A DNA stretch of 64,000 nt from Bacteroidota bacterium. GTDB lineage: Bacteria > Bacteroidota > Bacteroidia > 2-12-FULL-35-15. Both the position numbers and the translations under genes were made by a program. The notes under the pieces were generated by a model. The model had not been told where the DNA came from. It saw only the letters and a program-made list of their open reading frames with translations, and did no database searches. Shown one piece after another: positions 1 to 64,000 of this stretch. The DNA is taken from the NCBI GenBank assembly GCA_947469885.1, contig CANIQT010000008.1, forward strand, positions 62,001 to 126,000, given 5' to 3'. Position 1 is the first letter of the stretch. Every line of letters starts with the position of its first letter.

Positions 1-725
1 CCTGCAAGGTCGGTTTGTGTATCGTGCATAAGCCCAGTTGGCATTCCAGAAGCAATGTTTAACTGTACAATGTTAGCACTAGTTCCAGCAGTTCCTTGGT
101 CATTAATCCATAAGTAAGGACCTCCTAAAGAATAGGAGTCGTAAGCTGCACCATACATTCCAGATAAGCCGTGTGTGCCAGCAGGTATAGTAGATACAGT
201 GCCACCGGTCATGTTCACTGCTGTAATGTCGGAAGCAAAAGTACCTGTCCAAAAACCACCAGCACCGCTATCCAATGTGGGGTCGTAAGTTAGAAAACGA
301 CAATTGGCAACGGAAGTTGTAATCGTACTAATAAGTGTTTTTGTTACTGGATTCACTTTAAATATTTGTGTAGTGTTCGCTGCTAGAAATAGATTCGTGC
401 CATCAGTGGTAACACTACGAGCTGCTGTAATACCTGATACAACAAATGGACCAGCAGTAATTGCTCCCGAAGCGTTCAATGTCCAAATTGAATCAGAGTT
501 CCATTTAGTCACCCAGAATTCAGTACCTGTCCAGCAAATGCCGGCAAGGCGGGTAAAAACTGATAAAGGATCCACATCCATCTGAACAGTCCACAGAGCT
601 CTGTCTTCTAAATAAGGAGGAGTAGCTACTGATTGAACAACAGGTGCTGCTTCGTTATAATTTTGCTGTGCAAAACCAACAGCCGAAACAAACAATAGAG
701 AAATAAATAGTAAAGTTTTTTTCAT
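1..725 (-). CDS. Secreted protein, N-terminal part (runs off the window)
   Basis: The frame stays open from the ATG at 723-725 to the left edge (241 codons, no stop), so the C-terminus is missing. The product opens with a typical signal peptide (MKKTLLFISLLFVSAVGFAQ). It continues with blade-like segments such as LAGICWTGTEFWVTKWNSD and SVTTDGTNLFLA, which suggest a beta-propeller of the kind found in secreted Bacteroidota proteins that usually end in a T9SS sorting domain. That ending cannot be checked here. A TACATTTG box lies 34 bases upstream of the start. The coding call is firm; the fold is inferred and the function unknown. Confidence 0.8.
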   Translation of the reverse strand, partial: MKKTLLFISLLFVSAVGFAQQNYNEAAPVVQSVATPPYLEDRALWTVQMDVDPLSVFTRLAGICWTGTEFWVTKWNSDSIWTLNASGAITAGPFVVSGITAARSVTTDGTNLFLAANTTQIFKVNPVTKTLISTITTSVANCRFLTYDPTLDSGAGGFWTGTFASDITAVNMTGGTVSTIPAGTHGLSGMYGAAYDSYSLGGPYLWINDQGTAGTSANIVQLNIASGMPTGLMHDTQTDLA

Positions 726-758
726 GTTTATTTTGTTTAAGGTTAATAAATATTTTGT

Positions 759-766
759 CAAATGTA
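759..766 (-). promoter_or_regulatory. TAnnTTTG promoter box for the secreted protein at 1-725
   Basis: Minus-strand TACATTTG matches the Bacteroidota -7 consensus TAnnTTTG and sits 34 bases upstream of the start codon. The same box occurs at similar distances before other secreted-protein genes here (13822, 26272). No convincing -33 TTTG is seen. Confidence 0.5.
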
Positions 767-864
767 ATAAAAGTAATTTGAAAACAATATGTTCACCAAT
801 TTTAATAAATGTATTTTTGTTTAACAGGTTGTGCGCAGCAATCTGCTTTTTAAATAAAATTTAG

Positions 865-872
865 TACATTTG
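865..872 (+). promoter_or_regulatory. TAnnTTTG promoter box for the Kazal-like lipoprotein
   Basis: TACATTTG lies 22 bases before the ATG at 895. It matches the Bacteroidota -7 consensus; the -33 element is weak or absent. Confidence 0.45.
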
Positions 873-894
873 CGGTAGTAAACAAAACATTAAA

Positions 895-1107
895 ATGAAA
901 TATCTTATTATTCTGTTGGTGGCAGTAATTTCGTTTACTTCCGTTTCGTGCAAAAAAAATCCTCCTAGTTGTTACAGTGAAGCAGTTCACACTAAACACA
1001 AAGATGACGTGTGTCCCTTTGCTTGTACTAATGTCACAGGATGTGACGATAAAACGTATTGTAACGAGTGCGAGGCAAACAAAGTAGGAATAAAATTAAA
1101 GGAATAA
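895..1107 (+). CDS. Small lipoprotein with a Kazal-type protease-inhibitor-like domain
   Basis: This is a 70-residue protein. Residues 1-19 form a lipoprotein signal with a lipobox ending at Cys19 (SVSC), so the mature protein should be lipid-anchored. The mature part is cysteine-rich, and its C-terminal half (TGCDDKTYCNECEANKVGI) follows the Kazal pattern G-x-D-x-K-T-Y-x-N-x-C-x-A. Kazal domains are small disulfide-bonded serine-protease inhibitors. The usual Cys before G-x-D is shifted, so inhibition is inferred from pattern only. It converges with the patatin gene; the two stop codons are two bases apart, and a weak AATAAGC/GCTTATT hairpin spans the junction. Confidence 0.7.
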   Translation: MKYLIILLVAVISFTSVSCKKNPPSCYSEAVHTKHKDDVCPFACTNVTGCDDKTYCNECEANKVGIKLKE

Positions 1108-1109
1108 GC

Positions 1110-3407
1110 TTACTCAAGGGCTCGCTTATTGAAAATAATGTATCCGAAGTGGAAATCGAGCGAGAATGGATTCACCACTTGGTCGTAATAGTTAACCCCT
1201 AAACTCATAGGACCGATTGGTGTATTCCAAACAATAGCTCCTGTTCCAACATAGTGCTGAAGAGCAAAAGGTAAACCGTAATCTGTTTGATTGGTTGGTG
1301 TTCTTACAAAGGCTTGATATGGTTGAAAAATGTAGGCTTCTGCTCGTATTTCAATGTTTTTGCGAATGTTTACAACAAATTTTAATCCCCCTGCAAAATA
1401 TTCATACGCACGATAGTTTTCCAGAAACAGTGTTTTACTATCCATTGTTGGTTGAAAAGCAGGAGCAGAAAGCACCGATGCATTATAATTTCTAAACAAC
1501 GTTTGAGAAGAATAAAGAGCTTCCCCAAACAGTCCTACTTTTAAGGTTCCCCTACGGTTGAAATATTTTTCTGCTGTAAGTTTCATTACATAATATTCAT
1601 GATGACTGTGATAATCTTCAATGGTATCGGTTGAGGTAGAACCAGGGTTATTGTGCTCAACTCCATTTACATATCTTATTTTAAAATTAAGATATTCACC
1701 CTGATTAGCATATTGTTTTCGGTTGAGAGAATTTATCTCGTAATAAGTCTGAGTGGTATAATAATTGAAATCATTTCTATCGGTAGTGTCTTTTAATGTA
1801 AATACAGTTGTTTGATAGTATTTGTCGGTTATTTGTCCTCCTCCCGCACCGCCAACTACACGACCTTTTTTGCCTGTCGGAAAACCTGCATTAAGACTTC
1901 CATATACTTCGCGTTGCAGCAAATATTCAGGTTTTACTTCTTTCAAAAACTGGTTGCTACTTTTGTAGTAATCAAATTTGTTCCAAGTGATATTAGGTTC
2001 AATATAAATGGGAGTTCGGAAAGGAAAATCAAAACGGGCTTTGATTTGAGCAGAGTTGTAGAGCTTTCCGAAATATCCGTTTGCCATAATAGAAGTTGCA
2101 AATTTTCCAAGTTCGTTATATTTTATACCTATGTATCCTTCACTATTTGGGCGAATGGAAAATACCCCTCCGAAATCGAGAATCAAATGTTTTTCTTTTT
2201 TGATACGTAAAAACAAATCGAAAAAACCTGACTTAGGATTGTATTTTGCAATTGGATAAATGTATTTTATTTTGCTATCGGCTGCCAAACGAAAATATCC
2301 TTCTTTAATATTTTCAAGATTTACAATTTTGTTTTTATGACGTAATATTTTGCGCGCATATTCTGCTTCGGTGTCGTTTAACCCTTCAATTATAATACTA
2401 TCGAAAATAACATCAGGTTGTCTGCGAGCAAATGCTTTCCGTTTATCACTCAATTGTTTTGTTTCGGAATTTCTGAGCACATAATTTTTAATATATCCTA
2501 TTTCCCTTATGGTGGCTGCATAGCCGCTGTCAATTAATGGCTGAATATTATTAAAATTAAAAAGTCCAACATCGGTTTTGGGCTGAATAATAACTCCATT
2601 TTCGCAGGGCAAACTAAAATTAGATTTGCTCTGCAACATAGTTTTAATTTGAGAAAGTACATTGTCTTCATCCGGAGAAGGGTTGTTGGAGCTTACATTG
2701 GAGCCGATGATGAAGTCAGGAAAAAAATCCTGATACATTACATTGGAAGGGAAATTGTTGTACAATCCTCCATCGAATAATAATTTTCCATCAATCAAAA
2801 TTGGACGAATATAAAACGGGTACGACATAGAAGCTCGCACTGCTTGTGCCAAATCACCATTTCTAAAAACAACAGATTCTTTTTTCTCAATATCAGAAGC
2901 CACACAACGGAAGGGAATAAAAAGACTGTCGAAATTGTAACCCGATGCAGCAGCAGGTCCTCCGGTAAGTTCCATCATTCCGAAATCCATTACAATTGGT
3001 GAAATAACATTGGTCGGAATTGCTGTTTGAATAGTGGAATCAAATAAACGTAAAGTTATCCAGGAAGCATTGTCGTCAGCCCGTTTGAAGTAATAAGCAT
3101 AGTTCTGCCCGATAATACCTTCCGACATATTTTTGAATTCTTCTGTTTTTGCCAATGCTTCAATCTGAAGGGGGGAGTACCCCATAGAATACAAGGAACC
3201 TACCAATGCACCCATAGAAGTTCCGGTAATATAATCAATCGGAATATTATTTTCTTCCAGTGCTTTGAGAACACCAATGTGAGCGATGCCACTGGCAGCA
3301 CCACCACTAAGCACTACACCTACTTTTTGTGCTTGTACAAAAGAAGTAGAAAACAAAAACAACACAACTGCAAAAAGTAGGTTGGTTGTTTGTTTCGTGA
3401 AGTTCAT
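1110..3407 (-). CDS. Patatin-like phospholipase fused to an outer-membrane beta-barrel
   Basis: 765 residues with a signal peptide (about 1-26). The patatin lipase domain spans about 29-235. It has a glycine-rich oxyanion loop (SGGAASG, 34-40), the nucleophile elbow GTSMG with Ser64, and the DGG motif with Asp212, so the Ser-Asp dyad is intact. A POTRA-like segment (about 335-405) follows, then a long beta-strand-rich region to the aromatic C-terminus that should be a surface-antigen/BamA-type barrel. This architecture resembles the PlpD type, in which the barrel exports or anchors the lipase at the outer membrane. A TAGTTTTG box lies 23 bases upstream. The substrate is likely a phospholipid but cannot be read from sequence. 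Confidence 0.9.
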   Translation of the reverse strand: MNFTKQTTNLLFAVVLFLFSTSFVQAQKVGVVLSGGAASGIAHIGVLKALEENNIPIDYITGTSMGALVGSLYSMGYSPLQIEALAKTEEFKNMSEGIIGQNYAYYFKRADDNASWITLRLFDSTIQTAIPTNVISPIVMDFGMMELTGGPAAASGYNFDSLFIPFRCVASDIEKKESVVFRNGDLAQAVRASMSYPFYIRPILIDGKLLFDGGLYNNFPSNVMYQDFFPDFIIGSNVSSNNPSPDEDNVLSQIKTMLQSKSNFSLPCENGVIIQPKTDVGLFNFNNIQPLIDSGYAATIREIGYIKNYVLRNSETKQLSDKRKAFARRQPDVIFDSIIIEGLNDTEAEYARKILRHKNKIVNLENIKEGYFRLAADSKIKYIYPIAKYNPKSGFFDLFLRIKKEKHLILDFGGVFSIRPNSEGYIGIKYNELGKFATSIMANGYFGKLYNSAQIKARFDFPFRTPIYIEPNITWNKFDYYKSSNQFLKEVKPEYLLQREVYGSLNAGFPTGKKGRVVGGAGGGQITDKYYQTTVFTLKDTTDRNDFNYYTTQTYYEINSLNRKQYANQGEYLNFKIRYVNGVEHNNPGSTSTDTIEDYHSHHEYYVMKLTAEKYFNRRGTLKVGLFGEALYSSQTLFRNYNASVLSAPAFQPTMDSKTLFLENYRAYEYFAGGLKFVVNIRKNIEIRAEAYIFQPYQAFVRTPTNQTDYGLPFALQHYVGTGAIVWNTPIGPMSLGVNYYDQVVNPFSLDFHFGYIIFNKRALE

Positions 3408-3429
3408 TGTTATTTATTATTTGTGATTA

Positions 3430-3437
3430 CAAAACTA
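3430..3437 (-). promoter_or_regulatory. TAnnTTTG promoter box for the patatin-barrel gene
   Basis: Minus-strand TAGTTTTG lies 23 bases upstream of the ATG at 3407, in the 71-base gap behind the end of the BtuF-like gene. It suggests the patatin gene has its own promoter. Confidence 0.45.
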
Positions 3438-3478
3438 ATAAGAAATAAGAGAGTGAAAAAAATGATTAATAATTTTAT

Positions 3479-4276
3479 TCACATAAATGATTGAATAAGT
3501 TTAGTAAAATAAACTGGTGTCTGCAATAATCGTGAACCGTACCATGAAAATAATTCTCCATCAACAATAATTATTTTCGCATTTGGACAAAGAGATTTGA
3601 ATTCGTGAATATGTTTGTCTTTAAACGGAAAAGGCTCTGTCGACAGGAGAATAACATCGGGATTTGTCAATGCAATTTGTTCTTTTTTTACTACAGAGTA
3701 GCGTGATAGTTTAGGGGTTGCAAATACATTAATGAACCCGCAACGGATAAGCATATCATTAATAAAAGTATCTCTTCCTACCACCATAAAAGGATTTTGC
3801 CAGATGAAATAAGCAACATTTTTATTTGTGATTGTTGATTGTTGGTTGTTAAATTGATGAAATAAAAATTCAATCTGCACTTTGATATTTGTCGCTTCTT
3901 CATTTTTGCCAACCAAAGCACCAATTGCAACAATCATATTCAAAGCATCTTTGAGCGTAGTAATATCACTCAACCAAACAGAATAGTTTTTGCAAAGTTC
4001 TTCAATTTGCGATTGTTCATTTTCTTCTTTGTTTCCAATAATTAAATCGGGTTGTAGTTGTTTTATTTTTTTGAAATCAAGTTTCTTGGTTCCACCCACT
4101 CTTGTTTTAGTTCTGAACCATTCTTCAGGATGAATACAAAATTTAGTAATACCAATTACTTCCTCGCTCAAACCTAAATCATAAAGTAATTCTGTTTGCG
4201 AAGGAACAAGAGAGATGATACGTTTTGGAGTTTTGGCAAGTTGAATTTTTCTGCCAAGTTGGTCTGTAAAAATCAT
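3479..4276 (-). CDS. BtuF-like periplasmic-binding-fold protein (cobalamin/siderophore type) without a signal peptide
   Basis: 265 residues of the helical-backbone metal-receptor family. The N-terminal block (KTPKRIISLVPSQTELLYDL then GITKFCIHP) is typical of BtuF and related ABC-transporter binding proteins for vitamin B12 or iron chelates. The C-terminal lobe carries DVILLSTEPFPF and WYGSRLL-type sequence also usual in BtuF. Family members are normally exported or lipid-anchored, but this one starts directly in the mature fold with no signal peptide. Its ATG shares one base with the stop of the SNF2 helicase gene (TAATG), indicating translational coupling. No permease or ATPase gene is adjacent. 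Confidence 0.75.
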   Translation of the reverse strand: MIFTDQLGRKIQLAKTPKRIISLVPSQTELLYDLGLSEEVIGITKFCIHPEEWFRTKTRVGGTKKLDFKKIKQLQPDLIIGNKEENEQSQIEELCKNYSVWLSDITTLKDALNMIVAIGALVGKNEEATNIKVQIEFLFHQFNNQQSTITNKNVAYFIWQNPFMVVGRDTFINDMLIRCGFINVFATPKLSRYSVVKKEQIALTNPDVILLSTEPFPFKDKHIHEFKSLCPNAKIIIVDGELFSWYGSRLLQTPVYFTKLIQSFM

Positions 4277-6804
4277 TACTTAGAATAATTTTTTTTAATG
4301 AACTCGTTAAGTTTTGTTCCGTCAATCAATTCAATTTTATGTTGTGTTGCAAATGCAATGGCTGCATTATCAAAACTTCCATTAGAAACCAGAATTGCTT
4401 TTGCAATTTTTTTATTTGACAAAAGCAGAGCAAGAAGTTTTTTAAGAGTGGTTTCTTTTACCACTTCATTTGCACGCTCCACTCTCATAGATTGAATAAT
4501 AACTTCACTGATGCCTTTCGGAGTTATTCTTTTGGCATACATATACACTCCGCCATCATAGCTTTTTTTATGGTGATTCAGATGGTAGCCGGTTTGTGTA
4601 AATAAATCGGAAACAAACTTTTCAAATTCTTTTTCATCAAGATTATGAAAATCTTTCCTGATAGTTTCGGCTTCAGTGGCTGCGCTTACTCTCCTTTTTT
4701 TCAAACCGAACAGCCCAAAAATTTCTTCTTCCGACATCAGCTGAGTAATATTTGCTTCTTCACTTAATTCATCCACCACGACATTGAATAATTGTTTCTT
4801 CACCACAAGAATATCATAAATCCTTCTTTCAATAGTATCTTCCGCAAGCAGCATGGTTTCAAACACCTGCTTCCTTTGCCCTATTCTGTGTGCTCTTCCG
4901 GCTGCCTGCGAAGAGATGGAAGGATTCCACCACAAATCGAAATGAAAAATATAGTTTGCTCTTGTTAGTGTTATTCCTGCATTACCAGCCTTGAGCGAAA
5001 GAAACATGATTTTATTCTCCGTATTTTTTTCATCCTGAAATTTCCGAACTAGTGCTTCCCGCTGACCTCCGTTTAATCCTCCGTGATAATATAACGGATT
5101 GAATTCTTTGAGCAGAGGTAACAATGGTTCTATTGTTTTTTTAGGGAACTGGGAAAAGATTAATGCTTTGTCGCCTTGCGAAGTAAGCTCTTCCAGCTTT
5201 TCTTTTAGATATTCGAGCTTAGTGCTTTCCATCGTATCAAGGTCTAAATTACAAAGTTGCTTCAATTTTGTAATCAATGCAAAAACATGAGCCACGGTAG
5301 CATCGTTTCCTTTTTCCTCAATATCAATAATTCCTGTTTCTTCTATTTTATCATATTTTTCCCGTTGGTGTTTTGAAAGTTCAAGCCATTCGTAATGCGT
5401 TTGAATAGGCTCTAAATCTTTTAAAACATCATCTTTTTTTCTCCTGATAAAAGTAGGACGGTATCTTTCAATTACAGCTTGAGCATTGGTTTTATCTATT
5501 TCAACAAACAGATCTGCATTCAATGTTTCGCAAATTGTAACCAAATCTTTTAATTTGTTTTCCATTGGAGTGCCCGATAAAGCCCATTTTTTGGGTGCAT
5601 ACACAGTTCTCACGGCTTTTGTCATTTTTGTTTTTTGATTTTTTGTTTTCTGAATTTCATCAAAAATCAATACATCAAAATAGGTTCTTGCTCTGTCAGG
5701 TTTCAAAGGATAGAAAAACTGATGAAGGCACTTCGGACATTCCACTTCTGAATAATGCAATGCAAACGGAACGTCAAATTCTCCTTCACACTCAGGTATA
5801 GGGCATCTGAAATGATGACCATCTGCATCTACTTTCAAACTTCTCAGTTCAATTGTTTTTTCCAAATCTTTTTGCAACGATTCATATACACATAAATAAA
5901 CGTGTGCACCTGTATGCCAAAGTATTCTTCGCATTTCGGGTCCCCCTTCCATTCTCAATGCTTTTAATTCCGGAGCCCACTTGCATAATTCGTTGTACCA
6001 GGTGGTAAGTAATGCTTTGGGACAAACTACACAACAACTAGTTATTTCTCCGGTTGCAAACTTTACCTTTAAAGCAACTATTGCCTGAATGGTTTTTCCC
6101 AAACCCATTTCGTCACCCAGCAATGCTTTTGGGGTAGCAAGCAAAAACTCTATTCCTTCCGGTTGAAAAGCAAGCAATGGTCTTGGAAACACAATAGGGT
6201 TGTCAAAGTTTTTGCCCATTGGTGGTTGCAACGCTGGAAATAATAAATCGAACACATCAAAAGGGTCAAATTTATTTCCTTCTTCGTATTGTTGTTTTAT
6301 TTCCGGTGGCTCCACTTCGCTTTCTGAGTCCATTTCATCCTCATTTATTATTTCACTTTCTTCAGGCTTTTCTTTTATAAGCCTGAATTTTTTAGGTTCT
6401 ATTTCTTTTGGTGTTTCGCGCAAAAAAACTTTGCCTTTGATAAGTGGCTTTTTAAACTTCACCACAAAGTTTACAATCTCAGGAAACAAATTAAGTGTGT
6501 CCTGAATATTTCCTAAATCGTGAATAACAACTGTTTCAAAATTAATATCAATTAATTTATGTTCACTTATTACAACTTCTAAAATTGGAATGTTAGTAAC
6601 GGTAATGGACCTAGGCGAATAGCAATAATTCTGACTGATGGAAACAGATGAATAAAGAAAATCTTTGAGTGTTCGGTAAGCAGGGGAGGGTAAGTGTAAA
6701 TCAATTTCGCTGATGGTGGCACTGCTTTTTTCTTTTACAGGTACAACCGATTTAGCAATGTTTAACCTTGTTCTTTTAAAAAACGAGAGTTTATCATCCT
6801 CCAT
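4276..6804 (-). CDS. SNF2-family helicase with inserted zinc ribbon and degenerate C-terminal Mrr-type domain
   Basis: 842 residues. The N-terminal 200 residues are unrecognised and include an acidic linker (about 145-178). The SNF2 ATPase core spans about 210-680: Walker A GDEMGLGKT (230-238), DEIQ box (382-385), motif III SGTPMEN (410-416) and motif VI QAAGRAHRIGQ (633-643). A C4 zinc ribbon (Cys334, Cys339, Cys356, Cys359) is inserted just before motif II. Residues about 719-838 match the Mrr restriction-nuclease fold. However, the usual GG-V/I-D is GGVY (751-754) and Q-x-K is QSM (771-773), so the nuclease site looks dead. The gene starts two bases after the unknown gene 6807-7358. A role in DNA repair or defence is inferred. 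Confidence 0.88.
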   Translation of the reverse strand: MEDDKLSFFKRTRLNIAKSVVPVKEKSSATISEIDLHLPSPAYRTLKDFLYSSVSISQNYCYSPRSITVTNIPILEVVISEHKLIDINFETVVIHDLGNIQDTLNLFPEIVNFVVKFKKPLIKGKVFLRETPKEIEPKKFRLIKEKPEESEIINEDEMDSESEVEPPEIKQQYEEGNKFDPFDVFDLLFPALQPPMGKNFDNPIVFPRPLLAFQPEGIEFLLATPKALLGDEMGLGKTIQAIVALKVKFATGEITSCCVVCPKALLTTWYNELCKWAPELKALRMEGGPEMRRILWHTGAHVYLCVYESLQKDLEKTIELRSLKVDADGHHFRCPIPECEGEFDVPFALHYSEVECPKCLHQFFYPLKPDRARTYFDVLIFDEIQKTKNQKTKMTKAVRTVYAPKKWALSGTPMENKLKDLVTICETLNADLFVEIDKTNAQAVIERYRPTFIRRKKDDVLKDLEPIQTHYEWLELSKHQREKYDKIEETGIIDIEEKGNDATVAHVFALITKLKQLCNLDLDTMESTKLEYLKEKLEELTSQGDKALIFSQFPKKTIEPLLPLLKEFNPLYYHGGLNGGQREALVRKFQDEKNTENKIMFLSLKAGNAGITLTRANYIFHFDLWWNPSISSQAAGRAHRIGQRKQVFETMLLAEDTIERRIYDILVVKKQLFNVVVDELSEEANITQLMSEEEIFGLFGLKKRRVSAATEAETIRKDFHNLDEKEFEKFVSDLFTQTGYHLNHHKKSYDGGVYMYAKRITPKGISEVIIQSMRVERANEVVKETTLKKLLALLLSNKKIAKAILVSNGSFDNAAIAFATQHKIELIDGTKLNEFIKKNYSK

Positions 6805-6806
6805 TG

Positions 6807-7358
6807 TTACTTGAATTTACTATCTGTTTTGCCAAGTATCTCCACCGATTTTTTCATTCGGTCGAAAGGCTCTATCAAATCGAAATTGGCTGAAACTTCA
6901 TTTATGTTTTCAAGAGTAGTTTTGCTGTCTTTCGCAAAGTCAGGATGGTACTGTATTTCCACAGGTGGAAAGTTATTATACTCGTGAACTACTATTATTT
7001 TTCCACTCTTTAGGTATTCCTCTGTACTCATCATGCTTTCGCCATCCGGTCTGTTAATCAAAATTATGGGAGTAGTAATTTTCTGACGCATGGTAAGTAG
7101 ATAAGGTGCATTTACAAATAATAAATCAGGGGAAATGGTAATTGATTTCATGAGTGGTACACCGCAAAGCTCAATACCTATATAGGGTTGGAGCCGCTCA
7201 CCATACAGTGCTTTTTGAATGGCAGTCACTTTCACAGAGTGTGTACATTTGAATTCCAACGGTATTCCGTAACTGTCGGTAACAAGCAAGGTGCCCACAT
7301 AACTATCTTGTATTTCTGTTTCGTACAGGGCGTAGAAACCTATTTTTAATTTTGACAT
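6807..7358 (-). CDS. Unknown protein paired with the SNF2 helicase
   Basis: 183 residues, no signal peptide and no membrane segment, so cytosolic. I do not recognise a named domain. It begins IGFYALYETEIQDSYVGTLL and continues with short beta-strands and conserved-looking stretches (YGIPLEFKCTHSVKVTAIQ, ALYGERLQPYIGIEL). The stop is two bases before the helicase start, so the two are certainly co-transcribed and probably act together, for example as a DNA-recognition or regulatory partner. That role is inferred from gene order alone. A TAACTTTG promoter box lies 40 bases upstream, making this the first gene of the three-gene unit. Confidence 0.8.
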   Translation of the reverse strand: MSKLKIGFYALYETEIQDSYVGTLLVTDSYGIPLEFKCTHSVKVTAIQKALYGERLQPYIGIELCGVPLMKSITISPDLLFVNAPYLLTMRQKITTPIILINRPDGESMMSTEEYLKSGKIIVVHEYNNFPPVEIQYHPDFAKDSKTTLENINEVSANFDLIEPFDRMKKSVEILGKTDSKFK

Positions 7359-7397
7359 AACAATATTTGTATTTATTAATCTTTTGCTTTAATAACA

Positions 7398-7405
7398 CAA
7401 AGTTA
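7398..7405 (-). promoter_or_regulatory. Promoter box of the unknown gene / SNF2 helicase / BtuF-like operon
   Basis: Minus-strand TAACTTTG (TAnnTTTG) lies 40 bases before the ATG at 7358, inside the 78-base gap after the cystathionine beta-synthase gene. A TTG trinucleotide sits about 15 bases further upstream, shorter than usual for the -33 element. Confidence 0.45.
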
Positions 7406-7436
7406 CGAAATATTGAACTACAATGTAATTCAGAAA

Positions 7437-8813
7437 TTATTTTGTTAGTGCATTAATAATATCATGGCGGGTGATGATGTAGGTATTATCTAATTTAAAA
7501 TCTCGCACAAGCACTGCCGGATTAGTATCCGTAATCATTGCCGAAAGCGAATCAATGGGTGCAGAAATATCAACAAACGGAAACGCGGGCTGCATAATGG
7601 TTTCCACCTTGTTGTCTTTTATTTCAGGATTAGTAATCAAACTGTTGTACAGCAAACTTTCGTTCAGCGAACCTACAATACGTTTATCGTTCGTCACTGG
7701 TATTTGCGAAATGTCCATCTTATTCATCAGCTTTACAGCATTTCCAATAGTATCATTACTTTCCACGGTTATCAGTTTTCCATTCGTTCGGTTGTTCACC
7801 AAATCTTTTGCCACCAGCCCTTTTTTATCAAAAAATCCTTTTTCCATCATCCATTCATCATTGAACATTTTGCCCAAATAACGTGTACCATGGTCATGAA
7901 AAATAACTACTACCACATCTCCTTCTTTCAATTCATTTTTTAATTGCAGCAACCCCGCCATAGCCGAACCGGCTGAATTTCCTGCAAATATTCCTTCACG
8001 CTTCGTTATTTCGCGAGTCATTATGGCCGCATCTTTATCCGTCACCTTTTCAAATCGGTCAATAATAGTAAAATCTACATTTTGTGGCAAAAAATCTTCC
8101 CCAATCCCTTCGGTGATGTAGGGATAAATTTCATTTTTATCAAACTCTCCTGTTTCTTTGTATTTTTTAAAAACAGAGCCATACGTGTCTATGCCCCATA
8201 CTTTAATATTCGAATTTTTTTCTTTCAAATATTTTCCTGTTCCTGTAATTGTGCCTCCTGTTCCCACTCCCACTACCAAATGAGTTATTTTTCCTTCTGT
8301 TTGTTCCCATATCTCCGGTCCAGTTTGTTCGTAATGAGCTTGCGAATTACTCAAATTATCATATTGATTGGGTTTCCACGAATTTGGCACTTCTGCTACC
8401 AAACGTGACGAAACAGAATAATAAGAGCGAGGGTCTTCAGGCTCCACATCCGTTGGACAAACAATTACATCAGCTCCAAACGCTCGCAAAGCATCCACTT
8501 TTTCTTTCGATTGTTTATCTGTAGTCGTAAAAATACATTTGTATCCTTTTATAATAGCAGCTATTGCAAGCCCCATTCCCGTATTTCCACTCGTGCCTTC
8601 AATTATGGTTCCTCCCGGCTTCAACCTCCCGTCTTTTTCTGCGTCTTCAATCATCTTCAATGCCATACGGTCTTTAATAGAATTGCCCGGATTAAATGTT
8701 TCTACTTTGGCATACACCGTTGCCTTTATATCTTTTGTTAAATTATTGATGCGCACCAATGGTGTATTTCCAATGGTTTCGAGTATGTTGTTGTTTGGTT
8801 TTCTAAATGCCAT
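7437..8813 (-). CDS. Cystathionine beta-synthase (PLP enzyme with CBS-domain pair)
   Basis: 458 residues. The N-terminal two-thirds is a fold-type II PLP enzyme of the cysteine synthase/cystathionine synthase group. It has the PLP lysine in NPGNSIKDR (Lys47), the substrate loop TSGNTG (74-79) and the phosphate-binding loop GTGGTITG (184-191). Residues about 335-458 form a pair of CBS domains, which bind adenosyl ligands and regulate activity. The enzyme joins homocysteine or an activated serine with serine or sulfide in transsulfuration; the CBS pair favours cystathionine synthase over plain O-acetylserine sulfhydrylase. It is cytosolic, has normal family length, and looks monocistronic. Confidence 0.92.
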   Translation of the reverse strand: MAFRKPNNNILETIGNTPLVRINNLTKDIKATVYAKVETFNPGNSIKDRMALKMIEDAEKDGRLKPGGTIIEGTSGNTGMGLAIAAIIKGYKCIFTTTDKQSKEKVDALRAFGADVIVCPTDVEPEDPRSYYSVSSRLVAEVPNSWKPNQYDNLSNSQAHYEQTGPEIWEQTEGKITHLVVGVGTGGTITGTGKYLKEKNSNIKVWGIDTYGSVFKKYKETGEFDKNEIYPYITEGIGEDFLPQNVDFTIIDRFEKVTDKDAAIMTREITKREGIFAGNSAGSAMAGLLQLKNELKEGDVVVVIFHDHGTRYLGKMFNDEWMMEKGFFDKKGLVAKDLVNNRTNGKLITVESNDTIGNAVKLMNKMDISQIPVTNDKRIVGSLNESLLYNSLITNPEIKDNKVETIMQPAFPFVDISAPIDSLSAMITDTNPAVLVRDFKLDNTYIITRHDIINALTK

Positions 8814-8943
8814 TTTTAATGGGTATGAATTGATATTAGTTTATAAATTGTGGTAAGAAGGGCGAAAGTACAAATAATTTTTTTCTGAAAGATTCAATTT
8901 TAGTACAATGCAGTTTTGTTTGCTTTTTTCAATTTGCTGAAAT

Positions 8944-9372
8944 TCAATCTTTCGTTTCTTTTATGAATGTTCCGCTGGCATCAAACAATACATCTGTTTT
9001 GTTTATTTCCGCTTCGTAAGTTACAATCCCTTTTGCATCCACTATTTTAGCTGCTTCTTTTATTTTTTTGCCTGCATAATTCTTTGCACAATAGTCAGTA
9101 ATTGTTTTCGAAAGTTCGCTCACGGCAATCTCGGTTTCCGTTTCGGTTATGTTTCCATTTGCATCAATTAAAACTGACATTTCTTTTTTGTTGTAATCGA
9201 ATTCGGCTTCGTAATTTCCGTTTTCTTTTACCCAACCTTCTACTTTTGTTGAAGGATATATTTTAGTGAAAGTTGTTTTAATTGAAGTTGGAACATTTTC
9301 TTCTTTTACTTTTTGCGCGTTAACAGTGATTGCTACTAATCCAAACGCTACTAATAGAATTGTCTTTTTCAT
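8944..9372 (-). CDS. Secreted PepSY-like (putative beta-lactamase-inhibitor-like) protein
   Basis: 142 residues with a clean signal peptide (1-19, ending VNAQ). The mature protein has two PepSY-like repeats. Each has a helix followed by a strand meander of the form GNYEAEFDYNKKEMSVLIDANG (about 50-75) and GIVTYEAEINKTDVLFDASG (about 113-135). This is the pattern of the periplasmic PepSY_like family common in Bacteroidota, whose members are often annotated as beta-lactamase-inhibitor-like although their role is unknown. A TACCTTTG box lies 45 bases upstream. The family call is good; the biological role is not established. Confidence 0.85.
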   Translation of the reverse strand: MKKTILLVAFGLVAITVNAQKVKEENVPTSIKTTFTKIYPSTKVEGWVKENGNYEAEFDYNKKEMSVLIDANGNITETETEIAVSELSKTITDYCAKNYAGKKIKEAAKIVDAKGIVTYEAEINKTDVLFDASGTFIKETKD

Positions 9373-9416
9373 TTCGGTGGTTTTATAATTTGTAATTTAC
9401 TACTAATTGTTCTCAT

Positions 9417-9424
9417 CAAAGGTA
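9417..9424 (-). promoter_or_regulatory. TAnnTTTG promoter box for the PepSY-like gene
   Basis: Minus-strand TACCTTTG lies 45 bases upstream of the ATG at 9372, at the downstream edge of the ydeI-type pseudogene. No clear -33 box is seen. Confidence 0.4.
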
Positions 9425-9469
9425 AATATTTATTTCAACGTATTGCTGCGTTATTTTATCTGTTTACGA

Positions 9470-9812
9470 CTAATCGTCCAATCCTTTACCATTACGAATA
9501 TGCTTCAAATATTATTCTATTCTTGCCTCACGGGTTTTCGATTGTTTAGCTACTGAAAAATAAAGTAGGTATGCTTTTTGCCGTCCGGGTGTTAAAGAAT
9601 AAAAAGCAGTTTTTAAGTCGGGCATTTCATTTAATTTACTTTGAAATTCGTTTGGTATATTAAATTCGGATGGTTTTTTTTAGCTTCACTTTCAAACCTG
9701 ATTTTTCCACTTCAATGCCTTCATAAATATAAGCTTTAAGGGTGCGTTTTTTTTTGAACTGTATATTAAAGCCAGTATGTCCCAAAACATAATAGTTTAT
9801 TTCAGCTCGCAT
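9470..9812 (-). pseudogene. Decayed YdeI/OmpD-associated family gene
   Basis: No long frame is open here, yet minus-strand translation gives consecutive blocks of the YdeI family in different frames. The first block, RTLKAYIYEGIEVEKSGLKV, is followed by an A-run and a lost base. The second, FNIPNEFQSKLNEMPDLKTA, runs into FYSLTPGRQKAYLLYFS and AKQSKTREARIE. After that comes an in-frame TAA where the family normally has Lys, and finally YLKHIRNGKGLDD with a stop at 9470. The order and spacing match an intact family member, so this is one gene inactivated by at least one frameshift and one nonsense change. Only the C-terminal half remains recognisable; 9813-9847 shows nothing clear. Confidence 0.75.
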
Positions 9813-9847
9813 TATAAGTGCTTTAGCAAAGGCTCAAAAAATTTATG

Positions 9848-10588
9848 TTATTGCAGTTTTTGTTTTTCTATACTTGTATTTCGTTTCATTAAAATTAGTT
9901 TTAGTTTTAAGTTGTCGTAAATTAGTCCGATAATTAAAGTTGTTCCTGCAAATGCTAATACATAAAGTTTAAACGAAGAATAGAAAACACCACCTACAAT
10001 TCCGCCTACAAAAAAGAAACTAATAATTGTCATTCGTAATTTTATGGACGATAAAAGTTTGTCTTTTTGCTCTTTTTGTTTATAGAAAAACAATTGCGAT
10101 AATTCAATTCCTAAATCTGTAAAAAGCCCTGTTAAATGAGTTGTTCTTACTGTTGAGTTCGAAATTTTGGTTACTAAAGAGTTCTGCAATCCCATTGCAA
10201 AAAGTAAACTAAATGCTAATAGATTTGGGTTTTTCGATATTAATAATTGTCCGAATAATGCTACTGAAAACAAGATAATACTTTCGATTATGGTTGGGAG
10301 TACATATATAGATTTGTTGTTTTCTTTTGACATAAATTCTACCAAAAAGCTGGAAACAAACGAACCTAAAAAAAAGAAAAATATATAAAGAAAATACATG
10401 AATCCTTGCCAGAAATTAAGCTTGAAAATTTCATCTACAAAAAAAGCAAAGTGTCCAGTTACATTTGTTGTAAGGCGTTGAACTGCTAAAAACCCAACTA
10501 CATTTACAATACCTGCAACAAATGATAGCAATGAGGCTATTCTTAAATTGTGTTTTAAATTTCTTGTTTTGCCTTTGTGTCTAAACAT
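9848..10588 (-). CDS. DUF1275 (YoaK-type) multispanning membrane protein
   Basis: 246 residues from the chosen ATG at 10588 (MFRHKGKTRN). An upstream TTG at 10657 would add 23 hydrophilic residues and is less likely. The N-terminal segment LLSFVAGIVNVVGFLAVQRL followed by TTNVTGH is the signature of the DUF1275/YoaK family: G-x-x-D/N-A-x-x-F with a T-G-N/H motif. About six membrane helices follow, ending in a basic tail. Family members sit in the inner membrane and their function is unknown. The 327-base region upstream (10589-10915) holds only two short inverted repeats. Confidence 0.8.
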   Translation of the reverse strand: MFRHKGKTRNLKHNLRIASLLSFVAGIVNVVGFLAVQRLTTNVTGHFAFFVDEIFKLNFWQGFMYFLYIFFFFLGSFVSSFLVEFMSKENNKSIYVLPTIIESIILFSVALFGQLLISKNPNLLAFSLLFAMGLQNSLVTKISNSTVRTTHLTGLFTDLGIELSQLFFYKQKEQKDKLLSSIKLRMTIISFFFVGGIVGGVFYSSFKLYVLAFAGTTLIIGLIYDNLKLKLILMKRNTSIEKQKLQ

Positions 10589-10754
10589 GTAAATTTCAGT
10601 TTGTGTACTCTCTCTTATTTTATTCACAATTTGTTTTTCAATTTGTGAGCAAGGCAATGGTTATGTTAAGCTAAGTTTTATAATGCAGGACTTATGTTGT
10701 TCATTAATTTTAAGTTGTGCTTATCTAAAAGGAATTTATTTTTTTCTGTTTGTA

Positions 10755-10832
10755 AATGTAAGTAAAACTTACATTATTATATTCAACCTAAGCGTAACCG
10801 CACTTTCTGTTCGTTAGTTTAGTTCGAAAGTG
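10755..10832. repeat. Two short inverted repeats in the DUF1275/chitinase intergenic region
   Basis: 10755-10775 is a perfect inverted repeat: AATGTAAG and CTTACATT arms around TAAAA. 10801-10832 has CACTTTC and GAAAGTG arms 18 bases apart. Neither is followed by a T-run, so they are more likely operator or mRNA-stability structures than terminators. The rest of 10589-10915 shows no gene. Confidence 0.45.
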
Positions 10833-10915
10833 GATTCAGCCCCACCTTTTTAAGTTCATAAATCTTATTTAATGTTTTCTTATTATTCGGCCCACAAAGA
10901 TGTGTAAGTTTGATT

Positions 10916-12235
10916 TTACTCAACAATAATTTTCTTGCTGTAATACTTTTCTCCGTTATACACTTTTACAAAATAAATTCCGCACGAAATATTATTAAGA
11001 TTGATTTCTTTTTTTGAAGAGAGAGAAAAAGGTTCGCTAACTAATCTTTCTCCTAAAGAAGAATAGATTTCAATTGAACCATAATTAGAAATGTTTGTTA
11101 ACGTAATTGTGAAATTGCCGCTTGTCGGATTTGGATAAATAACTATTGATGTTGATAATGCCTGATCTGAAATGGAAGTGGTAAAGCCAAAAATATTTTC
11201 ATAATTAGTTGCATACTGATATAAACTTGCGCAAGTACTTACCGCATCCCAATTTATAGACCAGGTCATCATACCTCTTAATGATGGGTAGCCACTCATA
11301 TTTGATAATACATAAGTGCCAGGTTGAGTACCATTTCCTCTTAAATAATCAATTGCAGTTTTTACGTTAGCCGAATCTACAAAACCACCACCTGCTGCAT
11401 TTGTGCAAGCTGGTAATCCTACTGCTACTTTGCTTGCTGGTAATCCTGCAAACATTCCACCTGCTGTGTTAAATCCGTGTATTACTGCTTCTGTCATAGC
11501 TATTATAAAATCAGCAGTACCTTGTGTATAAATGTTTCCATCTATTCCATACATTGAACCACTATTATAAAGTTGAACTTGCAATACATCTAATGAATCT
11601 CTTAATCCATCTATTATTGGTAGGTATCCTCCCCAAATACTTCCGAAAGCTGATTGCCCTCCTTGTACATAAGCAGTTTCGGGAGCCATTGTAAGTAACA
11701 ATTTTTGCGAATGGGTGGTACGATAGTTAGCCATTATTTTTTTTATTGCATCTATTAAATTAATTTGTGCACTACTTGTTGGTGCAGTTATTGTACCTCC
11801 ACTTATTAATATGGAGTTTCCATTTTCAATATCTATGTCAATACCATCAAATCCATAGGTATTGATAATGGCAGTCATTGTACTTACAAAGGCATTTTTA
11901 TTTAATGTAGTAGTCAGGTCAATACTTGTGGTAGCACCTCCAATGCTTAACAATACTTTTTTGCCCTGACTTTGTAATGTCTGAACTTTAGTTATAAATA
12001 CGCCTGCCGAAACTACATCTGGTGTAAACAGTATATTCATGTCTGATGGAGATGTAGGAACAGCAAAAGCTACTTCTATAACATTGTAACGATTATCAAT
12101 GGAATCTAATGGAATGTAAGGTGCGTTTATATCTGTCCAGTTATGCCAATAACCAATTAAAGCGGGATTAGGAATTTGGGCTTTACAAATTGTAATTATA
12201 AAAGTTAAAGCAATAATTGTATATTTTATTTTCAT
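10916..12235 (-). CDS. Secreted GH18 chitinase with T9SS sorting domain
   Basis: 439 residues with a signal peptide (1-19). The GH18 TIM barrel covers about 24-345. Strand 3 ends KKVLLSIGG (92-100), and the catalytic DGIDIDIE motif spans 130-137, with Glu137 as the acid and Asp135 assisting. This supports hydrolysis of beta-1,4-GlcNAc polymers by the substrate-assisted mechanism. The C-terminal 75 residues are a T9SS type A sorting domain (IYPNPTSGNFTI then a YYSKKIIVE tail), so it should be released or anchored outside the outer membrane. It heads the downstream end of a minus-strand glycoside-hydrolase block. Endo-beta-N-acetylglucosaminidase is the alternative within GH18. Confidence 0.9.
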   Translation of the reverse strand: MKIKYTIIALTFIITICKAQIPNPALIGYWHNWTDINAPYIPLDSIDNRYNVIEVAFAVPTSPSDMNILFTPDVVSAGVFITKVQTLQSQGKKVLLSIGGATTSIDLTTTLNKNAFVSTMTAIINTYGFDGIDIDIENGNSILISGGTITAPTSSAQINLIDAIKKIMANYRTTHSQKLLLTMAPETAYVQGGQSAFGSIWGGYLPIIDGLRDSLDVLQVQLYNSGSMYGIDGNIYTQGTADFIIAMTEAVIHGFNTAGGMFAGLPASKVAVGLPACTNAAGGGFVDSANVKTAIDYLRGNGTQPGTYVLSNMSGYPSLRGMMTWSINWDAVSTCASLYQYATNYENIFGFTTSISDQALSTSIVIYPNPTSGNFTITLTNISNYGSIEIYSSLGERLVSEPFSLSSKKEINLNNISCGIYFVKVYNGEKYYSKKIIVE

Positions 12236-12386
12236 TTTTCTTTGTTTGTTTTTAATTGTTTATTTTCTGTTTCTATTCTTTTGTTTACTCTGTTTAGGTT
12301 TCAACTACTTGGTTCGTTTCGCAAGTTCTCACAATGACAGCTAACGTTATAAAGAGTTATGCTCAGTTGTTCTTTTTTCCTTTTTG

Positions 12387-13787
12387 TTAGCGGCTTATAA
12401 TTAGTTTTCTTGTTGTAGTTCCTTGCTTTGTAGTAACGTAAACAAAGTAAATACCGTTGTAGTCAAGTTGTAAGTTCGTTTTATTTTGTGTTGTTTGTAT
12501 TTTCCGAATTTGTTGTCCAAGTACATCCGTTACAACTATTGTAGCGTTGTCTGTTGGAAGCATAATATTAAACTCTCCATTTGAAGGGTTTGGAAAAATC
12601 TGCACAATTAAGTTGGTTTCATTTTTAATAATACCTGATACAGGCGAACACATATTACCAGATCCTGGAAAGTCAAATGGACAGGCCATAGGTGCCAGTC
12701 TATTGATAGTGTCATTGGTTGGTCCGCCACCAATTGTTAAAGCGGAGTTATTGCTAACCACACGGAGTGCCACACAGAGTCGTTGGTTGTCGCGCATCCA
12801 AGGAGTATTATAAATCACTCTGTCAATTAAATTGAAACCATAATCAGCTAAAAATTGGGTATCCAAATCCCCTGAATTACTTTTTTCCCCACAAAAACCA
12901 AATGCCGGCCCCCATGTATCATCCACTATATATGCTCCATACTTTTGCAGGGTCCAGGCTAATTGCATTCCGGGCACTGTTTCCATACCAAGTGTATTGA
13001 TATCAACGTTTGCCGGAATAGCCAATAAAGATCCCATTTTCATTTCTGTATTGGTGGTATTGGTTGCTACAGTAGCACTTCCATAATAACCCACAGAATA
13101 TGAATCAGCTTTGGTGGCCGGCCATCTGTAATTATCCGCAATGCTTATGCCAGGGTATAAGTATTGTTTTGCATAGATAATAATTTTCAACGCATGTCTT
13201 GGCCCTTGTTGTCCGGGGCGTAATTCCCCCACACGAATAGAACCTCCAAAACCGGATAATCCTGAACCGCCATGGTTTCCGCTTTCGCCATTAGAATAAA
13301 TACCTACTTCAGGGAATTTGAGCAAGGTAGTAGCATAGCTGCCTGCTACGCATCTCGTAAAAGGTTGATTTTGCATAACAGTAACACCATCAGGGGCTAT
13401 AAATGTTGCGCAACCGTTGGTATTATTATCAGGAACAATGTAGCCTGCAGGAACAGGTACTGTATCTATTATTATTGAATCAGTTGGAATACATCTGTCC
13501 CCGGAAGTCCATCCAACGCTACAATGTTTTACCTGACATAATGGTGCAGTGGGTGCAAGAATAATATGTTCATAATCCATAGCAGGCATTGGTGCCCAAA
13601 GCGTGTTTAAAGAGTCCAATGGGTCGGTGGGTGTTCCTGTTAAATTTGCCGGAGCGTAAATTGCATTAATATGAATAGGCATATTCCATATAGAGGTGCT
13701 TGAAAAAGGCCACAAATATGGGTCTCTGGTTTGGGCACTTAAACAAATGGGAAAGAGGATTAATAATGTAAGGTGCAGTTTTTTCAT
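12387..13787 (-). CDS. Secreted T9SS protein of unknown function
   Basis: 466 residues, signal peptide 1-18 (ending LSAQ). The body (about 20-370) contains DPYLWPFSSTSIWNMPI near the start and a glycine-rich centre, GESGNHGGSGLSGFGGSIRV (about 165-185), followed by ELRPGQQGPRHALKI. I do not recognise a catalytic family. The C-terminus is a T9SS domain (IFPNPSNGEFNIMLP, ending RKLIISR). A TACATTTG box lies 35 bases upstream. It sits between GH18 chitinase and GH5 glucanase, so a carbohydrate-related role is plausible but unproven. Confidence 0.8.
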   Translation of the reverse strand: MKKLHLTLLILFPICLSAQTRDPYLWPFSSTSIWNMPIHINAIYAPANLTGTPTDPLDSLNTLWAPMPAMDYEHIILAPTAPLCQVKHCSVGWTSGDRCIPTDSIIIDTVPVPAGYIVPDNNTNGCATFIAPDGVTVMQNQPFTRCVAGSYATTLLKFPEVGIYSNGESGNHGGSGLSGFGGSIRVGELRPGQQGPRHALKIIIYAKQYLYPGISIADNYRWPATKADSYSVGYYGSATVATNTTNTEMKMGSLLAIPANVDINTLGMETVPGMQLAWTLQKYGAYIVDDTWGPAFGFCGEKSNSGDLDTQFLADYGFNLIDRVIYNTPWMRDNQRLCVALRVVSNNSALTIGGGPTNDTINRLAPMACPFDFPGSGNMCSPVSGIIKNETNLIVQIFPNPSNGEFNIMLPTDNATIVVTDVLGQQIRKIQTTQNKTNLQLDYNGIYFVYVTTKQGTTTRKLIISR

Positions 13788-13821
13788 TTTATTTTGTTTA
13801 TTCTTCGTTTTTTTTATTTTG

Positions 13822-13829
13822 CAAATGTA
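13822..13829 (-). promoter_or_regulatory. TAnnTTTG promoter box for the secreted protein at 12387-13787
   Basis: Minus-strand TACATTTG lies 35 bases upstream of the ATG at 13787. Sequence and spacing are nearly identical to the box at 759-766. Confidence 0.5.
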
Positions 13830-14000
13830 AATAAAGCGATTCAGCCCCCATTTTTAAAATTTATCTATTTATTATTTGCCTGCACACAATCTGGCTCAAA
13901 CAACCACTGGCTGTTTGCCCTGTATGAATGAGTACTGCGTAATTCATAAATCTTGTGTTAGTTGCAGTTTTTTTTCTTTCGTGTCAAGTGTTTCAAGTGT

Positions 14001-15482
14001 TTACTGTATTATAATTTTTCTGTTGTAAATGTGTTTCTGTGTGTCTGTTGTCTGCACAAAATAAATGCCTGCCTTCATTTCACCTTTGTCTATTACAAGT
14101 TGAGTACCTGTAAAGTTTATTGTTTTTATTTCTTTTCCAAGCAGGTCGGTTATTTTAATTGTTGTGTTCTTTTGTTCTTTGATAAAGGCAATTGTTGTTT
14201 GTGTAGTATACGGATTGGGATAAATATTAATATTATTTTGTTCTGTTTCATCTTTGATTGCAGAAGGCAAACAAGCATTTAATATGTTTGATAAAGGAAT
14301 ATTAAATGTGCAGTTCTGTTCTTTAATGTTATTTATAAAGCTATTTATTCCTGTTTGCATTACTAATGGTAATGGAGCTGGTAAAGTGGTGTTAGATACC
14401 CAAGCCATTGAAGTATTCCATTCAAGTGTTGTATCTATTCCATTGTAATAAGGGTATTGAAGTGTAGTTTTCATTTTCTTCCAAGTCCAAGAGGAGCTTC
14501 CGCTTACTTTATATATAGGGTTGTTTAATATAGTTAGTGTTGTGTCTAAATGAGCATAATCGTTTTCTCCCCATTCGCCACACCATATTGGAACATTAAG
14601 TGAGTTGGAAATGTTTGTATTGTAATTTATGTGGGCAGCAATAGAATCTGCATTGTTGTAAAACCAGCTATACATATGAAATTGAAAATTCATATTAGGG
14701 TCGGGTAGGGAAGTGAACATACTAAAGTTTTGTGCATAATTATTTCCTTCTATTGATAGCATGTGGTTGTTGTCAACCGAACGAACACTATCTATTATGT
14801 CGTGATACATAGTAAGCATATCAGCATCGGAAGTTACATTTGGTTCGTTCAATAAGTCATAAGCGGCAATTATGCCTCTGTTTTGGTATCTGTTGGCAAT
14901 GGCTTTCCATAATCTTTTAGTGCGTGTTTGATTGATAGAACCATTCCATAAATTAATTATAAAGTCAGGGTCGGCAGTAAAGGATGTGCTTTGTCCGCCT
15001 GGTGCAGAATGTAAGTCAAGCACTGCATACACACTATAATCTTCGCACCATTGAAGCACGCTGTCAAGCAAGTTCCAACCCGATTGTTTATAAATGTAAG
15101 GGTTGAAATCGTCTTCCAATATGTTATGGTTAAAGGGTATTCGCACCACATTGAAACATTCTTGTGATATTTTCTGAATGTCTGCCTTTGTAATAAAGTT
15201 ATGGTAAACGGAATCTCTAAAGTTACTTGCTGATGTACTACCAACTATTGTTTGAATGTTGTTGTAAATATCTTTTTCGGCTGTAAATCCTCCGCCCCAT
15301 ATCCAACCTTCCCACATTAACCATCCGCCAAGGTTTACACCGTTTAGTTTTATTACGTTGTTCTGTCCGTCAAGTATTTGTTGGTTGTTGCGATGTACGA
15401 AAGTGGTATTATTCCATACGGCTTGGGCGTTAATAGTTGTAATGGTAGTAGTAAAGAATATGTGTAAAATTAATTTTTTCAT
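14001..15482 (-). CDS. Secreted GH5 glycoside hydrolase (endoglucanase-like) with T9SS domain
   Basis: 493 residues, signal peptide 1-20. A GH5 TIM barrel spans about 45-340. It shows LNGVNLGGWLMWEGW (46-60), RIPFNH (114-119), the strand-4 motif LLNEPN with acid/base Glu213, and strand-7 WCGEWGE with nucleophile Glu303. These are the two catalytic glutamates of a retaining beta-glucanase. The opening GGWL motif is typical of the exo-beta-1,3-glucanase/endoglucanase side of GH5, so the exact linkage is open. Residues about 415-493 form a T9SS type A domain (IYPNPYTTQTTIAF, ending YNRKIIIQ). It is exported with the neighbouring GH18 enzyme. Confidence 0.9.
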   Translation of the reverse strand: MKKLILHIFFTTTITTINAQAVWNNTTFVHRNNQQILDGQNNVIKLNGVNLGGWLMWEGWIWGGGFTAEKDIYNNIQTIVGSTSASNFRDSVYHNFITKADIQKISQECFNVVRIPFNHNILEDDFNPYIYKQSGWNLLDSVLQWCEDYSVYAVLDLHSAPGGQSTSFTADPDFIINLWNGSINQTRTKRLWKAIANRYQNRGIIAAYDLLNEPNVTSDADMLTMYHDIIDSVRSVDNNHMLSIEGNNYAQNFSMFTSLPDPNMNFQFHMYSWFYNNADSIAAHINYNTNISNSLNVPIWCGEWGENDYAHLDTTLTILNNPIYKVSGSSSWTWKKMKTTLQYPYYNGIDTTLEWNTSMAWVSNTTLPAPLPLVMQTGINSFINNIKEQNCTFNIPLSNILNACLPSAIKDETEQNNINIYPNPYTTQTTIAFIKEQKNTTIKITDLLGKEIKTINFTGTQLVIDKGEMKAGIYFVQTTDTQKHIYNRKIIIQ

Positions 15483-15501
15483 TGTGTTTTTATTTTAGCG
15501 T

Positions 15502-15561
15502 TTACTGTATAACTATTTTCCTGTTGCAAATATGTTTCTGTTTGTTTGTTGTCAGCGCAAA
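15502..15561 (-). pseudogene. Orphan relic of a T9SS C-terminal tail
   Basis: Between the GH5 gene and the gene at 15581, minus-strand codons read FALTTNKQKHICNRKIVIQ then stop. This is nearly the same as the last residues of the GH5 protein (TTDTQKHIYNRKIIIQ). No start or body belongs to it. It looks like the end of a lost T9SS gene, or a partial duplication of the GH5 3' end. Confidence 0.65.
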
Positions 15562-15580
15562 ATTATTGTTTTCATTTTAT

Positions 15581-16648
15581 CTAATCCAAAAATATTCGTT
15601 CGATATTATACATTGATGGAGTAAAATGCTGTTTGTTCAGAGGGTTAGAGCTGTCTTTATTACTTCCATTTTGTTTTACTTTGGTATTTGTGAGGTTTAT
15701 TGTAATTCCAATTTGAAAGTAGGGTGACATTCCAAGGTCTTCTTTCAATCTTAAATCTTCATTAAAAACAGAGATACTGTTGCCAATTAAAAATCCGGCT
15801 TCTGTATATAATTCAAATCGGTTTGCAAGTTTTCGTGTCCACGAAAATCCTGTTTTAATCGAACCCGTTTGAAGTGTAAAGTTTTTGACTTTTACTGTGG
15901 TATCAGCAATTGAAACCGAATCAGAATTGTTTGTTAGTTTAAAGTAATTACCCTGCGGGGCAAGCAATAAACTTATACTGTTTTTCTTATTGGGTTTATA
16001 ATTAATTGAAGCTACTGCCGGGAGTACTATAAGGTAAGACCATTTAGAGCTTATCTTTCCTAAATACCCAATTACTGGGCAACCAATAACTGTACCGTTG
16101 CTAACTAACAATCCAGCACCAGCAATGATTGTATTTTTATTTCGTGTAGTGTGTGAGTATAGAAACAAACCTGCTATTCCGGGAGGAGCATCCAGAAATC
16201 TTTTTTCATCAGCATTTTCGAAGGCATACAATCCTGCAATATAATTGTTTTTTATTTCGCCTTTTATGTAAGTAAGTCCTAGCATCTGAGAATACAGAGG
16301 GTTGCCGGGAAGTCCTGCTGATGGGGCAAGTTGACCATAGCCCGAAGAACTGCTGAAAAATAAAGTACTGTACTTAATCGGATTTCTTAAATCGCCTAAT
16401 TTAAGATGAAAGAAAATGGGAATATTAAGATTTAAGTTTGCTATAGAAAATCCATAATGATTCGAATCTTTAGCGGATGTCATTCCGGGAAATGTTGCAC
16501 CAGTTATGCCCAGTGTTATGGGCAGTTTTAGTTTGACTATTGTTTTACGTCTGCTTTCGATACTGTCTTTCTGCTGACCATAAATAAAAGTGGAAGAAAT
16601 AATGCAAAACAATATAAGTAGTAAAAGGTGTTTTGGGTTCGTATTCAT
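15581..16648 (-). CDS. Outer-membrane beta-barrel protein, DUF6268-like (tentative)
   Basis: 355 residues from the ATG at 16648 (MNTNPKHLLLL). A TTG at 16660 is the alternative start and directly abuts the GH31 stop. A signal peptide (about 1-25) is followed by a long run of amphipathic beta-strands with aromatic girdles, including TLQTGSIKTGFSWTRKLANR and RFELYTEAGFLIG, which resemble DUF6268 outer-membrane proteins. There is no T9SS tail; the protein ends near IERIFLD. The gene is 12 bases downstream of the GH31 gene and so co-transcribed with it, suggesting a channel or surface role in glycan use. The specific function is unknown. Confidence 0.7.
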   Translation of the reverse strand: MNTNPKHLLLLILFCIISSTFIYGQQKDSIESRRKTIVKLKLPITLGITGATFPGMTSAKDSNHYGFSIANLNLNIPIFFHLKLGDLRNPIKYSTLFFSSSSGYGQLAPSAGLPGNPLYSQMLGLTYIKGEIKNNYIAGLYAFENADEKRFLDAPPGIAGLFLYSHTTRNKNTIIAGAGLLVSNGTVIGCPVIGYLGKISSKWSYLIVLPAVASINYKPNKKNSISLLLAPQGNYFKLTNNSDSVSIADTTVKVKNFTLQTGSIKTGFSWTRKLANRFELYTEAGFLIGNSISVFNEDLRLKEDLGMSPYFQIGITINLTNTKVKQNGSNKDSSNPLNKQHFTPSMYNIERIFLD

Positions 16649-16660
16649 CTTTCTTTTCAA

Positions 16661-19027
16661 TTAATCTATGAATACTGATTTGTAAACTCTGCCGTGCTCA
16701 TTGGTAACTTTCATTTCACCTGTTTTTCCTTTGTCTCGACTGCATTCTATTTCTGTTCCATCCCATAGGGTGAGTTTGTTTTTACCATATCCATAAAATC
16801 TGATTTCGATGGATTGATTTACTTTTTCAAAATCGTTTATTCTGTCATCTTCCACATTTTCCACAAACGTGTCAACAGGTTTATCAAACAAAGGCAAGAC
16901 AGTTCCTTCTTTTATAAATAAAGGCAGAAAGCCGGGTTTAGCAAATACGGTATATGTTTTTTTTCCTGCAAATTTTGCATTGCTCCAGTAATGATACCAA
17001 TCTCCTTCGGGCAAATATACTTTGTTAGAATCACGAGCTACGCTCATATCCGATTGCGTTTTTGGAATCACTTCTTCTATAACAGGAGCCACCAGCACTC
17101 TATCTCCCAGCAAAAATTCGTATTCAGTTTTTAAAGCTTGTTTATCGGTAGTGTTATAAAACGATAGCGGACGAATCATTGGCCATCCTTTGTCTTCGGC
17201 TTGTTTGCCGAGTGTATAGATATAAGGAAAAAATTGCGCGTGCAGTGTTGCATACTTTTTCCATTGCTCCAATGTTTCTTTGTCACTGTCGAATCGCCAA
17301 TGGTCGCATAGTTGCAAACCTCTGTGCAGACGCATAACGGGAATCATTGCTCCCAATTCAATCCACCTGAACATCATTAATTTTCCCATTGGAGGATTTC
17401 CGTCACAGTTATAAGCTCCAATATCAATTGAAACATTGGGATGAGCAGACATACTGCCAGATAACACTCCTGTTATTTCACCTCCCATTCCCGAGAGGGG
17501 TTCATAGTTTGCATTTCTATCTCCGGTAAAAATAAAAGATGAATTACTTAACTGACCGATATAACCACTTCGGGAGAAAAAGCAGTAATCGCCATTGGGG
17601 CGAGTTTTGTCCCAAAAATCTCTTGCCATTTTTGCCCATAATATCGGATAACGGTTGTGCATTGTTAAGCCTAATTCGCCATTATAAGAATGAGAATTAT
17701 AGGGAGTGTATTCACCAAAATCATTCATCCATCCATCGTTTCCCCATTTTTCAGACTGTGCATAAAACTTAGTTTGAAACCATTCCACAGCTTTTGGATT
17801 GGTAACATCTAACTGAGATTCTTCCCAAACAAAATACTCGAAAAGATAAGGTTCCCCTTTTTTATTTTTAGTAAATAGTTGTAGTTTTTTAGCTTCGTCA
17901 TACACTTTGCTTTCGGCAAATGCCGACCCTTCTGAAAGGTAAGGTAGGTAATACGAAATATGTTTAACTCCCATTTTATGCTGGTCGTCAATCATTTTTT
18001 CATAGTCAGGATATTCATCTCTGTTGAGCTCCCAGGCATCCAAAGGAGGAAATTTAAAGAAGGTAAAATACCAATCTTCAGCCATTGTGGCACTTAGTGG
18101 TATTCTGTTTTCTCTACATTTTTTGAGTACAGAATAATTTATTTCTTCGGATGTTTTGTTGGAAAGAAAATCAATAGATGCGGCAGCCCACACTCCAAAC
18201 ACCCAAGGTTTTGGCAGTTTATATTGTCCTGTAGATTTAAAATAACTGCCAACTATATCAACAGGTGTATTTCCAAAATACATTTGCAGATTCAGGTTGG
18301 AACTATTATTTGTTAATCTAAACTGTGTAGAATTCGTTTTTGCAAAATCAAATACACTGTAATAATAACTGTTCAGCAACAATCCATATCCTTTCAGATT
18401 TACAATAAACGGAACAGGGGCATAAGTAATATCTCTGCCTTCGGGTGTTTTGTTTTTTGCAACTTCGGGCAAATTGATTCCAACTTCATCACACCAGTTG
18501 GTAACAATGGTACCATAATGATTGCATTGGTCAAAGCGCATACCCATACCGAGATAACTATCCGCAGTATCCGATTTAAAATTAACGATGATGCGTGAAT
18601 GTTGAAATTCGGTTTCAACAGGAGGATTTATTTCTTCAAAATCAAGTTTAAGAATATTATTTTCATCCCACTTAAATTTGAATTTAATGACAGGCAGATT
18701 TTCCAAATTGGTTAATTGAAATACATTCCATCCATCAATTATTGATTTGTTCAACACACGGTCAGCACTTCTTATATATTTTGTTTTGCCGGGTTTCCAT
18801 TTTATATAAGGAGCTTTTTTATAGGGAATATTATTAATCAGGTTTTGAACCACTATAGGCCCATCTGTTTCGAGTAGTATTATTTCTTTAAAAGTATCGG
18901 TTACTTTTATTTTAAATGGATTTTCGGTAACAGTAATTTCTACATCTTTATTTATTGTCTGACAATATGCCGATGTTGTAAAAAGGCAAAGAAGAAATAA
19001 AAAAAGTTGTTTATGTGTATTTTTCAA
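16661..19027 (-). CDS. GH31 alpha-glucosidase/alpha-xylosidase family enzyme
   Basis: 788 residues with a signal peptide (1-22, ending AYCQ). It has the GH31 layout: an N-terminal beta-sandwich (about 25-265), a TIM barrel (about 270-640) and C-terminal sandwich domains. The nucleophile motif WMNDFGEYTP places Asp436 as catalytic. The later FTGDRNANYEPLSGM region carries the acid/base aspartate, and HRGLQLCDHWRF also fits the family. It cleaves terminal alpha-glycosidic bonds in the periplasm or at the surface; there is no T9SS tail, so a periplasmic place is more likely. It leads the operon with 15581-16648. MITE copy A begins 46 bases upstream and may carry or displace its promoter. Confidence 0.92.
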   Translation of the reverse strand: MKNTHKQLFLFLLCLFTTSAYCQTINKDVEITVTENPFKIKVTDTFKEIILLETDGPIVVQNLINNIPYKKAPYIKWKPGKTKYIRSADRVLNKSIIDGWNVFQLTNLENLPVIKFKFKWDENNILKLDFEEINPPVETEFQHSRIIVNFKSDTADSYLGMGMRFDQCNHYGTIVTNWCDEVGINLPEVAKNKTPEGRDITYAPVPFIVNLKGYGLLLNSYYYSVFDFAKTNSTQFRLTNNSSNLNLQMYFGNTPVDIVGSYFKSTGQYKLPKPWVFGVWAAASIDFLSNKTSEEINYSVLKKCRENRIPLSATMAEDWYFTFFKFPPLDAWELNRDEYPDYEKMIDDQHKMGVKHISYYLPYLSEGSAFAESKVYDEAKKLQLFTKNKKGEPYLFEYFVWEESQLDVTNPKAVEWFQTKFYAQSEKWGNDGWMNDFGEYTPYNSHSYNGELGLTMHNRYPILWAKMARDFWDKTRPNGDYCFFSRSGYIGQLSNSSFIFTGDRNANYEPLSGMGGEITGVLSGSMSAHPNVSIDIGAYNCDGNPPMGKLMMFRWIELGAMIPVMRLHRGLQLCDHWRFDSDKETLEQWKKYATLHAQFFPYIYTLGKQAEDKGWPMIRPLSFYNTTDKQALKTEYEFLLGDRVLVAPVIEEVIPKTQSDMSVARDSNKVYLPEGDWYHYWSNAKFAGKKTYTVFAKPGFLPLFIKEGTVLPLFDKPVDTFVENVEDDRINDFEKVNQSIEIRFYGYGKNKLTLWDGTEIECSRDKGKTGEMKVTNEHGRVYKSVFID

Positions 19028-19072
19028 TTCAGTATTTAGTTTAATAAATCTACCTTACCTGCTGCTCTATGT

Positions 19073-19339
19073 TTTAGCCGTTGTTGGTGTTCTTAAATAT
19101 TAACGAAAACGATGCCTTTGCTCTATCACACATACCGGCTCAAATGTACACAGTACATTTGCCCTCACCTGCAAACGTACGAAATTAAATATCCCGATTT
19201 TTTTTTCGTCACACGTATTTTAGCGGTTGTTAGTTTTCTTAATATTAAGCTTGGTTCGTTTGTTGGTGAAAAACACCAACAAAGGCAGGATTACTGCAAA
19301 TTTTAAACAAAGTAAAATAGAACACCAACAAAGGCTAAA
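19073..19339 (+). mobile_element. MITE-like element, copy A (267 bp, imperfect 20-bp terminal inverted repeats)
   Basis: The left end TTTAGCCGTTGTTGGTGTTC (19073-19092) and the right end (19320-19339) are inverted repeats with one mismatch. Inside lie a hairpin with arms CAAATGTAC and GTACATTTG (about 19141-19161) and a hairpin with arms TTTGTTGGTG and CACCAACAAA round AAAAA (19259-19283). A degenerate second copy of the left end (TTTTAGCGGTTGTTAG) starts near 19218. No open frame, no transposase and no clear target-site duplication are seen. The same sequence recurs at 25138 and 26608. It occupies the 5' region of the GH31 gene. Confidence 0.8.
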
Positions 19340-19414
19340 CAACACAAATTTGTTTTATATTATTTTCTTTTTATTATTATTTTTAGTACTATTACCATCT
19401 CAAATGCTAATAGC

Positions 19415-19597
19415 ATGATTTATGTTTTGAAAATACTCCTTACTCTTTTCATTTTTGATGATTCTATTATTATTGTTCCCTCATACATTTTACTTTTCAT
19501 TTTATCTCCTTTTATTTTTCTTGTTTCTTCTGAAAGTACATTATTAACAGTACATACAAATAAGCGACAAAAGAAAAAGACCAAGCCACGCTTATAG
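19415..19597 (+). CDS. Small membrane protein, paralogue 1 (60 aa)
   Basis: A very hydrophobic 60-residue protein (MIYVLKILLTLFIFDD, then two further hydrophobic stretches), a conserved VSSESTLL motif and a highly basic tail (KRQKKKTKPRL). A paralogue of the same length lies at 23440-23628. The two differ at many third codon positions while the protein pattern is kept, which argues for real coding. Both are preceded by the same 16 bases (ATCTCAAATGCTAATA, here 19397-19412) and both lie just upstream of a T9SS gene. One or two inner-membrane segments with a cytoplasmic basic tail are likely. Function unknown. Confidence 0.6.
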   Translation: MIYVLKILLTLFIFDDSIIIVPSYILLFILSPFIFLVSSESTLLTVHTNKRQKKKTKPRL

Positions 19598-19707
19598 TAT
19601 AGTAGCGATATATTAATTGTAATTGCGTGGCAACCCTGCATTTTTTTAATACCAACATTCTGATTGGGAATGTGTATTTTAATAAAAAAAATTAAAAATA
19701 AAATACA

Positions 19708-20553
19708 ATGAAAAAAATAATTACCACAACCACTATTGTTTTGCTATTTCTCACTAACAGTTTGAAAGCACAAATTACACTTGATACAACAATTACTACA
19801 TGGAATAGTATAGGTTATGATTTTTATACTGTTCAGATAAGTAAGACCGAAACCAAATATTATATTCAGGATACCATTACTAATACGTTCAGTTTATACA
19901 ATATGGATTTCTCTCCATTTATGTTAAACATTCCTGTACCCGAACCTTTTCTGCCCTTTCAATATAATTTTGAAGTTACTTATATAACACGGACACTTTT
20001 CGACTGTGATTCTTCTAATATTGAATTTGCATATAAAGCCGTTGGCAGTGGACAAACTGGCGCCTATAAACCTTTTTATATTATGCGAACAGATGGAACC
20101 CAATTATTCAAACTCGACAGTGCATTGGCTCCTTATTGTTTCGGTTGTCTTAATGGTTCACAGGATATAAGACCTATTCAGAATACTTCGGCAGGTGCGA
20201 AATTGTTTCTTTATTATCCAGTACCCACGAATAGACTTCGTATCTATTCTTTATGCGGAACTTTGCCACAGGATGTTTTTGATTTTACGAATCAAAATAA
20301 ATATTCAATAAAAATATATCCTAATCCAACTTCAGGCTCATTATCTTTTCAAATAAATCTCCCTGATAATATAAACGATTATGAATTGATAATACTGGAT
20401 AATAATGGTAAAGAAATGAAAAGGGAAAAAATAAATTTCGGGGTCAGTAGATATGATATAGAAGTATCAAGTTTCAGCAGTGGTTCATACATTTATTCAT
20501 TGCAAACAAAAAACAAAGCTTGGAAATCAGGCAAATTTATATTAAACAAATAG
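19708..20553 (+). CDS. Secreted T9SS protein of unknown function (cassette 1)
   Basis: 281 residues with a signal peptide (about 1-21, ending LKAQ) and a C-terminal T9SS type A domain (IYPNPTSGSLSFQINLP, ending WKSGKFILNK). The middle (about 25-200) is beta-rich with two cysteine pairs near 158-195 (APYCFGCLNG) and is not recognised. It lies 110 bases after the 60-residue membrane protein and 44 bases before the tail-fibre-like gene, so the three probably form one transcription unit. Confidence 0.8.
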   Translation: MKKIITTTTIVLLFLTNSLKAQITLDTTITTWNSIGYDFYTVQISKTETKYYIQDTITNTFSLYNMDFSPFMLNIPVPEPFLPFQYNFEVTYITRTLFDCDSSNIEFAYKAVGSGQTGAYKPFYIMRTDGTQLFKLDSALAPYCFGCLNGSQDIRPIQNTSAGAKLFLYYPVPTNRLRIYSLCGTLPQDVFDFTNQNKYSIKIYPNPTSGSLSFQINLPDNINDYELIILDNNGKEMKREKINFGVSRYDIEVSSFSSGSYIYSLQTKNKAWKSGKFILNK

Positions 20554-20597
20554 TCAGAAAGTGCGGTGTCAGCACTATAATCACTGACAACAATAAA

Positions 20598-22070
20598 ATG
20601 AAAAAATATTTATTTATATTTTTTATATTGGTTTGTGTAATTGAAATCTCTTTTGCACAAACAACAACAACAAATAATTATCGCCCGTCTTCACCTGCTT
20701 TCAGTGGATGGGATGCAACTAGTCCCAATCCCGGAACTTATGACGTTAAAAATGATTTTAGTTATCCAATCAATTTCTGGACGAACACAAATTGGCATGC
20801 AACACTTGATGTAACTGGTAATTTTAGTATTGGTCAAACATCTAACACCAATTATTTTGGCATAGGTACAACCACACCAGTACTATGGCACAATGGACAT
20901 CACGAAGATATTTTTGTGGCTGTTGGGGCAGGTAATAGCACTATGACCGGACATTACAATAGTTTTATGGGAAACAGTGCTGGAGCTTCAACTTCTGATG
21001 GGGAAAAGTTGACATTTTTGGGATTCGAAGCAGGGAAGGCAAATACTATAGGAAGTTCTAATACTGCTATAGGATACCAGGCGTTTACTTTATCTCAGGA
21101 AACATATATGAATACTGTAGTAGGCTACCAAGCTCTTGGGGGTAGCACTGGTTGCTCGTACTGTTGGGATGGTCACAGTAGCATTAATACCGCAGTTGGT
21201 TTTAAGGCACTTTACAGCACTCAAGCATACGGAGGCTGTGCTTTAGGTTATATGGCAGGTTATTCAAATACAGGTGGTTGCTCTCTTGTTGCAGTGGGTG
21301 AGCAGGCAGCAATGAATAATACTTTAGGAGATGACAATGTAGCAATTGGAGAAGGATGTATGTATGCCAATACAACTTTAGGTGATAATACTGCTGTAGG
21401 TACTGACGCTCTCGCCAATCAAGGCTACACAGGAGCCGAAAAGACAAGTAGCTACAATACAGCAGTTGGAAGAAGTGCTCTTCTTTTAACTAATCCATCA
21501 AGCACTTCAGATGGATATTTAAATACAGGCATCGGAGCTTTAGCAGGGGCAACCAACGTTACCGGTATAGACAATTCTTATCTTGGTTATAAGGCAGACG
21601 GAAGTGCTTCAAATTTGAATAATACATCTGCAATTGGTGCTGGTGCCGTAGTAACAACAGACAACAATATGATATTAGGAAATAGTGCTTTAGAATTCAG
21701 GGTAGGAATAGGTTTATCAGGTGTTGCCGGAGGTGCTCAGGCAAAATTACATGTAGAAAATGATGCAACCCTTCCGGGCGGGATAGGTATTGCTGGCTTA
21801 TTTCATAGTGGGGGGACTGCCCCTACAAGTACAGCTGTTTATGGTTTAAGCGATGCAACAAGCACATATACAAATTACGGTGCACAGTTTTATGCCCATT
21901 ATGGCAGTAACAACGTTGGTGTATATGGCGAAACAACTAAACCAACAACAAATGATGCGTATGGAGTTTGGGGTCAATCGAGTAATGCAGCCATATTAAT
22001 ACAGCAGTATGGGGTGATGCAACAAGTACAACAGGAAAATATAATAATGGCGGAGTTTTTTTATCATTAG
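20598..22070 (+). CDS. Tail-fibre-like surface protein, N-terminal part (frameshifted)
   Basis: 490 residues from the ATG at 20598 (MKKYLFIFFILV), chosen because it begins a good signal peptide. The mature part opens with a domain shared with the truncated protein at 24691 (VKNDFSYPINFWTNT, then VLWHNGHHEDIF). About eight YadA-head-like repeats follow (NTAIGYQA, NTAVGFKAL, NVAIGEG, NTAVGTDAL and similar), which build a left-handed beta-roll in trimeric adhesins. The reading frame is lost between about 21986 and 22010; the last 30 residues here are out-of-frame. Continuation is in the frame of 22142-23152. Intact length would be near 850 residues. Confidence 0.8.
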   Translation: MKKYLFIFFILVCVIEISFAQTTTTNNYRPSSPAFSGWDATSPNPGTYDVKNDFSYPINFWTNTNWHATLDVTGNFSIGQTSNTNYFGIGTTTPVLWHNGHHEDIFVAVGAGNSTMTGHYNSFMGNSAGASTSDGEKLTFLGFEAGKANTIGSSNTAIGYQAFTLSQETYMNTVVGYQALGGSTGCSYCWDGHSSINTAVGFKALYSTQAYGGCALGYMAGYSNTGGCSLVAVGEQAAMNNTLGDDNVAIGEGCMYANTTLGDNTAVGTDALANQGYTGAEKTSSYNTAVGRSALLLTNPSSTSDGYLNTGIGALAGATNVTGIDNSYLGYKADGSASNLNNTSAIGAGAVVTTDNNMILGNSALEFRVGIGLSGVAGGAQAKLHVENDATLPGGIGIAGLFHSGGTAPTSTAVYGLSDATSTYTNYGAQFYAHYGSNNVGVYGETTKPTTNDAYGVWGQSSNAAILIQQYGVMQQVQQENIIMAEFFYH

Positions 22071-22141
22071 GTGCTACGGCAGGCATTAATAACGGAGTAA
22101 TAGCAAAAGTTAAAGCAGGTGCTGGTGCATCAAATTTTGGA

Positions 22142-23152
22142 GTGTATTCAATAGTTTTACCCGGAGTTGTCCCAATGCTTTTTCCAGCAGCAACCGACAT
22201 TGCAGTTTATGGAAATTGTGTGTCAGGCGCAACAGGAGGATTACCTCCTGTTATTCCCGGAACCACGTGGGCAGGATATTTTGACGGAGATGTTAATATA
22301 AACGGGCAATTATTTGTTAATGGTATTTGGACAGCATCTGACCAAATGTTTAAAACAAATGTTGATAGCATTCCGAATTCACTTACAATTATTAAGCAAT
22401 TAAAACCAAAAACTTATTTCATGGATACAGTTAATGGTAATGCTTATGGCATGGTTTTTCCCAAAATGAGACAATATGGATTTTTAGCACAGGACGTAGA
22501 GACAATTCTCCCTGCAATGGTAGCTACAAAACATAAACAAGCAATGGTAGATTCCGCAGGTACAGTAGTACTTCCGGCTGTTGATTATAAAACGATAAAT
22601 TATCAGGAATTCATTCCACTTCTAACAAGAGGAATGCAAGAGCAAAGCATAAAAATGGATTCACTCCAAACAACAAACTCAAAACAAGATTCTATCAACA
22701 AATCTTTGCAACATCAAATTGATAGTATAAAAACAACTAACTCAAATATGCAAGACCAAATTAATCAATTATCACAAATGATAAATGATTGCTGTAGTGC
22801 AAATCATAACCATTCACCAATTAATATGAATAATGGGAATGGAAATATAAATAATTCTACTTCCTCCACAAATATAAAACTAACCGATTCGCAAAGTATT
22901 TCGCTTAGCCAAAACGAACCAAATCCATACTCAGAAATGACAACCATCAATTATTTTTTAACAGAAGAGGTAAGCAAAGCACAAATGTTATTCTTTAATT
23001 CAAATGGTAAACTCATCCAATCTGTAGAGCTTACTCAAAGAGGACTATGTGCTTTAAATGTATTTGCTTCTGATTTATCGAATGGCTTATATACTTATAC
23101 ATTGGTTGTTGATGGAAAAATAGTTGCAACAAAAAAGATGGTGAAACAATAA
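22142..23152 (+). CDS. Tail-fibre-like surface protein, C-terminal part with S74 chaperone and T9SS domain (frameshifted)
   Basis: 336 residues from the GTG at 22142, but the frame is open from 21986 (HINTAVWGDATSTTGKYNNGG), which continues the protein at 20598 after a one-base shift. The region TASDQMFKTNVDSIPNSLTIIKQLKPKTYFM, then YGFLAQDVE, is the peptidase S74 intramolecular chaperone known from phage tail spikes. There it trimerises the fibre and can cut itself off. A coiled-coil stretch (about 170-215, QHQIDSIKTTNSNMQDQIN) and an Asn/Ser linker lead to a T9SS-type C-terminus (ending GKIVATKKMVKQ). It is either a real pseudogene or an assembly error. Confidence 0.8.
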   Translation: MYSIVLPGVVPMLFPAATDIAVYGNCVSGATGGLPPVIPGTTWAGYFDGDVNINGQLFVNGIWTASDQMFKTNVDSIPNSLTIIKQLKPKTYFMDTVNGNAYGMVFPKMRQYGFLAQDVETILPAMVATKHKQAMVDSAGTVVLPAVDYKTINYQEFIPLLTRGMQEQSIKMDSLQTTNSKQDSINKSLQHQIDSIKTTNSNMQDQINQLSQMINDCCSANHNHSPINMNNGNGNINNSTSSTNIKLTDSQSISLSQNEPNPYSEMTTINYFLTEEVSKAQMLFFNSNGKLIQSVELTQRGLCALNVFASDLSNGLYTYTLVVDGKIVATKKMVKQ

Positions 23153-23227
23153 AAAAAGTGCATTAATTATGAAGCACAAAGTATAAAGATGAGATGCTGT
23201 CTTCGACAAGCTCAGGATGACATAACA

Positions 23228-23266
23228 CAAAAAAGCGGTAAGGTTTTAAACCCTTACCGCTTTTTT
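23228..23266. terminator. Bidirectional intrinsic terminator after the tail-fibre gene
   Basis: Arms GCGGTAAGG and CCTTACCGC (23235-23260) enclose an 8-base loop and are flanked by A-run and T-run. It closes cassette 1. Just before it, 23201-23222 carries the common dispersed motif TCTTCGACAAGCTCAGGATG. Confidence 0.85.
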
Positions 23267-23439
23267 GCAATTGTTTTACTAAGTAAAATCACTTAGCAAT
23301 CCTTTGTGGATTGCAATTGCAAAAATTGAAGTATTAGAATTTTTTAGCCCCCCTTTCTTTTCCTTTTCTATTATTAAATAAAGAAAATAATAGTTTCTAT
23401 TTTATTTTTTCTACTTTCGTAATCTCAAATGCTAATACA

Positions 23440-23628
23440 ATGATTTATGTATTAAACCTATTAGTTACTCTTTTTGTATTTGATACTGCATTTATTATTG
23501 TTGTACCCTCTGTTTTTCTTTTTACTTTTTCTTGTTTTATTTTTTTAATTGTTTCTGAAAGTACTTTATTACTTGCATTTGCAAAGGTGAAGCAAAAAAA
23601 GAAGCCCAGCCTCCGTACTTTTTGCTAA
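23440..23628 (+). CDS. Small membrane protein, paralogue 2 (62 aa)
   Basis: A paralogue of the 60-residue protein at 19415: both begin MIYVL, both have a hydrophobic first third, IIIVPS or IIVVPS in the middle, FIFL, and SESTLL before a basic tail (KVKQKKKPSLRTFC here). The 16 bases ATCTCAAATGCTAATA precede both starts (here 23422-23437). Third-position differences between the two copies outnumber changes of amino-acid class, as expected for a translated gene. It lies 55 bases before the next T9SS gene. A small inner-membrane protein of unknown role is likely. Confidence 0.6.
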   Translation: MIYVLNLLVTLFVFDTAFIIVVPSVFLFTFSCFIFLIVSESTLLLAFAKVKQKKKPSLRTFC

Positions 23629-23683
23629 GCGCAAAAACAGGAGGCAAAATTTAGCGTTACTTTACTTTTTTAAAATAAATTCA

Positions 23684-24670
23684 ATGAAAATTCTAATCTT
23701 AATGTTCGGTATTGTTGTGACACTTGCTTCTGCGAGGGCACAAAATCTTGTGCCAAATCCGAGCTTTGAAGATACGGTTCATTGTCCTCAATATACAGAC
23801 GAAGTTCAAGATGCGAGTGGTTGGATGAATTTTGGAAATTCACCTGATTATTATAATGGATGTGCTTCTGGAACAACAACATTTGTAAGTATTCCAAACG
23901 CTGGAGCTGGTTTTCAATATGCTCATAGCGGTGTTGCAATGGCTGGATTAATTACTTGGTCCAACCGTTCAAATGGTTTAAGCCAATTTAATTATAGAGA
24001 AAATATCGGTACCCAATTATCAAATACAATGATTATTGGTCAAAAATACTTCTTTTCATTTTATACCAATTATTCGGGTTATTTAGATGGATGGAGAGAA
24101 GTAGCGTCTGATAAAATTGGATTAAGATTTTCAACAATTCCTTATGATAGTGCAAACCGTCCTCCATTGACAAATTTCGCTCACTTATACTCCAGTGCTA
24201 TTTTAAACGACACGGTAAATTGGATAAAATTATCGGCTTCTTTTATTGCAGATTCGGCATATCAATATGTTGCAGTAGGAAATTTTTTTGACGATTTCAA
24301 TACAGATACTTCAAGTTATGGAAATCCACTTTTTGGCAGTGAAAGTGCATATTATTATGTAGATGATATTTGCGTTAGTACAGATTCCTTGTACAATGAA
24401 ACTTGGACTGGCAGTAATGAACAAAATATTAATAATACCATTTCTGTTTTTCCGAACCCTGCTAATGAGCTATTAAATATTATTTCTCAAAATAGTATAA
24501 AAGAAATAGAAATAACAAACATTGTAGGACAATTAGTTTATTATAATATAACAACCCTTAATAATTGTATTTATCAAATTCCAATAAAAGAAATGATAAA
24601 TGGAGTATACATTATTACAGTTAAAACAAATGGAAGACAATTTAATCAAAAAATTATCAAGAATAAATAA
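23684..24670 (+). CDS. Secreted T9SS protein with NLVPNPSFE-type N-terminal domain (cassette 2)
   Basis: 328 residues with a signal peptide (1-19, ending ARAQ). The mature start NLVPNPSFEDTVHCP, then WMNFGNSPDYYNGC, is a beta-sandwich module often found in Bacteroidota surface proteins, sometimes fused to OmpA. It resembles carbohydrate-binding folds. The C-terminal 75 residues are a T9SS type A domain (VFPNPANELLNIIS, ending FNQKIIKNK). It occupies the same place in cassette 2 as 19708-20553 does in cassette 1, though the bodies are not obviously homologous. Confidence 0.82.
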   Translation: MKILILMFGIVVTLASARAQNLVPNPSFEDTVHCPQYTDEVQDASGWMNFGNSPDYYNGCASGTTTFVSIPNAGAGFQYAHSGVAMAGLITWSNRSNGLSQFNYRENIGTQLSNTMIIGQKYFFSFYTNYSGYLDGWREVASDKIGLRFSTIPYDSANRPPLTNFAHLYSSAILNDTVNWIKLSASFIADSAYQYVAVGNFFDDFNTDTSSYGNPLFGSESAYYYVDDICVSTDSLYNETWTGSNEQNINNTISVFPNPANELLNIISQNSIKEIEITNIVGQLVYYNITTLNNCIYQIPIKEMINGVYIITVKTNGRQFNQKIIKNK

Positions 24671-24690
24671 CAATTTAAACTATAAAAAAA

Positions 24691-25161
24691 ATGAAAAAAC
24701 ATATAACCTATATAATTATCATTTTAATAATGATACTATCAAATTTAATAACAGATGCACAAATATCTAATGGAACAAATGGACCTGGATTTATAACTGA
24801 TTATTGCGGATGGGCTGCCGGGGCTGGACTTAATTTGGAAATAAAGAATGAAGCTATCCTACCAATTAATTTTTATACAAGTACTGGTGCAGGTACACTT
24901 CTTAACCAAAAAATGAAAATAACAGCAACAGCAGCCTGGGCAACAGATGGCTTTGTTGGTATTGGAAGTGCGCCTCCAAATGGCACTACCAACTTTGCAA
25001 CATTTCCTAACTACCGACTTGATGTTGACCAAGGAGACATTAACATTAACATGACAAGAAGAGGTTATAGAATAGGAGACGGGTTTGTTGGAACAAGCAA
25101 TTATGTATTATGGCATAATGGAGACATCACAAATATTTTTAGCCGTTGTTGGTGTTCTTAA
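24691..25161 (+). pseudogene. Tail-fibre-like gene truncated by MITE copy B
   Basis: A frame of 156 residues with a signal peptide (about 1-24). It shares the N-terminal domain of the protein at 20598: IKNEAILPINFYTSTG matches VKNDFSYPINFWTNT, and YVLWHNGDITNIF matches PVLWHNGHHEDIF. At that point (25138) the MITE left end begins, and the last eight residues (FSRCWCS and context) are translated MITE. The beta-roll repeats, S74 chaperone and T9SS tail expected from the paralogue are missing, and nothing homologous resumes after the MITE. It is a remnant of a full-length paralogue. Confidence 0.8.
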
Positions 25162-25276
25162 ATATTAACGAAAACGATGCCTTTGCAGGTGTTTTTCACC
25201 TGCAAACGTACGAAATTAAATATCCCGATTTTTTTCTTCACACGTTTGTTGGTGAAAAACACCAACAAAGGCTAAA
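25138..25276 (+). mobile_element. MITE-like element, copy B (139 bp, short form)
   Basis: It has the same left end as copy A (25138-25157) and a right end finishing GGCTAAA at 25276. This is the compact form, with two back-to-back hairpins. The first has arms TTTGCAGGTG and CACCTGCAAA round TTTTT (25183-25207), the second TTTGTTGGTG and CACCAACAAA round AAAAA. Copies A and C replace the first loop with a longer insert. It cuts the coding frame of the tail-fibre-like gene at 24691. Confidence 0.8.
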
Positions 25277-25308
25277 TTCCATTATTAATATTCATTTTTC
25301 GCATACGA

Positions 25309-25356
25309 CAAGATGCCGGGTAAACTGGACGTAGCGGGACGCTACGCCCAACGGGG
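25309..25356. repeat. 48-bp hairpin repeat R2, copy a
   Basis: This 48-base unit recurs at 26366-26413 with 42 matches. Its core is a perfect hairpin, CGTAGCG-GGA-CGCTACG (25330-25346), followed by CCCAACGGGG. It follows MITE copy B after 32 bases. Confidence 0.75.
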
Positions 25357-25373
25357 GGTATTAAATTTATTAA

Positions 25374-26246
25374 TTATTTGCAACCGCCATATTTTGAATC
25401 ATTCAATTCCTTATAAAGTCCGGATATAATCTTTTTATTTAAATATTTTTGATTGCCACCAAACACACACATTATTTCTCCGGTACTGCCTTCTATAATA
25501 TATCCATACCCAAAATCATTAAATGCACTGGCATAAAGCACATAATAAAACGGTTTTCCCTTTTCAAACAGTTTTGAAATTTCTTCATCACTTACTACTT
25601 TATAGCTAGAACGAAATTCTTCAAAGTTCTCATTGTCATCGCCCTTAACTGTATGCGGAGGAAAATATAAAGTTTCACCAAGTACCTTTTTATACGATTC
25701 ACAATTTACCTGTGTTTTATTATACGAATTTGATTTGTTGACTTTTTTTTCTGCAAACTGTTCTATAATTTGTAATGTGTTTTTTAAATAGTCAATTTTA
25801 AGATTGGAAAAATTGTATGATAAATCAATACTTTGAGGAATATAGATTTTATCAATTCTTCTTAGCCACTGAAGGGGAATATTTACTGCTGTACGAGCAC
25901 TTTTCTGGTCTTTGCCTTTTGCCCTGCCCACAACTAAATAAGTGCCGGACTCAGAACTACCGAGACTCGAGGTAGAAAGATATGTTTGAATAAACATATA
26001 CCATTCTCCATCTTCAAACATATTATCACTGTCATATTTTTCTGAATAATCAAAAGATAATTTTGAATATTTCCATTCTTTTTGCAAAAGCTTTTTATAA
26101 GGCTTAGTGTCATCGCAAAAGTCCTTAATAATAACATGAAGTGTTACATCCTTCATACTACCTAATGCTTTATAATCTATATCTGATAGCTGACCTACAG
26201 CAGATAATTTAAATATTATAAATAGGATTAATAATTTTAGCTTCAT
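25374..26246 (-). CDS. Exported protein of unknown function
   Basis: 290 residues with a signal peptide (1-18, ending AVGQ) and no further membrane segment or T9SS tail, so probably periplasmic. I do not recognise a domain. The middle has a conserved-looking WYMFIQTYLST region and the C-terminal part contains FYYVLYASAFNDFGYGYII. That last stretch is followed by EGSTGEIMCVFGG, which resembles a small PepSY/SH3-like strand meander. A TACATTTG box lies 26 bases upstream. It sits isolated between two repeat clusters. Confidence 0.75.
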   Translation of the reverse strand: MKLKLLILFIIFKLSAVGQLSDIDYKALGSMKDVTLHVIIKDFCDDTKPYKKLLQKEWKYSKLSFDYSEKYDSDNMFEDGEWYMFIQTYLSTSSLGSSESGTYLVVGRAKGKDQKSARTAVNIPLQWLRRIDKIYIPQSIDLSYNFSNLKIDYLKNTLQIIEQFAEKKVNKSNSYNKTQVNCESYKKVLGETLYFPPHTVKGDDNENFEEFRSSYKVVSDEEISKLFEKGKPFYYVLYASAFNDFGYGYIIEGSTGEIMCVFGGNQKYLNKKIISGLYKELNDSKYGGCK

Positions 26247-26271
26247 TTTGTTTTTGTTTTTTACTTTTTTG

Positions 26272-26279
26272 CAAATGTA
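26272..26279 (-). promoter_or_regulatory. TAnnTTTG promoter box for the exported protein at 25374-26246
   Basis: Minus-strand TACATTTG lies 26 bases upstream of the start. A TTTG is present 15 bases further upstream, slightly close for a -33 element. Confidence 0.5.
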
Positions 26280-26300
26280 ATTTATTTTCTATTTCAAAAC

Positions 26301-26334
26301 AAAAAAGCCCCGTCTTGTTTTACCAAAACAGGGC
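26301..26334 (-). terminator. Terminator-like hairpin downstream of the methyltransferase remnant
   Basis: On the minus strand GCCCTGTTTT-GGT-AAAACA, with a bulge and closing GGGGC, is followed by six T. It would end transcription entering from the methyltransferase remnant. Confidence 0.55.
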
Positions 26335-26365
26335 CTCTGGCCTTAATAATAATTATTAGTTTCGG

Positions 26366-26413
26366 CAAGATACCGATTAAACTGGACGTAGCGAGACGCT
26401 ATGCCCAATGGGG
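26366..26413. repeat. 48-bp hairpin repeat R2, copy b
   Basis: 42 of 48 bases match copy a at 25309. The hairpin is kept as CGTAGCG-AGA-CGCTATG with one wobble. Its right edge coincides with the point where the methyltransferase remnant loses homology. Confidence 0.75.
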
Positions 26414-26607
26414 TCAATGAATCCTTGCTTTCCATCTTCTTTTTTTATGTTTTCTTCAAATGATGCTACTCTTCTGCGCGGTACTCCAAACACATTAAAG
26501 AAAGCATCCATAAATGATTTTGCTTCTGCATCTTCATTAAAGTCGTTTTCCCATTCTTTGGAAAATGTAACTGCTCGTTCTTTTATTTCGTTCCAGCTTA
26601 ACGCCAT
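26377..26607 (-). pseudogene. N-terminal remnant of a MmeI-type (type IIL) restriction-modification methyltransferase
   Basis: A 76-codon frame. Residues 1-65 (MALSWNEIKERAVTFSKEWE, then AEAKSFMDAFFNVFGVPRRR, VASFEENIKK and GKQGFID) match the N-terminal nuclease-side segment of large single-chain MmeI-like enzymes, which are normally near 900 residues or more. Homology stops at the edge of repeat R2b; the last 11 residues are R2b translated. The start codon directly touches the left end of MITE copy C, so the native promoter is gone too. Both the nuclease active site and the methyltransferase motifs are missing. It is a captured fragment, not a working gene. Confidence 0.8.
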
Positions 26608-26938
26608 TTTAGCCGTTGTTGGTGTTCTTAAATATTAACGAAAACGATGCCTTTGCTCTATCACACATACCGGCTCAAATGTACACAGTACATTTGCCCT
26701 CACCTGCAAACGTACGAAATTAAATATCCCGATTTTTTTTTTCGTCACACGTATTTTAGCGGTTGTTAGTGTTCTTAATATTAAGCTTGGTTCGTTTGTT
26801 GGTGAAAAACACCAACAAAGGCAGGATTACTGCAAATTTTAAACAAAGTAAAATAGAACACCAATAAGGGCGAAAAATTAAATATCCCGATTTTTTTCTT
26901 CACACGTTTGTTGGTGAAAAACACCAACAAAGGCTAAA
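26608..26938 (+). mobile_element. MITE-like element, copy C (331 bp, composite form)
   Basis: Bases 26608 to about 26870 repeat copy A almost exactly. Then, instead of ending, it continues with the last ~65 bases of the copy B form (AAATTAAATATCCCGATTTT onward) to GGCTAAA at 26938. So it reads as copy A with a copy B right end appended. It has no coding capacity. The left end abuts the start codon of the methyltransferase remnant. Confidence 0.8.
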
Positions 26939-26977
26939 ACACACCCCTAAACCCTCTCGAGAGGGGACTGTAACTCC

Positions 26978-27016
26978 AAAAAAAACGCTGCATAAAAATG
27001 TGCAGCGTTTTTTTTT
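26978..27016. terminator. Intrinsic terminator between MITE copy C and the 21-bp array
   Basis: Arms ACGCTGCA and TGCAGCGT (26985-27008) with A-run before and nine T after. It works in either direction; no gene is directly upstream. A partial CCTCTCGAGAGG palindrome precedes it at about 26953-26964. Confidence 0.75.
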
Positions 27017-27108
27017 GTTTTTAGAAGACAAGCTTTTCCTCCGATAAAAATAACATATACAACTGTCCTTTCTTTCAATATATCCTCGTTTGTTTGAATA
27101 GAAACGAA

Positions 27109-27339
27109 GTTACTCTTCAACGGAACGAAGTTACTCTTCAAAGGAACTTGGTTACTCTTCAACGAAACATGGTTACTCTTCAACGAAACATTGTTACTCT
27201 TCAAAGGAACTTGTTAATTATTCAACGAAACTTGGTAACTCTTCAACTAAACGTTGAAACTACTCAACGAAACGTGGTAACTCTTCAACTAAACGTTGAA
27301 ACTACTCAACTAAACGTGGTAACTCTTCAAAGAAACTTG
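27109..27339. repeat. 21-bp tandem array, 11 units
   Basis: Eleven imperfect units of the form GTTACTCTTCAACGAAACTTG. Units 8-11 alternate two variants (GTAACTCTTCAACTAAACGTT and GAAACTACTCAACGAAACGTG), giving a local 42-bp period. The unit length keeps frames open on both strands; the plus frame reads VTLQRN-type heptads and the minus frame SLKSN-type heptads. Neither looks like a normal gene, so I treat it as a minisatellite. Confidence 0.85.
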
Positions 27340-27524
27340 AAAAAATGCGGTAATCTGTTTTTTCTGAGGCTTAAAAATTACCTGCTTTTTTGCCCCGAAA
27401 CCATTGAATTTACAGGAGAATTGATGATTTTTTGCAAAAAGCGCAAAAAAATATTTTAGGGTTGACACAATAAATTCCAACTTTTTTCGTTTACTGTATA
27501 TATTAATCCCTAAAAATATAAACT

Positions 27525-27965
27525 ATGAACAAAAAAAAATTTATGGTCTTATTTTACGATAGTAAAAGCCATATTGTGTATCAATGCCGCGTGCTAGCGG
27601 AAAACGTAAAAGAGTGTTGGGAAGTGGTGAACAAAACAATTATTCAAAATGATAAAAACCAAACATGGATGCAATGGGTAGCCATGATGGTGGTTCAGCC
27701 CGAAAGTGTGGACAGCGGGCAAATGCCGGTGGCTGATGCAGATGCGATGGTGTTAACCAATTGTCAGTTAAAAAATTTGACAATAAGAGAGGTGCAGGTG
27801 GTGACGGAAATGAAAGATGGAAAATCAGTGGCTTTGGGTGCCGCTAATTTGTGCATCAGCGAGCGCACAATGAGCACACATATTACTAATATAAACGAAA
27901 AAGTTGGTGGCAATAGTTTAAAAGAATCTATTGCTATACTTCAAAAAAAAATTGAAATAAAATAA
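27525..27965 (+). CDS. LuxR-type helix-turn-helix regulator with an unknown N-terminal domain
   Basis: 146 residues. The C-terminal 65 residues form a LuxR/GerE DNA-binding domain: LTIREVQVVTEMKDGKSV, then NLCISERTMSTHITNINEKVGG, matching LTxRExxV, ISxxTVxxHxxNIxxK. The N-terminal 80 residues (VLFYDSKSHIVYQCRVLAENVKECWEVV) are not a standard receiver domain, so this is not a classic response regulator; it may sense a ligand or a partner. A 14-base inverted repeat ACGTG-AAAA-CACGT lies six bases after its stop and ahead of the next gene's promoter box. It could be a target for this regulator. Confidence 0.85.
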   Translation: MNKKKFMVLFYDSKSHIVYQCRVLAENVKECWEVVNKTIIQNDKNQTWMQWVAMMVVQPESVDSGQMPVADADAMVLTNCQLKNLTIREVQVVTEMKDGKSVALGAANLCISERTMSTHITNINEKVGGNSLKESIAILQKKIEIK

Positions 27966-27970
27966 AAGAT

Positions 27971-27984
27971 ACGTGAAAACACGT
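27971..27984. promoter_or_regulatory. Inverted repeat ACGTG-AAAA-CACGT, possible operator
   Basis: A perfect 5-base dyad with a 4-base spacer, 23 bases upstream of the TACTTTTG box at 28008. Position and symmetry suit a dimeric activator such as the adjacent LuxR-type protein. This is inferred; the site is short. Confidence 0.35.
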
Positions 27985-28007
27985 AGTGCTACCCTAATTG
28001 ATGACTA

Positions 28008-28015
28008 TACTTTTG
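28008..28015 (+). promoter_or_regulatory. TAnnTTTG promoter box for the gene at 28056
   Basis: TACTTTTG within GACTATACTTTTGTGGTG lies 40 bases before the ATG. Nearly the same extended motif occurs at 49726 and 63204. Confidence 0.5.
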
Positions 28016-28055
28016 TGGTGTTAAATTAGTAATCATTTTAAAAAACAAAAACAAA

Positions 28056-28964
28056 ATGTCACAAAAATTCAAAAACGAATTGTTGCACTTTGCTCAGGTA
28101 GCAAACAAGCACAATGTGGTAAAAGTAGTTTCGCCACTCGAAAGAAACTGCGATGTGTTGGGTAAAGCGGGAAAGCCCGATTATGCGCTGCAGGTGTTTA
28201 TGGCTATAACAAATGCCAAAAAAAACGCTGAAAGTGAAGAGCGTGAAATTCACAAGGTATTAACAAAAAAAGAAAAAGCAAAAATAGTTTCTGAAATTAA
28301 AGCAGAACGTGTTGCTTTGCTTGCTTTGCCTCCTGCCCCGCAGGTAAACATATCTCCTGCACCTCAATTAGGTAATTTAAACCCGGTTTCGTTGTGTGGA
28401 TATGTTTCCAATAAATTTCCTAAAATCAGCGCTATTCCTGAGTTTGCTGGTTGTACACCCACAGTGGTTTCGGTAACGGATATCTACACTGCTTTGTATC
28501 CGCTTGCCAATATGAATCCTAAAAAAATGAGCGATGCGGAATTAACAAGAAGAAACACGCTTACCAAACAACTGAGAACTCAGTTTTTGAAAATGGTGAA
28601 TTCGTGTGCTATACTTGCCGATGGCGACTTAGCATTGTTTCAACTTACTGATGTGGCTGTAAAACGTACTCCTCAAAAACACGATGGCAAACCTGCTACT
28701 CCTGTTTTTCGGTTTGATTATACCAAAGGCAGAGGAGCTTTGGGGGTGGTAATTGATAGAGTGCCTAATGTAAAAGGTTATACAATTTGGTTTGGTACAG
28801 GAGATTTTGACAAACAAACATGGAACTGGCAAAGCGGACCGCAACGCCAAGTAATAGAAGATCAAACTCCCGGTGAATTATTGAATGTGATTGTGATTGC
28901 TAACGGAACTAAAAAACAAAGCGACCCAAGTAATCCGCAAGGAGGCAATGTGCCGTTTAATTAA
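28056..28964 (+). CDS. Unknown cytosolic protein with fibronectin-III-like C-terminal region
   Basis: 302 residues, no signal peptide. The N-terminal third has a Lys/Glu-rich helical stretch (about 55-90). A Pro-rich linker (LLALPPAPQVNISPAPQ) follows. The last 80 residues (GALGVVIDRVPNVKGYTIWF, then PGELLNVIVIANGTKKQSDPS) have the strand rhythm of a fibronectin type III fold. I recognise no catalytic family. It is downstream of the LuxR-type regulator with its own promoter box, and a foldback separates it from the convergent ruvC. Confidence 0.75.
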   Translation: MSQKFKNELLHFAQVANKHNVVKVVSPLERNCDVLGKAGKPDYALQVFMAITNAKKNAESEEREIHKVLTKKEKAKIVSEIKAERVALLALPPAPQVNISPAPQLGNLNPVSLCGYVSNKFPKISAIPEFAGCTPTVVSVTDIYTALYPLANMNPKKMSDAELTRRNTLTKQLRTQFLKMVNSCAILADGDLALFQLTDVAVKRTPQKHDGKPATPVFRFDYTKGRGALGVVIDRVPNVKGYTIWFGTGDFDKQTWNWQSGPQRQVIEDQTPGELLNVIVIANGTKKQSDPSNPQGGNVPFN

Positions 28965-28970
28965 GTGAAT

Positions 28971-29037
28971 GATTTCAGATTACAAATTTCAGATTTCAGA
29001 TTTTAAATTTGGAATTTGGAATTTGCAATTTGAAATC
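28971..29037. repeat. Foldback between convergent genes
   Basis: GATTTCA (28971) pairs with TGAAATC (29031-29037), and the inner sequence pairs imperfectly to give one long AT-rich hairpin. The core is made of reiterated ATTTCAGATT/AATTTGGA. It may end transcription from both sides; similar ATTTCAGATTT sequence lies at 60010-60033. Confidence 0.5.
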
Positions 29038-29590
29038 ATTTCATTTTCTTCTTCGGATTATCGTCCAGAAAGGCTTTCCAGCCGCTGTACGATTTGGCAG
29101 CACTGCCTGGTTTGCGCTGAAAATGATGACACACAGCAGCTGCCAGCCCATCGGTAGCATCCAGAAATTCGGGTGTTTCTTTAAAATTCAAAAGAGATTT
29201 GAGCATAGCACTCACTTGTTCTTTCGAAGCATTTCCGTTTCCGGTGATGGATTGTTTTATTTTTTTGGGAGAATATTCTTGTATCGGTATGTTGCGCGAC
29301 AGAGCACCTGCAATGGCCACTCCTTGTGCTCTTCCAAGCTTAAGCATGGACTGCACATTTTTACCAAAAAAGGGAGCTTCTATCGAAAGTTCATCGGGTT
29401 TGTATTCATCAATTAATGAAATAGTTTTATCAAAAATCTTTTGAAGTTTGAGTGCATGGTTGTCCACTTTTTCTAATCGCAACACACCCATCACAATGAG
29501 TTCCATTTTGGTTCCTTTAATATGAATCAATCCGTAACCCATAATATTGGTGCCGGGGTCGATGCCTAAAATAATTTTATCTGTTGCCAT
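29036..29590 (-). CDS. ruvC: Crossover junction endodeoxyribonuclease RuvC
   Basis: 184 residues, normal length for the family. The RNase-H-like active site is complete: Asp11 in ILGIDPGT, Glu71 in LSIEAPF, and Asp144/Asp147 in [13 protein letters not shown]. The [18 protein letters not shown] region (about 109-126) is the typical DNA-contact segment. RuvC dimers cut Holliday junctions symmetrically, working with RuvAB in recombinational repair. It stands alone here, convergent with the gene at 28056. The call is secure. Confidence 0.97.
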
Positions 29591-29649
29591 ACCAATTTTA
29601 ACTACTGTTTTTTAGCTTCTGATAGATTTCATGTATTATAAATTTTTTT

Positions 29650-29783
29650 TAAACACATAGATACATAGAAAAAAGTAATGATATAGTTCTTCTTCGAAGA
29701 ATACACATAGCCAAGCTATGTGCTCCGATTTATCGGAGTATGAATACCCTTTTTGAAATTAAAACTATGTAACTATGTGTTTA
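29650..29783. repeat. Cloverleaf-like foldback element (outer stem plus three hairpins)
   Basis: The outer arms TAAACACATAGATACATAG (29650-29668) and its near-complement (29765-29783) pair 18 of 19. Enclosed are three perfect hairpins in series: TTCTTC-GAAGAA (29690-29701), CACATAGC-CAA-GCTATGTG (29704-29722) and CTCCGAT-TT-ATCGGAG (29723-29738). No coding potential. It lies in the 5' region of the flippase-like gene and could be a structured RNA or a mobile repeat. Confidence 0.7.
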
Positions 29784-29839
29784 AATTTATTATCACAAGA
29801 AACCTTGTAGAACCTTTTTTTATTATCATTGCGTTTATT

Positions 29840-30799
29840 ATGGTATTGAAACCCAACAAACGTGCTTACAAAGTTATAAGTCTTTTGATTAAGACGGTGA
29901 TTTTAATTGTTTCATTTTGTTACATCTGGCAAAAAATATCCATTGCCGGACACACCATTGGCTTTTTTGGCTTGCTGCATAATCCTAACAAAAACTACCT
30001 GTTTGCGGTTTGTTTGTTGCTGTTTGTAAACTGGGGACTGGAGGCAATGAAATGGCAATTGCTAATTTCAAAATTCGAAAACATTACTTTTTTGCAATCC
30101 ATGGCTTCTGTTTTTTCGGGAGTCACCATCAGCATTTTTACACCCAATAGAGTAGGGGAGTTTGCCGGCCGAATTTTTTATTTACGAAAAGCGGATAAGT
30201 TGCAAGCAACCATATCGAGTATGATTGGCAGTTCTTTTCAGTTGCTCATCACTGTTTTGGCAGGCATTTTAGCTTATTTTATTTTACAAAACAATTACAA
30301 CGATTTTTTTCAGACTTCACAATTTATATCTACTAATGCTGCGTTGGGATTAATTTTTTGTGCGGTTTTATTTGTTGGAGTTCTTGTTTTTATTTACCTA
30401 AAACGAAACAAACAATTTGCAAAATATAAAAAATACATTGAAGTGCTGTCAATGTATTCCCTATCCGAATTGCTTGTTGTTGGTGGATTGTCGCTGTTTA
30501 GATATGCGGTGTTTTCGTTTCAATATTATTTGGTGTTAAAATTATTTGGAGTTAATGCAGGAACAACTATTTTCTTTTCGCTCATCGCGCTCACCTTTTT
30601 TGTTACCTCAGTTATCCCTACTTTTGCACTCACCGAAATAGCAGTGCGAGGAGCAACAGCCGTTTATTTTTTCGGAACCTTGTATCCCGATTCCACTGCC
30701 ATTGTTGCTGCATCGCTGTTGTTGTGGATTATCAATCTTGGCGTTCCGGCTTTGGCAGGAGGAATATTTATTTGGAAACTCAAATTTTTTAAAGAATAA
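29840..30799 (+). CDS. UPF0104/LPG-synthase-TM-like flippase-family membrane protein
   Basis: 319 residues from the ATG at 29840 (MVLKPNKRAYK). The longer frame from 29753 would begin inside the foldback and is rejected. About eight membrane helices are visible. The motif GVTISIFTPNRVGEFAGRI (about 95-113) is characteristic of the lysylphosphatidylglycerol synthetase TM/AglD-like family, whose members are thought to flip or transfer lipid-linked sugars or lipids. The GT2 glycosyltransferase begins two bases after its stop. The pair probably modifies and moves a glycolipid or lipid-linked sugar across the inner membrane; the substrate is unknown. Confidence 0.85.
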   Translation: MVLKPNKRAYKVISLLIKTVILIVSFCYIWQKISIAGHTIGFFGLLHNPNKNYLFAVCLLLFVNWGLEAMKWQLLISKFENITFLQSMASVFSGVTISIFTPNRVGEFAGRIFYLRKADKLQATISSMIGSSFQLLITVLAGILAYFILQNNYNDFFQTSQFISTNAALGLIFCAVLFVGVLVFIYLKRNKQFAKYKKYIEVLSMYSLSELLVVGGLSLFRYAVFSFQYYLVLKLFGVNAGTTIFFSLIALTFFVTSVIPTFALTEIAVRGATAVYFFGTLYPDSTAIVAASLLLWIINLGVPALAGGIFIWKLKFFKE

Positions 30800-30801
30800 A
30801 A

Positions 30802-31956
30802 ATGAACTTGGTGGTAGAAATAATTACAGGCATTGCCATTTTGCTGGGGTTGATTTATACAATAATGATTGGAATGTTTTGTGTGGGTTGGATGATGACT
30901 AAACCTAAATTTGACAGTGCAAAAGAGGATGTTTTTGTAAGCATTATTATTCCGGTTAGAGATGAAGAAGATACCATTGATATGGTACTGGATGATTTGA
31001 TAATTCAGGGATATGACAAAACGATGTTTGAAATAATTATTGTTGATGATGGTTCAACAGATGAAACGGTGGAGGTAATTAAAGATTTTTTTGATACTGA
31101 AAATAATATTAAAGTGATTGTAAATAATGGTTCGGGGAAAAAAGATGCTATAACAACTGCTATGAAAATTGCTAAAGGCGAATTGATTATTACTACAGAT
31201 GCTGATTGCAGCAGGGGTGAGAATTGGATTCAGGACATAGTTTATTTTTATCGTGAAACACATGCTAAAATGATAGTGTCGCCTGTTTTTATTGAATACG
31301 ATACCCCCCTTTTTAGTAAAATGCAATCCCTCGAATTTATGTCGCTGGTTGCAAGTGGAGGAGGGGCTTTGTATTTCGAAAATGCAATACTGTGCAATGG
31401 GGCTAATTTGGCTTATACCAAACAGGTGTGGGAAGAAGTAAATGGGTTTGAAGGGGTTGAACAAACAGCAACGGGCGATGATGTGTTGCTGATGTATAAA
31501 ATTAAAGAAAAATATCCTGATGGAATTAAATTTTTGAAAAGTCTTTCTGCTACAGTTATTACAGAAGCTAAGCCAACTCTAAAAGAATTTTTTAATCAAC
31601 GAAAACGATGGGCTTCCAAACCATTTGGTATGTTGAATACAGAAACAAAAATTGTTTCGCTGGTTGTTTATTTCTTTAGTTTTTTTATTTTGTTGTTGCT
31701 GGATATTGGGTGCTTTTATCCCAATATCAATTTCTTTGAATACCCTGTTATTAAAATTTGTATTCTTCTTTTCGCAGTCAAATGTGTGATTGATTTTTTG
31801 TTATTACTTTTAGCAACCATATTTTTTGAAGAAAAAAAATTATTGATTTGGTTTTTGCCCATGCAAATTATTTATTTGTTTTATGTGGTAATAACTGGTT
31901 TTTCGGGACTCAGTAAAAAATACGAATGGAAAGGAAGAATAATAAATGAGAAGTGA
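30802..31956 (+). CDS. Family 2 glycosyltransferase, membrane-anchored
   Basis: 384 residues. One N-terminal membrane segment is followed by a GT-A domain (about 45-280): VSIIIPVRDEE, IIIVDDGSTDET, TTDADCSRG for the DxD-type metal site, GDDVLLMYKI, and the processive-type Q-x-x-R-W as QRKRW. Three or four membrane helices follow at the C-terminus. This layout matches polymerising or undecaprenyl/diacylglycerol glycosyltransferases using nucleotide-sugar donors. It is tightly coupled to the flippase-like gene before it. A nested foldback follows at 31975. Donor and acceptor cannot be told from sequence. Confidence 0.88.
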   Translation: MNLVVEIITGIAILLGLIYTIMIGMFCVGWMMTKPKFDSAKEDVFVSIIIPVRDEEDTIDMVLDDLIIQGYDKTMFEIIIVDDGSTDETVEVIKDFFDTENNIKVIVNNGSGKKDAITTAMKIAKGELIITTDADCSRGENWIQDIVYFYRETHAKMIVSPVFIEYDTPLFSKMQSLEFMSLVASGGGALYFENAILCNGANLAYTKQVWEEVNGFEGVEQTATGDDVLLMYKIKEKYPDGIKFLKSLSATVITEAKPTLKEFFNQRKRWASKPFGMLNTETKIVSLVVYFFSFFILLLLDIGCFYPNINFFEYPVIKICILLFAVKCVIDFLLLLLATIFFEEKKLLIWFLPMQIIYLFYVVITGFSGLSKKYEWKGRIINEK

Positions 31957-31974
31957 TAAATGGAAAATAGTTTA

Positions 31975-32072
31975 TTACACAGAGGAAAGCAGAGAATACA
32001 CAGAGAACCACGGAGAAAAAAAATTAAAAACTCTGTGTAACTCTGTGACTTCTCCTTTTTAACTCTGTGTAA
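31975..32072. repeat. Nested foldback of ACACAGAG-type repeats
   Basis: The outer arms TTACACAGAG (31975-31984) and CTCTGTGTAA (32063-32072) are perfect, and so are the inner arms TACACAGAG (31997-32005) and CTCTGTGTA (32031-32039). The element lies between the GT2 gene and the ABC permease start and ends 22 bases before it. It resembles in design, not sequence, the foldback at 29650. Confidence 0.65.
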
Positions 32073-32093
32073 CAAAAAACAGTTAACAATTTA

Positions 32094-33332
32094 ATGAGTA
32101 ATAAAAATAGTACATCACAATCGCTTTCATCTCTTGCATGGCAACGTTTGAAAAAAAACAAATTGTCGATGTTCGGCCTGATTTTGATTTTTGTATTTGT
32201 AATCATTGCAGTGTTGGGTTTCCTCATCACTCCCGATAGCACACCCGATGCTAACGAGCAGATATTGGAAATTTCGAAAAAGCCACCCGGATTTTCTGTT
32301 CAAATGTTGATGATGAAAAAAAATGAAGAAACACATCATGTTAATTTTATTTCCAAAATGCTGTATGGTCAAATTTCTGACTATCGGGCAATACCTCTTT
32401 CTGAATATCGTTTCGAAGGAAGTGATGTGGTGTATAAAGAATTTACAAATGGCAAAAATCATTTGACGTTTGAAAAGCGAGTGAACATGGCAGATGTAGT
32501 GTATGCGCTCGAGCAAAACACAACCCCTGAAAACAGATATGGAACAAGGGAAATAGAATTTCATGAATTGGGTAAAGATTCGCGTACTCAAAAAACAATC
32601 ATCGAATTGCAAAACGAAATAATTAAAAACAACATCGTTACCAAAAAGTACATGTTAGGAACCGACCTTGCCGGGCGCGATTTACTGAGCCGATTAATGA
32701 TTGGCACTCGTGTTTCGTTTGCTGTAGGTTTTATTTCTGTTTTTATTTCACTGTTAATTGGTGTGCTGATGGGTGCACTAGCAGGGTATTACAGAGGTAA
32801 GTTGGATAATATTATCATTTGGGTAATAAATGTGGTGTGGAGCATTCCTACTTTGCTGTTAGTAATTGCAATTACCCTGGCACTCGGAAAAGGTTTCTGG
32901 CAGGTGTTTGTAGCGGTAGGGTTAACCATGTGGGTAGAAGTTGCGCGTGTTATTCGCGGACAAGTAATGAGTATCAGGGAAAAAGAATTTGTGGAAGCAG
33001 CTCGTGCATTGGGCTTTTCCGACTTTAGAATTATTGTAAAACAAATATTGCCAAACGTGATGGGACCGGTTATAGTTATCTCAGCGGCTAATTTTGCTTC
33101 TGCTATTTTGATTGAAGCAGGATTGAGTTTTTTAGGTATTGGGGCTCAACCTCCAACTGCTTCTTGGGGAGAAATGATAAATGCGCATCGTGGGTTTATT
33201 ATTGGCAATTCACCTTATCTGGCTATTCTGCCTGGTATTGCTATTATGCTCATGGTGCTTTCGTTTGTATTGTTGGGCAATGGTTTGCGCGATGCACTCG
33301 ATACTAAGTTAAAAGACAGCGCTATGATTTAA
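32094..33332 (+). CDS. Peptide/nickel-type ABC transporter permease (DppC/OppC family)
   Basis: 412 residues. It begins with the usual cytoplasmic stretch SLAWQRLKKNKLSMFGLILI and a first membrane helix. A periplasmic insert of roughly 130 residues (about 45-185), longer than in E. coli DppC, follows. The permease domain (about 200-405) has YMLGTDLAGRDLLSRLMIGTR and the EAA loop EFVEAARALGFSDFRIIVKQILPNVMGPV for coupling to the ATPase. The end LSFVLLGNGLRDALD is typical. It imports or exports oligopeptides with separate DppB-type, ATPase and binding partners, none of which is next to it. Confidence 0.92.
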   Translation: MSNKNSTSQSLSSLAWQRLKKNKLSMFGLILIFVFVIIAVLGFLITPDSTPDANEQILEISKKPPGFSVQMLMMKKNEETHHVNFISKMLYGQISDYRAIPLSEYRFEGSDVVYKEFTNGKNHLTFEKRVNMADVVYALEQNTTPENRYGTREIEFHELGKDSRTQKTIIELQNEIIKNNIVTKKYMLGTDLAGRDLLSRLMIGTRVSFAVGFISVFISLLIGVLMGALAGYYRGKLDNIIIWVINVVWSIPTLLLVIAITLALGKGFWQVFVAVGLTMWVEVARVIRGQVMSIREKEFVEAARALGFSDFRIIVKQILPNVMGPVIVISAANFASAILIEAGLSFLGIGAQPPTASWGEMINAHRGFIIGNSPYLAILPGIAIMLMVLSFVLLGNGLRDALDTKLKDSAMI

Positions 33333-33354
33333 ATAAAAAGTTTTAGAATTATAT

Positions 33355-34923
33355 ATGAGAGTTTGGTTTTGTGTTATGTTTGTTTTGTTTGTGAATAATC
33401 TTGTTCTTGCTCAACCAGTCGTGGAGATGGTTCAAGGACCCAGATTAAAAGCTCCTACCGGTTTGGTTGTTACCAAAATTATTGGGCAAGACGAAAGTAG
33501 TTTTTATGTAAGGCGTGGTGATAAGCCATGGGATTGTTTTATTGATAAGTTTGATAAAAAATCGTTAAAGCTAAAAAGGTCAATTAAAGTTAAATTGTTG
33601 CAGCCCTTGGAGTTTTTCTATGAATTGCAAAATGAAACGGTTTTTGAAGTATCAAATGGAGGTATTATGATGGTGTTTGATTTGTGGGATAAAGAAGGAC
33701 CTAAAAAAGTGTTGTATGTTCAAAAAATTGATAAAAATGGAAATGTGTCGGGCACGCGAAACGAGTTGAATACTTTCCATTGCAAAACTGCAGGTGCTGT
33801 TGCCAAAACAAATTACAGTTGCAAATTTACTCCCGACAAAACTAAGTTTGTTGTGAAACTTTCGGGAGATAAAGATTACCTACCCATGCAAACATTAACG
33901 TGTTATGATACTCAAACTGAAAAAGCCATTTTTACCAAGAGTATAGAATCAGAGTATAATGGTGCAGAAATAAAAAAAATAATTCTGGACAGAGTAGAGA
34001 ATAACGGGGATACCTATTTTCATTTTTATACAGGAACAGATAAAGCAAAAAATCAAAAAGTATATTATACAGTAATCAAAGCTGATGGAAGCAGGTTCGA
34101 AGAAATAACAGATGAAAAAACTTTTAAGGAAGAGGATAAAATAAGGTTGTCGGGTGCTGACCTTAGAACCAAAGAAAAATTTGTTACCGCAGGTGTGTAT
34201 GTCGAAAGACTTGGAAAAGCATATAATAAAAAAAGAGGGAATGAATTGAAAATTGGAGTTTATATGGGTATTACTGATAATACAACTGGAAAGATAACCA
34301 CTCGTAATTACACCTTGATGCCCGAAGAGATAACTAAAAAACTAACGTATAAATTAAAAGAAGGTGATGATGAAAATGTTTATCCTGGCGAAAAACAGCT
34401 TGTTGCTAAGCGACTGGTGAAGATGAATGATAACTATTACTTAATAATTGAGCACCAATATGTCATAAAAATACATCAAGAAGGAGTTTCGGATAGAGAT
34501 AAAAAAAGAGTTGAAATTAATCGCGAATTGATGGTGGTACAATTTGATAAGGAAGGAGTATTTAAATGGATGAAAATTATTCCTAAATATACTGCAAACG
34601 GAGGAGATTTTGATATGATAAGAAGGGATGGTAAGATTTATTTCCTTTACCTCGAAAGTCCTAAAAATGCAGCGTTCGACATTGTTCATTATCCTGACAT
34701 TAATGATTATGAAGTGACAAAAGAAACAACAAATAATATAGTATGTACCTCAATTGATGAAGCAGGAGTGGTTGAAAAGCATGTGGTTGGGCAAAACAAA
34801 ATACGACAGTTTTATTATGTGCCACGAAACATTAATTTGTTTCAGGACGAAGAAAAAACAGTTTTGATTGGTTCGTTTTCTACTGGCACCAAAGCTAAGT
34901 TTGGTACAATTATTTTTCATTAA
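33355..34923 (+). CDS. Exported protein of unknown function
   Basis: 522 residues with a signal peptide (about 1-19, ending LVLAQ). The body is rich in alternating strands with repeated D/K-x-G-turns (for example KKVLYVQKIDKNGNVSG), suggesting a beta-propeller. No motif identifies a function, and no T9SS tail or lipobox is seen, so a periplasmic location is likely. It starts 22 bases after the ABC permease and 63 bases before a second large exported protein of similar style; the two may be distant relatives acting together. Confidence 0.75.
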   Translation: MRVWFCVMFVLFVNNLVLAQPVVEMVQGPRLKAPTGLVVTKIIGQDESSFYVRRGDKPWDCFIDKFDKKSLKLKRSIKVKLLQPLEFFYELQNETVFEVSNGGIMMVFDLWDKEGPKKVLYVQKIDKNGNVSGTRNELNTFHCKTAGAVAKTNYSCKFTPDKTKFVVKLSGDKDYLPMQTLTCYDTQTEKAIFTKSIESEYNGAEIKKIILDRVENNGDTYFHFYTGTDKAKNQKVYYTVIKADGSRFEEITDEKTFKEEDKIRLSGADLRTKEKFVTAGVYVERLGKAYNKKRGNELKIGVYMGITDNTTGKITTRNYTLMPEEITKKLTYKLKEGDDENVYPGEKQLVAKRLVKMNDNYYLIIEHQYVIKIHQEGVSDRDKKRVEINRELMVVQFDKEGVFKWMKIIPKYTANGGDFDMIRRDGKIYFLYLESPKNAAFDIVHYPDINDYEVTKETTNNIVCTSIDEAGVVEKHVVGQNKIRQFYYVPRNINLFQDEEKTVLIGSFSTGTKAKFGTIIFH

Positions 34924-34986
34924 ATCGCTGTTACCAAAGCAAAATAACTGTAATTTCGTTCCTAAAAATTTTTTAAAACAATAACC

Positions 34987-36702
34987 ATGAAAAAGTTTTT
35001 TATCTGTGTTTCCTTACTGTTGTCTGTGTCTGTGGCATTTGGTCAAAAAGAAAAGCCACAACCAAAACCTAAACCCGAAAAAATGGCACCAAAAGCCAAA
35101 GTGCCTAAGGGAGAGGAAACCATCCAATTAAGTAAGCCAATGACTGAGCCTGAATTTTGGACCAAACTTTTGCAAATGCAAAGTGGATATACTTTGTTAT
35201 TTGAAATGAGCGAAAAGGATGGAATGAAAGTATCCGTGTTTGACGATAAGCATAAAATGGCGAACGTAAAACCCATCACTTATTCGTATGTGGATAAGAA
35301 AATGAACAATTCGGATGTCCTTGGCATTTATGAAATAAACAAACAGGCAGTGGTTTTTGTTCAGCAATATGGAAAACCAAACCCAATGCTGATTAGAGTA
35401 ATAATAGATCCTAAAACTGGAAAGTTGGTGAGTGAAGAAGTGATTGCAAATTTGCCAGAAATGGACCCACCAAAAGGTGATCTGGCAGGTACAGGCGATG
35501 TAAATGTGTCACGGTTTTATGTGAACAAAGATAATTCGACCGATAACTATACCGTGGTTACTTATAATGACCTTGCAGAAGAAACAAGTAAAAAAATTGA
35601 AGTAGTAACGTATGACGGAACCAATAAAGAATTGGTACGTGCTTTTTATAATTGCCCTGAGGATTATAAATATCTGCGTTTTATGAATGCTTATAATTAT
35701 GGTGGACCTTTTACTTATCTTGCCGTATATTGCTACAACACTGTAAAACCGGGTTCTGATGATTCTAGGATTTATATATCAAGAATTAAAGTGGGTAACC
35801 CGCAATTTAAAAACATTGAACTTCGTTACACCGATTATTTTGAATATACCAAATGCGAAATGTCGTTTAACAAAAAGTCGGGATTGCTTAATTTTATTTT
35901 CTTCACTTCGGCTTACGATAAGATGCACAAGAACACCATTCGAAACTTTTTTCTGCCAGTTCATCCCGAAGGTTTTAAACTGGATTCTGTATTTGATATT
36001 CCTTTTAGTAAAGTAAACGACTATGCAAAAGCTAAGATGGGATATAAAAAAGATTTTCTTCCAACCGTGATGGATGTTTATTTGGATGATGATGGAAATT
36101 ATCACGCCCTGCTTCAAAGAGTTGATATGCTAACTTCATATCCAGTTAATACTCCTGTTTATAATTTGAAATTAGATGATTGGGGATACGAAGTTTTTGA
36201 TAATACAGGAGTTGAAATTTCAGGAACGTTTTTTAGTTTGCACTGCGATGTGGATGGAATAAATGCGTTGGAAACAGGTGCTACCTTCCGATACATGGAA
36301 GCTAAAAGTGGGTACAAACCAGCTGACAGGTTGCAGTCGGTTGATAAATTAAAACATTGGTACAAAACGTTGGATATGATTTATTCTTCGAAAACAAATC
36401 TTGTTTTTATGAATGATAAAAAAGAAAACATTAGTTTGCCGAGAGGTAAAAAAGGAGATGCTGTTAAAAATATGGATGGTGCCACTTCTTGCTATTATAA
36501 GATAGATAACGATGGTTCGGTTACGAAAGAATTTTTGTTTGGCAAACCAAAAGCCATGAACGATTTAAAGTATTGTAATTTTTATGCTTCGAGTTTTGAA
36601 CCAATATCAAATATGTATACCACCATAATGACCGATGGAGCGCAAGGTGGCAAAGCGTTTGTAGTTTGGATAAAAATGGGACCATTTGTTAGTACTCAAT
36701 AA
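34987..36702 (+). CDS. Exported protein of unknown function with Lys/Pro-rich linker
   Basis: 571 residues, signal peptide 1-19 (ending VAFGQ). A basic Pro/Lys linker (KEKPQPKPKPEK, then MAPKAKVPK, 20-40) follows, then a large beta-rich body. The body has propeller-like strands such as GKLVSEEVIANLPEMDP and a late LPRGKKGDAVKNMDG loop. No catalytic motif and no T9SS tail. It may be a paralogue of the preceding exported protein, given similar length class and strand pattern, but I could not align them convincingly. Confidence 0.75.
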   Translation: MKKFFICVSLLLSVSVAFGQKEKPQPKPKPEKMAPKAKVPKGEETIQLSKPMTEPEFWTKLLQMQSGYTLLFEMSEKDGMKVSVFDDKHKMANVKPITYSYVDKKMNNSDVLGIYEINKQAVVFVQQYGKPNPMLIRVIIDPKTGKLVSEEVIANLPEMDPPKGDLAGTGDVNVSRFYVNKDNSTDNYTVVTYNDLAEETSKKIEVVTYDGTNKELVRAFYNCPEDYKYLRFMNAYNYGGPFTYLAVYCYNTVKPGSDDSRIYISRIKVGNPQFKNIELRYTDYFEYTKCEMSFNKKSGLLNFIFFTSAYDKMHKNTIRNFFLPVHPEGFKLDSVFDIPFSKVNDYAKAKMGYKKDFLPTVMDVYLDDDGNYHALLQRVDMLTSYPVNTPVYNLKLDDWGYEVFDNTGVEISGTFFSLHCDVDGINALETGATFRYMEAKSGYKPADRLQSVDKLKHWYKTLDMIYSSKTNLVFMNDKKENISLPRGKKGDAVKNMDGATSCYYKIDNDGSVTKEFLFGKPKAMNDLKYCNFYASSFEPISNMYTTIMTDGAQGGKAFVVWIKMGPFVSTQ

Positions 36703-36733
36703 TTTGTTCGTTATTCAGCAATAAAATAATTTT

Positions 36734-37570
36734 GTGAAAGGCTTAATTCAATTTATTAAAAGCAAAACATTTTTAAAACACCTGGTGTCATACATCGTTT
36801 GTTTTTTAATTGTTTGCTGGATCATTACATTCTGGTTAAGTTCATACACAAGTCATGGCGAAACTATTAAAGTGCCCGATTTTAAGGGTATTAAATTGAA
36901 AGACCTTGATAATTATGTGATAGATAAAAAAGTACGTTATCTGGTTATTGATTCGCTTTACGACACCAAAGCCCCAGCAGGTACAGTGGTGAAGCAAGAA
37001 CCACTGTCGCAGGAAGAAGTGAAAGATGGAAGAATTATTTATCTATATGTTAATTCAGTAAAACCGCCATCTGTTGTAATGCCTAAATTAATTGACCGTT
37101 CGTTGCGCCAAGCACAAGCAATGTTGACTACCTATGGGTTGAAATTGGGAAATGTAAGATTTGTTCCTGATCAGTGTGCCAATTGTGTGCTCGACCAATT
37201 GGTGAAAGGTAAAAGAATTGCAGCGGGAGAGCCTATACCAAAAGGAACAGTCGTGAGTTTGGTGGTTGGAAAAGGATTGAGCGATGAAGAAGTAGGAATA
37301 CCATGTCTTTACGGATTATCAAGAAAAGATGCACTTGCTCGCCTGGCAGACGAATCGCTGAGTGTGGGTTTAATAAAATACGATGAAAAGAAAGATACCC
37401 TTCACGCAAAAGTTTACAGACAATCCCCTTCGTGCGGTAAAGAAAAAACGTTAAAAATGGGAACATCCATTGATTTATATCTTACAACTGATAAAAATAA
37501 AATACCTTTGATACCTTCTGATTCAACAACTGATAAACCAACTGATGATGATAAAAACTTTGATCAATAA
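36734..37570 (+). CDS. Membrane-anchored PASTA-domain protein (three PASTA repeats, no kinase)
   Basis: 278 residues from a GTG start. One N-terminal membrane helix (about 17-37) anchors three PASTA domains outside the inner membrane: about 45-108 (VPDFKGIKLKDLDNY), 115-182 (MPKLIDRSLRQAQAML) and 188-257 (IPCLYGLSRKDALARLA). PASTA domains bind peptidoglycan-type ligands and in Firmicutes and Actinobacteria sit on Ser/Thr kinases or PBPs; here there is no enzyme domain. Single cysteines in domains 2 and 3 are extra. The Thr/Asp-rich tail overlaps the start of the next T9SS gene by 26 bases, indicating translational coupling. Confidence 0.88.
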   Translation: MKGLIQFIKSKTFLKHLVSYIVCFLIVCWIITFWLSSYTSHGETIKVPDFKGIKLKDLDNYVIDKKVRYLVIDSLYDTKAPAGTVVKQEPLSQEEVKDGRIIYLYVNSVKPPSVVMPKLIDRSLRQAQAMLTTYGLKLGNVRFVPDQCANCVLDQLVKGKRIAAGEPIPKGTVVSLVVGKGLSDEEVGIPCLYGLSRKDALARLADESLSVGLIKYDEKKDTLHAKVYRQSPSCGKEKTLKMGTSIDLYLTTDKNKIPLIPSDSTTDKPTDDDKNFDQ

Positions 37571-39605
37571 AAAAAACATAGTAGCTGTTTTTGTATTGCT
37601 TTCCAACTTTGTGTTTTCGCAAGGGCTTATAGAAGTGCCGCTGCACGGTAACCAAGTGCTGATTGATAAATGGGAGGATGTTAAAAATAGCAAGGCTTAT
37701 TTTTTTACGCCTTCCATTGGTGATACAATAGGAATTCCATTAAACGGTTTGTTGGATGATTTCTCTTATCAAAGCCCTTTTCCGGATACTTTATTGTGGA
37801 TGAACTGCAATGTATTTGTTAATCGTAATTATCCTGTGGCACCACCTACTATTGGTGTTGCTACCTTTGATGGAATAAATAAATACGGTTATCCGTATGA
37901 TTTCCTAGTGGGACAAACATCTTCGTTACCGGCAGATACACTTACTTCCAAACGAATACGCTTAGATACTATTCATCCAGCTATTACAGATTCTATTTAT
38001 TTGAGTTTTTATTACCAGCCGCAAGGAAGAGGGAATAGTCCTGAGCCACATGATTCGCTGGTACTTGAATTTAAAGAAAAGAGATTGGATTCTATTTTTC
38101 TTCATACCCCGATTGACACTATTTATTCCACAGAAGAAATCCCTGATACAACCGCTGGTTCAACTTTAATATTAACCATAGTTCACGATTCAACAGTATA
38201 TAATGATTCCACTTATTATTTTTTAAAAGAAGTTTGGAGACATATCTGGTCACACAAAGGAGAGCAAACTCCGGCAGATAGTAGTTGGAAATTGGTAATG
38301 ATACCCATAACTGATACCGCATTTTTAAAACCCGGTTTTCAGTTCCGCTTTTATAATTATGCCACCATCAGTGGCAATGGAGACCAATGGAGTATTGATA
38401 ATGTCTACCTGGGTTATAATCAACGAAATTGGGATGATACTATAATTAATGAAAATGCATTGGTTTACGACCCGCCTTCTATGATCAAACCATATTCCTC
38501 AATGCCCTGGAGGCATTATAATCCTACATTTATGAAAGATTCAATAATTGTTTTGATAAGAAATAACAATAACGCACAAAAAGGGTTGGATTATTCTCAC
38601 AACATTTATGATTACAACCATGTCCTTGTTAATAATTTCATCGGAAATGATCCAATTAACCCGTATTCAATAGTTGGTTATTATAGATACAGAGTAACAC
38701 CGCTTTATTCCATACCATTATTAAGTGGTCCTGGTAATTATTCATTCGAAGCAATTATTAGTACTACACCTGATTTCAATAGAAGAAACGATACAGTGGA
38801 ACATTTTCAAACGTTCTCCAATTATTTTGCTTACGATGACGGTACAGCCGAATCGGCATTTGCAATGAATGCAACTCAAATTGGAGAAATTGCAGAACAA
38901 TTTACTACCACTGTTCCCGATACCTTGCGGGCATTGGATATTTATTTTAATCCATTGTGGCACGATGCAAGTTTATATGAAGGCTCGATGAATATTAAAG
39001 TATGGGCTGACGCAGGTGGTTATCCTGGAGCATTAATATTTTCGGATACTGCTCGTACACCTTGGTACAACCAACAGGAATATGCTCCGGACCATTTCAA
39101 ACGTTATTTTATTACACCTCAATACATCACTCCTCAAACTATTTATGTTGGGTTTTTGCAAAACACCAGTCAGGAATTAAGTGTGGGGGTGGATAAAAAC
39201 ACCAACTCTCAATACAAAATATTTTATACCACCACCGGTACATGGTTCAACTCTCCTTATCCGGGTTCGTTGATGATACGCCCTGTTTTTGGTACATATA
39301 ACGAATGCACAGGTGTAAATAGTCCTCCTTCCAGTTCAACTTCTTTTACTGTTTATCCAAATCCTGCAAGTACTCAATTGTATTTGAATTATACTTCAAC
39401 CTCTTCGAATAATAAAATTTCTTATTCTGTTATTGATGTTTACGGAAGAATTGTTTTAGAAAATAAATTACCAACTTCAAATCAACAATCAACAATCAAC
39501 AGTCAACAATTAGTTGATATTTCAGTACTTTCGGAAGGTATTTATTTTGTGAGGCTGAATGACGGATCAACTATTTCCACCACAAAATTTATTAAAAAAA
39601 AATAA
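37545..39605 (+). CDS. Large secreted T9SS protein of unknown function
   Basis: 686 residues with a signal peptide (about 1-25, ending FVFSQ). A second Met directly follows the first, so the start may be one codon later. The body is beta-rich and includes GDQWSIDNVYLGYN (about 283-296), typical of jelly-roll or MAM-like modules, and a later YFAYDDGTAESAFA domain (about 430-560) seen in many Bacteroidota surface proteins. The C-terminus is a T9SS type A domain (VYPNPASTQLYLNY, ending STTKFIKKK). It overlaps the PASTA gene by 26 bases. No enzymatic motif was recognised; a structural or adhesive surface role is inferred. Confidence 0.85.
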   Translation: MMIKTLINKKNIVAVFVLLSNFVFSQGLIEVPLHGNQVLIDKWEDVKNSKAYFFTPSIGDTIGIPLNGLLDDFSYQSPFPDTLLWMNCNVFVNRNYPVAPPTIGVATFDGINKYGYPYDFLVGQTSSLPADTLTSKRIRLDTIHPAITDSIYLSFYYQPQGRGNSPEPHDSLVLEFKEKRLDSIFLHTPIDTIYSTEEIPDTTAGSTLILTIVHDSTVYNDSTYYFLKEVWRHIWSHKGEQTPADSSWKLVMIPITDTAFLKPGFQFRFYNYATISGNGDQWSIDNVYLGYNQRNWDDTIINENALVYDPPSMIKPYSSMPWRHYNPTFMKDSIIVLIRNNNNAQKGLDYSHNIYDYNHVLVNNFIGNDPINPYSIVGYYRYRVTPLYSIPLLSGPGNYSFEAIISTTPDFNRRNDTVEHFQTFSNYFAYDDGTAESAFAMNATQIGEIAEQFTTTVPDTLRALDIYFNPLWHDASLYEGSMNIKVWADAGGYPGALIFSDTARTPWYNQQEYAPDHFKRYFITPQYITPQTIYVGFLQNTSQELSVGVDKNTNSQYKIFYTTTGTWFNSPYPGSLMIRPVFGTYNECTGVNSPPSSSTSFTVYPNPASTQLYLNYTSTSSNNKISYSVIDVYGRIVLENKLPTSNQQSTINSQQLVDISVLSEGIYFVRLNDGSTISTTKFIKKK

Positions 39606-39623
39606 TACCTGAATGGTTAAAGG

Positions 39624-40733
39624 ATGAATGAAGAGGAAAATGAGCACGAGGAGCAGGAAGACGGGGAATTATTTGAACACATTAGAGTTGTAGTTGACCC
39701 GGGTCAATCGCTTTTGCGAATTGATAAATTTCTCATCAACCACACCAAAAATGCAACCCGCTCAAAGGTGCAGCAGTCCATCGAAAACGGGAATGTACTG
39801 GTAAACGACAAACAAATAAAATCGAATTACAAGGTAAAACCTCACGATATAATTACTGTTGTTTTTGCTCATCCTCCGAGAATATTAGAGCTTATTCCTG
39901 AAAATATTCCGATCAACATTGTATATGAGGATGATGATTTGGTGATTGTAAATAAACAAGCCGGCATTGTGGTTCATCCAGGATACGGCAATTATACAGG
40001 CACTTTGGTGAATGCGCTGGTGTATCATTTTCAGAATCTTCCAAGTCAAGTTCCAAGTTCCAAGTCCCAAGTCCCAAGTTCCGAGAATCAAGAATCAAGA
40101 ATCAAGAGTCAGGAACCTAGTCTCCGTCCAGGCTTGGTGCATCGGTTGGATAAAAATACAACGGGCATTATGGTGATTGCTAAATCAGAAATTGCGATGG
40201 TGAAATTAGCGAAAGATTTTTTTGACAGAAACATGGACCGTAAATATGTGGCATTGGTTTGGGGAGATTTTCAAGAAGAGGAAGGAACAGTGACAGGCAA
40301 TGTGGGCAGGCATTTGAGAGACCGCAAAAAAATGGCCGTGTTTCCGGTGGACAGCGAATTTGGTAAACATGCAGTGACACATTATAAAGTGCTGGAACGT
40401 TTTGGTTATGTTACCTCAATTGAATGTAAATTAGAAACAGGGCGTACTCATCAGATTAGAGCGCACATGCAGCACATCGGGCATTCTTTATTTAATGATG
40501 ATACTTATGGAGGTGATAGAATATTGAAAGGAACTACCTTCGCAAAGTACCGTCAGTTTGTAGAAAATTGTTTTACTCTTTTGCCACGTCACGCGCTTCA
40601 TGCCAAATCATTGGGTTTTACACATCCCGGAACTGGGAAATATATTCACTTCGATTCGGAATTGCCGGAGGATATGCAGACGGTGATTACCAAGTGGCGG
40701 GGGTATGCTACCAGTAATTCGCTGGAGGAATAA
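39624..40733 (+). CDS. rluD: RluD-family 23S rRNA pseudouridine synthase with a repeat-derived insert
   Basis: 369 residues. An acidic N-terminal tail (1-20) precedes an S4 RNA-binding domain (about 30-85: LLRIDKFLINH, then RSKVQQSIENGNVLVN). The RluA-type catalytic domain has HRLDKNTTG with catalytic Asp176 and ETGRTHQIRAHMQHIGHSL further on. It isomerises uridines in helix 69 of 23S rRNA. Residues about 141-166 (SQVPSSKSQVPSS, then NQESRIKSQ) are not part of the family core. They are encoded by tandem CCAAGTTCCAAGT and AGAATCAAGAATCA repeats at about 40044-40121. The frame is kept, so the enzyme probably still works. Family identity is secure; RluD versus RluA-type paralogue is less so. Confidence 0.9.
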   Translation: MNEEENEHEEQEDGELFEHIRVVVDPGQSLLRIDKFLINHTKNATRSKVQQSIENGNVLVNDKQIKSNYKVKPHDIITVVFAHPPRILELIPENIPINIVYEDDDLVIVNKQAGIVVHPGYGNYTGTLVNALVYHFQNLPSQVPSSKSQVPSSENQESRIKSQEPSLRPGLVHRLDKNTTGIMVIAKSEIAMVKLAKDFFDRNMDRKYVALVWGDFQEEEGTVTGNVGRHLRDRKKMAVFPVDSEFGKHAVTHYKVLERFGYVTSIECKLETGRTHQIRAHMQHIGHSLFNDDTYGGDRILKGTTFAKYRQFVENCFTLLPRHALHAKSLGFTHPGTGKYIHFDSELPEDMQTVITKWRGYATSNSLEE

Positions 40734-40874
40734 TTTTGTAAACTGTCTTCTTTTTGTTTTAAGTTAATTCTACATTAACAAAGTATTTCCACGTTAACTT
40801 ATTTTAATCCTTCTCTTAACTCTTTGGTAACCGAATATTAATAATCGCGTTATTGAAACAAAACATTGTTTATA

Positions 40875-40886
40875 GACTTTTGTTGC
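40875..40886 (+). promoter_or_regulatory. Possible promoter of the TonB-receptor surface locus
   Basis: GACTTTTGTTGC lies 24 bases before the first gene of the locus and resembles the extended TACTTTTGTKGYG motif at 28008, 49731 and 63207. The TA of the -7 box is displaced by one base (TAGACTTTTG), so support is modest. Confidence 0.3.
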
Positions 40887-40909
40887 AGTTAAAAATAGCT
40901 GTTTTCTGA

Positions 40910-41680
40910 ATGAAAGTTTTATCCCAAATTATAGTAATTAGTCTTGTTTTAAGCGGTATTTCGCTGCGTGCCCAGATGAAGAAAGAAATTACCGAAGCCG
41001 ATAAATCGGGACTGGAAGGTATTATAATAGAGAAGTATTATATAAATGATGGAAGTGATGCGCTAGATACTACCGGTGGTGCGCTACCGAATGGGGCAGT
41101 TACTTACAGAATTTACGTGGACATGAAACCTGAGTATAAACTACAGGCAGTTTACGGTGTTCCCAATCACGACTTATATATAAAGACGAGCACACGATTT
41201 TTTAACAATACAAAATGGGGCGATATTTCGGGAGATAAAATAGATGATAAAAAAATTGGTAACAGTACTGCAGCATTTGATTCGTGGATAACCATTGGTG
41301 CTGCCACTGATGAGCACAATGGTGTTTTGAAAACAGAGGATACAGATGGTTCTATAATAAAGTGTGTTTCACTTGCCAAGGCAGATGGAATGATTGCCAC
41401 AAAAATAAAACCTATTACCTTTTTTGGTTTCGACCTTGGCTTTTTTAATAATCCCACTGCTGCTTCATCGTTTACCGGAAATAACGGTTCGTGGGCAGTG
41501 TTTGGAAATATGAAAGGAGCAACCAATGAAAATAAAGTATTGATTGCACAGCTTACTACTGATGGTACACTTTCGTTTCAACTGAATTTGCAAATGGGAA
41601 CACCAACAGGAGGCATATTAAATTATGTTGCAAAAAATCCTCAGGAAAATGAAATACAAAATAGTTCATTGGTTCATTAG
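40910..41680 (+). CDS. Secreted protein, stand-alone copy of the locus-specific shared domain
   Basis: 256 residues with a signal peptide (about 1-21, ending SLRAQ). The rest is almost entirely one domain shared with the proteins at 41756, 45942 and 51850. It starts GLEGIIIEKYYINDGSDA, continues with VTYRIYVDMKPEYKLQAVYG, FFNNTKWGDIS, AFDSWITIGAA and GVLKTED, and ends near NPQENEI. No T9SS tail is attached; the frame stops right after the domain. It may be periplasmic or a shortened surface protein. Function unknown. It is the first gene of the TonB-receptor locus. Confidence 0.82.
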   Translation: MKVLSQIIVISLVLSGISLRAQMKKEITEADKSGLEGIIIEKYYINDGSDALDTTGGALPNGAVTYRIYVDMKPEYKLQAVYGVPNHDLYIKTSTRFFNNTKWGDISGDKIDDKKIGNSTAAFDSWITIGAATDEHNGVLKTEDTDGSIIKCVSLAKADGMIATKIKPITFFGFDLGFFNNPTAASSFTGNNGSWAVFGNMKGATNENKVLIAQLTTDGTLSFQLNLQMGTPTGGILNYVAKNPQENEIQNSSLVH

Positions 41681-41755
41681 TCATTAGAAAATGGGTATTA
41701 TTATAGAAATAGCAATTAAACAATTTATCAATTTAACAATTTAACAATTTAAAAC

Positions 41756-42853
41756 ATGAAAAAAATTACAATGAAAAAATTAATGGTTGGCTTCGGGCTT
41801 ACTTTACTTAGCGGTTTGGCAACTGCACAAAACGGATTGGAAAATATAATTGTAGAGACGTATTACATTGCTGATGCGAGTGATGCTGCTTTCAGTACTA
41901 ATAATGGTTTTGGTACATTGCCGGTTAATTCCAAAACTTACAGAGTATTTGTGGACATGTTGCCGGGTTATAGATTTGAAGCAGCTTATGGCGATGTAGG
42001 AAAGGCGTTGTCAATAACTACTTCTACTACCTTCTTTAATAATGAAGACCGTGGTGCCATTACACCAAACGGAATAAATACACAATACCTGAACGATAAT
42101 TCGGTTGCTTTAGATTCATGGTTGTCGGTAGGGGCAGCTGGGAACGGACACATCGGTGTATTAAAATCGGAAGACAACGGAGTTTCTAATGTGGTGATGC
42201 CAAACTCTAATTGTTTGCAAAATACAAATGCTAATATTGGAATACTTTTAACCCAACAAGATGGTATGATTGACGGTACGCCTGAAGCAGTTACCTTTGT
42301 TGGAATTCCCCAATCACCCGACCTTGACCCGTTTAATGCTACCAGTCAGTTAGGAAGTTCCTTAACCACTACAAATGGTTCTATTGCTTCGCTTAATGGT
42401 TCTTATGGTGACTCCGCAGGAACCAACAGAGTATTGATTGGTCAGTTTACTACCGATGGAGATTTTTGTTTCTCGCTGAACATACAAATTGGATTGCCTA
42501 ACGGAAGTGCGTTATACGAACAATATGTTTCTGCCAATGCAACAGGGAATGAAATTTATAAACCTTTTCTTAATTATTGCAGCAATTTGGTAAGTGTAAA
42601 TAACCAGGCAACTGAGCCTGTTTCGTCAGTAACTGTGTATCCTAATCCTGCAACTGATATTGTTACTATTGATATTCATTCGACTTCTCAAAATAATAGT
42701 TATAAATTAATAGATGTGGTTGGGAATGTAATTCAACAATCAACAATTACCAATCAAAAATCAACCATTGATATTTCTTCGTTAGCAAAAGGAATTTATT
42801 TTATGGAGATAAAAATAGATGGAGAAAAATCAACTAAAAAAATAATTAAGTAG
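41756..42853 (+). CDS. Secreted T9SS protein with the locus-specific shared domain
   Basis: 365 residues, signal peptide about 1-25 (ending LATAQ). The shared domain fills about 26-265: NGLENIIVETYYIADASDA, KTYRVFVDMLPGYRFEAAYG, FFNNEDRGAITPNGI, ALDSWLSVGAAGNGHIGVLK, ANATGNEI. It is very close to the protein at 51850 over this region. A T9SS type A domain follows (VYPNPATDIVTIDI, ending STKKIIK). An AT-rich leader with reiterated CAATTTAA precedes the start. Probably displayed on the surface next to the TonB receptor encoded just downstream. Confidence 0.85.
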   Translation: MKKITMKKLMVGFGLTLLSGLATAQNGLENIIVETYYIADASDAAFSTNNGFGTLPVNSKTYRVFVDMLPGYRFEAAYGDVGKALSITTSTTFFNNEDRGAITPNGINTQYLNDNSVALDSWLSVGAAGNGHIGVLKSEDNGVSNVVMPNSNCLQNTNANIGILLTQQDGMIDGTPEAVTFVGIPQSPDLDPFNATSQLGSSLTTTNGSIASLNGSYGDSAGTNRVLIGQFTTDGDFCFSLNIQIGLPNGSALYEQYVSANATGNEIYKPFLNYCSNLVSVNNQATEPVSSVTVYPNPATDIVTIDIHSTSQNNSYKLIDVVGNVIQQSTITNQKSTIDISSLAKGIYFMEIKIDGEKSTKKIIK

Positions 42854-42885
42854 TCGTTGAGCATTAGTCATTGGGCATTGGTTGT

Positions 42886-45800
42886 ATGAAAAAACTTTAT
42901 TTATTTATTCTTATTTTTTTTACATGTTATAATTCCTTTGCTCAAGGAACGTTGAGAGGCAAGGTGAGTGATAAGAACGGTGAGACACTGATTGGTGTTA
43001 CTGTTTCTTTAAAATCAACACCAACCGTAGGAACTGTTACTGATTTTGATGGTAACTATTCATTGAAAATAAAAGATTCTATCCCTCAGATTGTAGTAAT
43101 TTCATATATCAGCTACACAACTATTGAGCTTGAAATTCACCCTATAAATAATGAGGTGATATTGAAAGATTTTGTGATGGAAGAAGCATCGGCAAAAGCT
43201 TTAGATGTAGTGGAAGTAGTAACAAAAGCTACGAAAGACAAGTCGTATTACATGGAGCGCATAAAGCAAAATTCGTCCACCACTATTGATTATATTTCTT
43301 CGGAAACAATGAAGAAAACAGGAGACGCCAATGTGGTGGCTGCTGTGGCACGTGTAGCGGGTGTTTCCACCAATGGTGGTTTTATTACCGTTCGGGGTAT
43401 TGGAGACAGGTATGTAAAAACAACGGTTAATGGAAACCGGATTCCTACCCTTGACCCGTTTACCAATAATATTAAATTGGATATGTTTCCTGCCAGTTTG
43501 GTGGATAATGTAATTATTACCAAAACAGCAAGTCCCGATTTACCAGGCGACTTTGCCGGTGCTTATATCTCAGTTGAAACAAAAGACTATCCCGAAAAAC
43601 TTTCAGTAAACATTGAAAGCACTGTTGGTTATAATTCAAAAACAACAGGTAAAGACGTTATTACTTCCGAAAGAAGTAGTACCGATTGGTTGGGGTATGA
43701 TAATAGTTATAGGGAATATGACCATACTCAATTTCACACCGCCACACCCGACCCTTCACAATATCAGGAAATGGTTGCACTTGGGTTAGGAGATTATTAC
43801 AAGAGCCTTGGCGTAACCGGTTGGCAGGAGGGAAGTAGCGAAGGGATTTTGTATTTTAAACTGGGATTGGTGCAACTTGGTTTGTTAGCCCCCGCCTTGA
43901 TTAACGACCCTAATGCTGTAAATGCTGCCACTACAGCCTACGATAACGGCAGCTATCATTCAACAGCATTCGACATCGTAAATGCTGATGCCGCAGCTAC
44001 CGGTAAATCCATGCCTAACAACTGGAATACTACCAAGCGTAAGGCACCGCTTAATTTCAGCCAGAGTTTTACGGTGGGCGACCAGTTAAATTTATTTGGT
44101 AAACCCTTTGGATTTATTGCAGGTTTCAGATATGGAAGTACCACACAATCCGATCCTGCTTCATTAAGAGAAGAACAAAAATCAGGAACAGGTATTACAG
44201 ATACTCATTTGGATAGGGAAGCAAGCGATGAAACAAATGGATGGAGCGCGTTGGTTAATTTAGCCTATAAATTAAACCCAAACAACACCGTTGGATTTAT
44301 GTTTATGCCAAACCTTACTGGGGTTAATAAAGTAAGGAAAGGGTATGATGACTTTAATGCGATAACCACCATTTCGCAATTTTATGAAGCAAGGAAACAA
44401 ATGATTTACCAGTTCAAATCAGAGCATTATATTCCAAAAACAAAAACAAAAGTTGAGCTAAACGCCTCTTATACTAAGGGAAACAGCAATGCCCCTGACT
44501 TTAAATATTTGCAGTATGCAAGCAACCCTGCCACCAATATATATATTCTGGACCCAAGCAGTAAATCTATTGACCGCTATTACCGTTACCTTTCGGATAA
44601 TCTTTTTGATGCACATGGTAGTGTTGAAATACCCATTGGCGAAAAGCCAGGGTTAACCCGCAAGTTGAAATTTGGAGGAGCTTATCAGGATGAAAAAACA
44701 AAGAACGACCAATACCATTATTATCTTGGTAAAGATGGATTTCATGCCCCACCACTCGTAAACGATGACCTTAATTCTTACCTCAGCTTAGACCAGTTTG
44801 GTATATCGCATGGAACAGATAATGGTGTACCATATAGTACGCTTAATTTTTACTACAACCTTTTCGATTCGCCTGCTGACCATTCGTTTGGTCACGGTAA
44901 AATAGGTGGAGCATTTGTGATGGCTGATTATACAATTGTTTCCCGCATACGTTTATCGGGCGGGTTAAGAATGGAAACTACCGACATGTTTACTGATATT
45001 AATAAATTTGATTCGATGGGATTGGCAAATGATGACCCTCGCAGGTTTTATCAAGCAGGGGAATTACCAGGCACCGCTGGAAGAATAAACCAGACTAACT
45101 TTTTGCCAAGTGCTACACTTATTTACAAATTAATAAATAAAGAAGAAAGCCCAACCAATATTCGCTTAGGTTATAGTCAAACCTTGGCTCGCCCCAGTTT
45201 AAGAGAGATTTCGAATATTACCAATTTTGATAATGAGTTGCAATTGAATGTTACCGGAAATCCTAATCTTAAAATGGTAGAAATAAAAAACTATGATTTC
45301 AGAATTGAATCCTATTTCAAGAACAAGGATAACATTTCTGTAAGTGTATTTTATAAAGATTTCAAAAATCATATTGAATTAATAAGAGGAGAACGATATA
45401 CTTGGAGGAATGTGGATGTTGCAAATGTAAAAGGAATTGAAGTGGAAGGAAAAAAGAAAATTATCAAAGGACTTGACTTCATTGCCAATGTAACACTTGC
45501 ACAGTCGTACACCGAATATGTACGAACAAGAGATGAAGTGGTGGGTAATACTGTTATTACCTATAACCTGGATACAGTGAAACGCACCATGTTTGGGCAG
45601 GCACCTTATGTAATTAACGGAATTTTATCTTACACTTCCGATTCCCTAGGATTGATTGCCACACTAAGTTATAACTTGCAAGGTACGAGAGTTGTTATTG
45701 GTTCTGCCAGCCCGTTTCTTGGAGACGTGTATGAATTTCCGCGCCATCAATTAGACTTTAAGGTAACAAAGAAATTTAATAAGGTGGCGAAAAACTGGAG

Positions 45801-45936
45801 CGTAAGTCTAACTGTAAAAGATATTTTGAATCAGGCAGTAACACGAAAGGTGTATTACAATGATTCATTCGACATTACCCATGATAATTATCGTTGGGGT
45901 ACCAGTTTTTTGCTGGCTATACAATATAAATTATAA
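42886..45936 (+). CDS. TonB-dependent outer-membrane receptor with CarboxypepD_reg-like domain
   Basis: 1016 residues from the ATG at 42886 (MKKLYLFILIFF); a TTG at 42871 is less likely. The order is: signal peptide; carboxypeptidase-regulatory-like beta-sandwich (about 20-105, GTLRGKVSDKNGETLIGVTV); plug domain (about 125-240) with VRGIGDRYVKTTVNGNRIPT; then the 22-strand barrel. It lacks the Sus-type neighbour SusD, so it is a plain TBDR rather than a SusC pair. It imports a scarce ligand driven by TonB-ExbBD; the ligand is unknown. It sits in the centre of genes sharing one N-terminal domain, suggesting those proteins capture or present its substrate, or assemble with it. Confidence 0.93.
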   Translation: MKKLYLFILIFFTCYNSFAQGTLRGKVSDKNGETLIGVTVSLKSTPTVGTVTDFDGNYSLKIKDSIPQIVVISYISYTTIELEIHPINNEVILKDFVMEEASAKALDVVEVVTKATKDKSYYMERIKQNSSTTIDYISSETMKKTGDANVVAAVARVAGVSTNGGFITVRGIGDRYVKTTVNGNRIPTLDPFTNNIKLDMFPASLVDNVIITKTASPDLPGDFAGAYISVETKDYPEKLSVNIESTVGYNSKTTGKDVITSERSSTDWLGYDNSYREYDHTQFHTATPDPSQYQEMVALGLGDYYKSLGVTGWQEGSSEGILYFKLGLVQLGLLAPALINDPNAVNAATTAYDNGSYHSTAFDIVNADAAATGKSMPNNWNTTKRKAPLNFSQSFTVGDQLNLFGKPFGFIAGFRYGSTTQSDPASLREEQKSGTGITDTHLDREASDETNGWSALVNLAYKLNPNNTVGFMFMPNLTGVNKVRKGYDDFNAITTISQFYEARKQMIYQFKSEHYIPKTKTKVELNASYTKGNSNAPDFKYLQYASNPATNIYILDPSSKSIDRYYRYLSDNLFDAHGSVEIPIGEKPGLTRKLKFGGAYQDEKTKNDQYHYYLGKDGFHAPPLVNDDLNSYLSLDQFGISHGTDNGVPYSTLNFYYNLFDSPADHSFGHGKIGGAFVMADYTIVSRIRLSGGLRMETTDMFTDINKFDSMGLANDDPRRFYQAGELPGTAGRINQTNFLPSATLIYKLINKEESPTNIRLGYSQTLARPSLREISNITNFDNELQLNVTGNPNLKMVEIKNYDFRIESYFKNKDNISVSVFYKDFKNHIELIRGERYTWRNVDVANVKGIEVEGKKKIIKGLDFIANVTLAQSYTEYVRTRDEVVGNTVITYNLDTVKRTMFGQAPYVINGILSYTSDSLGLIATLSYNLQGTRVVIGSASPFLGDVYEFPRHQLDFKVTKKFNKVAKNWSVSLTVKDILNQAVTRKVYYNDSFDITHDNYRWGTSFLLAIQYKL

Positions 45937-45941
45937 ATATA

Positions 45942-47351
45942 ATGAAACAGCTTTTAACTCTTATTCTCTTAACCCTTCTCTTTATTCCAAAAGGAGTGCA
46001 TGCACAGATACATGATGTGATAGTAGAGAAATATTATATCTCGGATAGTTTGGATGCAACTGACAGTACCAATTGGTTTGCCAATGCGGGTTATCCTACC
46101 CATTATCTCGAGCGGGGTTCAATTACTTACCGTGTGTATGTTCAATTAGATTCGGGATATAAGCTCCGCAAGGTATGGGGGAGTGAGTGTCATCCTTTTA
46201 AAGTAAAGAGTACAGCTGTTTTTTATAATAATATAAGCCGTCCTGATGAGTTGTACGGGTACATGATAAGAAAGCAATTTTTCTATGGTAATCCCTTGCT
46301 TGCAATCGATAGCTGGCTGACTATTGGTAAATGTGCCGTTGGAAACGGAGTTAACCCAGTGCAGTATATGGGGGTACCGAAAGATGATGATTATGATGGT
46401 TCATTAATTGGAGGTAGTTCTCACAACGGTGGTGGTACTGCTGGAATTTCAGTAGGGTTGATAGTAAACAATGATACTGCTGCACATATTCCGGTGGATA
46501 CGGCTGATGGTATGGTACCCACCATTGCACCTTTTCCCGGCTGGGTCGATTTTGGATTTACCGAAGTGATAGGTGGTAATACTACTGATACTACCACCTT
46601 TGGTTCAATCAATGTGGACTCGGTGTTTATCAGTACCAATGGTTATCTTCAACAGAATGGTGGAGTAACAGGCGATTCGGCAGCAGGGCATAAAGTGTTG
46701 GTGGGGCAATTTACTACTAAAGGTGAACTTACTTTTGAACTTAACCTTGAATTAATGGATTCTACTGGCGGAATCCATAATGGAGATTTATTAAACTTTG
46801 TAGCAACTGCAAGTAATTGTGATACTGTTGGGATGGACACAACTGTTTTAGGAATGCTTAAATATCCACGCGATATTCCAATTTGCGGATGTGGTGACCC
46901 GTTTTTTGTTGAATATAATCCGAATGCACCTTGTTTCAACGATTCAGTTTATTGCCTCCACCGAATCGTATTTGGTTGTATGGATACGTTGGCATGTAAC
47001 TATGATGCTAATGCAAATTTTAATATTCCAAGTTTATGCTGTTATCCGGGCAGATGTAACGACAGGGATATAAGTTTGGTTTGCCCTGGTGTAACAAGTT
47101 TAACAGGATTCAAGTTGTTTCCAAATCCTGCCGTTGACATTTTAAACATTGAAATTAATGCAGGAATTAATCAGGAGGTAAAATATACAATTTATGATTC
47201 TTTTGGAATAATAGTAGAAGATAAAGATTTAGGAATTAGAACTGGAGTGGTTACCCCATTGGTTGATGTTTCTACCTACCAAATTGGCTTATATCTGGTG
47301 AGGGTAACTATTGGAGGAAGTGCACAAAGTAAAACGTTTATGAAGAATTAA
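45942..47351 (+). CDS. Secreted T9SS protein: shared domain plus Cys-rich GCMD-type module
   Basis: 469 residues, signal peptide about 1-21. The shared domain starts IHDVIVEKYYISDSLDATDS and is longer than in its paralogues, with extra loops (about 50-300: TYRVYVQLDSGYKLRKVWG, AIDSWLTIGKCAVGNGV). A cysteine-rich stretch follows (about 310-395, CGCGDPFFVEYNPNAPC) with FGCMDTLACNYDANANFN, a small repeat known from many T9SS proteins. The end is a T9SS domain (LFPNPAVDILNIEI, ending AQSKTFMKN). It begins five bases after the TonB receptor stop, so it is in the same operon. Confidence 0.85.
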   Translation: MKQLLTLILLTLLFIPKGVHAQIHDVIVEKYYISDSLDATDSTNWFANAGYPTHYLERGSITYRVYVQLDSGYKLRKVWGSECHPFKVKSTAVFYNNISRPDELYGYMIRKQFFYGNPLLAIDSWLTIGKCAVGNGVNPVQYMGVPKDDDYDGSLIGGSSHNGGGTAGISVGLIVNNDTAAHIPVDTADGMVPTIAPFPGWVDFGFTEVIGGNTTDTTTFGSINVDSVFISTNGYLQQNGGVTGDSAAGHKVLVGQFTTKGELTFELNLELMDSTGGIHNGDLLNFVATASNCDTVGMDTTVLGMLKYPRDIPICGCGDPFFVEYNPNAPCFNDSVYCLHRIVFGCMDTLACNYDANANFNIPSLCCYPGRCNDRDISLVCPGVTSLTGFKLFPNPAVDILNIEINAGINQEVKYTIYDSFGIIVEDKDLGIRTGVVTPLVDVSTYQIGLYLVRVTIGGSAQSKTFMKN

Positions 47352-47367
47352 GATTTAAGAATTAAGA

Positions 47368-48096
47368 ATGAAGAAATTTAAAACAATCCTATTGTTTGTG
47401 CTTGTTGTAATGCTAATTAATGCCTGCAAAAAAAAGGAGGAAGAAAAACCAGCACTTGAAACAGGCACTGTTACTGATGTTAGCGGTATTACCTACAGCA
47501 CCGTGAAAATAGGTAATCAATGGTGGATGGCTGAAGATTTAAGAACTACCAAGTACCGCGATAGTAGTTTTATTCCTTTAGTGACGCTCGACACTTCATG
47601 GAATCATCTAACAGCCGGTGCATACTCTAACATAGTTAACAGTCAGAATGCTGATATCGGAAACTATTATAACTGGTATGCTGTGAATGATGCACGAGGA
47701 ATAGCCCCTTTGGGCTGGCATGTACCCACTGACAGTGAATGGAAGACTTTGGAGCAATATCTTGGAATGAATCTGGGAGACGCTAATGGTACAGGATGGA
47801 GAGGAACACACGAAGGAGAAAAAATGAAAGTTGAAAGAGGTGCCACTTATGGTTGGGGTGATTATGGTAATGTATGGGCAACAAACGAAAGTGGATTCAG
47901 TGCTGTAGCAAACGGATGTCGAATGTTTGATGGAACTTTGGGGAACCCCGGGCAATCAGCAACAGGTTTTTGGTGGACTGCTACTTCGCAAGGCAACGAG
48001 GCATGGTACCGTTATCTGGATTATAAGAACGCGAATGTGTTCAGGTATTATGGGTTGAAGAATTACGGATTTAGTGTAAGATGCATTAAAGATTAA
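47368..48096 (+). CDS. FISUMP-domain lipoprotein
   Basis: 242 residues. A lipobox ends at Cys20 (LINAC), followed by a charged KKKEEE linker. The domain is the FISUMP type (Fibrobacter succinogenes major paralogous domain): VKIGNQWWMAEDLRTTKYRD, YYNWYAVNDARG, GWHVPTDSEWKTLEQYL, ATNESGFSAVANGCR, FWWTATSQGNEAWYRYL and a final FSVRCIKD. The fold is C-type-lectin-like, and such proteins are surface lipoproteins of unclear, possibly adhesive, function. It lies 16 bases downstream of the Cys-rich T9SS gene in the TonB-receptor operon. Confidence 0.9.
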   Translation: MKKFKTILLFVLVVMLINACKKKEEEKPALETGTVTDVSGITYSTVKIGNQWWMAEDLRTTKYRDSSFIPLVTLDTSWNHLTAGAYSNIVNSQNADIGNYYNWYAVNDARGIAPLGWHVPTDSEWKTLEQYLGMNLGDANGTGWRGTHEGEKMKVERGATYGWGDYGNVWATNESGFSAVANGCRMFDGTLGNPGQSATGFWWTATSQGNEAWYRYLDYKNANVFRYYGLKNYGFSVRCIKD

Positions 48097-48123
48097 TTAT
48101 GAATCATGAGTTTTGAATTAGGA

Positions 48124-48984
48124 ATGAAAAAGTTATACGTTCTATTATTAATGCTATTACCGGTTGTGTTGTACGGTCAAACGAATGATTCTTTAAAACA
48201 GATTGATTCCGTAAAGACAACTATTATAGCAAAGCCTACAGATATAGCAGTTCAAAAGGAAGTAGGTAAAGTTATTGTTGAGAAAAAGAGTGACTCAACC
48301 AATACAAAGAATTACGAAATGAGTGTTTCATATACTCCTGAATATAGCTACCGAACTTTAAAAGCGAATGATGATGAAGCAAGTAAATTAATAAAGGAAA
48401 TTCGCGATACGTTGGATGTGGCGAAGTTTGGGTATTCGGCTGGAATAAGTCTTATTTATCATCCCCGAAAAAAACTTGGTATTGAGGCAGGTGTTTTCTT
48501 TTCTGATAAAGGAGAAAAAACTAAAAAAAATACAATGGAAAGCTTGCCATTCGGGCAGGAAGCAGCACGCTATTCGTATAATTTTCATTATTATTATCTT
48601 ACTATTCCCGTAAAAGCAGATTATTACTTTTTGACAGGGAAGTTGAAAGTTTATATAACTGCCGGAGTTTCGGCTAATGTATTGTTAGTTCAAAAAACAA
48701 CATTAATTATAACCCATGCCAACAGTACTGAACGAACTACAACAGATACAGATAACGGCTTTAATCGTATAAACATGTCGGTTATGGGAGGGTTTGGTTT
48801 AATCTACCCGATTACAAATAAAATGAATTTAAAACTGGAACCGATTTATTCGCGTTCGATTACTTCTATCATTAATGCTCCGGTGAAAGAGTATTTGTAT
48901 TCTATTGGAGTAAACGTGGGGTTGATGTTTACACCACACTTCAATTGCACTCCCAAGCCGACAGAGCCCATTCCGAATAAATAA
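48124..48984 (+). CDS. Outer-membrane beta-barrel protein (PorT/OmpW-like)
   Basis: 286 residues from the ATG at 48124 (MKKLYVLLLM); an in-frame ATG at 48106 is less fitting. A signal peptide (about 1-19) precedes a charged, probably disordered segment (20-70). About eight amphipathic strands follow, such as FGYSAGISLIYHPRKKLGIEAGVFFS, broken by turns (KGEKTKK). The final LYSIGVNVGLMFTP strand is typical of 8-stranded porin-family barrels of Bacteroidota. No T9SS tail. Co-directional with the TonB-receptor genes and 28 bases behind the FISUMP gene. Role unknown. Confidence 0.8.
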   Translation: MKKLYVLLLMLLPVVLYGQTNDSLKQIDSVKTTIIAKPTDIAVQKEVGKVIVEKKSDSTNTKNYEMSVSYTPEYSYRTLKANDDEASKLIKEIRDTLDVAKFGYSAGISLIYHPRKKLGIEAGVFFSDKGEKTKKNTMESLPFGQEAARYSYNFHYYYLTIPVKADYYFLTGKLKVYITAGVSANVLLVQKTTLIITHANSTERTTTDTDNGFNRINMSVMGGFGLIYPITNKMNLKLEPIYSRSITSIINAPVKEYLYSIGVNVGLMFTPHFNCTPKPTEPIPNK

Positions 48985-48998
48985 TTTCAATAAAAAGT

Positions 48999-49598
48999 AT
49001 GAATACAAATTTTTCAGATAGAGCACACAGTGCTTTTATTTCCAGCATTGGAAATAAGTTTAAAGTAGTTGCCGTTGTTTTCTTTTTTATAACTACCCAC
49101 TGCTTTTCTCAAATAGATTTTACAAAACTTCCGAACAGCAAACTTGCAGTACAGCATATTCTTGACAGTGCAATGGTTTCTAAATACTTTGTAACCGCAG
49201 GCGATGCACGGACTATTTTAAATAAACCAGCTTTTGTAAAAGACAGCAGTTATAAATTTTCGAGCGGCATTTTGCGATATACTATTAATTATGTGGCAAC
49301 GTATGTTGATTCCACATCCAAAGGTGCATTATACTTCGGTTTCGAACAATACAAAGATACAGCGGCTTCTAATGAAATTTACAGGTTTATGAAAATGCAA
49401 CACACAACCTCTGGCACCATTAAGCAATTGAAGGACTTAGGAGATGAAGCCTATATGCAATATGATGTTTTGAATCAACCTTTTATTATCGTAGTAAAGG
49501 AAAACAGGATATTCAAATTCTGCATTTATTATTTAGCGGATAAGGATACGTACAACAGTTTACTAAAGGTTGCAAAAAGGGTGGTGACTCAACACTAA
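48999..49598 (+). CDS. Exported protein of unknown function
   Basis: 199 residues with a signal sequence (about 20-38, VVAVVFFFITTHCFSQ) that begins after a 20-residue polar stretch; the true start could be inside. The mature part (ILDSAMVSKYFVTAGDARTI, then FGFEQYKDTAASNEIYRFMK and LGDEAYMQYD) looks like a small alpha/beta periplasmic domain. I do not recognise a family. It is the last gene before a 313-base gap that holds a new promoter, so it probably ends the first transcription unit of the TonB-receptor locus. Confidence 0.72.
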   Translation: MNTNFSDRAHSAFISSIGNKFKVVAVVFFFITTHCFSQIDFTKLPNSKLAVQHILDSAMVSKYFVTAGDARTILNKPAFVKDSSYKFSSGILRYTINYVATYVDSTSKGALYFGFEQYKDTAASNEIYRFMKMQHTTSGTIKQLKDLGDEAYMQYDVLNQPFIIVVKENRIFKFCIYYLADKDTYNSLLKVAKRVVTQH

Positions 49599-49730
49599 AT
49601 TCTACCCTCCATTAAAATTCACTTCAATGTTAACTTGCAGTTATTAAAACTTTTGTTTTGATAACCTTTATTTAGCTAAACTATTTACTTCAAATAATAT
49701 TTCAATAATAATCACACAATATAGCGACTA

Positions 49731-49738
49731 TACTTTTG
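49731..49738 (+). promoter_or_regulatory. TAnnTTTG promoter box ahead of the beta-helix protein
   Basis: TACTTTTG within GACTATACTTTTGTTGCG lies 173 bases before the ATG at 49912. The long leader between them (about 49790-49911) is A-rich with reiterated AACAATTACTAAC and holds no gene. The extended motif matches that at 28003. Confidence 0.5.
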
Positions 49739-49911
49739 TTGCGTCTTAATACAGAAAATAGAAATTAGAAACATGAGTCAAGAAATAAGAATCAAGAACC
49801 ACTAACCCCAAAAAAATTAAGAAACAGAAAGAGTAAAAACAACAAACAATTAAACAATTAACAAAAAACAATTACTAACAAAAACAATTACTAACAAAAA
49901 ACAAAAACAAA

Positions 49912-51762
49912 ATGAAAAAAATTTCAACTTTAATTGCGACAGCAGCAATTGCTCTCGTATCAATGAATCAGAGTGTTGCTCAAACCAACAACGGTTCAGC
50001 ATGCGGATGCCCGACTGTAGCATCAAGACCTTCGATAAACTTGTCAACATTGGCAGTTAACGGAGGTGCAGCAGATGGTGATTTAATAGCAAACACCGTT
50101 CTTACCTGTGACAAGTTATGGATACTTGACAAAAAAATTTATGTACCTAATGGTGTAACATTAACCATTCAAGCGGGTACAGTTATTAAAGCAACTGCAA
50201 CTGCTACTGCAGCTACTGCTAGTTCTCTAGTAGTTTCAAGAGGTGGTAAAATTTATGCAGATGGAACTGCAGATTGTCAGATTGTATTTACTGCACAGGC
50301 AGACCCAATGGACGGGACTTATGCTACTCATAACATTGGTAAATGGGGTGGGTTAATGTTATGCGGACAAGCATCCAACAACTTAACACTTGCAGCTAAC
50401 GGACCTTTCAACGCAACAGGTAACGGAAGACTTTGCGTTGCTAATGGTCTTGGTACGCTTGAAGGATTCGGAACTTCTGATTTCAGAAACCAATTTGGTG
50501 TAAACCTTACTACTCCTCAGGCAGGATACTTAACTAACTTTGATGATAACGATAATTCAGGAATTTTAAGATATGTTTCTGTTCGTTATTCTGGTTCTAT
50601 TTTAGTACAAGGTGGAGAGATTAATGGAATTACTTTCGGTTCAGTTGGTAGAAGTACTATTGTTGACCATGTAGAAGTTATTTCCAATGCAGATGATAAT
50701 ATGGAATTTTTCGGAGGCACCGTAAATGTTAAAAACGCTACTTTTATGTTCGGTAACGATGATATGTTTGACTGGGATTTAGGATACAGCGGAAAAGTTC
50801 AGAATGTTTTCTCTGTAGGTTTTGGTTCGGCTGATACTGCTTTTACTTCTACTTCTGGAACATCAACTATTGCCTCAGCAATGGATAATGGTTTTGAAAT
50901 GGATGCTGATGATCAACAATCAGGAAATGGTTCTGGTGTTGCTATTGGTACTATTGCTTCAGGAGGATACCGTTCTCACCCGGTTATCTACAACTGTACA
51001 ATGATAGGCTCAAACAAAAGAGTAGAAAATTCGGATAACACAGGAATGTCGGCTATCTGTGCAAAAGAATTGACAGAAGGCGAAATATACAACTGTGTGT
51101 TTGCAAACTTTTCTTCAGGATTAAACCTTTGGACTGGTAACAATCCACAACAAGGAACAAGAGTTGCGACTACAAGTTCTGCAGGTGCTTCTGTTACTGA
51201 TTCGTATGACAACTGGAGAAACAACAATACTCCAAATACATTAATTATCAAAAACAATACATTCATCGGAATGGGAACAGGTGTTGCAGGAGCATTACCT
51301 TCTGCTACTAATCCTGGAGGAGCTTATTTGGTTAAAAACGTAACAAGAAGTACAGGAAGTGGTGCTTATTCGTTGAACGTTGCTGCTCACGCTGTATCAA
51401 CAAATGATACCACTCAGTTTTTCCAAACAGACGGAAACGTTCGCGCAGCTTCAATCCCTGGATTCAATGGAGTATGGGCAATGGATGGAACTACCAACAC
51501 AGTTTCTACTCAATATGGTGCTGTTCCTAATCCAGTGTTAGCTACTTCTATTGTTGCTCCTGCTGATGGTTTCTTTACACCAGAAAACTACAGAGGTGCA
51601 TTTGGTTCTGGTTCTTCATGGTTATCAGGCTGGGCTTATGCTACTTTGTTGCAAACTACAGGTGGTTTAGCTCCATGTCCTACTGATATTAATCACGATG
51701 GAATTACCAACAATCAGGATTTCTTAATCCTTTTAGGAAACTTTAATCAATCTTGTCCATAA
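49912..51762 (+). CDS. Secreted right-handed beta-helix protein with dockerin-like EF-hand C-terminus
   Basis: 616 residues, signal peptide about 1-23 (ending SVAQ). The body resembles Bacteroidota proteins that accompany TonB receptors: YVPNGVTLTIQAGTVIKA (about 78-95), GKWGGLMLCGQASN (about 143-156), then parallel beta-helix rungs (LRYVSVRYSGS, DHVEVISNADDNMEFFGG, VKNATFMFGNDDMFDWD). The C-terminus is not a T9SS domain. Instead it ends CPTDINHDGITNNQDF LILLGNFNQSC, a single EF-hand-like loop bracketed by cysteines, as in dockerin-type Ca-binding repeats. A surface carbohydrate-binding or scaffold role is plausible but unproven. Confidence 0.85.
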   Translation: MKKISTLIATAAIALVSMNQSVAQTNNGSACGCPTVASRPSINLSTLAVNGGAADGDLIANTVLTCDKLWILDKKIYVPNGVTLTIQAGTVIKATATATAATASSLVVSRGGKIYADGTADCQIVFTAQADPMDGTYATHNIGKWGGLMLCGQASNNLTLAANGPFNATGNGRLCVANGLGTLEGFGTSDFRNQFGVNLTTPQAGYLTNFDDNDNSGILRYVSVRYSGSILVQGGEINGITFGSVGRSTIVDHVEVISNADDNMEFFGGTVNVKNATFMFGNDDMFDWDLGYSGKVQNVFSVGFGSADTAFTSTSGTSTIASAMDNGFEMDADDQQSGNGSGVAIGTIASGGYRSHPVIYNCTMIGSNKRVENSDNTGMSAICAKELTEGEIYNCVFANFSSGLNLWTGNNPQQGTRVATTSSAGASVTDSYDNWRNNNTPNTLIIKNNTFIGMGTGVAGALPSATNPGGAYLVKNVTRSTGSGAYSLNVAAHAVSTNDTTQFFQTDGNVRAASIPGFNGVWAMDGTTNTVSTQYGAVPNPVLATSIVAPADGFFTPENYRGAFGSGSSWLSGWAYATLLQTTGGLAPCPTDINHDGITNNQDFLILLGNFNQSCP

Positions 51763-51849
51763 ACTAAACCTAAGTTCCTCATACATCCGTCTTGTCTGCC
51801 TTTCTAAGGGCGGAAAGCCGGAGGTGTGGACTTAATAAAACAAATGAAT

Positions 51850-54800
51850 ATGAAAAAAATAAAATTATTAATAGCGAGCTTAAGTTTGCTATTAATCGGA
51901 GGTGTTACCTTCGCACAAAATGGATTGGAAAGAGTTATAGTTGAAAGATACTATACTTCTAATGCCGCAGATGCTACCGGAAGTATTGGTGCATTGCCTG
52001 CAGGCTCGGTTACTTATAGAGTTTTTGCTGACATGATTCCGGGATATAAATTCCAAGCGATGTATGGTGTTGCCGCTCATCCACTCACCATCAGTACTAC
52101 TACTGCTTTCTTTAATAACCAGGACAGAGGGGCAATAACTCCAAACGGAATTGCTACTCAATATATCAACGATAATTCGGTTGCTATTGATTCGTGGTTT
52201 TCCGCTGGTGCAACTGCAACTGGTCAGGTAGGTGTTCTTAAATCGGAAGACAATGGTGCTGCTAACTTAATTACTGGTAATACTATGTTATTAAACAATG
52301 ATGGAGATTCAGGTATTCCATTAACTACTCAGGATGGAATGATGACAGGTACAACTCAAGCTGTTACTTTTGTTGGTATTACTGCTGGTCAACAATCAAT
52401 TTTTGATGCAACAAGTAATCTTGGAAACTCCATTACAACAAGCAATGGTTCTATTGCTTCATTAAATGGCACTACAGGTCCTACAGCTACTAATCGTGTT
52501 TTGATTGGTCAGTTTACTACAGATGGTAATTTTCATTTTAACTTGAACATACAAGTGGGAACGGGTGTTGCAGGACAATATCAAAGCTTTGTTTCTTCAA
52601 ATCCGACAGGAAATGAAATTATGCTTCCAAGTCTAACTTTTGATAGTTACATTGCTCCTCCAACAGTTAATTCACCGGTTACATATTGTGTTGGGGCTAC
52701 TGCATCTGCATTAACTGCAACTGCAATTGCTGGCGATACCTTGAGATGGTACACTACTGCGACAGGCGGAACAGGAAGTTTAACAGCTCCTACTCCATCT
52801 ACAGCAACAGCAGGTACTACTACTTATTATGTTTCTCAGTTTAAAGGAAGTTCGTTAAGCCCGCGTGCAGCTGTTGTGGTTAACGTAAATGCAACACCAA
52901 TTACTATTGTAAATTCTCCCTCACTTTGTTTGGGTGCAAGTGCAACATTAACTGCTTCGGGTGCTACCTCTTACTCATGGAGCCAAGGCGGAACAGGAGC
53001 TACATCAACTGTTACTCCAACCGCCACTACAACATATACTGTAACAGGAACTACTAATGGTTGTTCTTCTACTGCTGTGGCAACTGCTACTGTAACAGTA
53101 TCTATGGCAACACCGGGAACTATTACCGGAACAGCTGCCGTATGTGCTTATGTGGGTACTTCAACTTCTGTTAACTATCACTTTACTGCTGTAGCAGGTG
53201 CTTCTACTTATGTTTGGACTGTTCCGGCAGGTGTTAGTATTGTTTCGGGACAAGGAACTACATCATTAAATGTTAGTTATCAAAATACACCAGTAGGTGC
53301 TATGTCTGGAAACATTTCGGTTGTTGCTGTATCGGCAGCAGGGTGTATGAGTTTACCTAAAACGTATGCAATTACTTCTACTCTTCCTTTGGTTCCTACA
53401 ACTTGTGCAGGTACTTCGGCTATTTGTGCTTACGAAGGAACTACTACTCCTTTAACTTATACTTGTTCGGGTGGTACTGGTGCTTTGTCTTATCAATGGA
53501 CCGTTCCGGGTGCTGTTAATTTATTGTCTGGACAAGGAACAAGCAGCATTACTGCAAATTATGCTAACGTTTCTGGTTCGGGTGCATTAGGAAACATTAG
53601 TGTTGCGGGAGTTTCGGGATGCGGAACAGGACCTGCAAAAACATTGGCTATTTCGGCAACCATTCCTGCCATTCCGGGTGTTATCACTGGACCTACAACG
53701 GTTTGTGCTTATGTGGCTACAAGTACTCCAGTAACATACACTATTGTTGCTGTAACTGGCGCATTATCTTATAACTGGGTGGTGCCTGCAGGTGTTAATG
53801 TTGTTTCTGGACAAGGAACAACTGCACTTACTGTAAATTATTCTGCTATCCCTACAGGAGCTGGTACAATAGGTGCTATGACAGTTCAATCGGTATCTAA
53901 CTGTGGTACTTCTGCAGTAAGAAGTGTTACTTTAACTAAAGGTGTTCCGGTTGCTCCTACTTCTATTACTGGTCCTTTGGCTGTATGTTCTTACGTAGGA
54001 ACAACTACTACTGCTACTTATTCATGCGCTAACATTGTTAATGCAACAGGTTATACATGGACTGTTCCTGCGGGAGTAAATATTATTTCAGGACAAAATA
54101 CAAATTCAATTACTGTAGATTTCCAGGGTGTTACTTATGGAGCAGGTACTGTGGGAACATTGTCGGTAATGGCAACTGCTCCTTGTGGTAACTCTGCATT
54201 AAAAACTATTACTCTTACTAAAACTGCTGTTGCAACTCCAACTGCTATCACAGGTCAGTTCAGCGACCTTTGTTATGCAAATACTTATAACTACAGTGTG
54301 CCGGTAAATGCTTTGGCAACAAGTTATGTGTGGACAGTACCTACTAATGCAGTGATTAACTCAGGACAAGGAACTACACAGATTAACGTGACCTTCAATA
54401 CAGGTTACTTAACAGGTGCTGTTACTTGTAAAAACTCAAATGCTTGTTCTATTTCAGCTGCAAAAAGTGTTACTGTAACTGCTGGCCCTGCTGCTCCGGT
54501 AGCTATTACTGGTTCTTCAAATGCTTGTGCTAGTATGCAAAGTTCTACTCCTAACACTTATAGCATTGCTCCTGTAACTGGCGCGCTTAGTTACTTGTGG
54601 ACCGTGCCTGCAAATGCAACATTGATAAGCGGACAAGGAACTACTTCTGTTTCTGTTCAGTTTGCTTCCAATTTTGTTTCAGGAACTCTTTCTGTTGCAT
54701 CGCAAGGAACTTGTATTACCAGTGCTGCTAAAACATTGATCATATACAAAGTACCTGGTTTACCAAGTACTATCACTGGTAATACTTCTATCTGTGCAGA

Positions 54801-55326
54801 GGTGGCTGGTGGTATTCCTGTATCGTATTCTATCGCTCCAATTGTTGGTGCGACCTCGTACAACTGGACATTGCCTGCTGGTGCAACCATTGTATCGGGA
54901 GCTGGAACTTCAGCTATTTCTGTATTGTTTGCTGTTAATACTCCTGCCGGCTCGCTGGTTCGTGTGGCTTCGGTAAATGCTTGCGGAACTTCTTCATTGC
55001 GCTCTACTGCTGGACTTGTTACATGTGCAAGCCCGATAGAAATAGGTGGTGTGGATAATGCAAATGGAGGAAGTACTTTCTCTGAATTATATCCTAATCC
55101 AGCTACTGACTTCTTGAATTTCGATGTTACATCGGATATTAATAAGGATGTGTTGGTTCAAGTTTACAATGTATTGGGTGCTGAAGTTATCAATCAAAAA
55201 TATGCAGTTGTTACCGGAACTACTTCTCTTAAAACAGATGTTTCGGGTTTACACAACGGTGTGTTTATGGTAAGATTAACTGATTTATCAAATAGCATTA
55301 CCATTACAAAATCGATGGTGAAATAA
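51850..55326 (+). CDS. Giant secreted T9SS protein: shared domain, Ig-like module and seven PKD-like repeats
   Basis: 1158 residues from the ATG at 51850 (MKKIKLLIAS); GTG 51826 and ATG 51844 are weaker alternatives. After the signal peptide comes the locus-specific shared domain (about 20-270: NGLERVIVERYYTSNAADA, FFNNQDRGAITPNGI, AIDSWFSAGATA, SNPTGNEI), closely matching 41756. An Ig-like segment follows (about 280-345, YCVGATASALTATA), then a SYSWSQGGTGAT module. Next come seven PKD-like repeats of about 90 residues, each with C-x-Y, SYxWTVPAG and SGQGT. A T9SS domain ends the protein (LYPNPATDFLNFDV, ending ITKSMVK). It is probably a long surface filament or adhesin. Confidence 0.9.
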   Translation: MKKIKLLIASLSLLLIGGVTFAQNGLERVIVERYYTSNAADATGSIGALPAGSVTYRVFADMIPGYKFQAMYGVAAHPLTISTTTAFFNNQDRGAITPNGIATQYINDNSVAIDSWFSAGATATGQVGVLKSEDNGAANLITGNTMLLNNDGDSGIPLTTQDGMMTGTTQAVTFVGITAGQQSIFDATSNLGNSITTSNGSIASLNGTTGPTATNRVLIGQFTTDGNFHFNLNIQVGTGVAGQYQSFVSSNPTGNEIMLPSLTFDSYIAPPTVNSPVTYCVGATASALTATAIAGDTLRWYTTATGGTGSLTAPTPSTATAGTTTYYVSQFKGSSLSPRAAVVVNVNATPITIVNSPSLCLGASATLTASGATSYSWSQGGTGATSTVTPTATTTYTVTGTTNGCSSTAVATATVTVSMATPGTITGTAAVCAYVGTSTSVNYHFTAVAGASTYVWTVPAGVSIVSGQGTTSLNVSYQNTPVGAMSGNISVVAVSAAGCMSLPKTYAITSTLPLVPTTCAGTSAICAYEGTTTPLTYTCSGGTGALSYQWTVPGAVNLLSGQGTSSITANYANVSGSGALGNISVAGVSGCGTGPAKTLAISATIPAIPGVITGPTTVCAYVATSTPVTYTIVAVTGALSYNWVVPAGVNVVSGQGTTALTVNYSAIPTGAGTIGAMTVQSVSNCGTSAVRSVTLTKGVPVAPTSITGPLAVCSYVGTTTTATYSCANIVNATGYTWTVPAGVNIISGQNTNSITVDFQGVTYGAGTVGTLSVMATAPCGNSALKTITLTKTAVATPTAITGQFSDLCYANTYNYSVPVNALATSYVWTVPTNAVINSGQGTTQINVTFNTGYLTGAVTCKNSNACSISAAKSVTVTAGPAAPVAITGSSNACASMQSSTPNTYSIAPVTGALSYLWTVPANATLISGQGTTSVSVQFASNFVSGTLSVASQGTCITSAAKTLIIYKVPGLPSTITGNTSICAEVAGGIPVSYSIAPIVGATSYNWTLPAGATIVSGAGTSAISVLFAVNTPAGSLVRVASVNACGTSSLRSTAGLVTCASPIEIGGVDNANGGSTFSELYPNPATDFLNFDVTSDINKDVLVQVYNVLGAEVINQKYAVVTGTTSLKTDVSGLHNGVFMVRLTDLSNSITITKSMVK

Positions 55327-55332
55327 ATTATT

Positions 55333-55367
55333 CCTCCGCCCCGATTATTTTTCGGGGTGGAGGTTTT
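55333..55367 (+). terminator. Intrinsic terminator after the giant PKD-repeat gene
   Basis: Arms CCTCCGCCCCGA and TCGGGGTGGAGG (12 pairs, one G-T) round a short T-rich loop, followed by TTTT. It lies six bases after the stop. Confidence 0.85.
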
Positions 55368-55408
55368 ACATAACATGTAATAATAAATGGTTAGTAAGTT
55401 TATATTAC

Positions 55409-55448
55409 TAAAAGCCCTCTCTCTGCTCTATCAGAGGGGGGCTTTTTT
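55409..55448. terminator. Second intrinsic terminator, tandem to the first
   Basis: AAAAGCCC with CTCTCTG pairs with CAGAGGGGGGCTTTTTT. The A/T flanks make it bidirectional. It separates the surface locus from the 21-bp array. Confidence 0.75.
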
Positions 55449-55481
55449 GTTTTCGGGTTGAAATTGACGCGTCAGAGACTT

Positions 55482-55775
55482 GTGATGGTGCAAGAGAGGG
55501 AACCATTGATGCGCGAAGGGTATGTGATGGTGCGCGAGAGCCTACCGTTGATGCGCGAAGGGTACGTGATGGTGCGCGATGCTCACCTGATGGCGCGCGA
55601 AGCCTACGTGGTGGTGCGCGAAGCTTACCTGTTGGTTCGCCAAGGGTACGTGATGGTGCGCGAAGCTGACCTGTTGGTGCGCGAAGGGTACGTGATGATG
55701 CGCGAAGCTTACCTGTTGGTGCGCGAAGGATACCTGTTGATGCGCGAGCAGCGAGCGTTGGTGAGAAAGAGGTTT
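55482..55775. repeat. 21-bp tandem array, 14 units, GC-rich
   Basis: Fourteen units of the form GTGATGGTGCGCGAAGGGTAC. Odd and even units tend to alternate (GTGATGGTG versus CTGTTGGTG), giving a 42-bp super-period. Composition is far richer in G+C than the surroundings. The plus frame reads REGYVMV/REAYLLV heptads within an open frame at 55458-55868, but there is no signal, no start context and no neighbouring operon, so I treat it as a minisatellite. It has the same 21-bp period as the unrelated array at 27109. Confidence 0.85.
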
Positions 55776-56070
55776 CCTGTTTCTGGTTTGAAGTTCCGAT
55801 TTTGGGGATTAGAGGTACCTGGTCTTGGTTTTGGGGTTGTAAAGGGGGGAAATGGGAGGGAAGATTGAAGTTTGATTAAGGAATTGCATTGAGACACCAT
55901 TCAATTATCGTCATTTGTTAAAAGCTTGCGACAGCGGGGCAATGTCCGTTCAACATATTGCCAAATGATAACTGAACAGATAAAATGTATTTTTTAGGAA
56001 AGCAACCTTTAAGTTAACAAATCCACTCGTCTATTTTCTTTTTCGTAACTATACTATAATGTATATGTAA

Positions 56071-56095
56071 ACTTCAACAAGTAATTTTGTGAAGT
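56071..56095 (+). promoter_or_regulatory. TAnnTTTG promoter box inside an inverted repeat, ahead of the 56.1-57.4 kb operon
   Basis: TAATTTTG (56082-56089) lies 40 bases before the ATG at 56129. It is flanked by ACTTCA and TGAAGT arms that pair further as CAA/TTG with one bulge. A repressor or RNA hairpin acting on this promoter is possible. The rest of 55869-56128 shows nothing clear. Confidence 0.45.
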
Positions 56096-56128
56096 AATAA
56101 AACCAACCTATTAAGCGAATAAAAATGT

Positions 56129-56347
56129 ATGAATGACTTTTTTGATTTTATTTTAACTACTTATTGGGGAGGATTGATTTGGCTGGGGATAGGTGCAGTA
56201 ATGTTTTTTTCGGTTAAGAAATCGAAAGACTGGAGAAAGATGATAACTGATGGGGAAAAATTCAGGAGGTTTTCGGGAATTTGCATGATGATTTTCGGGG
56301 TGTGTATATTATTAAATATAGTATATAATAATTTTCATAAGGTATAA
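56129..56347 (+). CDS. Small two-helix membrane protein
   Basis: 72 residues. Membrane segments at about 10-29 (TYWGGLIWLGIGAVMFFSV) and 49-67 (ICMMIFGVCILLNIVYNN) are joined by a basic loop (KKSKDWRKMITDGEKFRR). No recognised family. It is the first gene after the promoter at 56082 and is followed after five bases by a 32-residue single-helix frame, so both are probably made from one message. Confidence 0.65.
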   Translation: MNDFFDFILTTYWGGLIWLGIGAVMFFSVKKSKDWRKMITDGEKFRRFSGICMMIFGVCILLNIVYNNFHKV

Positions 56348-56351
56348 AAAA

Positions 56352-56450
56352 ATGGAAAAAGAAATTTTTGTTTCGTTGCAGATTGCCACAGTAATAGTAA
56401 CTGTTGCTCTTTTTGTTTTGCTTTTCAGAAATGAATACAGAAGAAAATAG
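56352..56450 (+). CDS. 32-residue single-helix membrane microprotein
   Basis: ATG at 56352 to TAG at 56450 encodes MEKEIFVSLQIATVIVTVAL followed by FVLLFRNEYRRK. It has an acidic N-terminus, one clear membrane helix and a basic C-terminus, the charge pattern of a real inner-membrane microprotein. It starts five bases after the previous stop and 71 bases before the next gene. It is short, so coding remains a prediction. Confidence 0.5.
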   Translation: MEKEIFVSLQIATVIVTVALFVLLFRNEYRRK

Positions 56451-56520
56451 TGATGCAGGGAGAATGGTTTGTTGGTGAAAAATGTAACCATGAACAAATT
56501 TTAGAGAATTAAGAGTTTGT

Positions 56521-56949
56521 ATGATATTAAATACAGATGAAAAAATTATTGTTGCTAATAGCTTTGGAACTGTTACGAACCAGCGAGTGCAATTCAATCT
56601 TATAACCGGTATAAAAGAATTACCTGTAAAACAGGTTTATTCGGCATCGTTCAACAAAAAAAACAATAGAATTCTAATCATCATTTATATTCTTTCTGCT
56701 TTTGGTATTTTAGGTTCTTTATTTCTGTTGGAAAATTATATTGAGCTCATAAAAAATAATTTTGTTGCCATCCTACTTCTCACATCTTTTTCAGTGATAG
56801 CCATGTTTCAATTTATAGGTTATCATTTAATTAAAATTAATGAAGTGGGCGATGAGCGAATAATAATTAAAGTAAATTTTTCGAAAACAAAGGAAGGAAG
56901 GGAGTTTGTGGATGCTTTAAACGATCAGCTTTTAGCGGTAACTTATTAA
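56521..56949 (+). CDS. Membrane protein with a bacterial PH-like layout (DUF6232-like)
   Basis: 142 residues. The start ILNTDEKIIVANSFGTVTNQRVQF and PVKQVYSASFNKKNNR give the strand pattern of a PH-like domain interrupted by two membrane helices (about 57-77 and 83-106). The last part (DERIIIKVNFSKTKEGREFVDALNDQL) closes with strand and helix. This matches the layout of DUF6232-type proteins, which have no established function. It ends directly before the pseudo-receiver gene (18 bases to its ATG). Confidence 0.7.
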   Translation: MILNTDEKIIVANSFGTVTNQRVQFNLITGIKELPVKQVYSASFNKKNNRILIIIYILSAFGILGSLFLLENYIELIKNNFVAILLLTSFSVIAMFQFIGYHLIKINEVGDERIIIKVNFSKTKEGREFVDALNDQLLAVTY

Positions 56950-56967
56950 TTGATTTTATTTAAAATA

Positions 56968-57396
56968 ATGGCTGAGGAATTATTATTTATCAAAAAAATT
57001 GTATTGGTATTCAATAATAAAAAAGAGGTGGCATTTATCAGCGAAAAATTAAAAGAAATCGGAATTGCTGTCCATGTGTGTTATACTATTAATGAAGGGA
57101 TGAAACAGATAAAGGAGCATGAGCCTGAACTTGTAATAATAAATATAGGATATGATGATTCTGAATTTACGAACTGGGAAACAAAATATGTTATTAAGCC
57201 GGAAATGAGATTGCAACAGATAATTGTTTCAAAAAAATTATCTGAAAATTATATCAGGAGTTCAGAAAGTGATGATAATCCAAGTTTGGACGCTGAAAAC
57301 AAATGGAGGATTTCGAAATGTGTATCTTCTAAATTATTGCTTTGTGTGATCAGGAGTATGATAAACAATCAACCTATTAACTGGTTTATGGTGTGA
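56968..57396 (+). CDS. Stand-alone pseudo-receiver protein, paralogue 1
   Basis: 142 residues from the ATG at 56968 (MAEELLFIKK); an upstream TTG is less likely. The fold pattern is that of a response-regulator receiver: IVLVFNNKKEVAFISEKLKEIGI, then GMKQIKEHEPELVIINIGYDD. At the place of the phosphorylated Asp it has Asn (VIINIG), and the acidic pair of strand 1 is NN, so phosphotransfer is not expected. A conserved Lys near the end and ending INWFMV match the paralogue at 61348. No output domain. It probably acts by protein contact. Confidence 0.75.
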   Translation: MAEELLFIKKIVLVFNNKKEVAFISEKLKEIGIAVHVCYTINEGMKQIKEHEPELVIINIGYDDSEFTNWETKYVIKPEMRLQQIIVSKKLSENYIRSSESDDNPSLDAENKWRISKCVSSKLLLCVIRSMINNQPINWFMV

Positions 57397-57439
57397 TGGT
57401 TTTATTTTTTCCTATTTATTATTTCTTTTAAACTACTGA

Positions 57440-58810
57440 TTATACACTCAAAAAATCTTTATACCATTTTCCTGATTCTTTAATAATTCTTTTTTGAGTT
57501 TTAAAATCAATATATATCAAACCGAATCGTTGGCGGTAACCTTCTGCCCATTCAAAGTTATCGGTTAGGGACCACACAAAATAACCGGATACTTTTTTTT
57601 CTTCCTTTTTAGCACGTAAAACCTGTTCAAGATAATGTTGTATAAAATGTTTTCGGTCTGAATCATTCACCATATTTTCAATTGCTTCATCGGGAAAGGA
57701 AGCACCATTTTCAGTAATGATTATTTTTTTAATTCCTTTATATTCATTATATTTTTTTATCATTTCATAAATAGCCTCCGGATACACTTCCCAATCCATT
57801 TGGGTGTAATATACTTTTCGCTTATCAGCCGGAATCAGTTTCGCATTCAGAAAAGGAATGTAATAAGAATGAGCCACCACTTCGCGTGTATAGTTTTGAA
57901 TTCCGATAAAATCAAAATCTACTTTCATCAATTCTTCATCACCAGGTCGCATATATTTTTTTATTTTTTTCAGGAAAGGAATGGTATCCGTGGGATAACC
58001 CAATCCCAATGAAGGCTCTATAAATGCACGATTCAGAAGAGCATCAATTTTGGCAACTGCTCGTTTATCTTTTTCTGAAGCAGAATGCGGAGTGATGTAA
58101 GAGCAGGAAAAGGTGGTACCAACTTCGGAATCAGGTTGAATTTTTTTTATAGTTTTAAAACCTATTGCCTGGCACAACACGGCATGGTGCATAGCAGATA
58201 AAAAATTGCCTAAACCTTTTTTGCCCGGTGCATGAACACCCAGAAAATATCCTGCACCGGTAAACACCATTGGTTCGTTGAGTACCATCCAGTGTTTTAC
58301 TTTATTTTTAAAAGCATTAACACACACTTCCACGTATTCCTGAAACCAATCAATAATATTTCTGTTTGTCCATCCTCCTTTTTTTTCCAGTTCAAGTGGC
58401 AAATCCCAATGGTACAATGTAATCCAGGGTGTAATTCCAAACTCGATACAGGTATCAATTACATTATGATAAAAATCCAGCCCTTGCTGATTTATGTTTC
58501 CTGTCCCGTTGGGAAGTATTCTTGACCACGACAAAGAGAATCGGAAATGAGGTATTCCCAATTGTTTTAATAATGCTATGTCTTTTTTATAATTGTTGTA
58601 AAAATTGCAGGCAACAGCAGGAGAATCATTATTGAATATTTTACTTTTTTTGTTTGCAAATTCATCCCAGATAGATAACCCTTTTCCATCTTCATTAAAA
58701 GCACCTTCGGTTTGTAAAGCAGATGAAGAAATGCCCCAGGCAAAGTCTTCTCCAAAGTCTGTTTTATTATAAGTAATAGTATTGTTGTTTTGATTTTTAT
58801 TATGTGTCAT
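57440..58810 (-). CDS. GH1 beta-glucosidase
   Basis: 456 residues, no signal peptide, so cytosolic. It shows the full GH1 set: FAWGISSSALQTEGAF (23-38), the acid/base motif LNEP with Glu179, the nucleophile motif ITENG with Glu367, and the aglycone-side WSLTDNFEWAEGY near the end. It hydrolyses terminal beta-linked glucose, or a related sugar, from oligosaccharides. That would complete the breakdown begun by the exported GH5 enzyme at 14001, although the genes are far apart. Length and motif spacing are normal for the family. Confidence 0.95.
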   Translation of the reverse strand: MTHNKNQNNNTITYNKTDFGEDFAWGISSSALQTEGAFNEDGKGLSIWDEFANKKSKIFNNDSPAVACNFYNNYKKDIALLKQLGIPHFRFSLSWSRILPNGTGNINQQGLDFYHNVIDTCIEFGITPWITLYHWDLPLELEKKGGWTNRNIIDWFQEYVEVCVNAFKNKVKHWMVLNEPMVFTGAGYFLGVHAPGKKGLGNFLSAMHHAVLCQAIGFKTIKKIQPDSEVGTTFSCSYITPHSASEKDKRAVAKIDALLNRAFIEPSLGLGYPTDTIPFLKKIKKYMRPGDEELMKVDFDFIGIQNYTREVVAHSYYIPFLNAKLIPADKRKVYYTQMDWEVYPEAIYEMIKKYNEYKGIKKIIITENGASFPDEAIENMVNDSDRKHFIQHYLEQVLRAKKEEKKVSGYFVWSLTDNFEWAEGYRQRFGLIYIDFKTQKRIIKESGKWYKDFLSV

Positions 58811-58824
58811 ACCTTTTATAAAAT

Positions 58825-58925
58825 GAACACGAAGTGTTCAAATGTTTATAGGAAACAAAATGGTTTAAAGCATGCGACCCTGAAGTGGTCGTAATATAAC
58901 CCAAGCATTCATTTTCTATAAACAT
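58825..58925. repeat. Foldback and palindrome cluster upstream of the beta-glucosidase gene
   Basis: A palindrome GAACAC-GAA-GTGTTC (58825-58839) lies 15 bases upstream of the GH1 start and could be an operator. Next to it an outer stem ATGTTTATAG / CTATAAACAT (58842-58851 with 58916-58925) encloses a hairpin CGACC / GGTCG (58875-58891). Confidence 0.5.
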
Positions 58926-58942
58926 ATAACCCCTTTAAGATT

Positions 58943-59983
58943 TTATTGAAACATAGTATAATGATGCGATTCAAAATCTGTTTCTATTGTTTTTTTTCCT
59001 GCATGATTTTCAACAATGGTATCAATGATTTTTTTTGTAATGTCAGGATAATTTACCTGAACAATTTTGTTATTACTCAACCAGTCGCCTATTTTATCTC
59101 GATGCTTTTTGTTTAGTTTTTTCATCACAGGCACTCCCATGCTTTTCAGCATTGCTGCATTACATTGCTGTTCATATTGTGTTTTCATCGGTATCACTAA
59201 AAGTTTTTTCTTTAAATGCAAAGCTTCGCTTGTAGTACCAAACCCGGCATTACATAATATTCCAGCTGATGATGCCATACTTTCAAGAAACAAGTTTTGG
59301 TTAATTGGCATCATTGTAATATTTTTTACTTTGTACTTTTTGTTATTGTGTTTTGAAAACACTTCCCATCTGATATATTTGAATTTTTTTAAATGTTTGA
59401 TAATCCGTTCATCATCGTAAGACGGCAGATAGACTGTGTAATGCCCTTTATTGGTAGGTTTTAATTCTCTTACCTCTTTCCTGATTACAGGAGTGAAAAT
59501 GTTTTTATCCAGGCTTTTGAAATGAAAACCATAATTGTAAGTAGTGGGAGCATAGTTTCGTAACACTAATTTTCCAAGCAAATCTTTCTTTTTAGGTGCA
59601 GGAGCAAGAGGGTGCAATGTAGCCACCTGGTTGCTTAATCCGATGCAGGGTTTCTTAGCTTTGATAGCCGCCCAGCACGACACAGGTTCAAAATCGCTGA
59701 TGATTAAGTCATATTGATTCACATCCAATGATTTTATTTCCTTATATAATTTTCTGGAATTTAATTTCCAGTAGGTTCGCCAGATGTCCACACCGCCTTG
59801 TTTGCCAAAGATGAACGAAAGCCCATTGAATTTGTATTTAACTTTAAACGGTAATTCAATATCGCTTTGAATGCCGCTTACAAGAATGTCCACTTCTCCT
59901 TTTTTTTGCAAATAAGGAATTATCTCAATGGCTCTTGTAATGTGTCCGTTTCCGGTACCTTGCACTGCATATAGTATTTTCAT
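58943..59983 (-). CDS. MurG-like (GT28-type) glycosyltransferase
   Basis: 346 residues from the ATG at 59983 (MKILYAVQGTGNGHITRA); a TTG at 60001 is less likely. The N-terminal G-x-G-N-G-H-x-x-R loop and the C-terminal block GILCNAGFGTTSEALHLKKKLLVIP, then QYEQQCNA, are the acceptor and nucleotide-sugar sites of GT-B enzymes related to MurG and teichoic-acid or glycolipid glucosyltransferases. It is soluble or peripheral at the inner membrane. The LpxH-like phosphoesterase gene precedes it by 56 bases on the same strand, suggesting a glycolipid pathway. Acceptor unknown. Confidence 0.85.
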   Translation of the reverse strand: MKILYAVQGTGNGHITRAIEIIPYLQKKGEVDILVSGIQSDIELPFKVKYKFNGLSFIFGKQGGVDIWRTYWKLNSRKLYKEIKSLDVNQYDLIISDFEPVSCWAAIKAKKPCIGLSNQVATLHPLAPAPKKKDLLGKLVLRNYAPTTYNYGFHFKSLDKNIFTPVIRKEVRELKPTNKGHYTVYLPSYDDERIIKHLKKFKYIRWEVFSKHNNKKYKVKNITMMPINQNLFLESMASSAGILCNAGFGTTSEALHLKKKLLVIPMKTQYEQQCNAAMLKSMGVPVMKKLNKKHRDKIGDWLSNNKIVQVNYPDITKKIIDTIVENHAGKKTIETDFESHHYTMFQ

Positions 59984-60039
59984 TCTGGTTTTAGATTTCA
60001 AATTTTAATTATCAAATTTCAGATTTAGGATTTAGAACT

Positions 60040-60897
60040 TTAAACCGCTATTTTAAAATCTCCGAGCATCTGGTTAAATATTTCTTTATCACTTAACATC
60101 ATCAATGAATCTTCTTCTTCGTGTTCATCATGTTCAAAATCTTTTTCATCGTAATGAAACAATGTCCATTCATTATTCACATATTCCAATGCCGTAAGGT
60201 TTTCAATCCAGTCGCCTGAATTCAAATATTCAACCTGTCCTTTTTCTGTTTTTATTGTTTTCATTTCAGGATGATGGATGTGTCCGCACAATACGTAGTC
60301 GTATCCATTATTGATAGCAATATCGGCAGTTGTGGTTTCAAAATCATTGAGAAACTTAACAGCCGATTTTACACTGTTTTTAATAGTTTTGGATAATGAA
60401 ATTTTTTCTCTTCCCATTTTTACAGAAACCCAGTTGCAAAAAGTATTAATATGAATTAATAAATCATATCCCTGAGAACCCAATTTGGCAAGCCATTTGG
60501 AATGTTTCATGGTTACATCAAATACATCACCATGGAATATCCATGTTTTTTTTCCGTTCAACTCAAGTAATAATTTATTGTCAATAATTAATGAACCCAT
60601 TTTGAAACCTGCAAATTTTCTCAACATTTCGTCATGATTGCCAGTGATGTAATATACTTTTACGCCTTTGCTCACCCATTTAACTAATTTGTTAATTACC
60701 TTCATGTGCGATTTTGGCCAGTATCTTTTGCTGAACTGCCATATATCTATAATGTCTCCATTGAGTATCACCATTTTTGGTTTTACGCTTTTCAGATACT
60801 TCAGCAATTCTTTTGCATGGCAGCCGTAAGTTCCAAGATGAACATCAGAGATAACCAGAATGTCAATCTTTCTTTTTTTTGCTTTAACTTTTTCCAT
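60040..60897 (-). CDS. Metallophosphoesterase related to UDP-2,3-diacylglucosamine hydrolase
   Basis: 285 residues. The calcineurin-like metal site is complete: ISDVHLG (16-22), NGDIIDIW, TGNHDEMLR, and CGHIHHPEM near residue 220. The overall pattern (HAKELLKYLKSVKPKMVI) is that of the LpxH/YbbF-like group, which removes UMP from UDP-diacylglucosamine in lipid A synthesis. Bacteroidota often carry several such paralogues, so the exact substrate is open. It has an acidic C-terminal linker (DEKDFEHDEHEEED). It lies just upstream of the MurG-like gene, and the two may form an operon for a membrane glycolipid. Confidence 0.85.
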   Translation of the reverse strand: MEKVKAKKRKIDILVISDVHLGTYGCHAKELLKYLKSVKPKMVILNGDIIDIWQFSKRYWPKSHMKVINKLVKWVSKGVKVYYITGNHDEMLRKFAGFKMGSLIIDNKLLLELNGKKTWIFHGDVFDVTMKHSKWLAKLGSQGYDLLIHINTFCNWVSVKMGREKISLSKTIKNSVKSAVKFLNDFETTTADIAINNGYDYVLCGHIHHPEMKTIKTEKGQVEYLNSGDWIENLTALEYVNNEWTLFHYDEKDFEHDEHEEEDSLMMLSDKEIFNQMLGDFKIAV

Positions 60898-61273
60898 AAT
60901 TATTTATTTTTCTTGATTTGAAAGCAGAGTATATTCCTGATTCATTTATTAATGTTAACTCTATTATTGAACAATATAAAAACTGAATGGTGGAAAATAA
61001 ATAAGACCTTTTAATAAATAAAAGGGCAACTAATGGGGTCAGTAAAATTTTGATGAATTGTTTTCTTGAAATTGTATTTGGGTTATAATCCAATCAAAAT
61101 TATTTGAGACAAAAGTATAATTGTAGTAAGAAGTGGAAATTAAATTAAAATGAACATAAGGTTATTAATTAAAATCGACCTTTGTGCTACCGACAATACT
61201 ATTATCCCTTAATCACATTAATTTAACAAATACCTTCATTTGTTTTTATTAATATAATTTTTAAATAACAAGT

Positions 61274-61298
61274 AAACTACTCTGAAAAAGTAGTTTTG
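61274..61298 (+). promoter_or_regulatory. TAnnTTTG promoter box overlapped by a perfect inverted repeat
   Basis: AAACTACT and AGTAGTTT (61274-61296) form an 8-base stem with a 7-base loop, and the right arm overlaps the TAGTTTTG box (61291-61298). It lies 50 bases before the pseudo-receiver start. The rest of the gap 60898-61347 shows no gene. Confidence 0.5.
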
Positions 61299-61347
61299 TC
61301 GAATAATAACTAACCTTATTAAAGGAAGGTTGATAAGTAAAGATAGG

Positions 61348-61764
61348 ATGATGAAAAAACAATTGCCACCTGTTAAACGAATGGTGTTGATTTTCGACAA
61401 TAAACGAGAACTCGATTTTATTGTTTTTAAATTAAAAGAAATAGGGATTATGACCTATTCATCAGACGAAATTATTAACGGAATAAATAAAATAAAAGAC
61501 CTGAAACCTCAGATGGTAGTAATTAATATGGGAATTGACGGGGATATTTCCGTTGGGATAAATGAGGAAATAAAAAAAATTTCGAAAGAGGAAATGAAGG
61601 TATTACACATAGTAATACCTCAAAAAATAAAATCCGAAAATGTTGTTCCTGTTTTATGTAATAACGAAAACGAATTTTATATTTCGAAACCCATACGACC
61701 AAAATTATTATTGAGTGTGATAAAAAACATTATTAATGATGAAGATATTAATTGGTTTGCGTAA
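61348..61764 (+). CDS. Stand-alone pseudo-receiver protein, paralogue 2
   Basis: 138 residues from the ATG at 61348; a TTG at 61330 would add six residues. Receiver-like pattern: RMVLIFDNKRELDFIVFKLKEIGI, then GINKIKDLKPQMVVINMGIDG, and FYISKPIRPKLLLSVIKNII. The phosphoacceptor Asp is again replaced by Asn (VVINMG) as in the protein at 56968, while the conserved Lys-Pro of the last strand is kept. Both end INWF plus one or two residues. It is 29 bases upstream of a T9SS gene and shares its direction. No output domain, so signalling through protein contact is inferred. Confidence 0.75.
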   Translation: MMKKQLPPVKRMVLIFDNKRELDFIVFKLKEIGIMTYSSDEIINGINKIKDLKPQMVVINMGIDGDISVGINEEIKKISKEEMKVLHIVIPQKIKSENVVPVLCNNENEFYISKPIRPKLLLSVIKNIINDEDINWFA

Positions 61765-61793
61765 AAATCTCACTAAATAAAAACTAAAGAAAT

Positions 61794-63008
61794 ATGAAAA
61801 AAATTACATTATTACTTATCCTTTGCGTCACTGTTCATCAACAATCAAAATCCATTACCTCCGTTTTAGACAGTACTCATTCATATTTGTGGGATACCAC
61901 TACTGTTGCATGGGAATATAATTTTAAGGAATCGTACTTGTATGATGCCAACAATAATGATACACTTGATTTGAATCAAATGTGGAATGGCGCTTCATTG
62001 GATAATAACACCCGGTATTTATATACGTTTGATGGAATGAATAATATGATAACCAATACAAAACAAAACTTTACAGGTGGTGTATGGGTTAATTCTACTA
62101 TGTATTCGTACACGTACGATGTAAATAATAATCAAACCAATCGCGTGTATCAAACTTGGAATGCAACGGTGTGGGTTAATTCGTTAAATTATATTTATAC
62201 TTATAATATTAATAATTCAATGACTAATTCCATACTTCAAAACTGGAACGGAACTATGTGGGTTAATTTGAATCAGAATAATTTTACTTATGATGCAAAT
62301 AATAATTTGATTAATCGTGTGAATCAAAACTGGAACGGAACTGTGTTTGTCAACTTTGCTCAGAATATTTATACGTATGATGCAAACAATAATCAAATTG
62401 CTGCATTGAATCAAACATGGAACGGAACGGTGTGGAACAGTACCAGTCAATATACCAACACATTTGATATAAATAATAATAAAATAAATTCGTTGTATCA
62501 AACCTGGAACGGAACTATTTGGGTGAATAGTATTCAGTATTCATACACGTATGATGCAAACCATAATCAACTTAATTACTTAACCGAAAACTGGGTAAGT
62601 AATCAATGGACAAATACAAGTCAATTTTTTTATACGTATGATTTGAATAATAATAAAACAGATTACATGCACCAGAACTGGGTTAGTGGAAGTGGCGTTT
62701 GGTTAAATAATGACAGTGCACATTACTTTTATCGGGAGTTAGCTGTCGGGATAAATAATAATTTTTCGTTTAATGATAACATGTTGATTTATCCAAATCC
62801 GTTTGTAAGTCTGGCTACTATTTCTTTTTCTGAAAATAAATTAAGAACATTAAAAATAACAAATGTTATGGGAGAAGAAATAAAAACAATTACATCTTCC
62901 GGGAATAATATTATCATTGATAATGAAAACATGAATGCAGGAATTTATTTTATGGAGATAAAAGATTCATCAAATCATGTTGTGAATAAAAAAATAGTAG
63001 TTCAGTAA
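61794..63008 (+). CDS. T9SS surface protein built of nine ~29-residue YTYDANNNQ repeats
   Basis: 404 residues with a signal peptide (about 1-20). Residues about 35-310 are nine tandem units of roughly 29 residues. Each has Y-T-Y-D-x-N-N-N-x at one end and Q-x-W-N-G-T-x-W-V-N in the middle, resembling the YD-type beta-repeats of surface and Rhs-like proteins. The unit repeats at DNA level as well (87 bp), so unequal crossing-over could change its length. A T9SS type A domain follows (IYPNPFVSLATISF, ending VVNKKIVVQ). It is likely an adhesin or surface-layer component and follows a pseudo-receiver gene by 29 bases. Confidence 0.88.
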   Translation: MKKITLLLILCVTVHQQSKSITSVLDSTHSYLWDTTTVAWEYNFKESYLYDANNNDTLDLNQMWNGASLDNNTRYLYTFDGMNNMITNTKQNFTGGVWVNSTMYSYTYDVNNNQTNRVYQTWNATVWVNSLNYIYTYNINNSMTNSILQNWNGTMWVNLNQNNFTYDANNNLINRVNQNWNGTVFVNFAQNIYTYDANNNQIAALNQTWNGTVWNSTSQYTNTFDINNNKINSLYQTWNGTIWVNSIQYSYTYDANHNQLNYLTENWVSNQWTNTSQFFYTYDLNNNKTDYMHQNWVSGSGVWLNNDSAHYFYRELAVGINNNFSFNDNMLIYPNPFVSLATISFSENKLRTLKITNVMGEEIKTITSSGNNIIIDNENMNAGIYFMEIKDSSNHVVNKKIVVQ

Positions 63009-63107
63009 ATCAATTTTTAAAATATAAACTAATATACCACCTCCAAACGTCACGTTCCGGCTCCCCTCTACTTTGGAGAGGGGACGGGGGTGAGGCGTTA
63101 TAGTGTT

Positions 63108-63149
63108 AACTCCGTTGTTCAATTTAAATTGAACAACGGAGTTTTTTTT
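63108..63149. terminator. Strong intrinsic terminator after the YTYD-repeat gene
   Basis: AACTCCGTTGTTCAATTT and its exact complement form an 18-base perfect stem (63108-63143) followed by T-run. A separate CCCCTCT-ACTTTGG-AGAGGGG hairpin lies just before it (63063-63083), a type of short GC-rich dispersed repeat. Confidence 0.85.
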
Positions 63150-63206
63150 GACTTAATAATAATATAGAAACAAATTTTCAATAACGGTAGAGTAACTTTT
63201 GGATTC

Positions 63207-63214
63207 TACTTTTG
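63207..63214 (+). promoter_or_regulatory. TAnnTTTG promoter box for the secreted protein at 63269
   Basis: TACTTTTG within TTCTACTTTTGTGGCGC lies 54 bases before the ATG. The extended motif resembles those at 28008 and 49731. Confidence 0.5.
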
Positions 63215-63268
63215 TGGCGCAATAAAGGAAAATCTGTTTCCTATTATTATTATTATAAGATATAACCC

Positions 63269-64000
63269 ATGTATTCACTAACCAAAATACAACTACTATT
63301 ATTCGTTTTTATTTTTTTGTTTTTCAATTCAAAAGCCCAGTTTACAGCAGGAAATATTACAGTACTCAAAGTAGGAAATGGAACTTCGAGTCCGCTTACA
63401 AGTCAAAGTTATGCTGAATATATATCTGAATATTCCACAGCAGGAACATTAATTCAAACTATTTCTATTCCTAATACTATTGCAGGAGCAAGAGTAACAG
63501 AAAGTGGAAGTGCCACTTCTGATGGTGACCTTAATCTTTCAGGAGATGGAAGGTATCTTACCTTTGCTGGATATGATGCCGCAGCCGGAACAGCAGGTGT
63601 GGTAAGTGCGGCAGGTACTTTAAGAATGATTGCTCAACTAGATAATTCGGGAAGTGTTTCTTTTCCTGTCACTCTTAACAGTAGTGCAACCACAGGGTTT
63701 TACCAAGGGAATAATATAAGAAGTGTAACTACCAATGATGGCACAGGTTATTATACTTCAGGAACAGGGACTAACGGAGGAATTAATTATTTTCCGGCAG
63801 GAGTTACGGCTGCAACTACTTCCACAACAGGTATTGCACAGTTCAATTCTTCATCAACTAATATGCGGACAGTACGAATTTTTAATAATCAATTGTACGG
63901 TAATTCTGCATCGGGCTCTTATAAAGACCCGTTCACAATTGGTTCGGGAATTCCAACTTCGGGTTCACAAACTTTTACTGTCTTAAACAACATGCCCAAT
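63269..64000 (+). CDS. Secreted beta-propeller-like protein, N-terminal part (runs off the window)
   Basis: 244 codons from the ATG at 63269 stay open to the right edge. A signal peptide (about 1-24, ending NSKAQ) is followed by ITVLKVGNGTSSPLTSQSYA, then LNLSGDGRYLTFAGYD and GYYTSGTGTNGGINYFP. This pattern belongs to secreted proteins that describe each blade with a VxRVG start and S-x-D-G-R-Y-L repeats, often ending in a T9SS or choice-of-anchor domain. The rest lies outside the window. The coding call is firm; function unknown. Confidence 0.82.
   Translation, partial: MYSLTKIQLLLFVFIFLFFNSKAQFTAGNITVLKVGNGTSSPLTSQSYAEYISEYSTAGTLIQTISIPNTIAGARVTESGSATSDGDLNLSGDGRYLTFAGYDAAAGTAGVVSAAGTLRMIAQLDNSGSVSFPVTLNSSATTGFYQGNNIRSVTTNDGTGYYTSGTGTNGGINYFPAGVTAATTSTTGIAQFNSSSTNMRTVRIFNNQLYGNSASGSYKDPFTIGSGIPTSGSQTFTVLNNMPN

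Follow-up and report, generated by a model that had tools for sequence, protein, structure and literature searches.

A short open reading frame with a hairpin at its stop codon heads dispersed T9SS/fibre gene modules in a few Bacteroidota genomes

Searches for arrest leaders have relied on four features, an upstream open reading frame (ORF), a hydrophobic N-terminal part, a C-terminal end that is conserved and a stem-loop ahead of the following gene (available text of PMC10987492 and PMC7897499), and the accessible part of PMC10987492 also describes arrest clusters confined to Bacteroidota that end in a proline before the stop codon. More generally, a leader-ORF attenuator is recognized by a short ORF that is translated and runs at its end into an RNA structure under selection. 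In the window, by which we mean the whole stretch of 64,000 nucleotides analysed here, two tandem gene cassettes each open with a small ORF of the latter kind, which carries an N-terminal hydrophobic segment and a conserved C-terminal sequence and has neither sec nor yidC as a neighbour. Judged from its anatomy, we see about an even chance that this small gene is a translated, cis-acting leader that would tune an operon of exported proteins. In the following, W1 and W2 denote cassettes 1 and 2 of the window, whose genome is G000; C3, C4, C15 and C27 are further contigs of this genome, other G numbers are genomes of relatives and L numbers are loci.

Layout of the two cassettes

As the original prediction held, the same three-gene order is repeated in tandem on the + strand, namely a small ORF, a T9SS-type gene and a fibre-type gene; we call this order, with one or several T9SS-type genes, the module. 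Both small ORFs are present in the sequence, one of 60 aa (19415–19597, hydrophobic with a lysine-rich end) and one of 62 aa (23440–23628). They are indeed paralogues with 53% identity, embedded in a direct repeat of 207 nt at 71% identity, and the 16-base leader ATCTCAAATGCTAATA ascribed to both is identical at 19397–19412 and 23422–23437. The conserved stretch extends past the small ORF into a hairpin, which the original prediction did not contain. The middle genes had been described as T9SS proteins that differ, and this holds as well: the products of 281 aa (19708–20553, +) and 328 aa (23684–24670, +) both have a T9SS type A tail with a Por_Secre_tail match and share no significant similarity outside that domain. 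The first represents a family of its own with 275 homologues at E 0.001 and the second belongs to the NLVPNPSFE family with 2044 homologues at the same threshold.

The third genes fared less uniformly. A tail-fibre-like gene does lie at 20598–23152 (+), but not as one ORF: its length cannot be divided by three, and two frames are open, 20598–22067 and 21986–23149, with the frameshift in their overlap at 21986–22067 and both the S74 domain (4.3e-11, above cut-off) and the C-terminal domain in the second frame. Its counterpart in cassette 2 (24691–25161, +) is truncated, as had been stated, to an N-terminal fragment of 156 aa, of which the last ~8 residues are repeat sequence and which holds no Pfam domain. 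The proposed paralogy of the two is borne out for the N-terminal region (37% over 51 aa, E 2e-4), the only part that they share.

The repeat in question is REP-like with inverted ends and lies in the window at 19072–19339 just upstream of cassette 1, at 25137–25277 as a short copy that ends fibre gene 2, and at 26607–26938. It has at least 55 matches in the G000 genome (40 of 97 candidate regions scored). On C27, a weak Y1_Tnp match that stays under the Pfam cut-off (21 vs 23 bits) has two copies of the repeat close by, at ~0.3 and 0.4 kb. We regard the repeat as a putative REP element tied to a Y1-type transposase (RAYT), for which such closeness would be expected. A Y1-type transposase also adjoins the truncated fibre gene in G005 and G034 (loci L053 and L058), with a match above the Pfam cut-off in the former (E 2.5e-5) and below it in the latter (1.4e-3). 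Another repetitive stretch, 27079–27330, lies within an open frame (27094–27459) and comprises eleven copies that overlap and keep register at a spacing of 21 nt.

Upstream of the small ORFs, the octamers TACTATTA (19387–19394, +) and TACTTTCG (23412–23419, +) differ by two mismatches and one mismatch, respectively, from TAnnTTTG, which is the sigma-A −7 consensus of Flavobacterium psychrophilum according to the available text of PMC9723704. The best TAnnTTTG-like octamer lies 18–21 nt before the leader ATG in all nine copies of the small gene examined, and it has at most one mismatch in seven of them (two in W1 and C4) as compared to 2.2 expected from shuffles, with the search window of 14–26 nt set after looking and several of the nine upstream regions mutually related. 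This points to a sigma-A-like −7 box ~20 nt before the small-gene start, with the consensus borrowed from F. psychrophilum and the transcription start itself a prediction. Within the whole G000 genome, ATCTCAAATGCTAATA has three exact sites, each before a copy of the small ORF, and two sites with one mismatch, one of which precedes the fourth copy. The other (C15:75064–75079, L061) has no small-ORF match. Since a terminator-like hairpin of 16 pairs (23228–23267, +) follows cassette 1, the cassettes appear to be transcribed separately; this hairpin is by far the longest of the three terminator-like sites in the region, although their number is no higher than in shuffles (3.4 expected).

Dispersal of the module

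A four-member profile of the small ORF, searched against 148 relatives, gave a match at 0.01 in 8 genomes. A nine-member profile, searched against the 36 genomes of the genus (the order yields the same 36), found ten copies at E 1e-4 in five of them: four in G000, three in G014 and one each in G005, G026 and G034. Each of the ten directly precedes a T9SS-type gene and then a fibre-type gene, and the leader stop is separated from the ATG of the T9SS-type gene by 46–115 nt. The original prediction had been made to depend on the small gene not occurring mostly without the other two and on the order not being unique to the contig; none of the ten copies lies outside the module, and with four copies in G000 and six in four other genomes the order is not confined to one contig. 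The two further copies in G000, at C4:161409 and C3:95436, are full small genes; behind each come at least one T9SS gene and an S74 gene. Two extra matches in this genome (E 0.19 and 0.46) were taken as chance.

Weaker candidates were likewise set aside. Profile matches in G013, G029, G031, G067 and G113 had E values of 0.003–0.008; at 1e-4 those in G013, G029 and G031 vanish, while G067 and G113 stand outside the 36-genome set. The matches in G032, G067 and G113 (0.006–0.008) were taken as chance, for G032 after reading its context, and L059 and L060 were rejected from context. Two RNA models (R1 and R2) were searched as well, and strong matches to either occur only at module leaders; R1 also has weak matches at E 0.4–0.5. 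Nine RNA-model matches were rejected from context, and L157 (R1, E 0.009) lies in a locus without such a module.

Among 5.8 billion proteins, the only entry at E 0.001 is an 81-aa version of the G034 ORF, which is a weak negative because small ORFs are often left uncalled in annotation. A literature search, mostly of papers outside subscription, yielded nothing naming this small ORF. Among the genomes searched, the leader-headed module is found in a few related uncultured Bacteroidota.

Coding signal and stop-codon hairpin of the small ORF

The small ORF bears a coding signal. In codons 2–45 the mean z is 2.34 in frame, as compared to 0.06 and 0.37 in the alternative frames, and 29 of 36 pairs exceed 1.64 in the ORF's own frame vs one of 36 in each other frame, in a test built on the protein alignment whose compared pairs are related. 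Judged by hydropathy only, a 19-residue Kyte-Doolittle window exceeds 1.6 in nine of the ten copies and reaches 1.38 in G014c. Constraint at the amino-acid level, hydrophobicity and the fact that the small gene is never seen without the module would all suit a trans-acting small membrane protein, e.g. one that aids export or assembly of the two proteins that follow, with the hairpin only shaping or protecting the message. We regard this as possible but doubtful; the coding constraint on the hydrophobic half, which it accounts for, also counts against a cis-acting leader. The copy G014c (L057/L085) speaks for the latter: it matches the profile in its C-terminal part only and lacks the hydrophobic half, but retains the lysine-rich end and the hairpin behind a different N-terminal half. 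In itself, G014c is a chimeric leader, in which this less hydrophobic half runs in frame into the lysine-rich end and hairpin.

Small size, hydrophobicity and the basic tail would also fit the toxin half of a toxin-antitoxin pair by which the operon is maintained, and a TsaT match was indeed obtained. At E 0.03 and 14.7 bits vs a cut-off of 80 it is far under the threshold, PADLOC-DB gave no match and no partner, antisense RNA left aside, was identified, which makes a toxin very improbable. A defence or phage origin was rejected, as there was no PADLOC match and one scan of viral contigs yielded no relative of the small ORF.

At the C-terminal end, K53 and K55 are invariant in nine copies and G014c is lysine-rich there as well. 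All four search features named at the outset are present, which raises a leader of the SecM/MifM kind with regulated translation arrest, whose nascent chain would monitor membrane insertion or export and halt translation at the lysine-rich end. Monitoring leaders have a spacer of more than 30 residues after the localisation signal; as read from the alignment, ~38 residues follow the first hydrophobic stretch and far fewer the second, so that the spacer would be short if counted from the latter. The available text of PMC10987492 and PMC7897499 names known arrest motifs, of which the small ORF has none, and the downstream genes encode exported cargo (T9SS-type and S74 proteins) and not sec or yidC. 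We therefore rate such an arrest leader as unlikely. If it existed, the leader would be a nascent-chain sensor of an export route, whose membrane-inserting peptide and lysine-rich end hold up the ribosome within the hairpin as long as insertion fails to proceed, a notion we view with the same scepticism; such a sensor would ensure that a costly exported fibre operon is made only in the right export state, and it would precede exported cargo rather than export machinery.

The hairpin is found at the leader stop codon in both cassettes, as type I in cassette 1 (19585–19631, +, 7-pair stem) and type II in cassette 2 (23609–23645, +, 6-pair stem). The two types were aligned apart because a MAFFT alignment of all ten hairpins misaligned the 3′ arms, and stems were aligned and tallied by hand. 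Across the ten copies, 65 of 70 cells pair and 5 do not, four stem pairs show compensatory changes on both sides, and one of 2000 whole-arm shuffles was as good as the observed stem. For type I alone, 97.9% of the cells pair vs 23–56% when slid. The leader stop codon lies in the hairpin loop in eight copies and touches the stem in the other two; this position in or against a covarying hairpin in ten of ten copies is not what a trans-acting membrane protein would call for. Type I leaders (four sequences) carry a second hairpin (19648–19678, + in cassette 1).

As to what the hairpin does, a simple pattern scan of the + strand found nothing terminator-like at the two leader hairpins. A role as terminator was therefore rejected, and the intrinsic terminator that an attenuator would form in one of two states was likewise not seen. 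In single-sequence folds the next start codon is not clearly buried. Both results count against a cis-acting leader at the step from hairpin to output. Rfam had no match at the hairpins of the window up to E 1 and none at gathering scores at those of eight related loci. Assignment to a known RNA family was thus dismissed: elsewhere in the region there were sub-threshold matches only, and in the related loci tRNA and Flavo-1. The latter (RF01705, 57.3 bits, gathering 42) lies on the − strand just behind a module's fibre gene (L056, 3632–3715).

Partner genes and relation to known systems

The middle gene had been predicted to vary, and three families, recognized by a profile match over the length or by direct comparison, occupy its place in the ten modules. 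One is that of cassette 1 (W1); the NLVPNPSFE family supplies W2, C3, C4, G005, G026, G014b and G014c, and the third comprises G014a and G034, which share 44% identity. All three families are found behind type I leaders and two of them behind type II leaders, which indicates that leader and middle gene have reassorted. While the C4 copy precedes one T9SS gene, three NLVPNPSFE-type genes stand in tandem behind the single leader on C3 (L016, 5681–8640). The T9SS sorting tail exceeds the Pfam cut-off in the middle genes of W1, W2, C3, C4, G014a and G034 and falls just under it in G005 (26 vs 27 bits). As to the suggested role of the middle protein as an effector or binding part, a sub-threshold carbohydrate-binding match in the C3 NLVPNPSFE protein (CBM_4_9, E 0.0015) is a lead only.

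The fibre genes are frequently broken. Four of ten are open, three of G014 and the one of G026, and all four possess the S74 domain; the other six are broken, by a frameshift (W1), the repeat (W2), two in-frame stops (C4) or frame changes and one stop (C3), or are short fragments devoid of the C-terminal domain in the stretches read (G005 and G034, the latter stretch ending with its contig). Altogether, seven of the ten keep S74 (above cut-off) and the C-terminal domain, and three are N-terminal fragments without that part. Eight S74 matches elsewhere in G000 all lie in long open frames (331–1868 codons), seven of which start with a signal-like N-terminus and the eighth of which sits near a contig end; this speaks against sequencing error being behind the breakage in general. 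The T9SS tail of the fibre genes is marginal: fibre gene 1 scores 24.3 bits vs NCBIfam's 23, L083 is below the Pfam cut-off, and L054, L055 and L085 are not among the matches.

The middle/fibre pair also occurs on its own. A profile of the fibre C-terminal domain matched 159 places in the named genomes, and the 80 best of these were retained as loci; for the small-ORF profile (E <0.001), the matches listed include four of these 80, all from G014 or G026. The 80 loci contain 57 C-terminal frames with at least 1 kb upstream and 31 with less. An NLVPNPSFE-profile frame adjoins 29 of the 57, with frame ends −28 to +119 nt apart and one at 320. This number falls to 28 without L097, which was rejected as it matched the sorting tail only, and after removal of three from small-ORF modules (L083, L085 and the first pair of L082) and, as a precaution, of L129 (the one 320 nt apart), 24 of 57 frames among these best 80 of 159 loci remain as pairs without a small ORF. 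The exported pair is thus widespread in Bacteroidota and the small ORF a local addition. These pairs do not need the small ORF, which counts against a trans-acting helper. Together with its leader-like anatomy, they also leave unsupported the original view in which the small gene ranks equally with the other two in a general system; it more closely resembles a control leader than a further building block. The suggested exported fibre system finds backing in domain content only (S74 and T9SS-type tails), and export and assembly of the middle and fibre proteins are putative.

As a cis-acting leader, the small gene would form part of a dispersed operon in which a promoter and a short 5′ UTR are followed by a translated leader ORF of ~60 codons, the hairpin at its stop codon, one T9SS-type protein of an exchangeable family (three on C3) and a fibre-type protein with an S74 chaperone domain. 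A ribosome reaching the leader stop would have to open the hairpin, and the success of leader translation, first of a hydrophobic nascent chain and then of the conserved lysine-rich end, may set how much of the message behind it is read, retained or translated. The operon has spread in copies that diverged, with fibre genes often decaying while leader and middle gene stay open. Such a cis-acting role and a trans-acting membrane protein are not mutually exclusive. Should the leader work in this manner, it would constitute an undescribed unit of leader ORF and hairpin in Bacteroidota, and how an exported fibre operon is controlled could be approached with a simple reporter assay. As middle genes are exchanged between leader types and fibre genes are frequently lost, these operons offer a compact case for surface-protein turnover.

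Compared to known systems, the small gene resembles leader-peptide attenuators and regulatory uORFs such as SecM, MifM and the Bacteroidota arrest peptides in the accessible part of PMC10987492, in being the short first ORF of an operon, in its hydrophobic part followed by a conserved C-terminal end and in the stem-loop between the leader stop region and the next gene. Unlike these peptides, as far as that text describes them, it precedes exported cargo, measures ~60 aa and has a lysine-rich end in place of the named motifs, and arrest is putative here. The fibre proteins share the S74 domain (chaperone of endosialidase, PF13884) with S74 fibres and fall into tail-fibre families by PHROGs, and in a weak alignment to 6f45, a distal subunit of a long tail fibre, the Ser-Asp start and the AQxVExxLP stretch are retained (E 0.24), the Ser-Asp motif being all that was seen with regard to self-cleavage and trimer formation; unlike S74 fibres, they add a C-terminal domain with T9SS-type similarity and sit in bacterial chromosomes. 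The C-terminal sorting domain of T9SS type A cargo (PF18962, TIGR04183) is common to the middle genes and marginal in the fibre genes. Finally, the short palindromic repeat, with many copies and two of them near a weak Y1_Tnp match, is reminiscent of REP elements with Y1-type transposases (RAYT), from which it differs in that the Y1 match on C27 is below cut-off and the mobility of the repeat putative.
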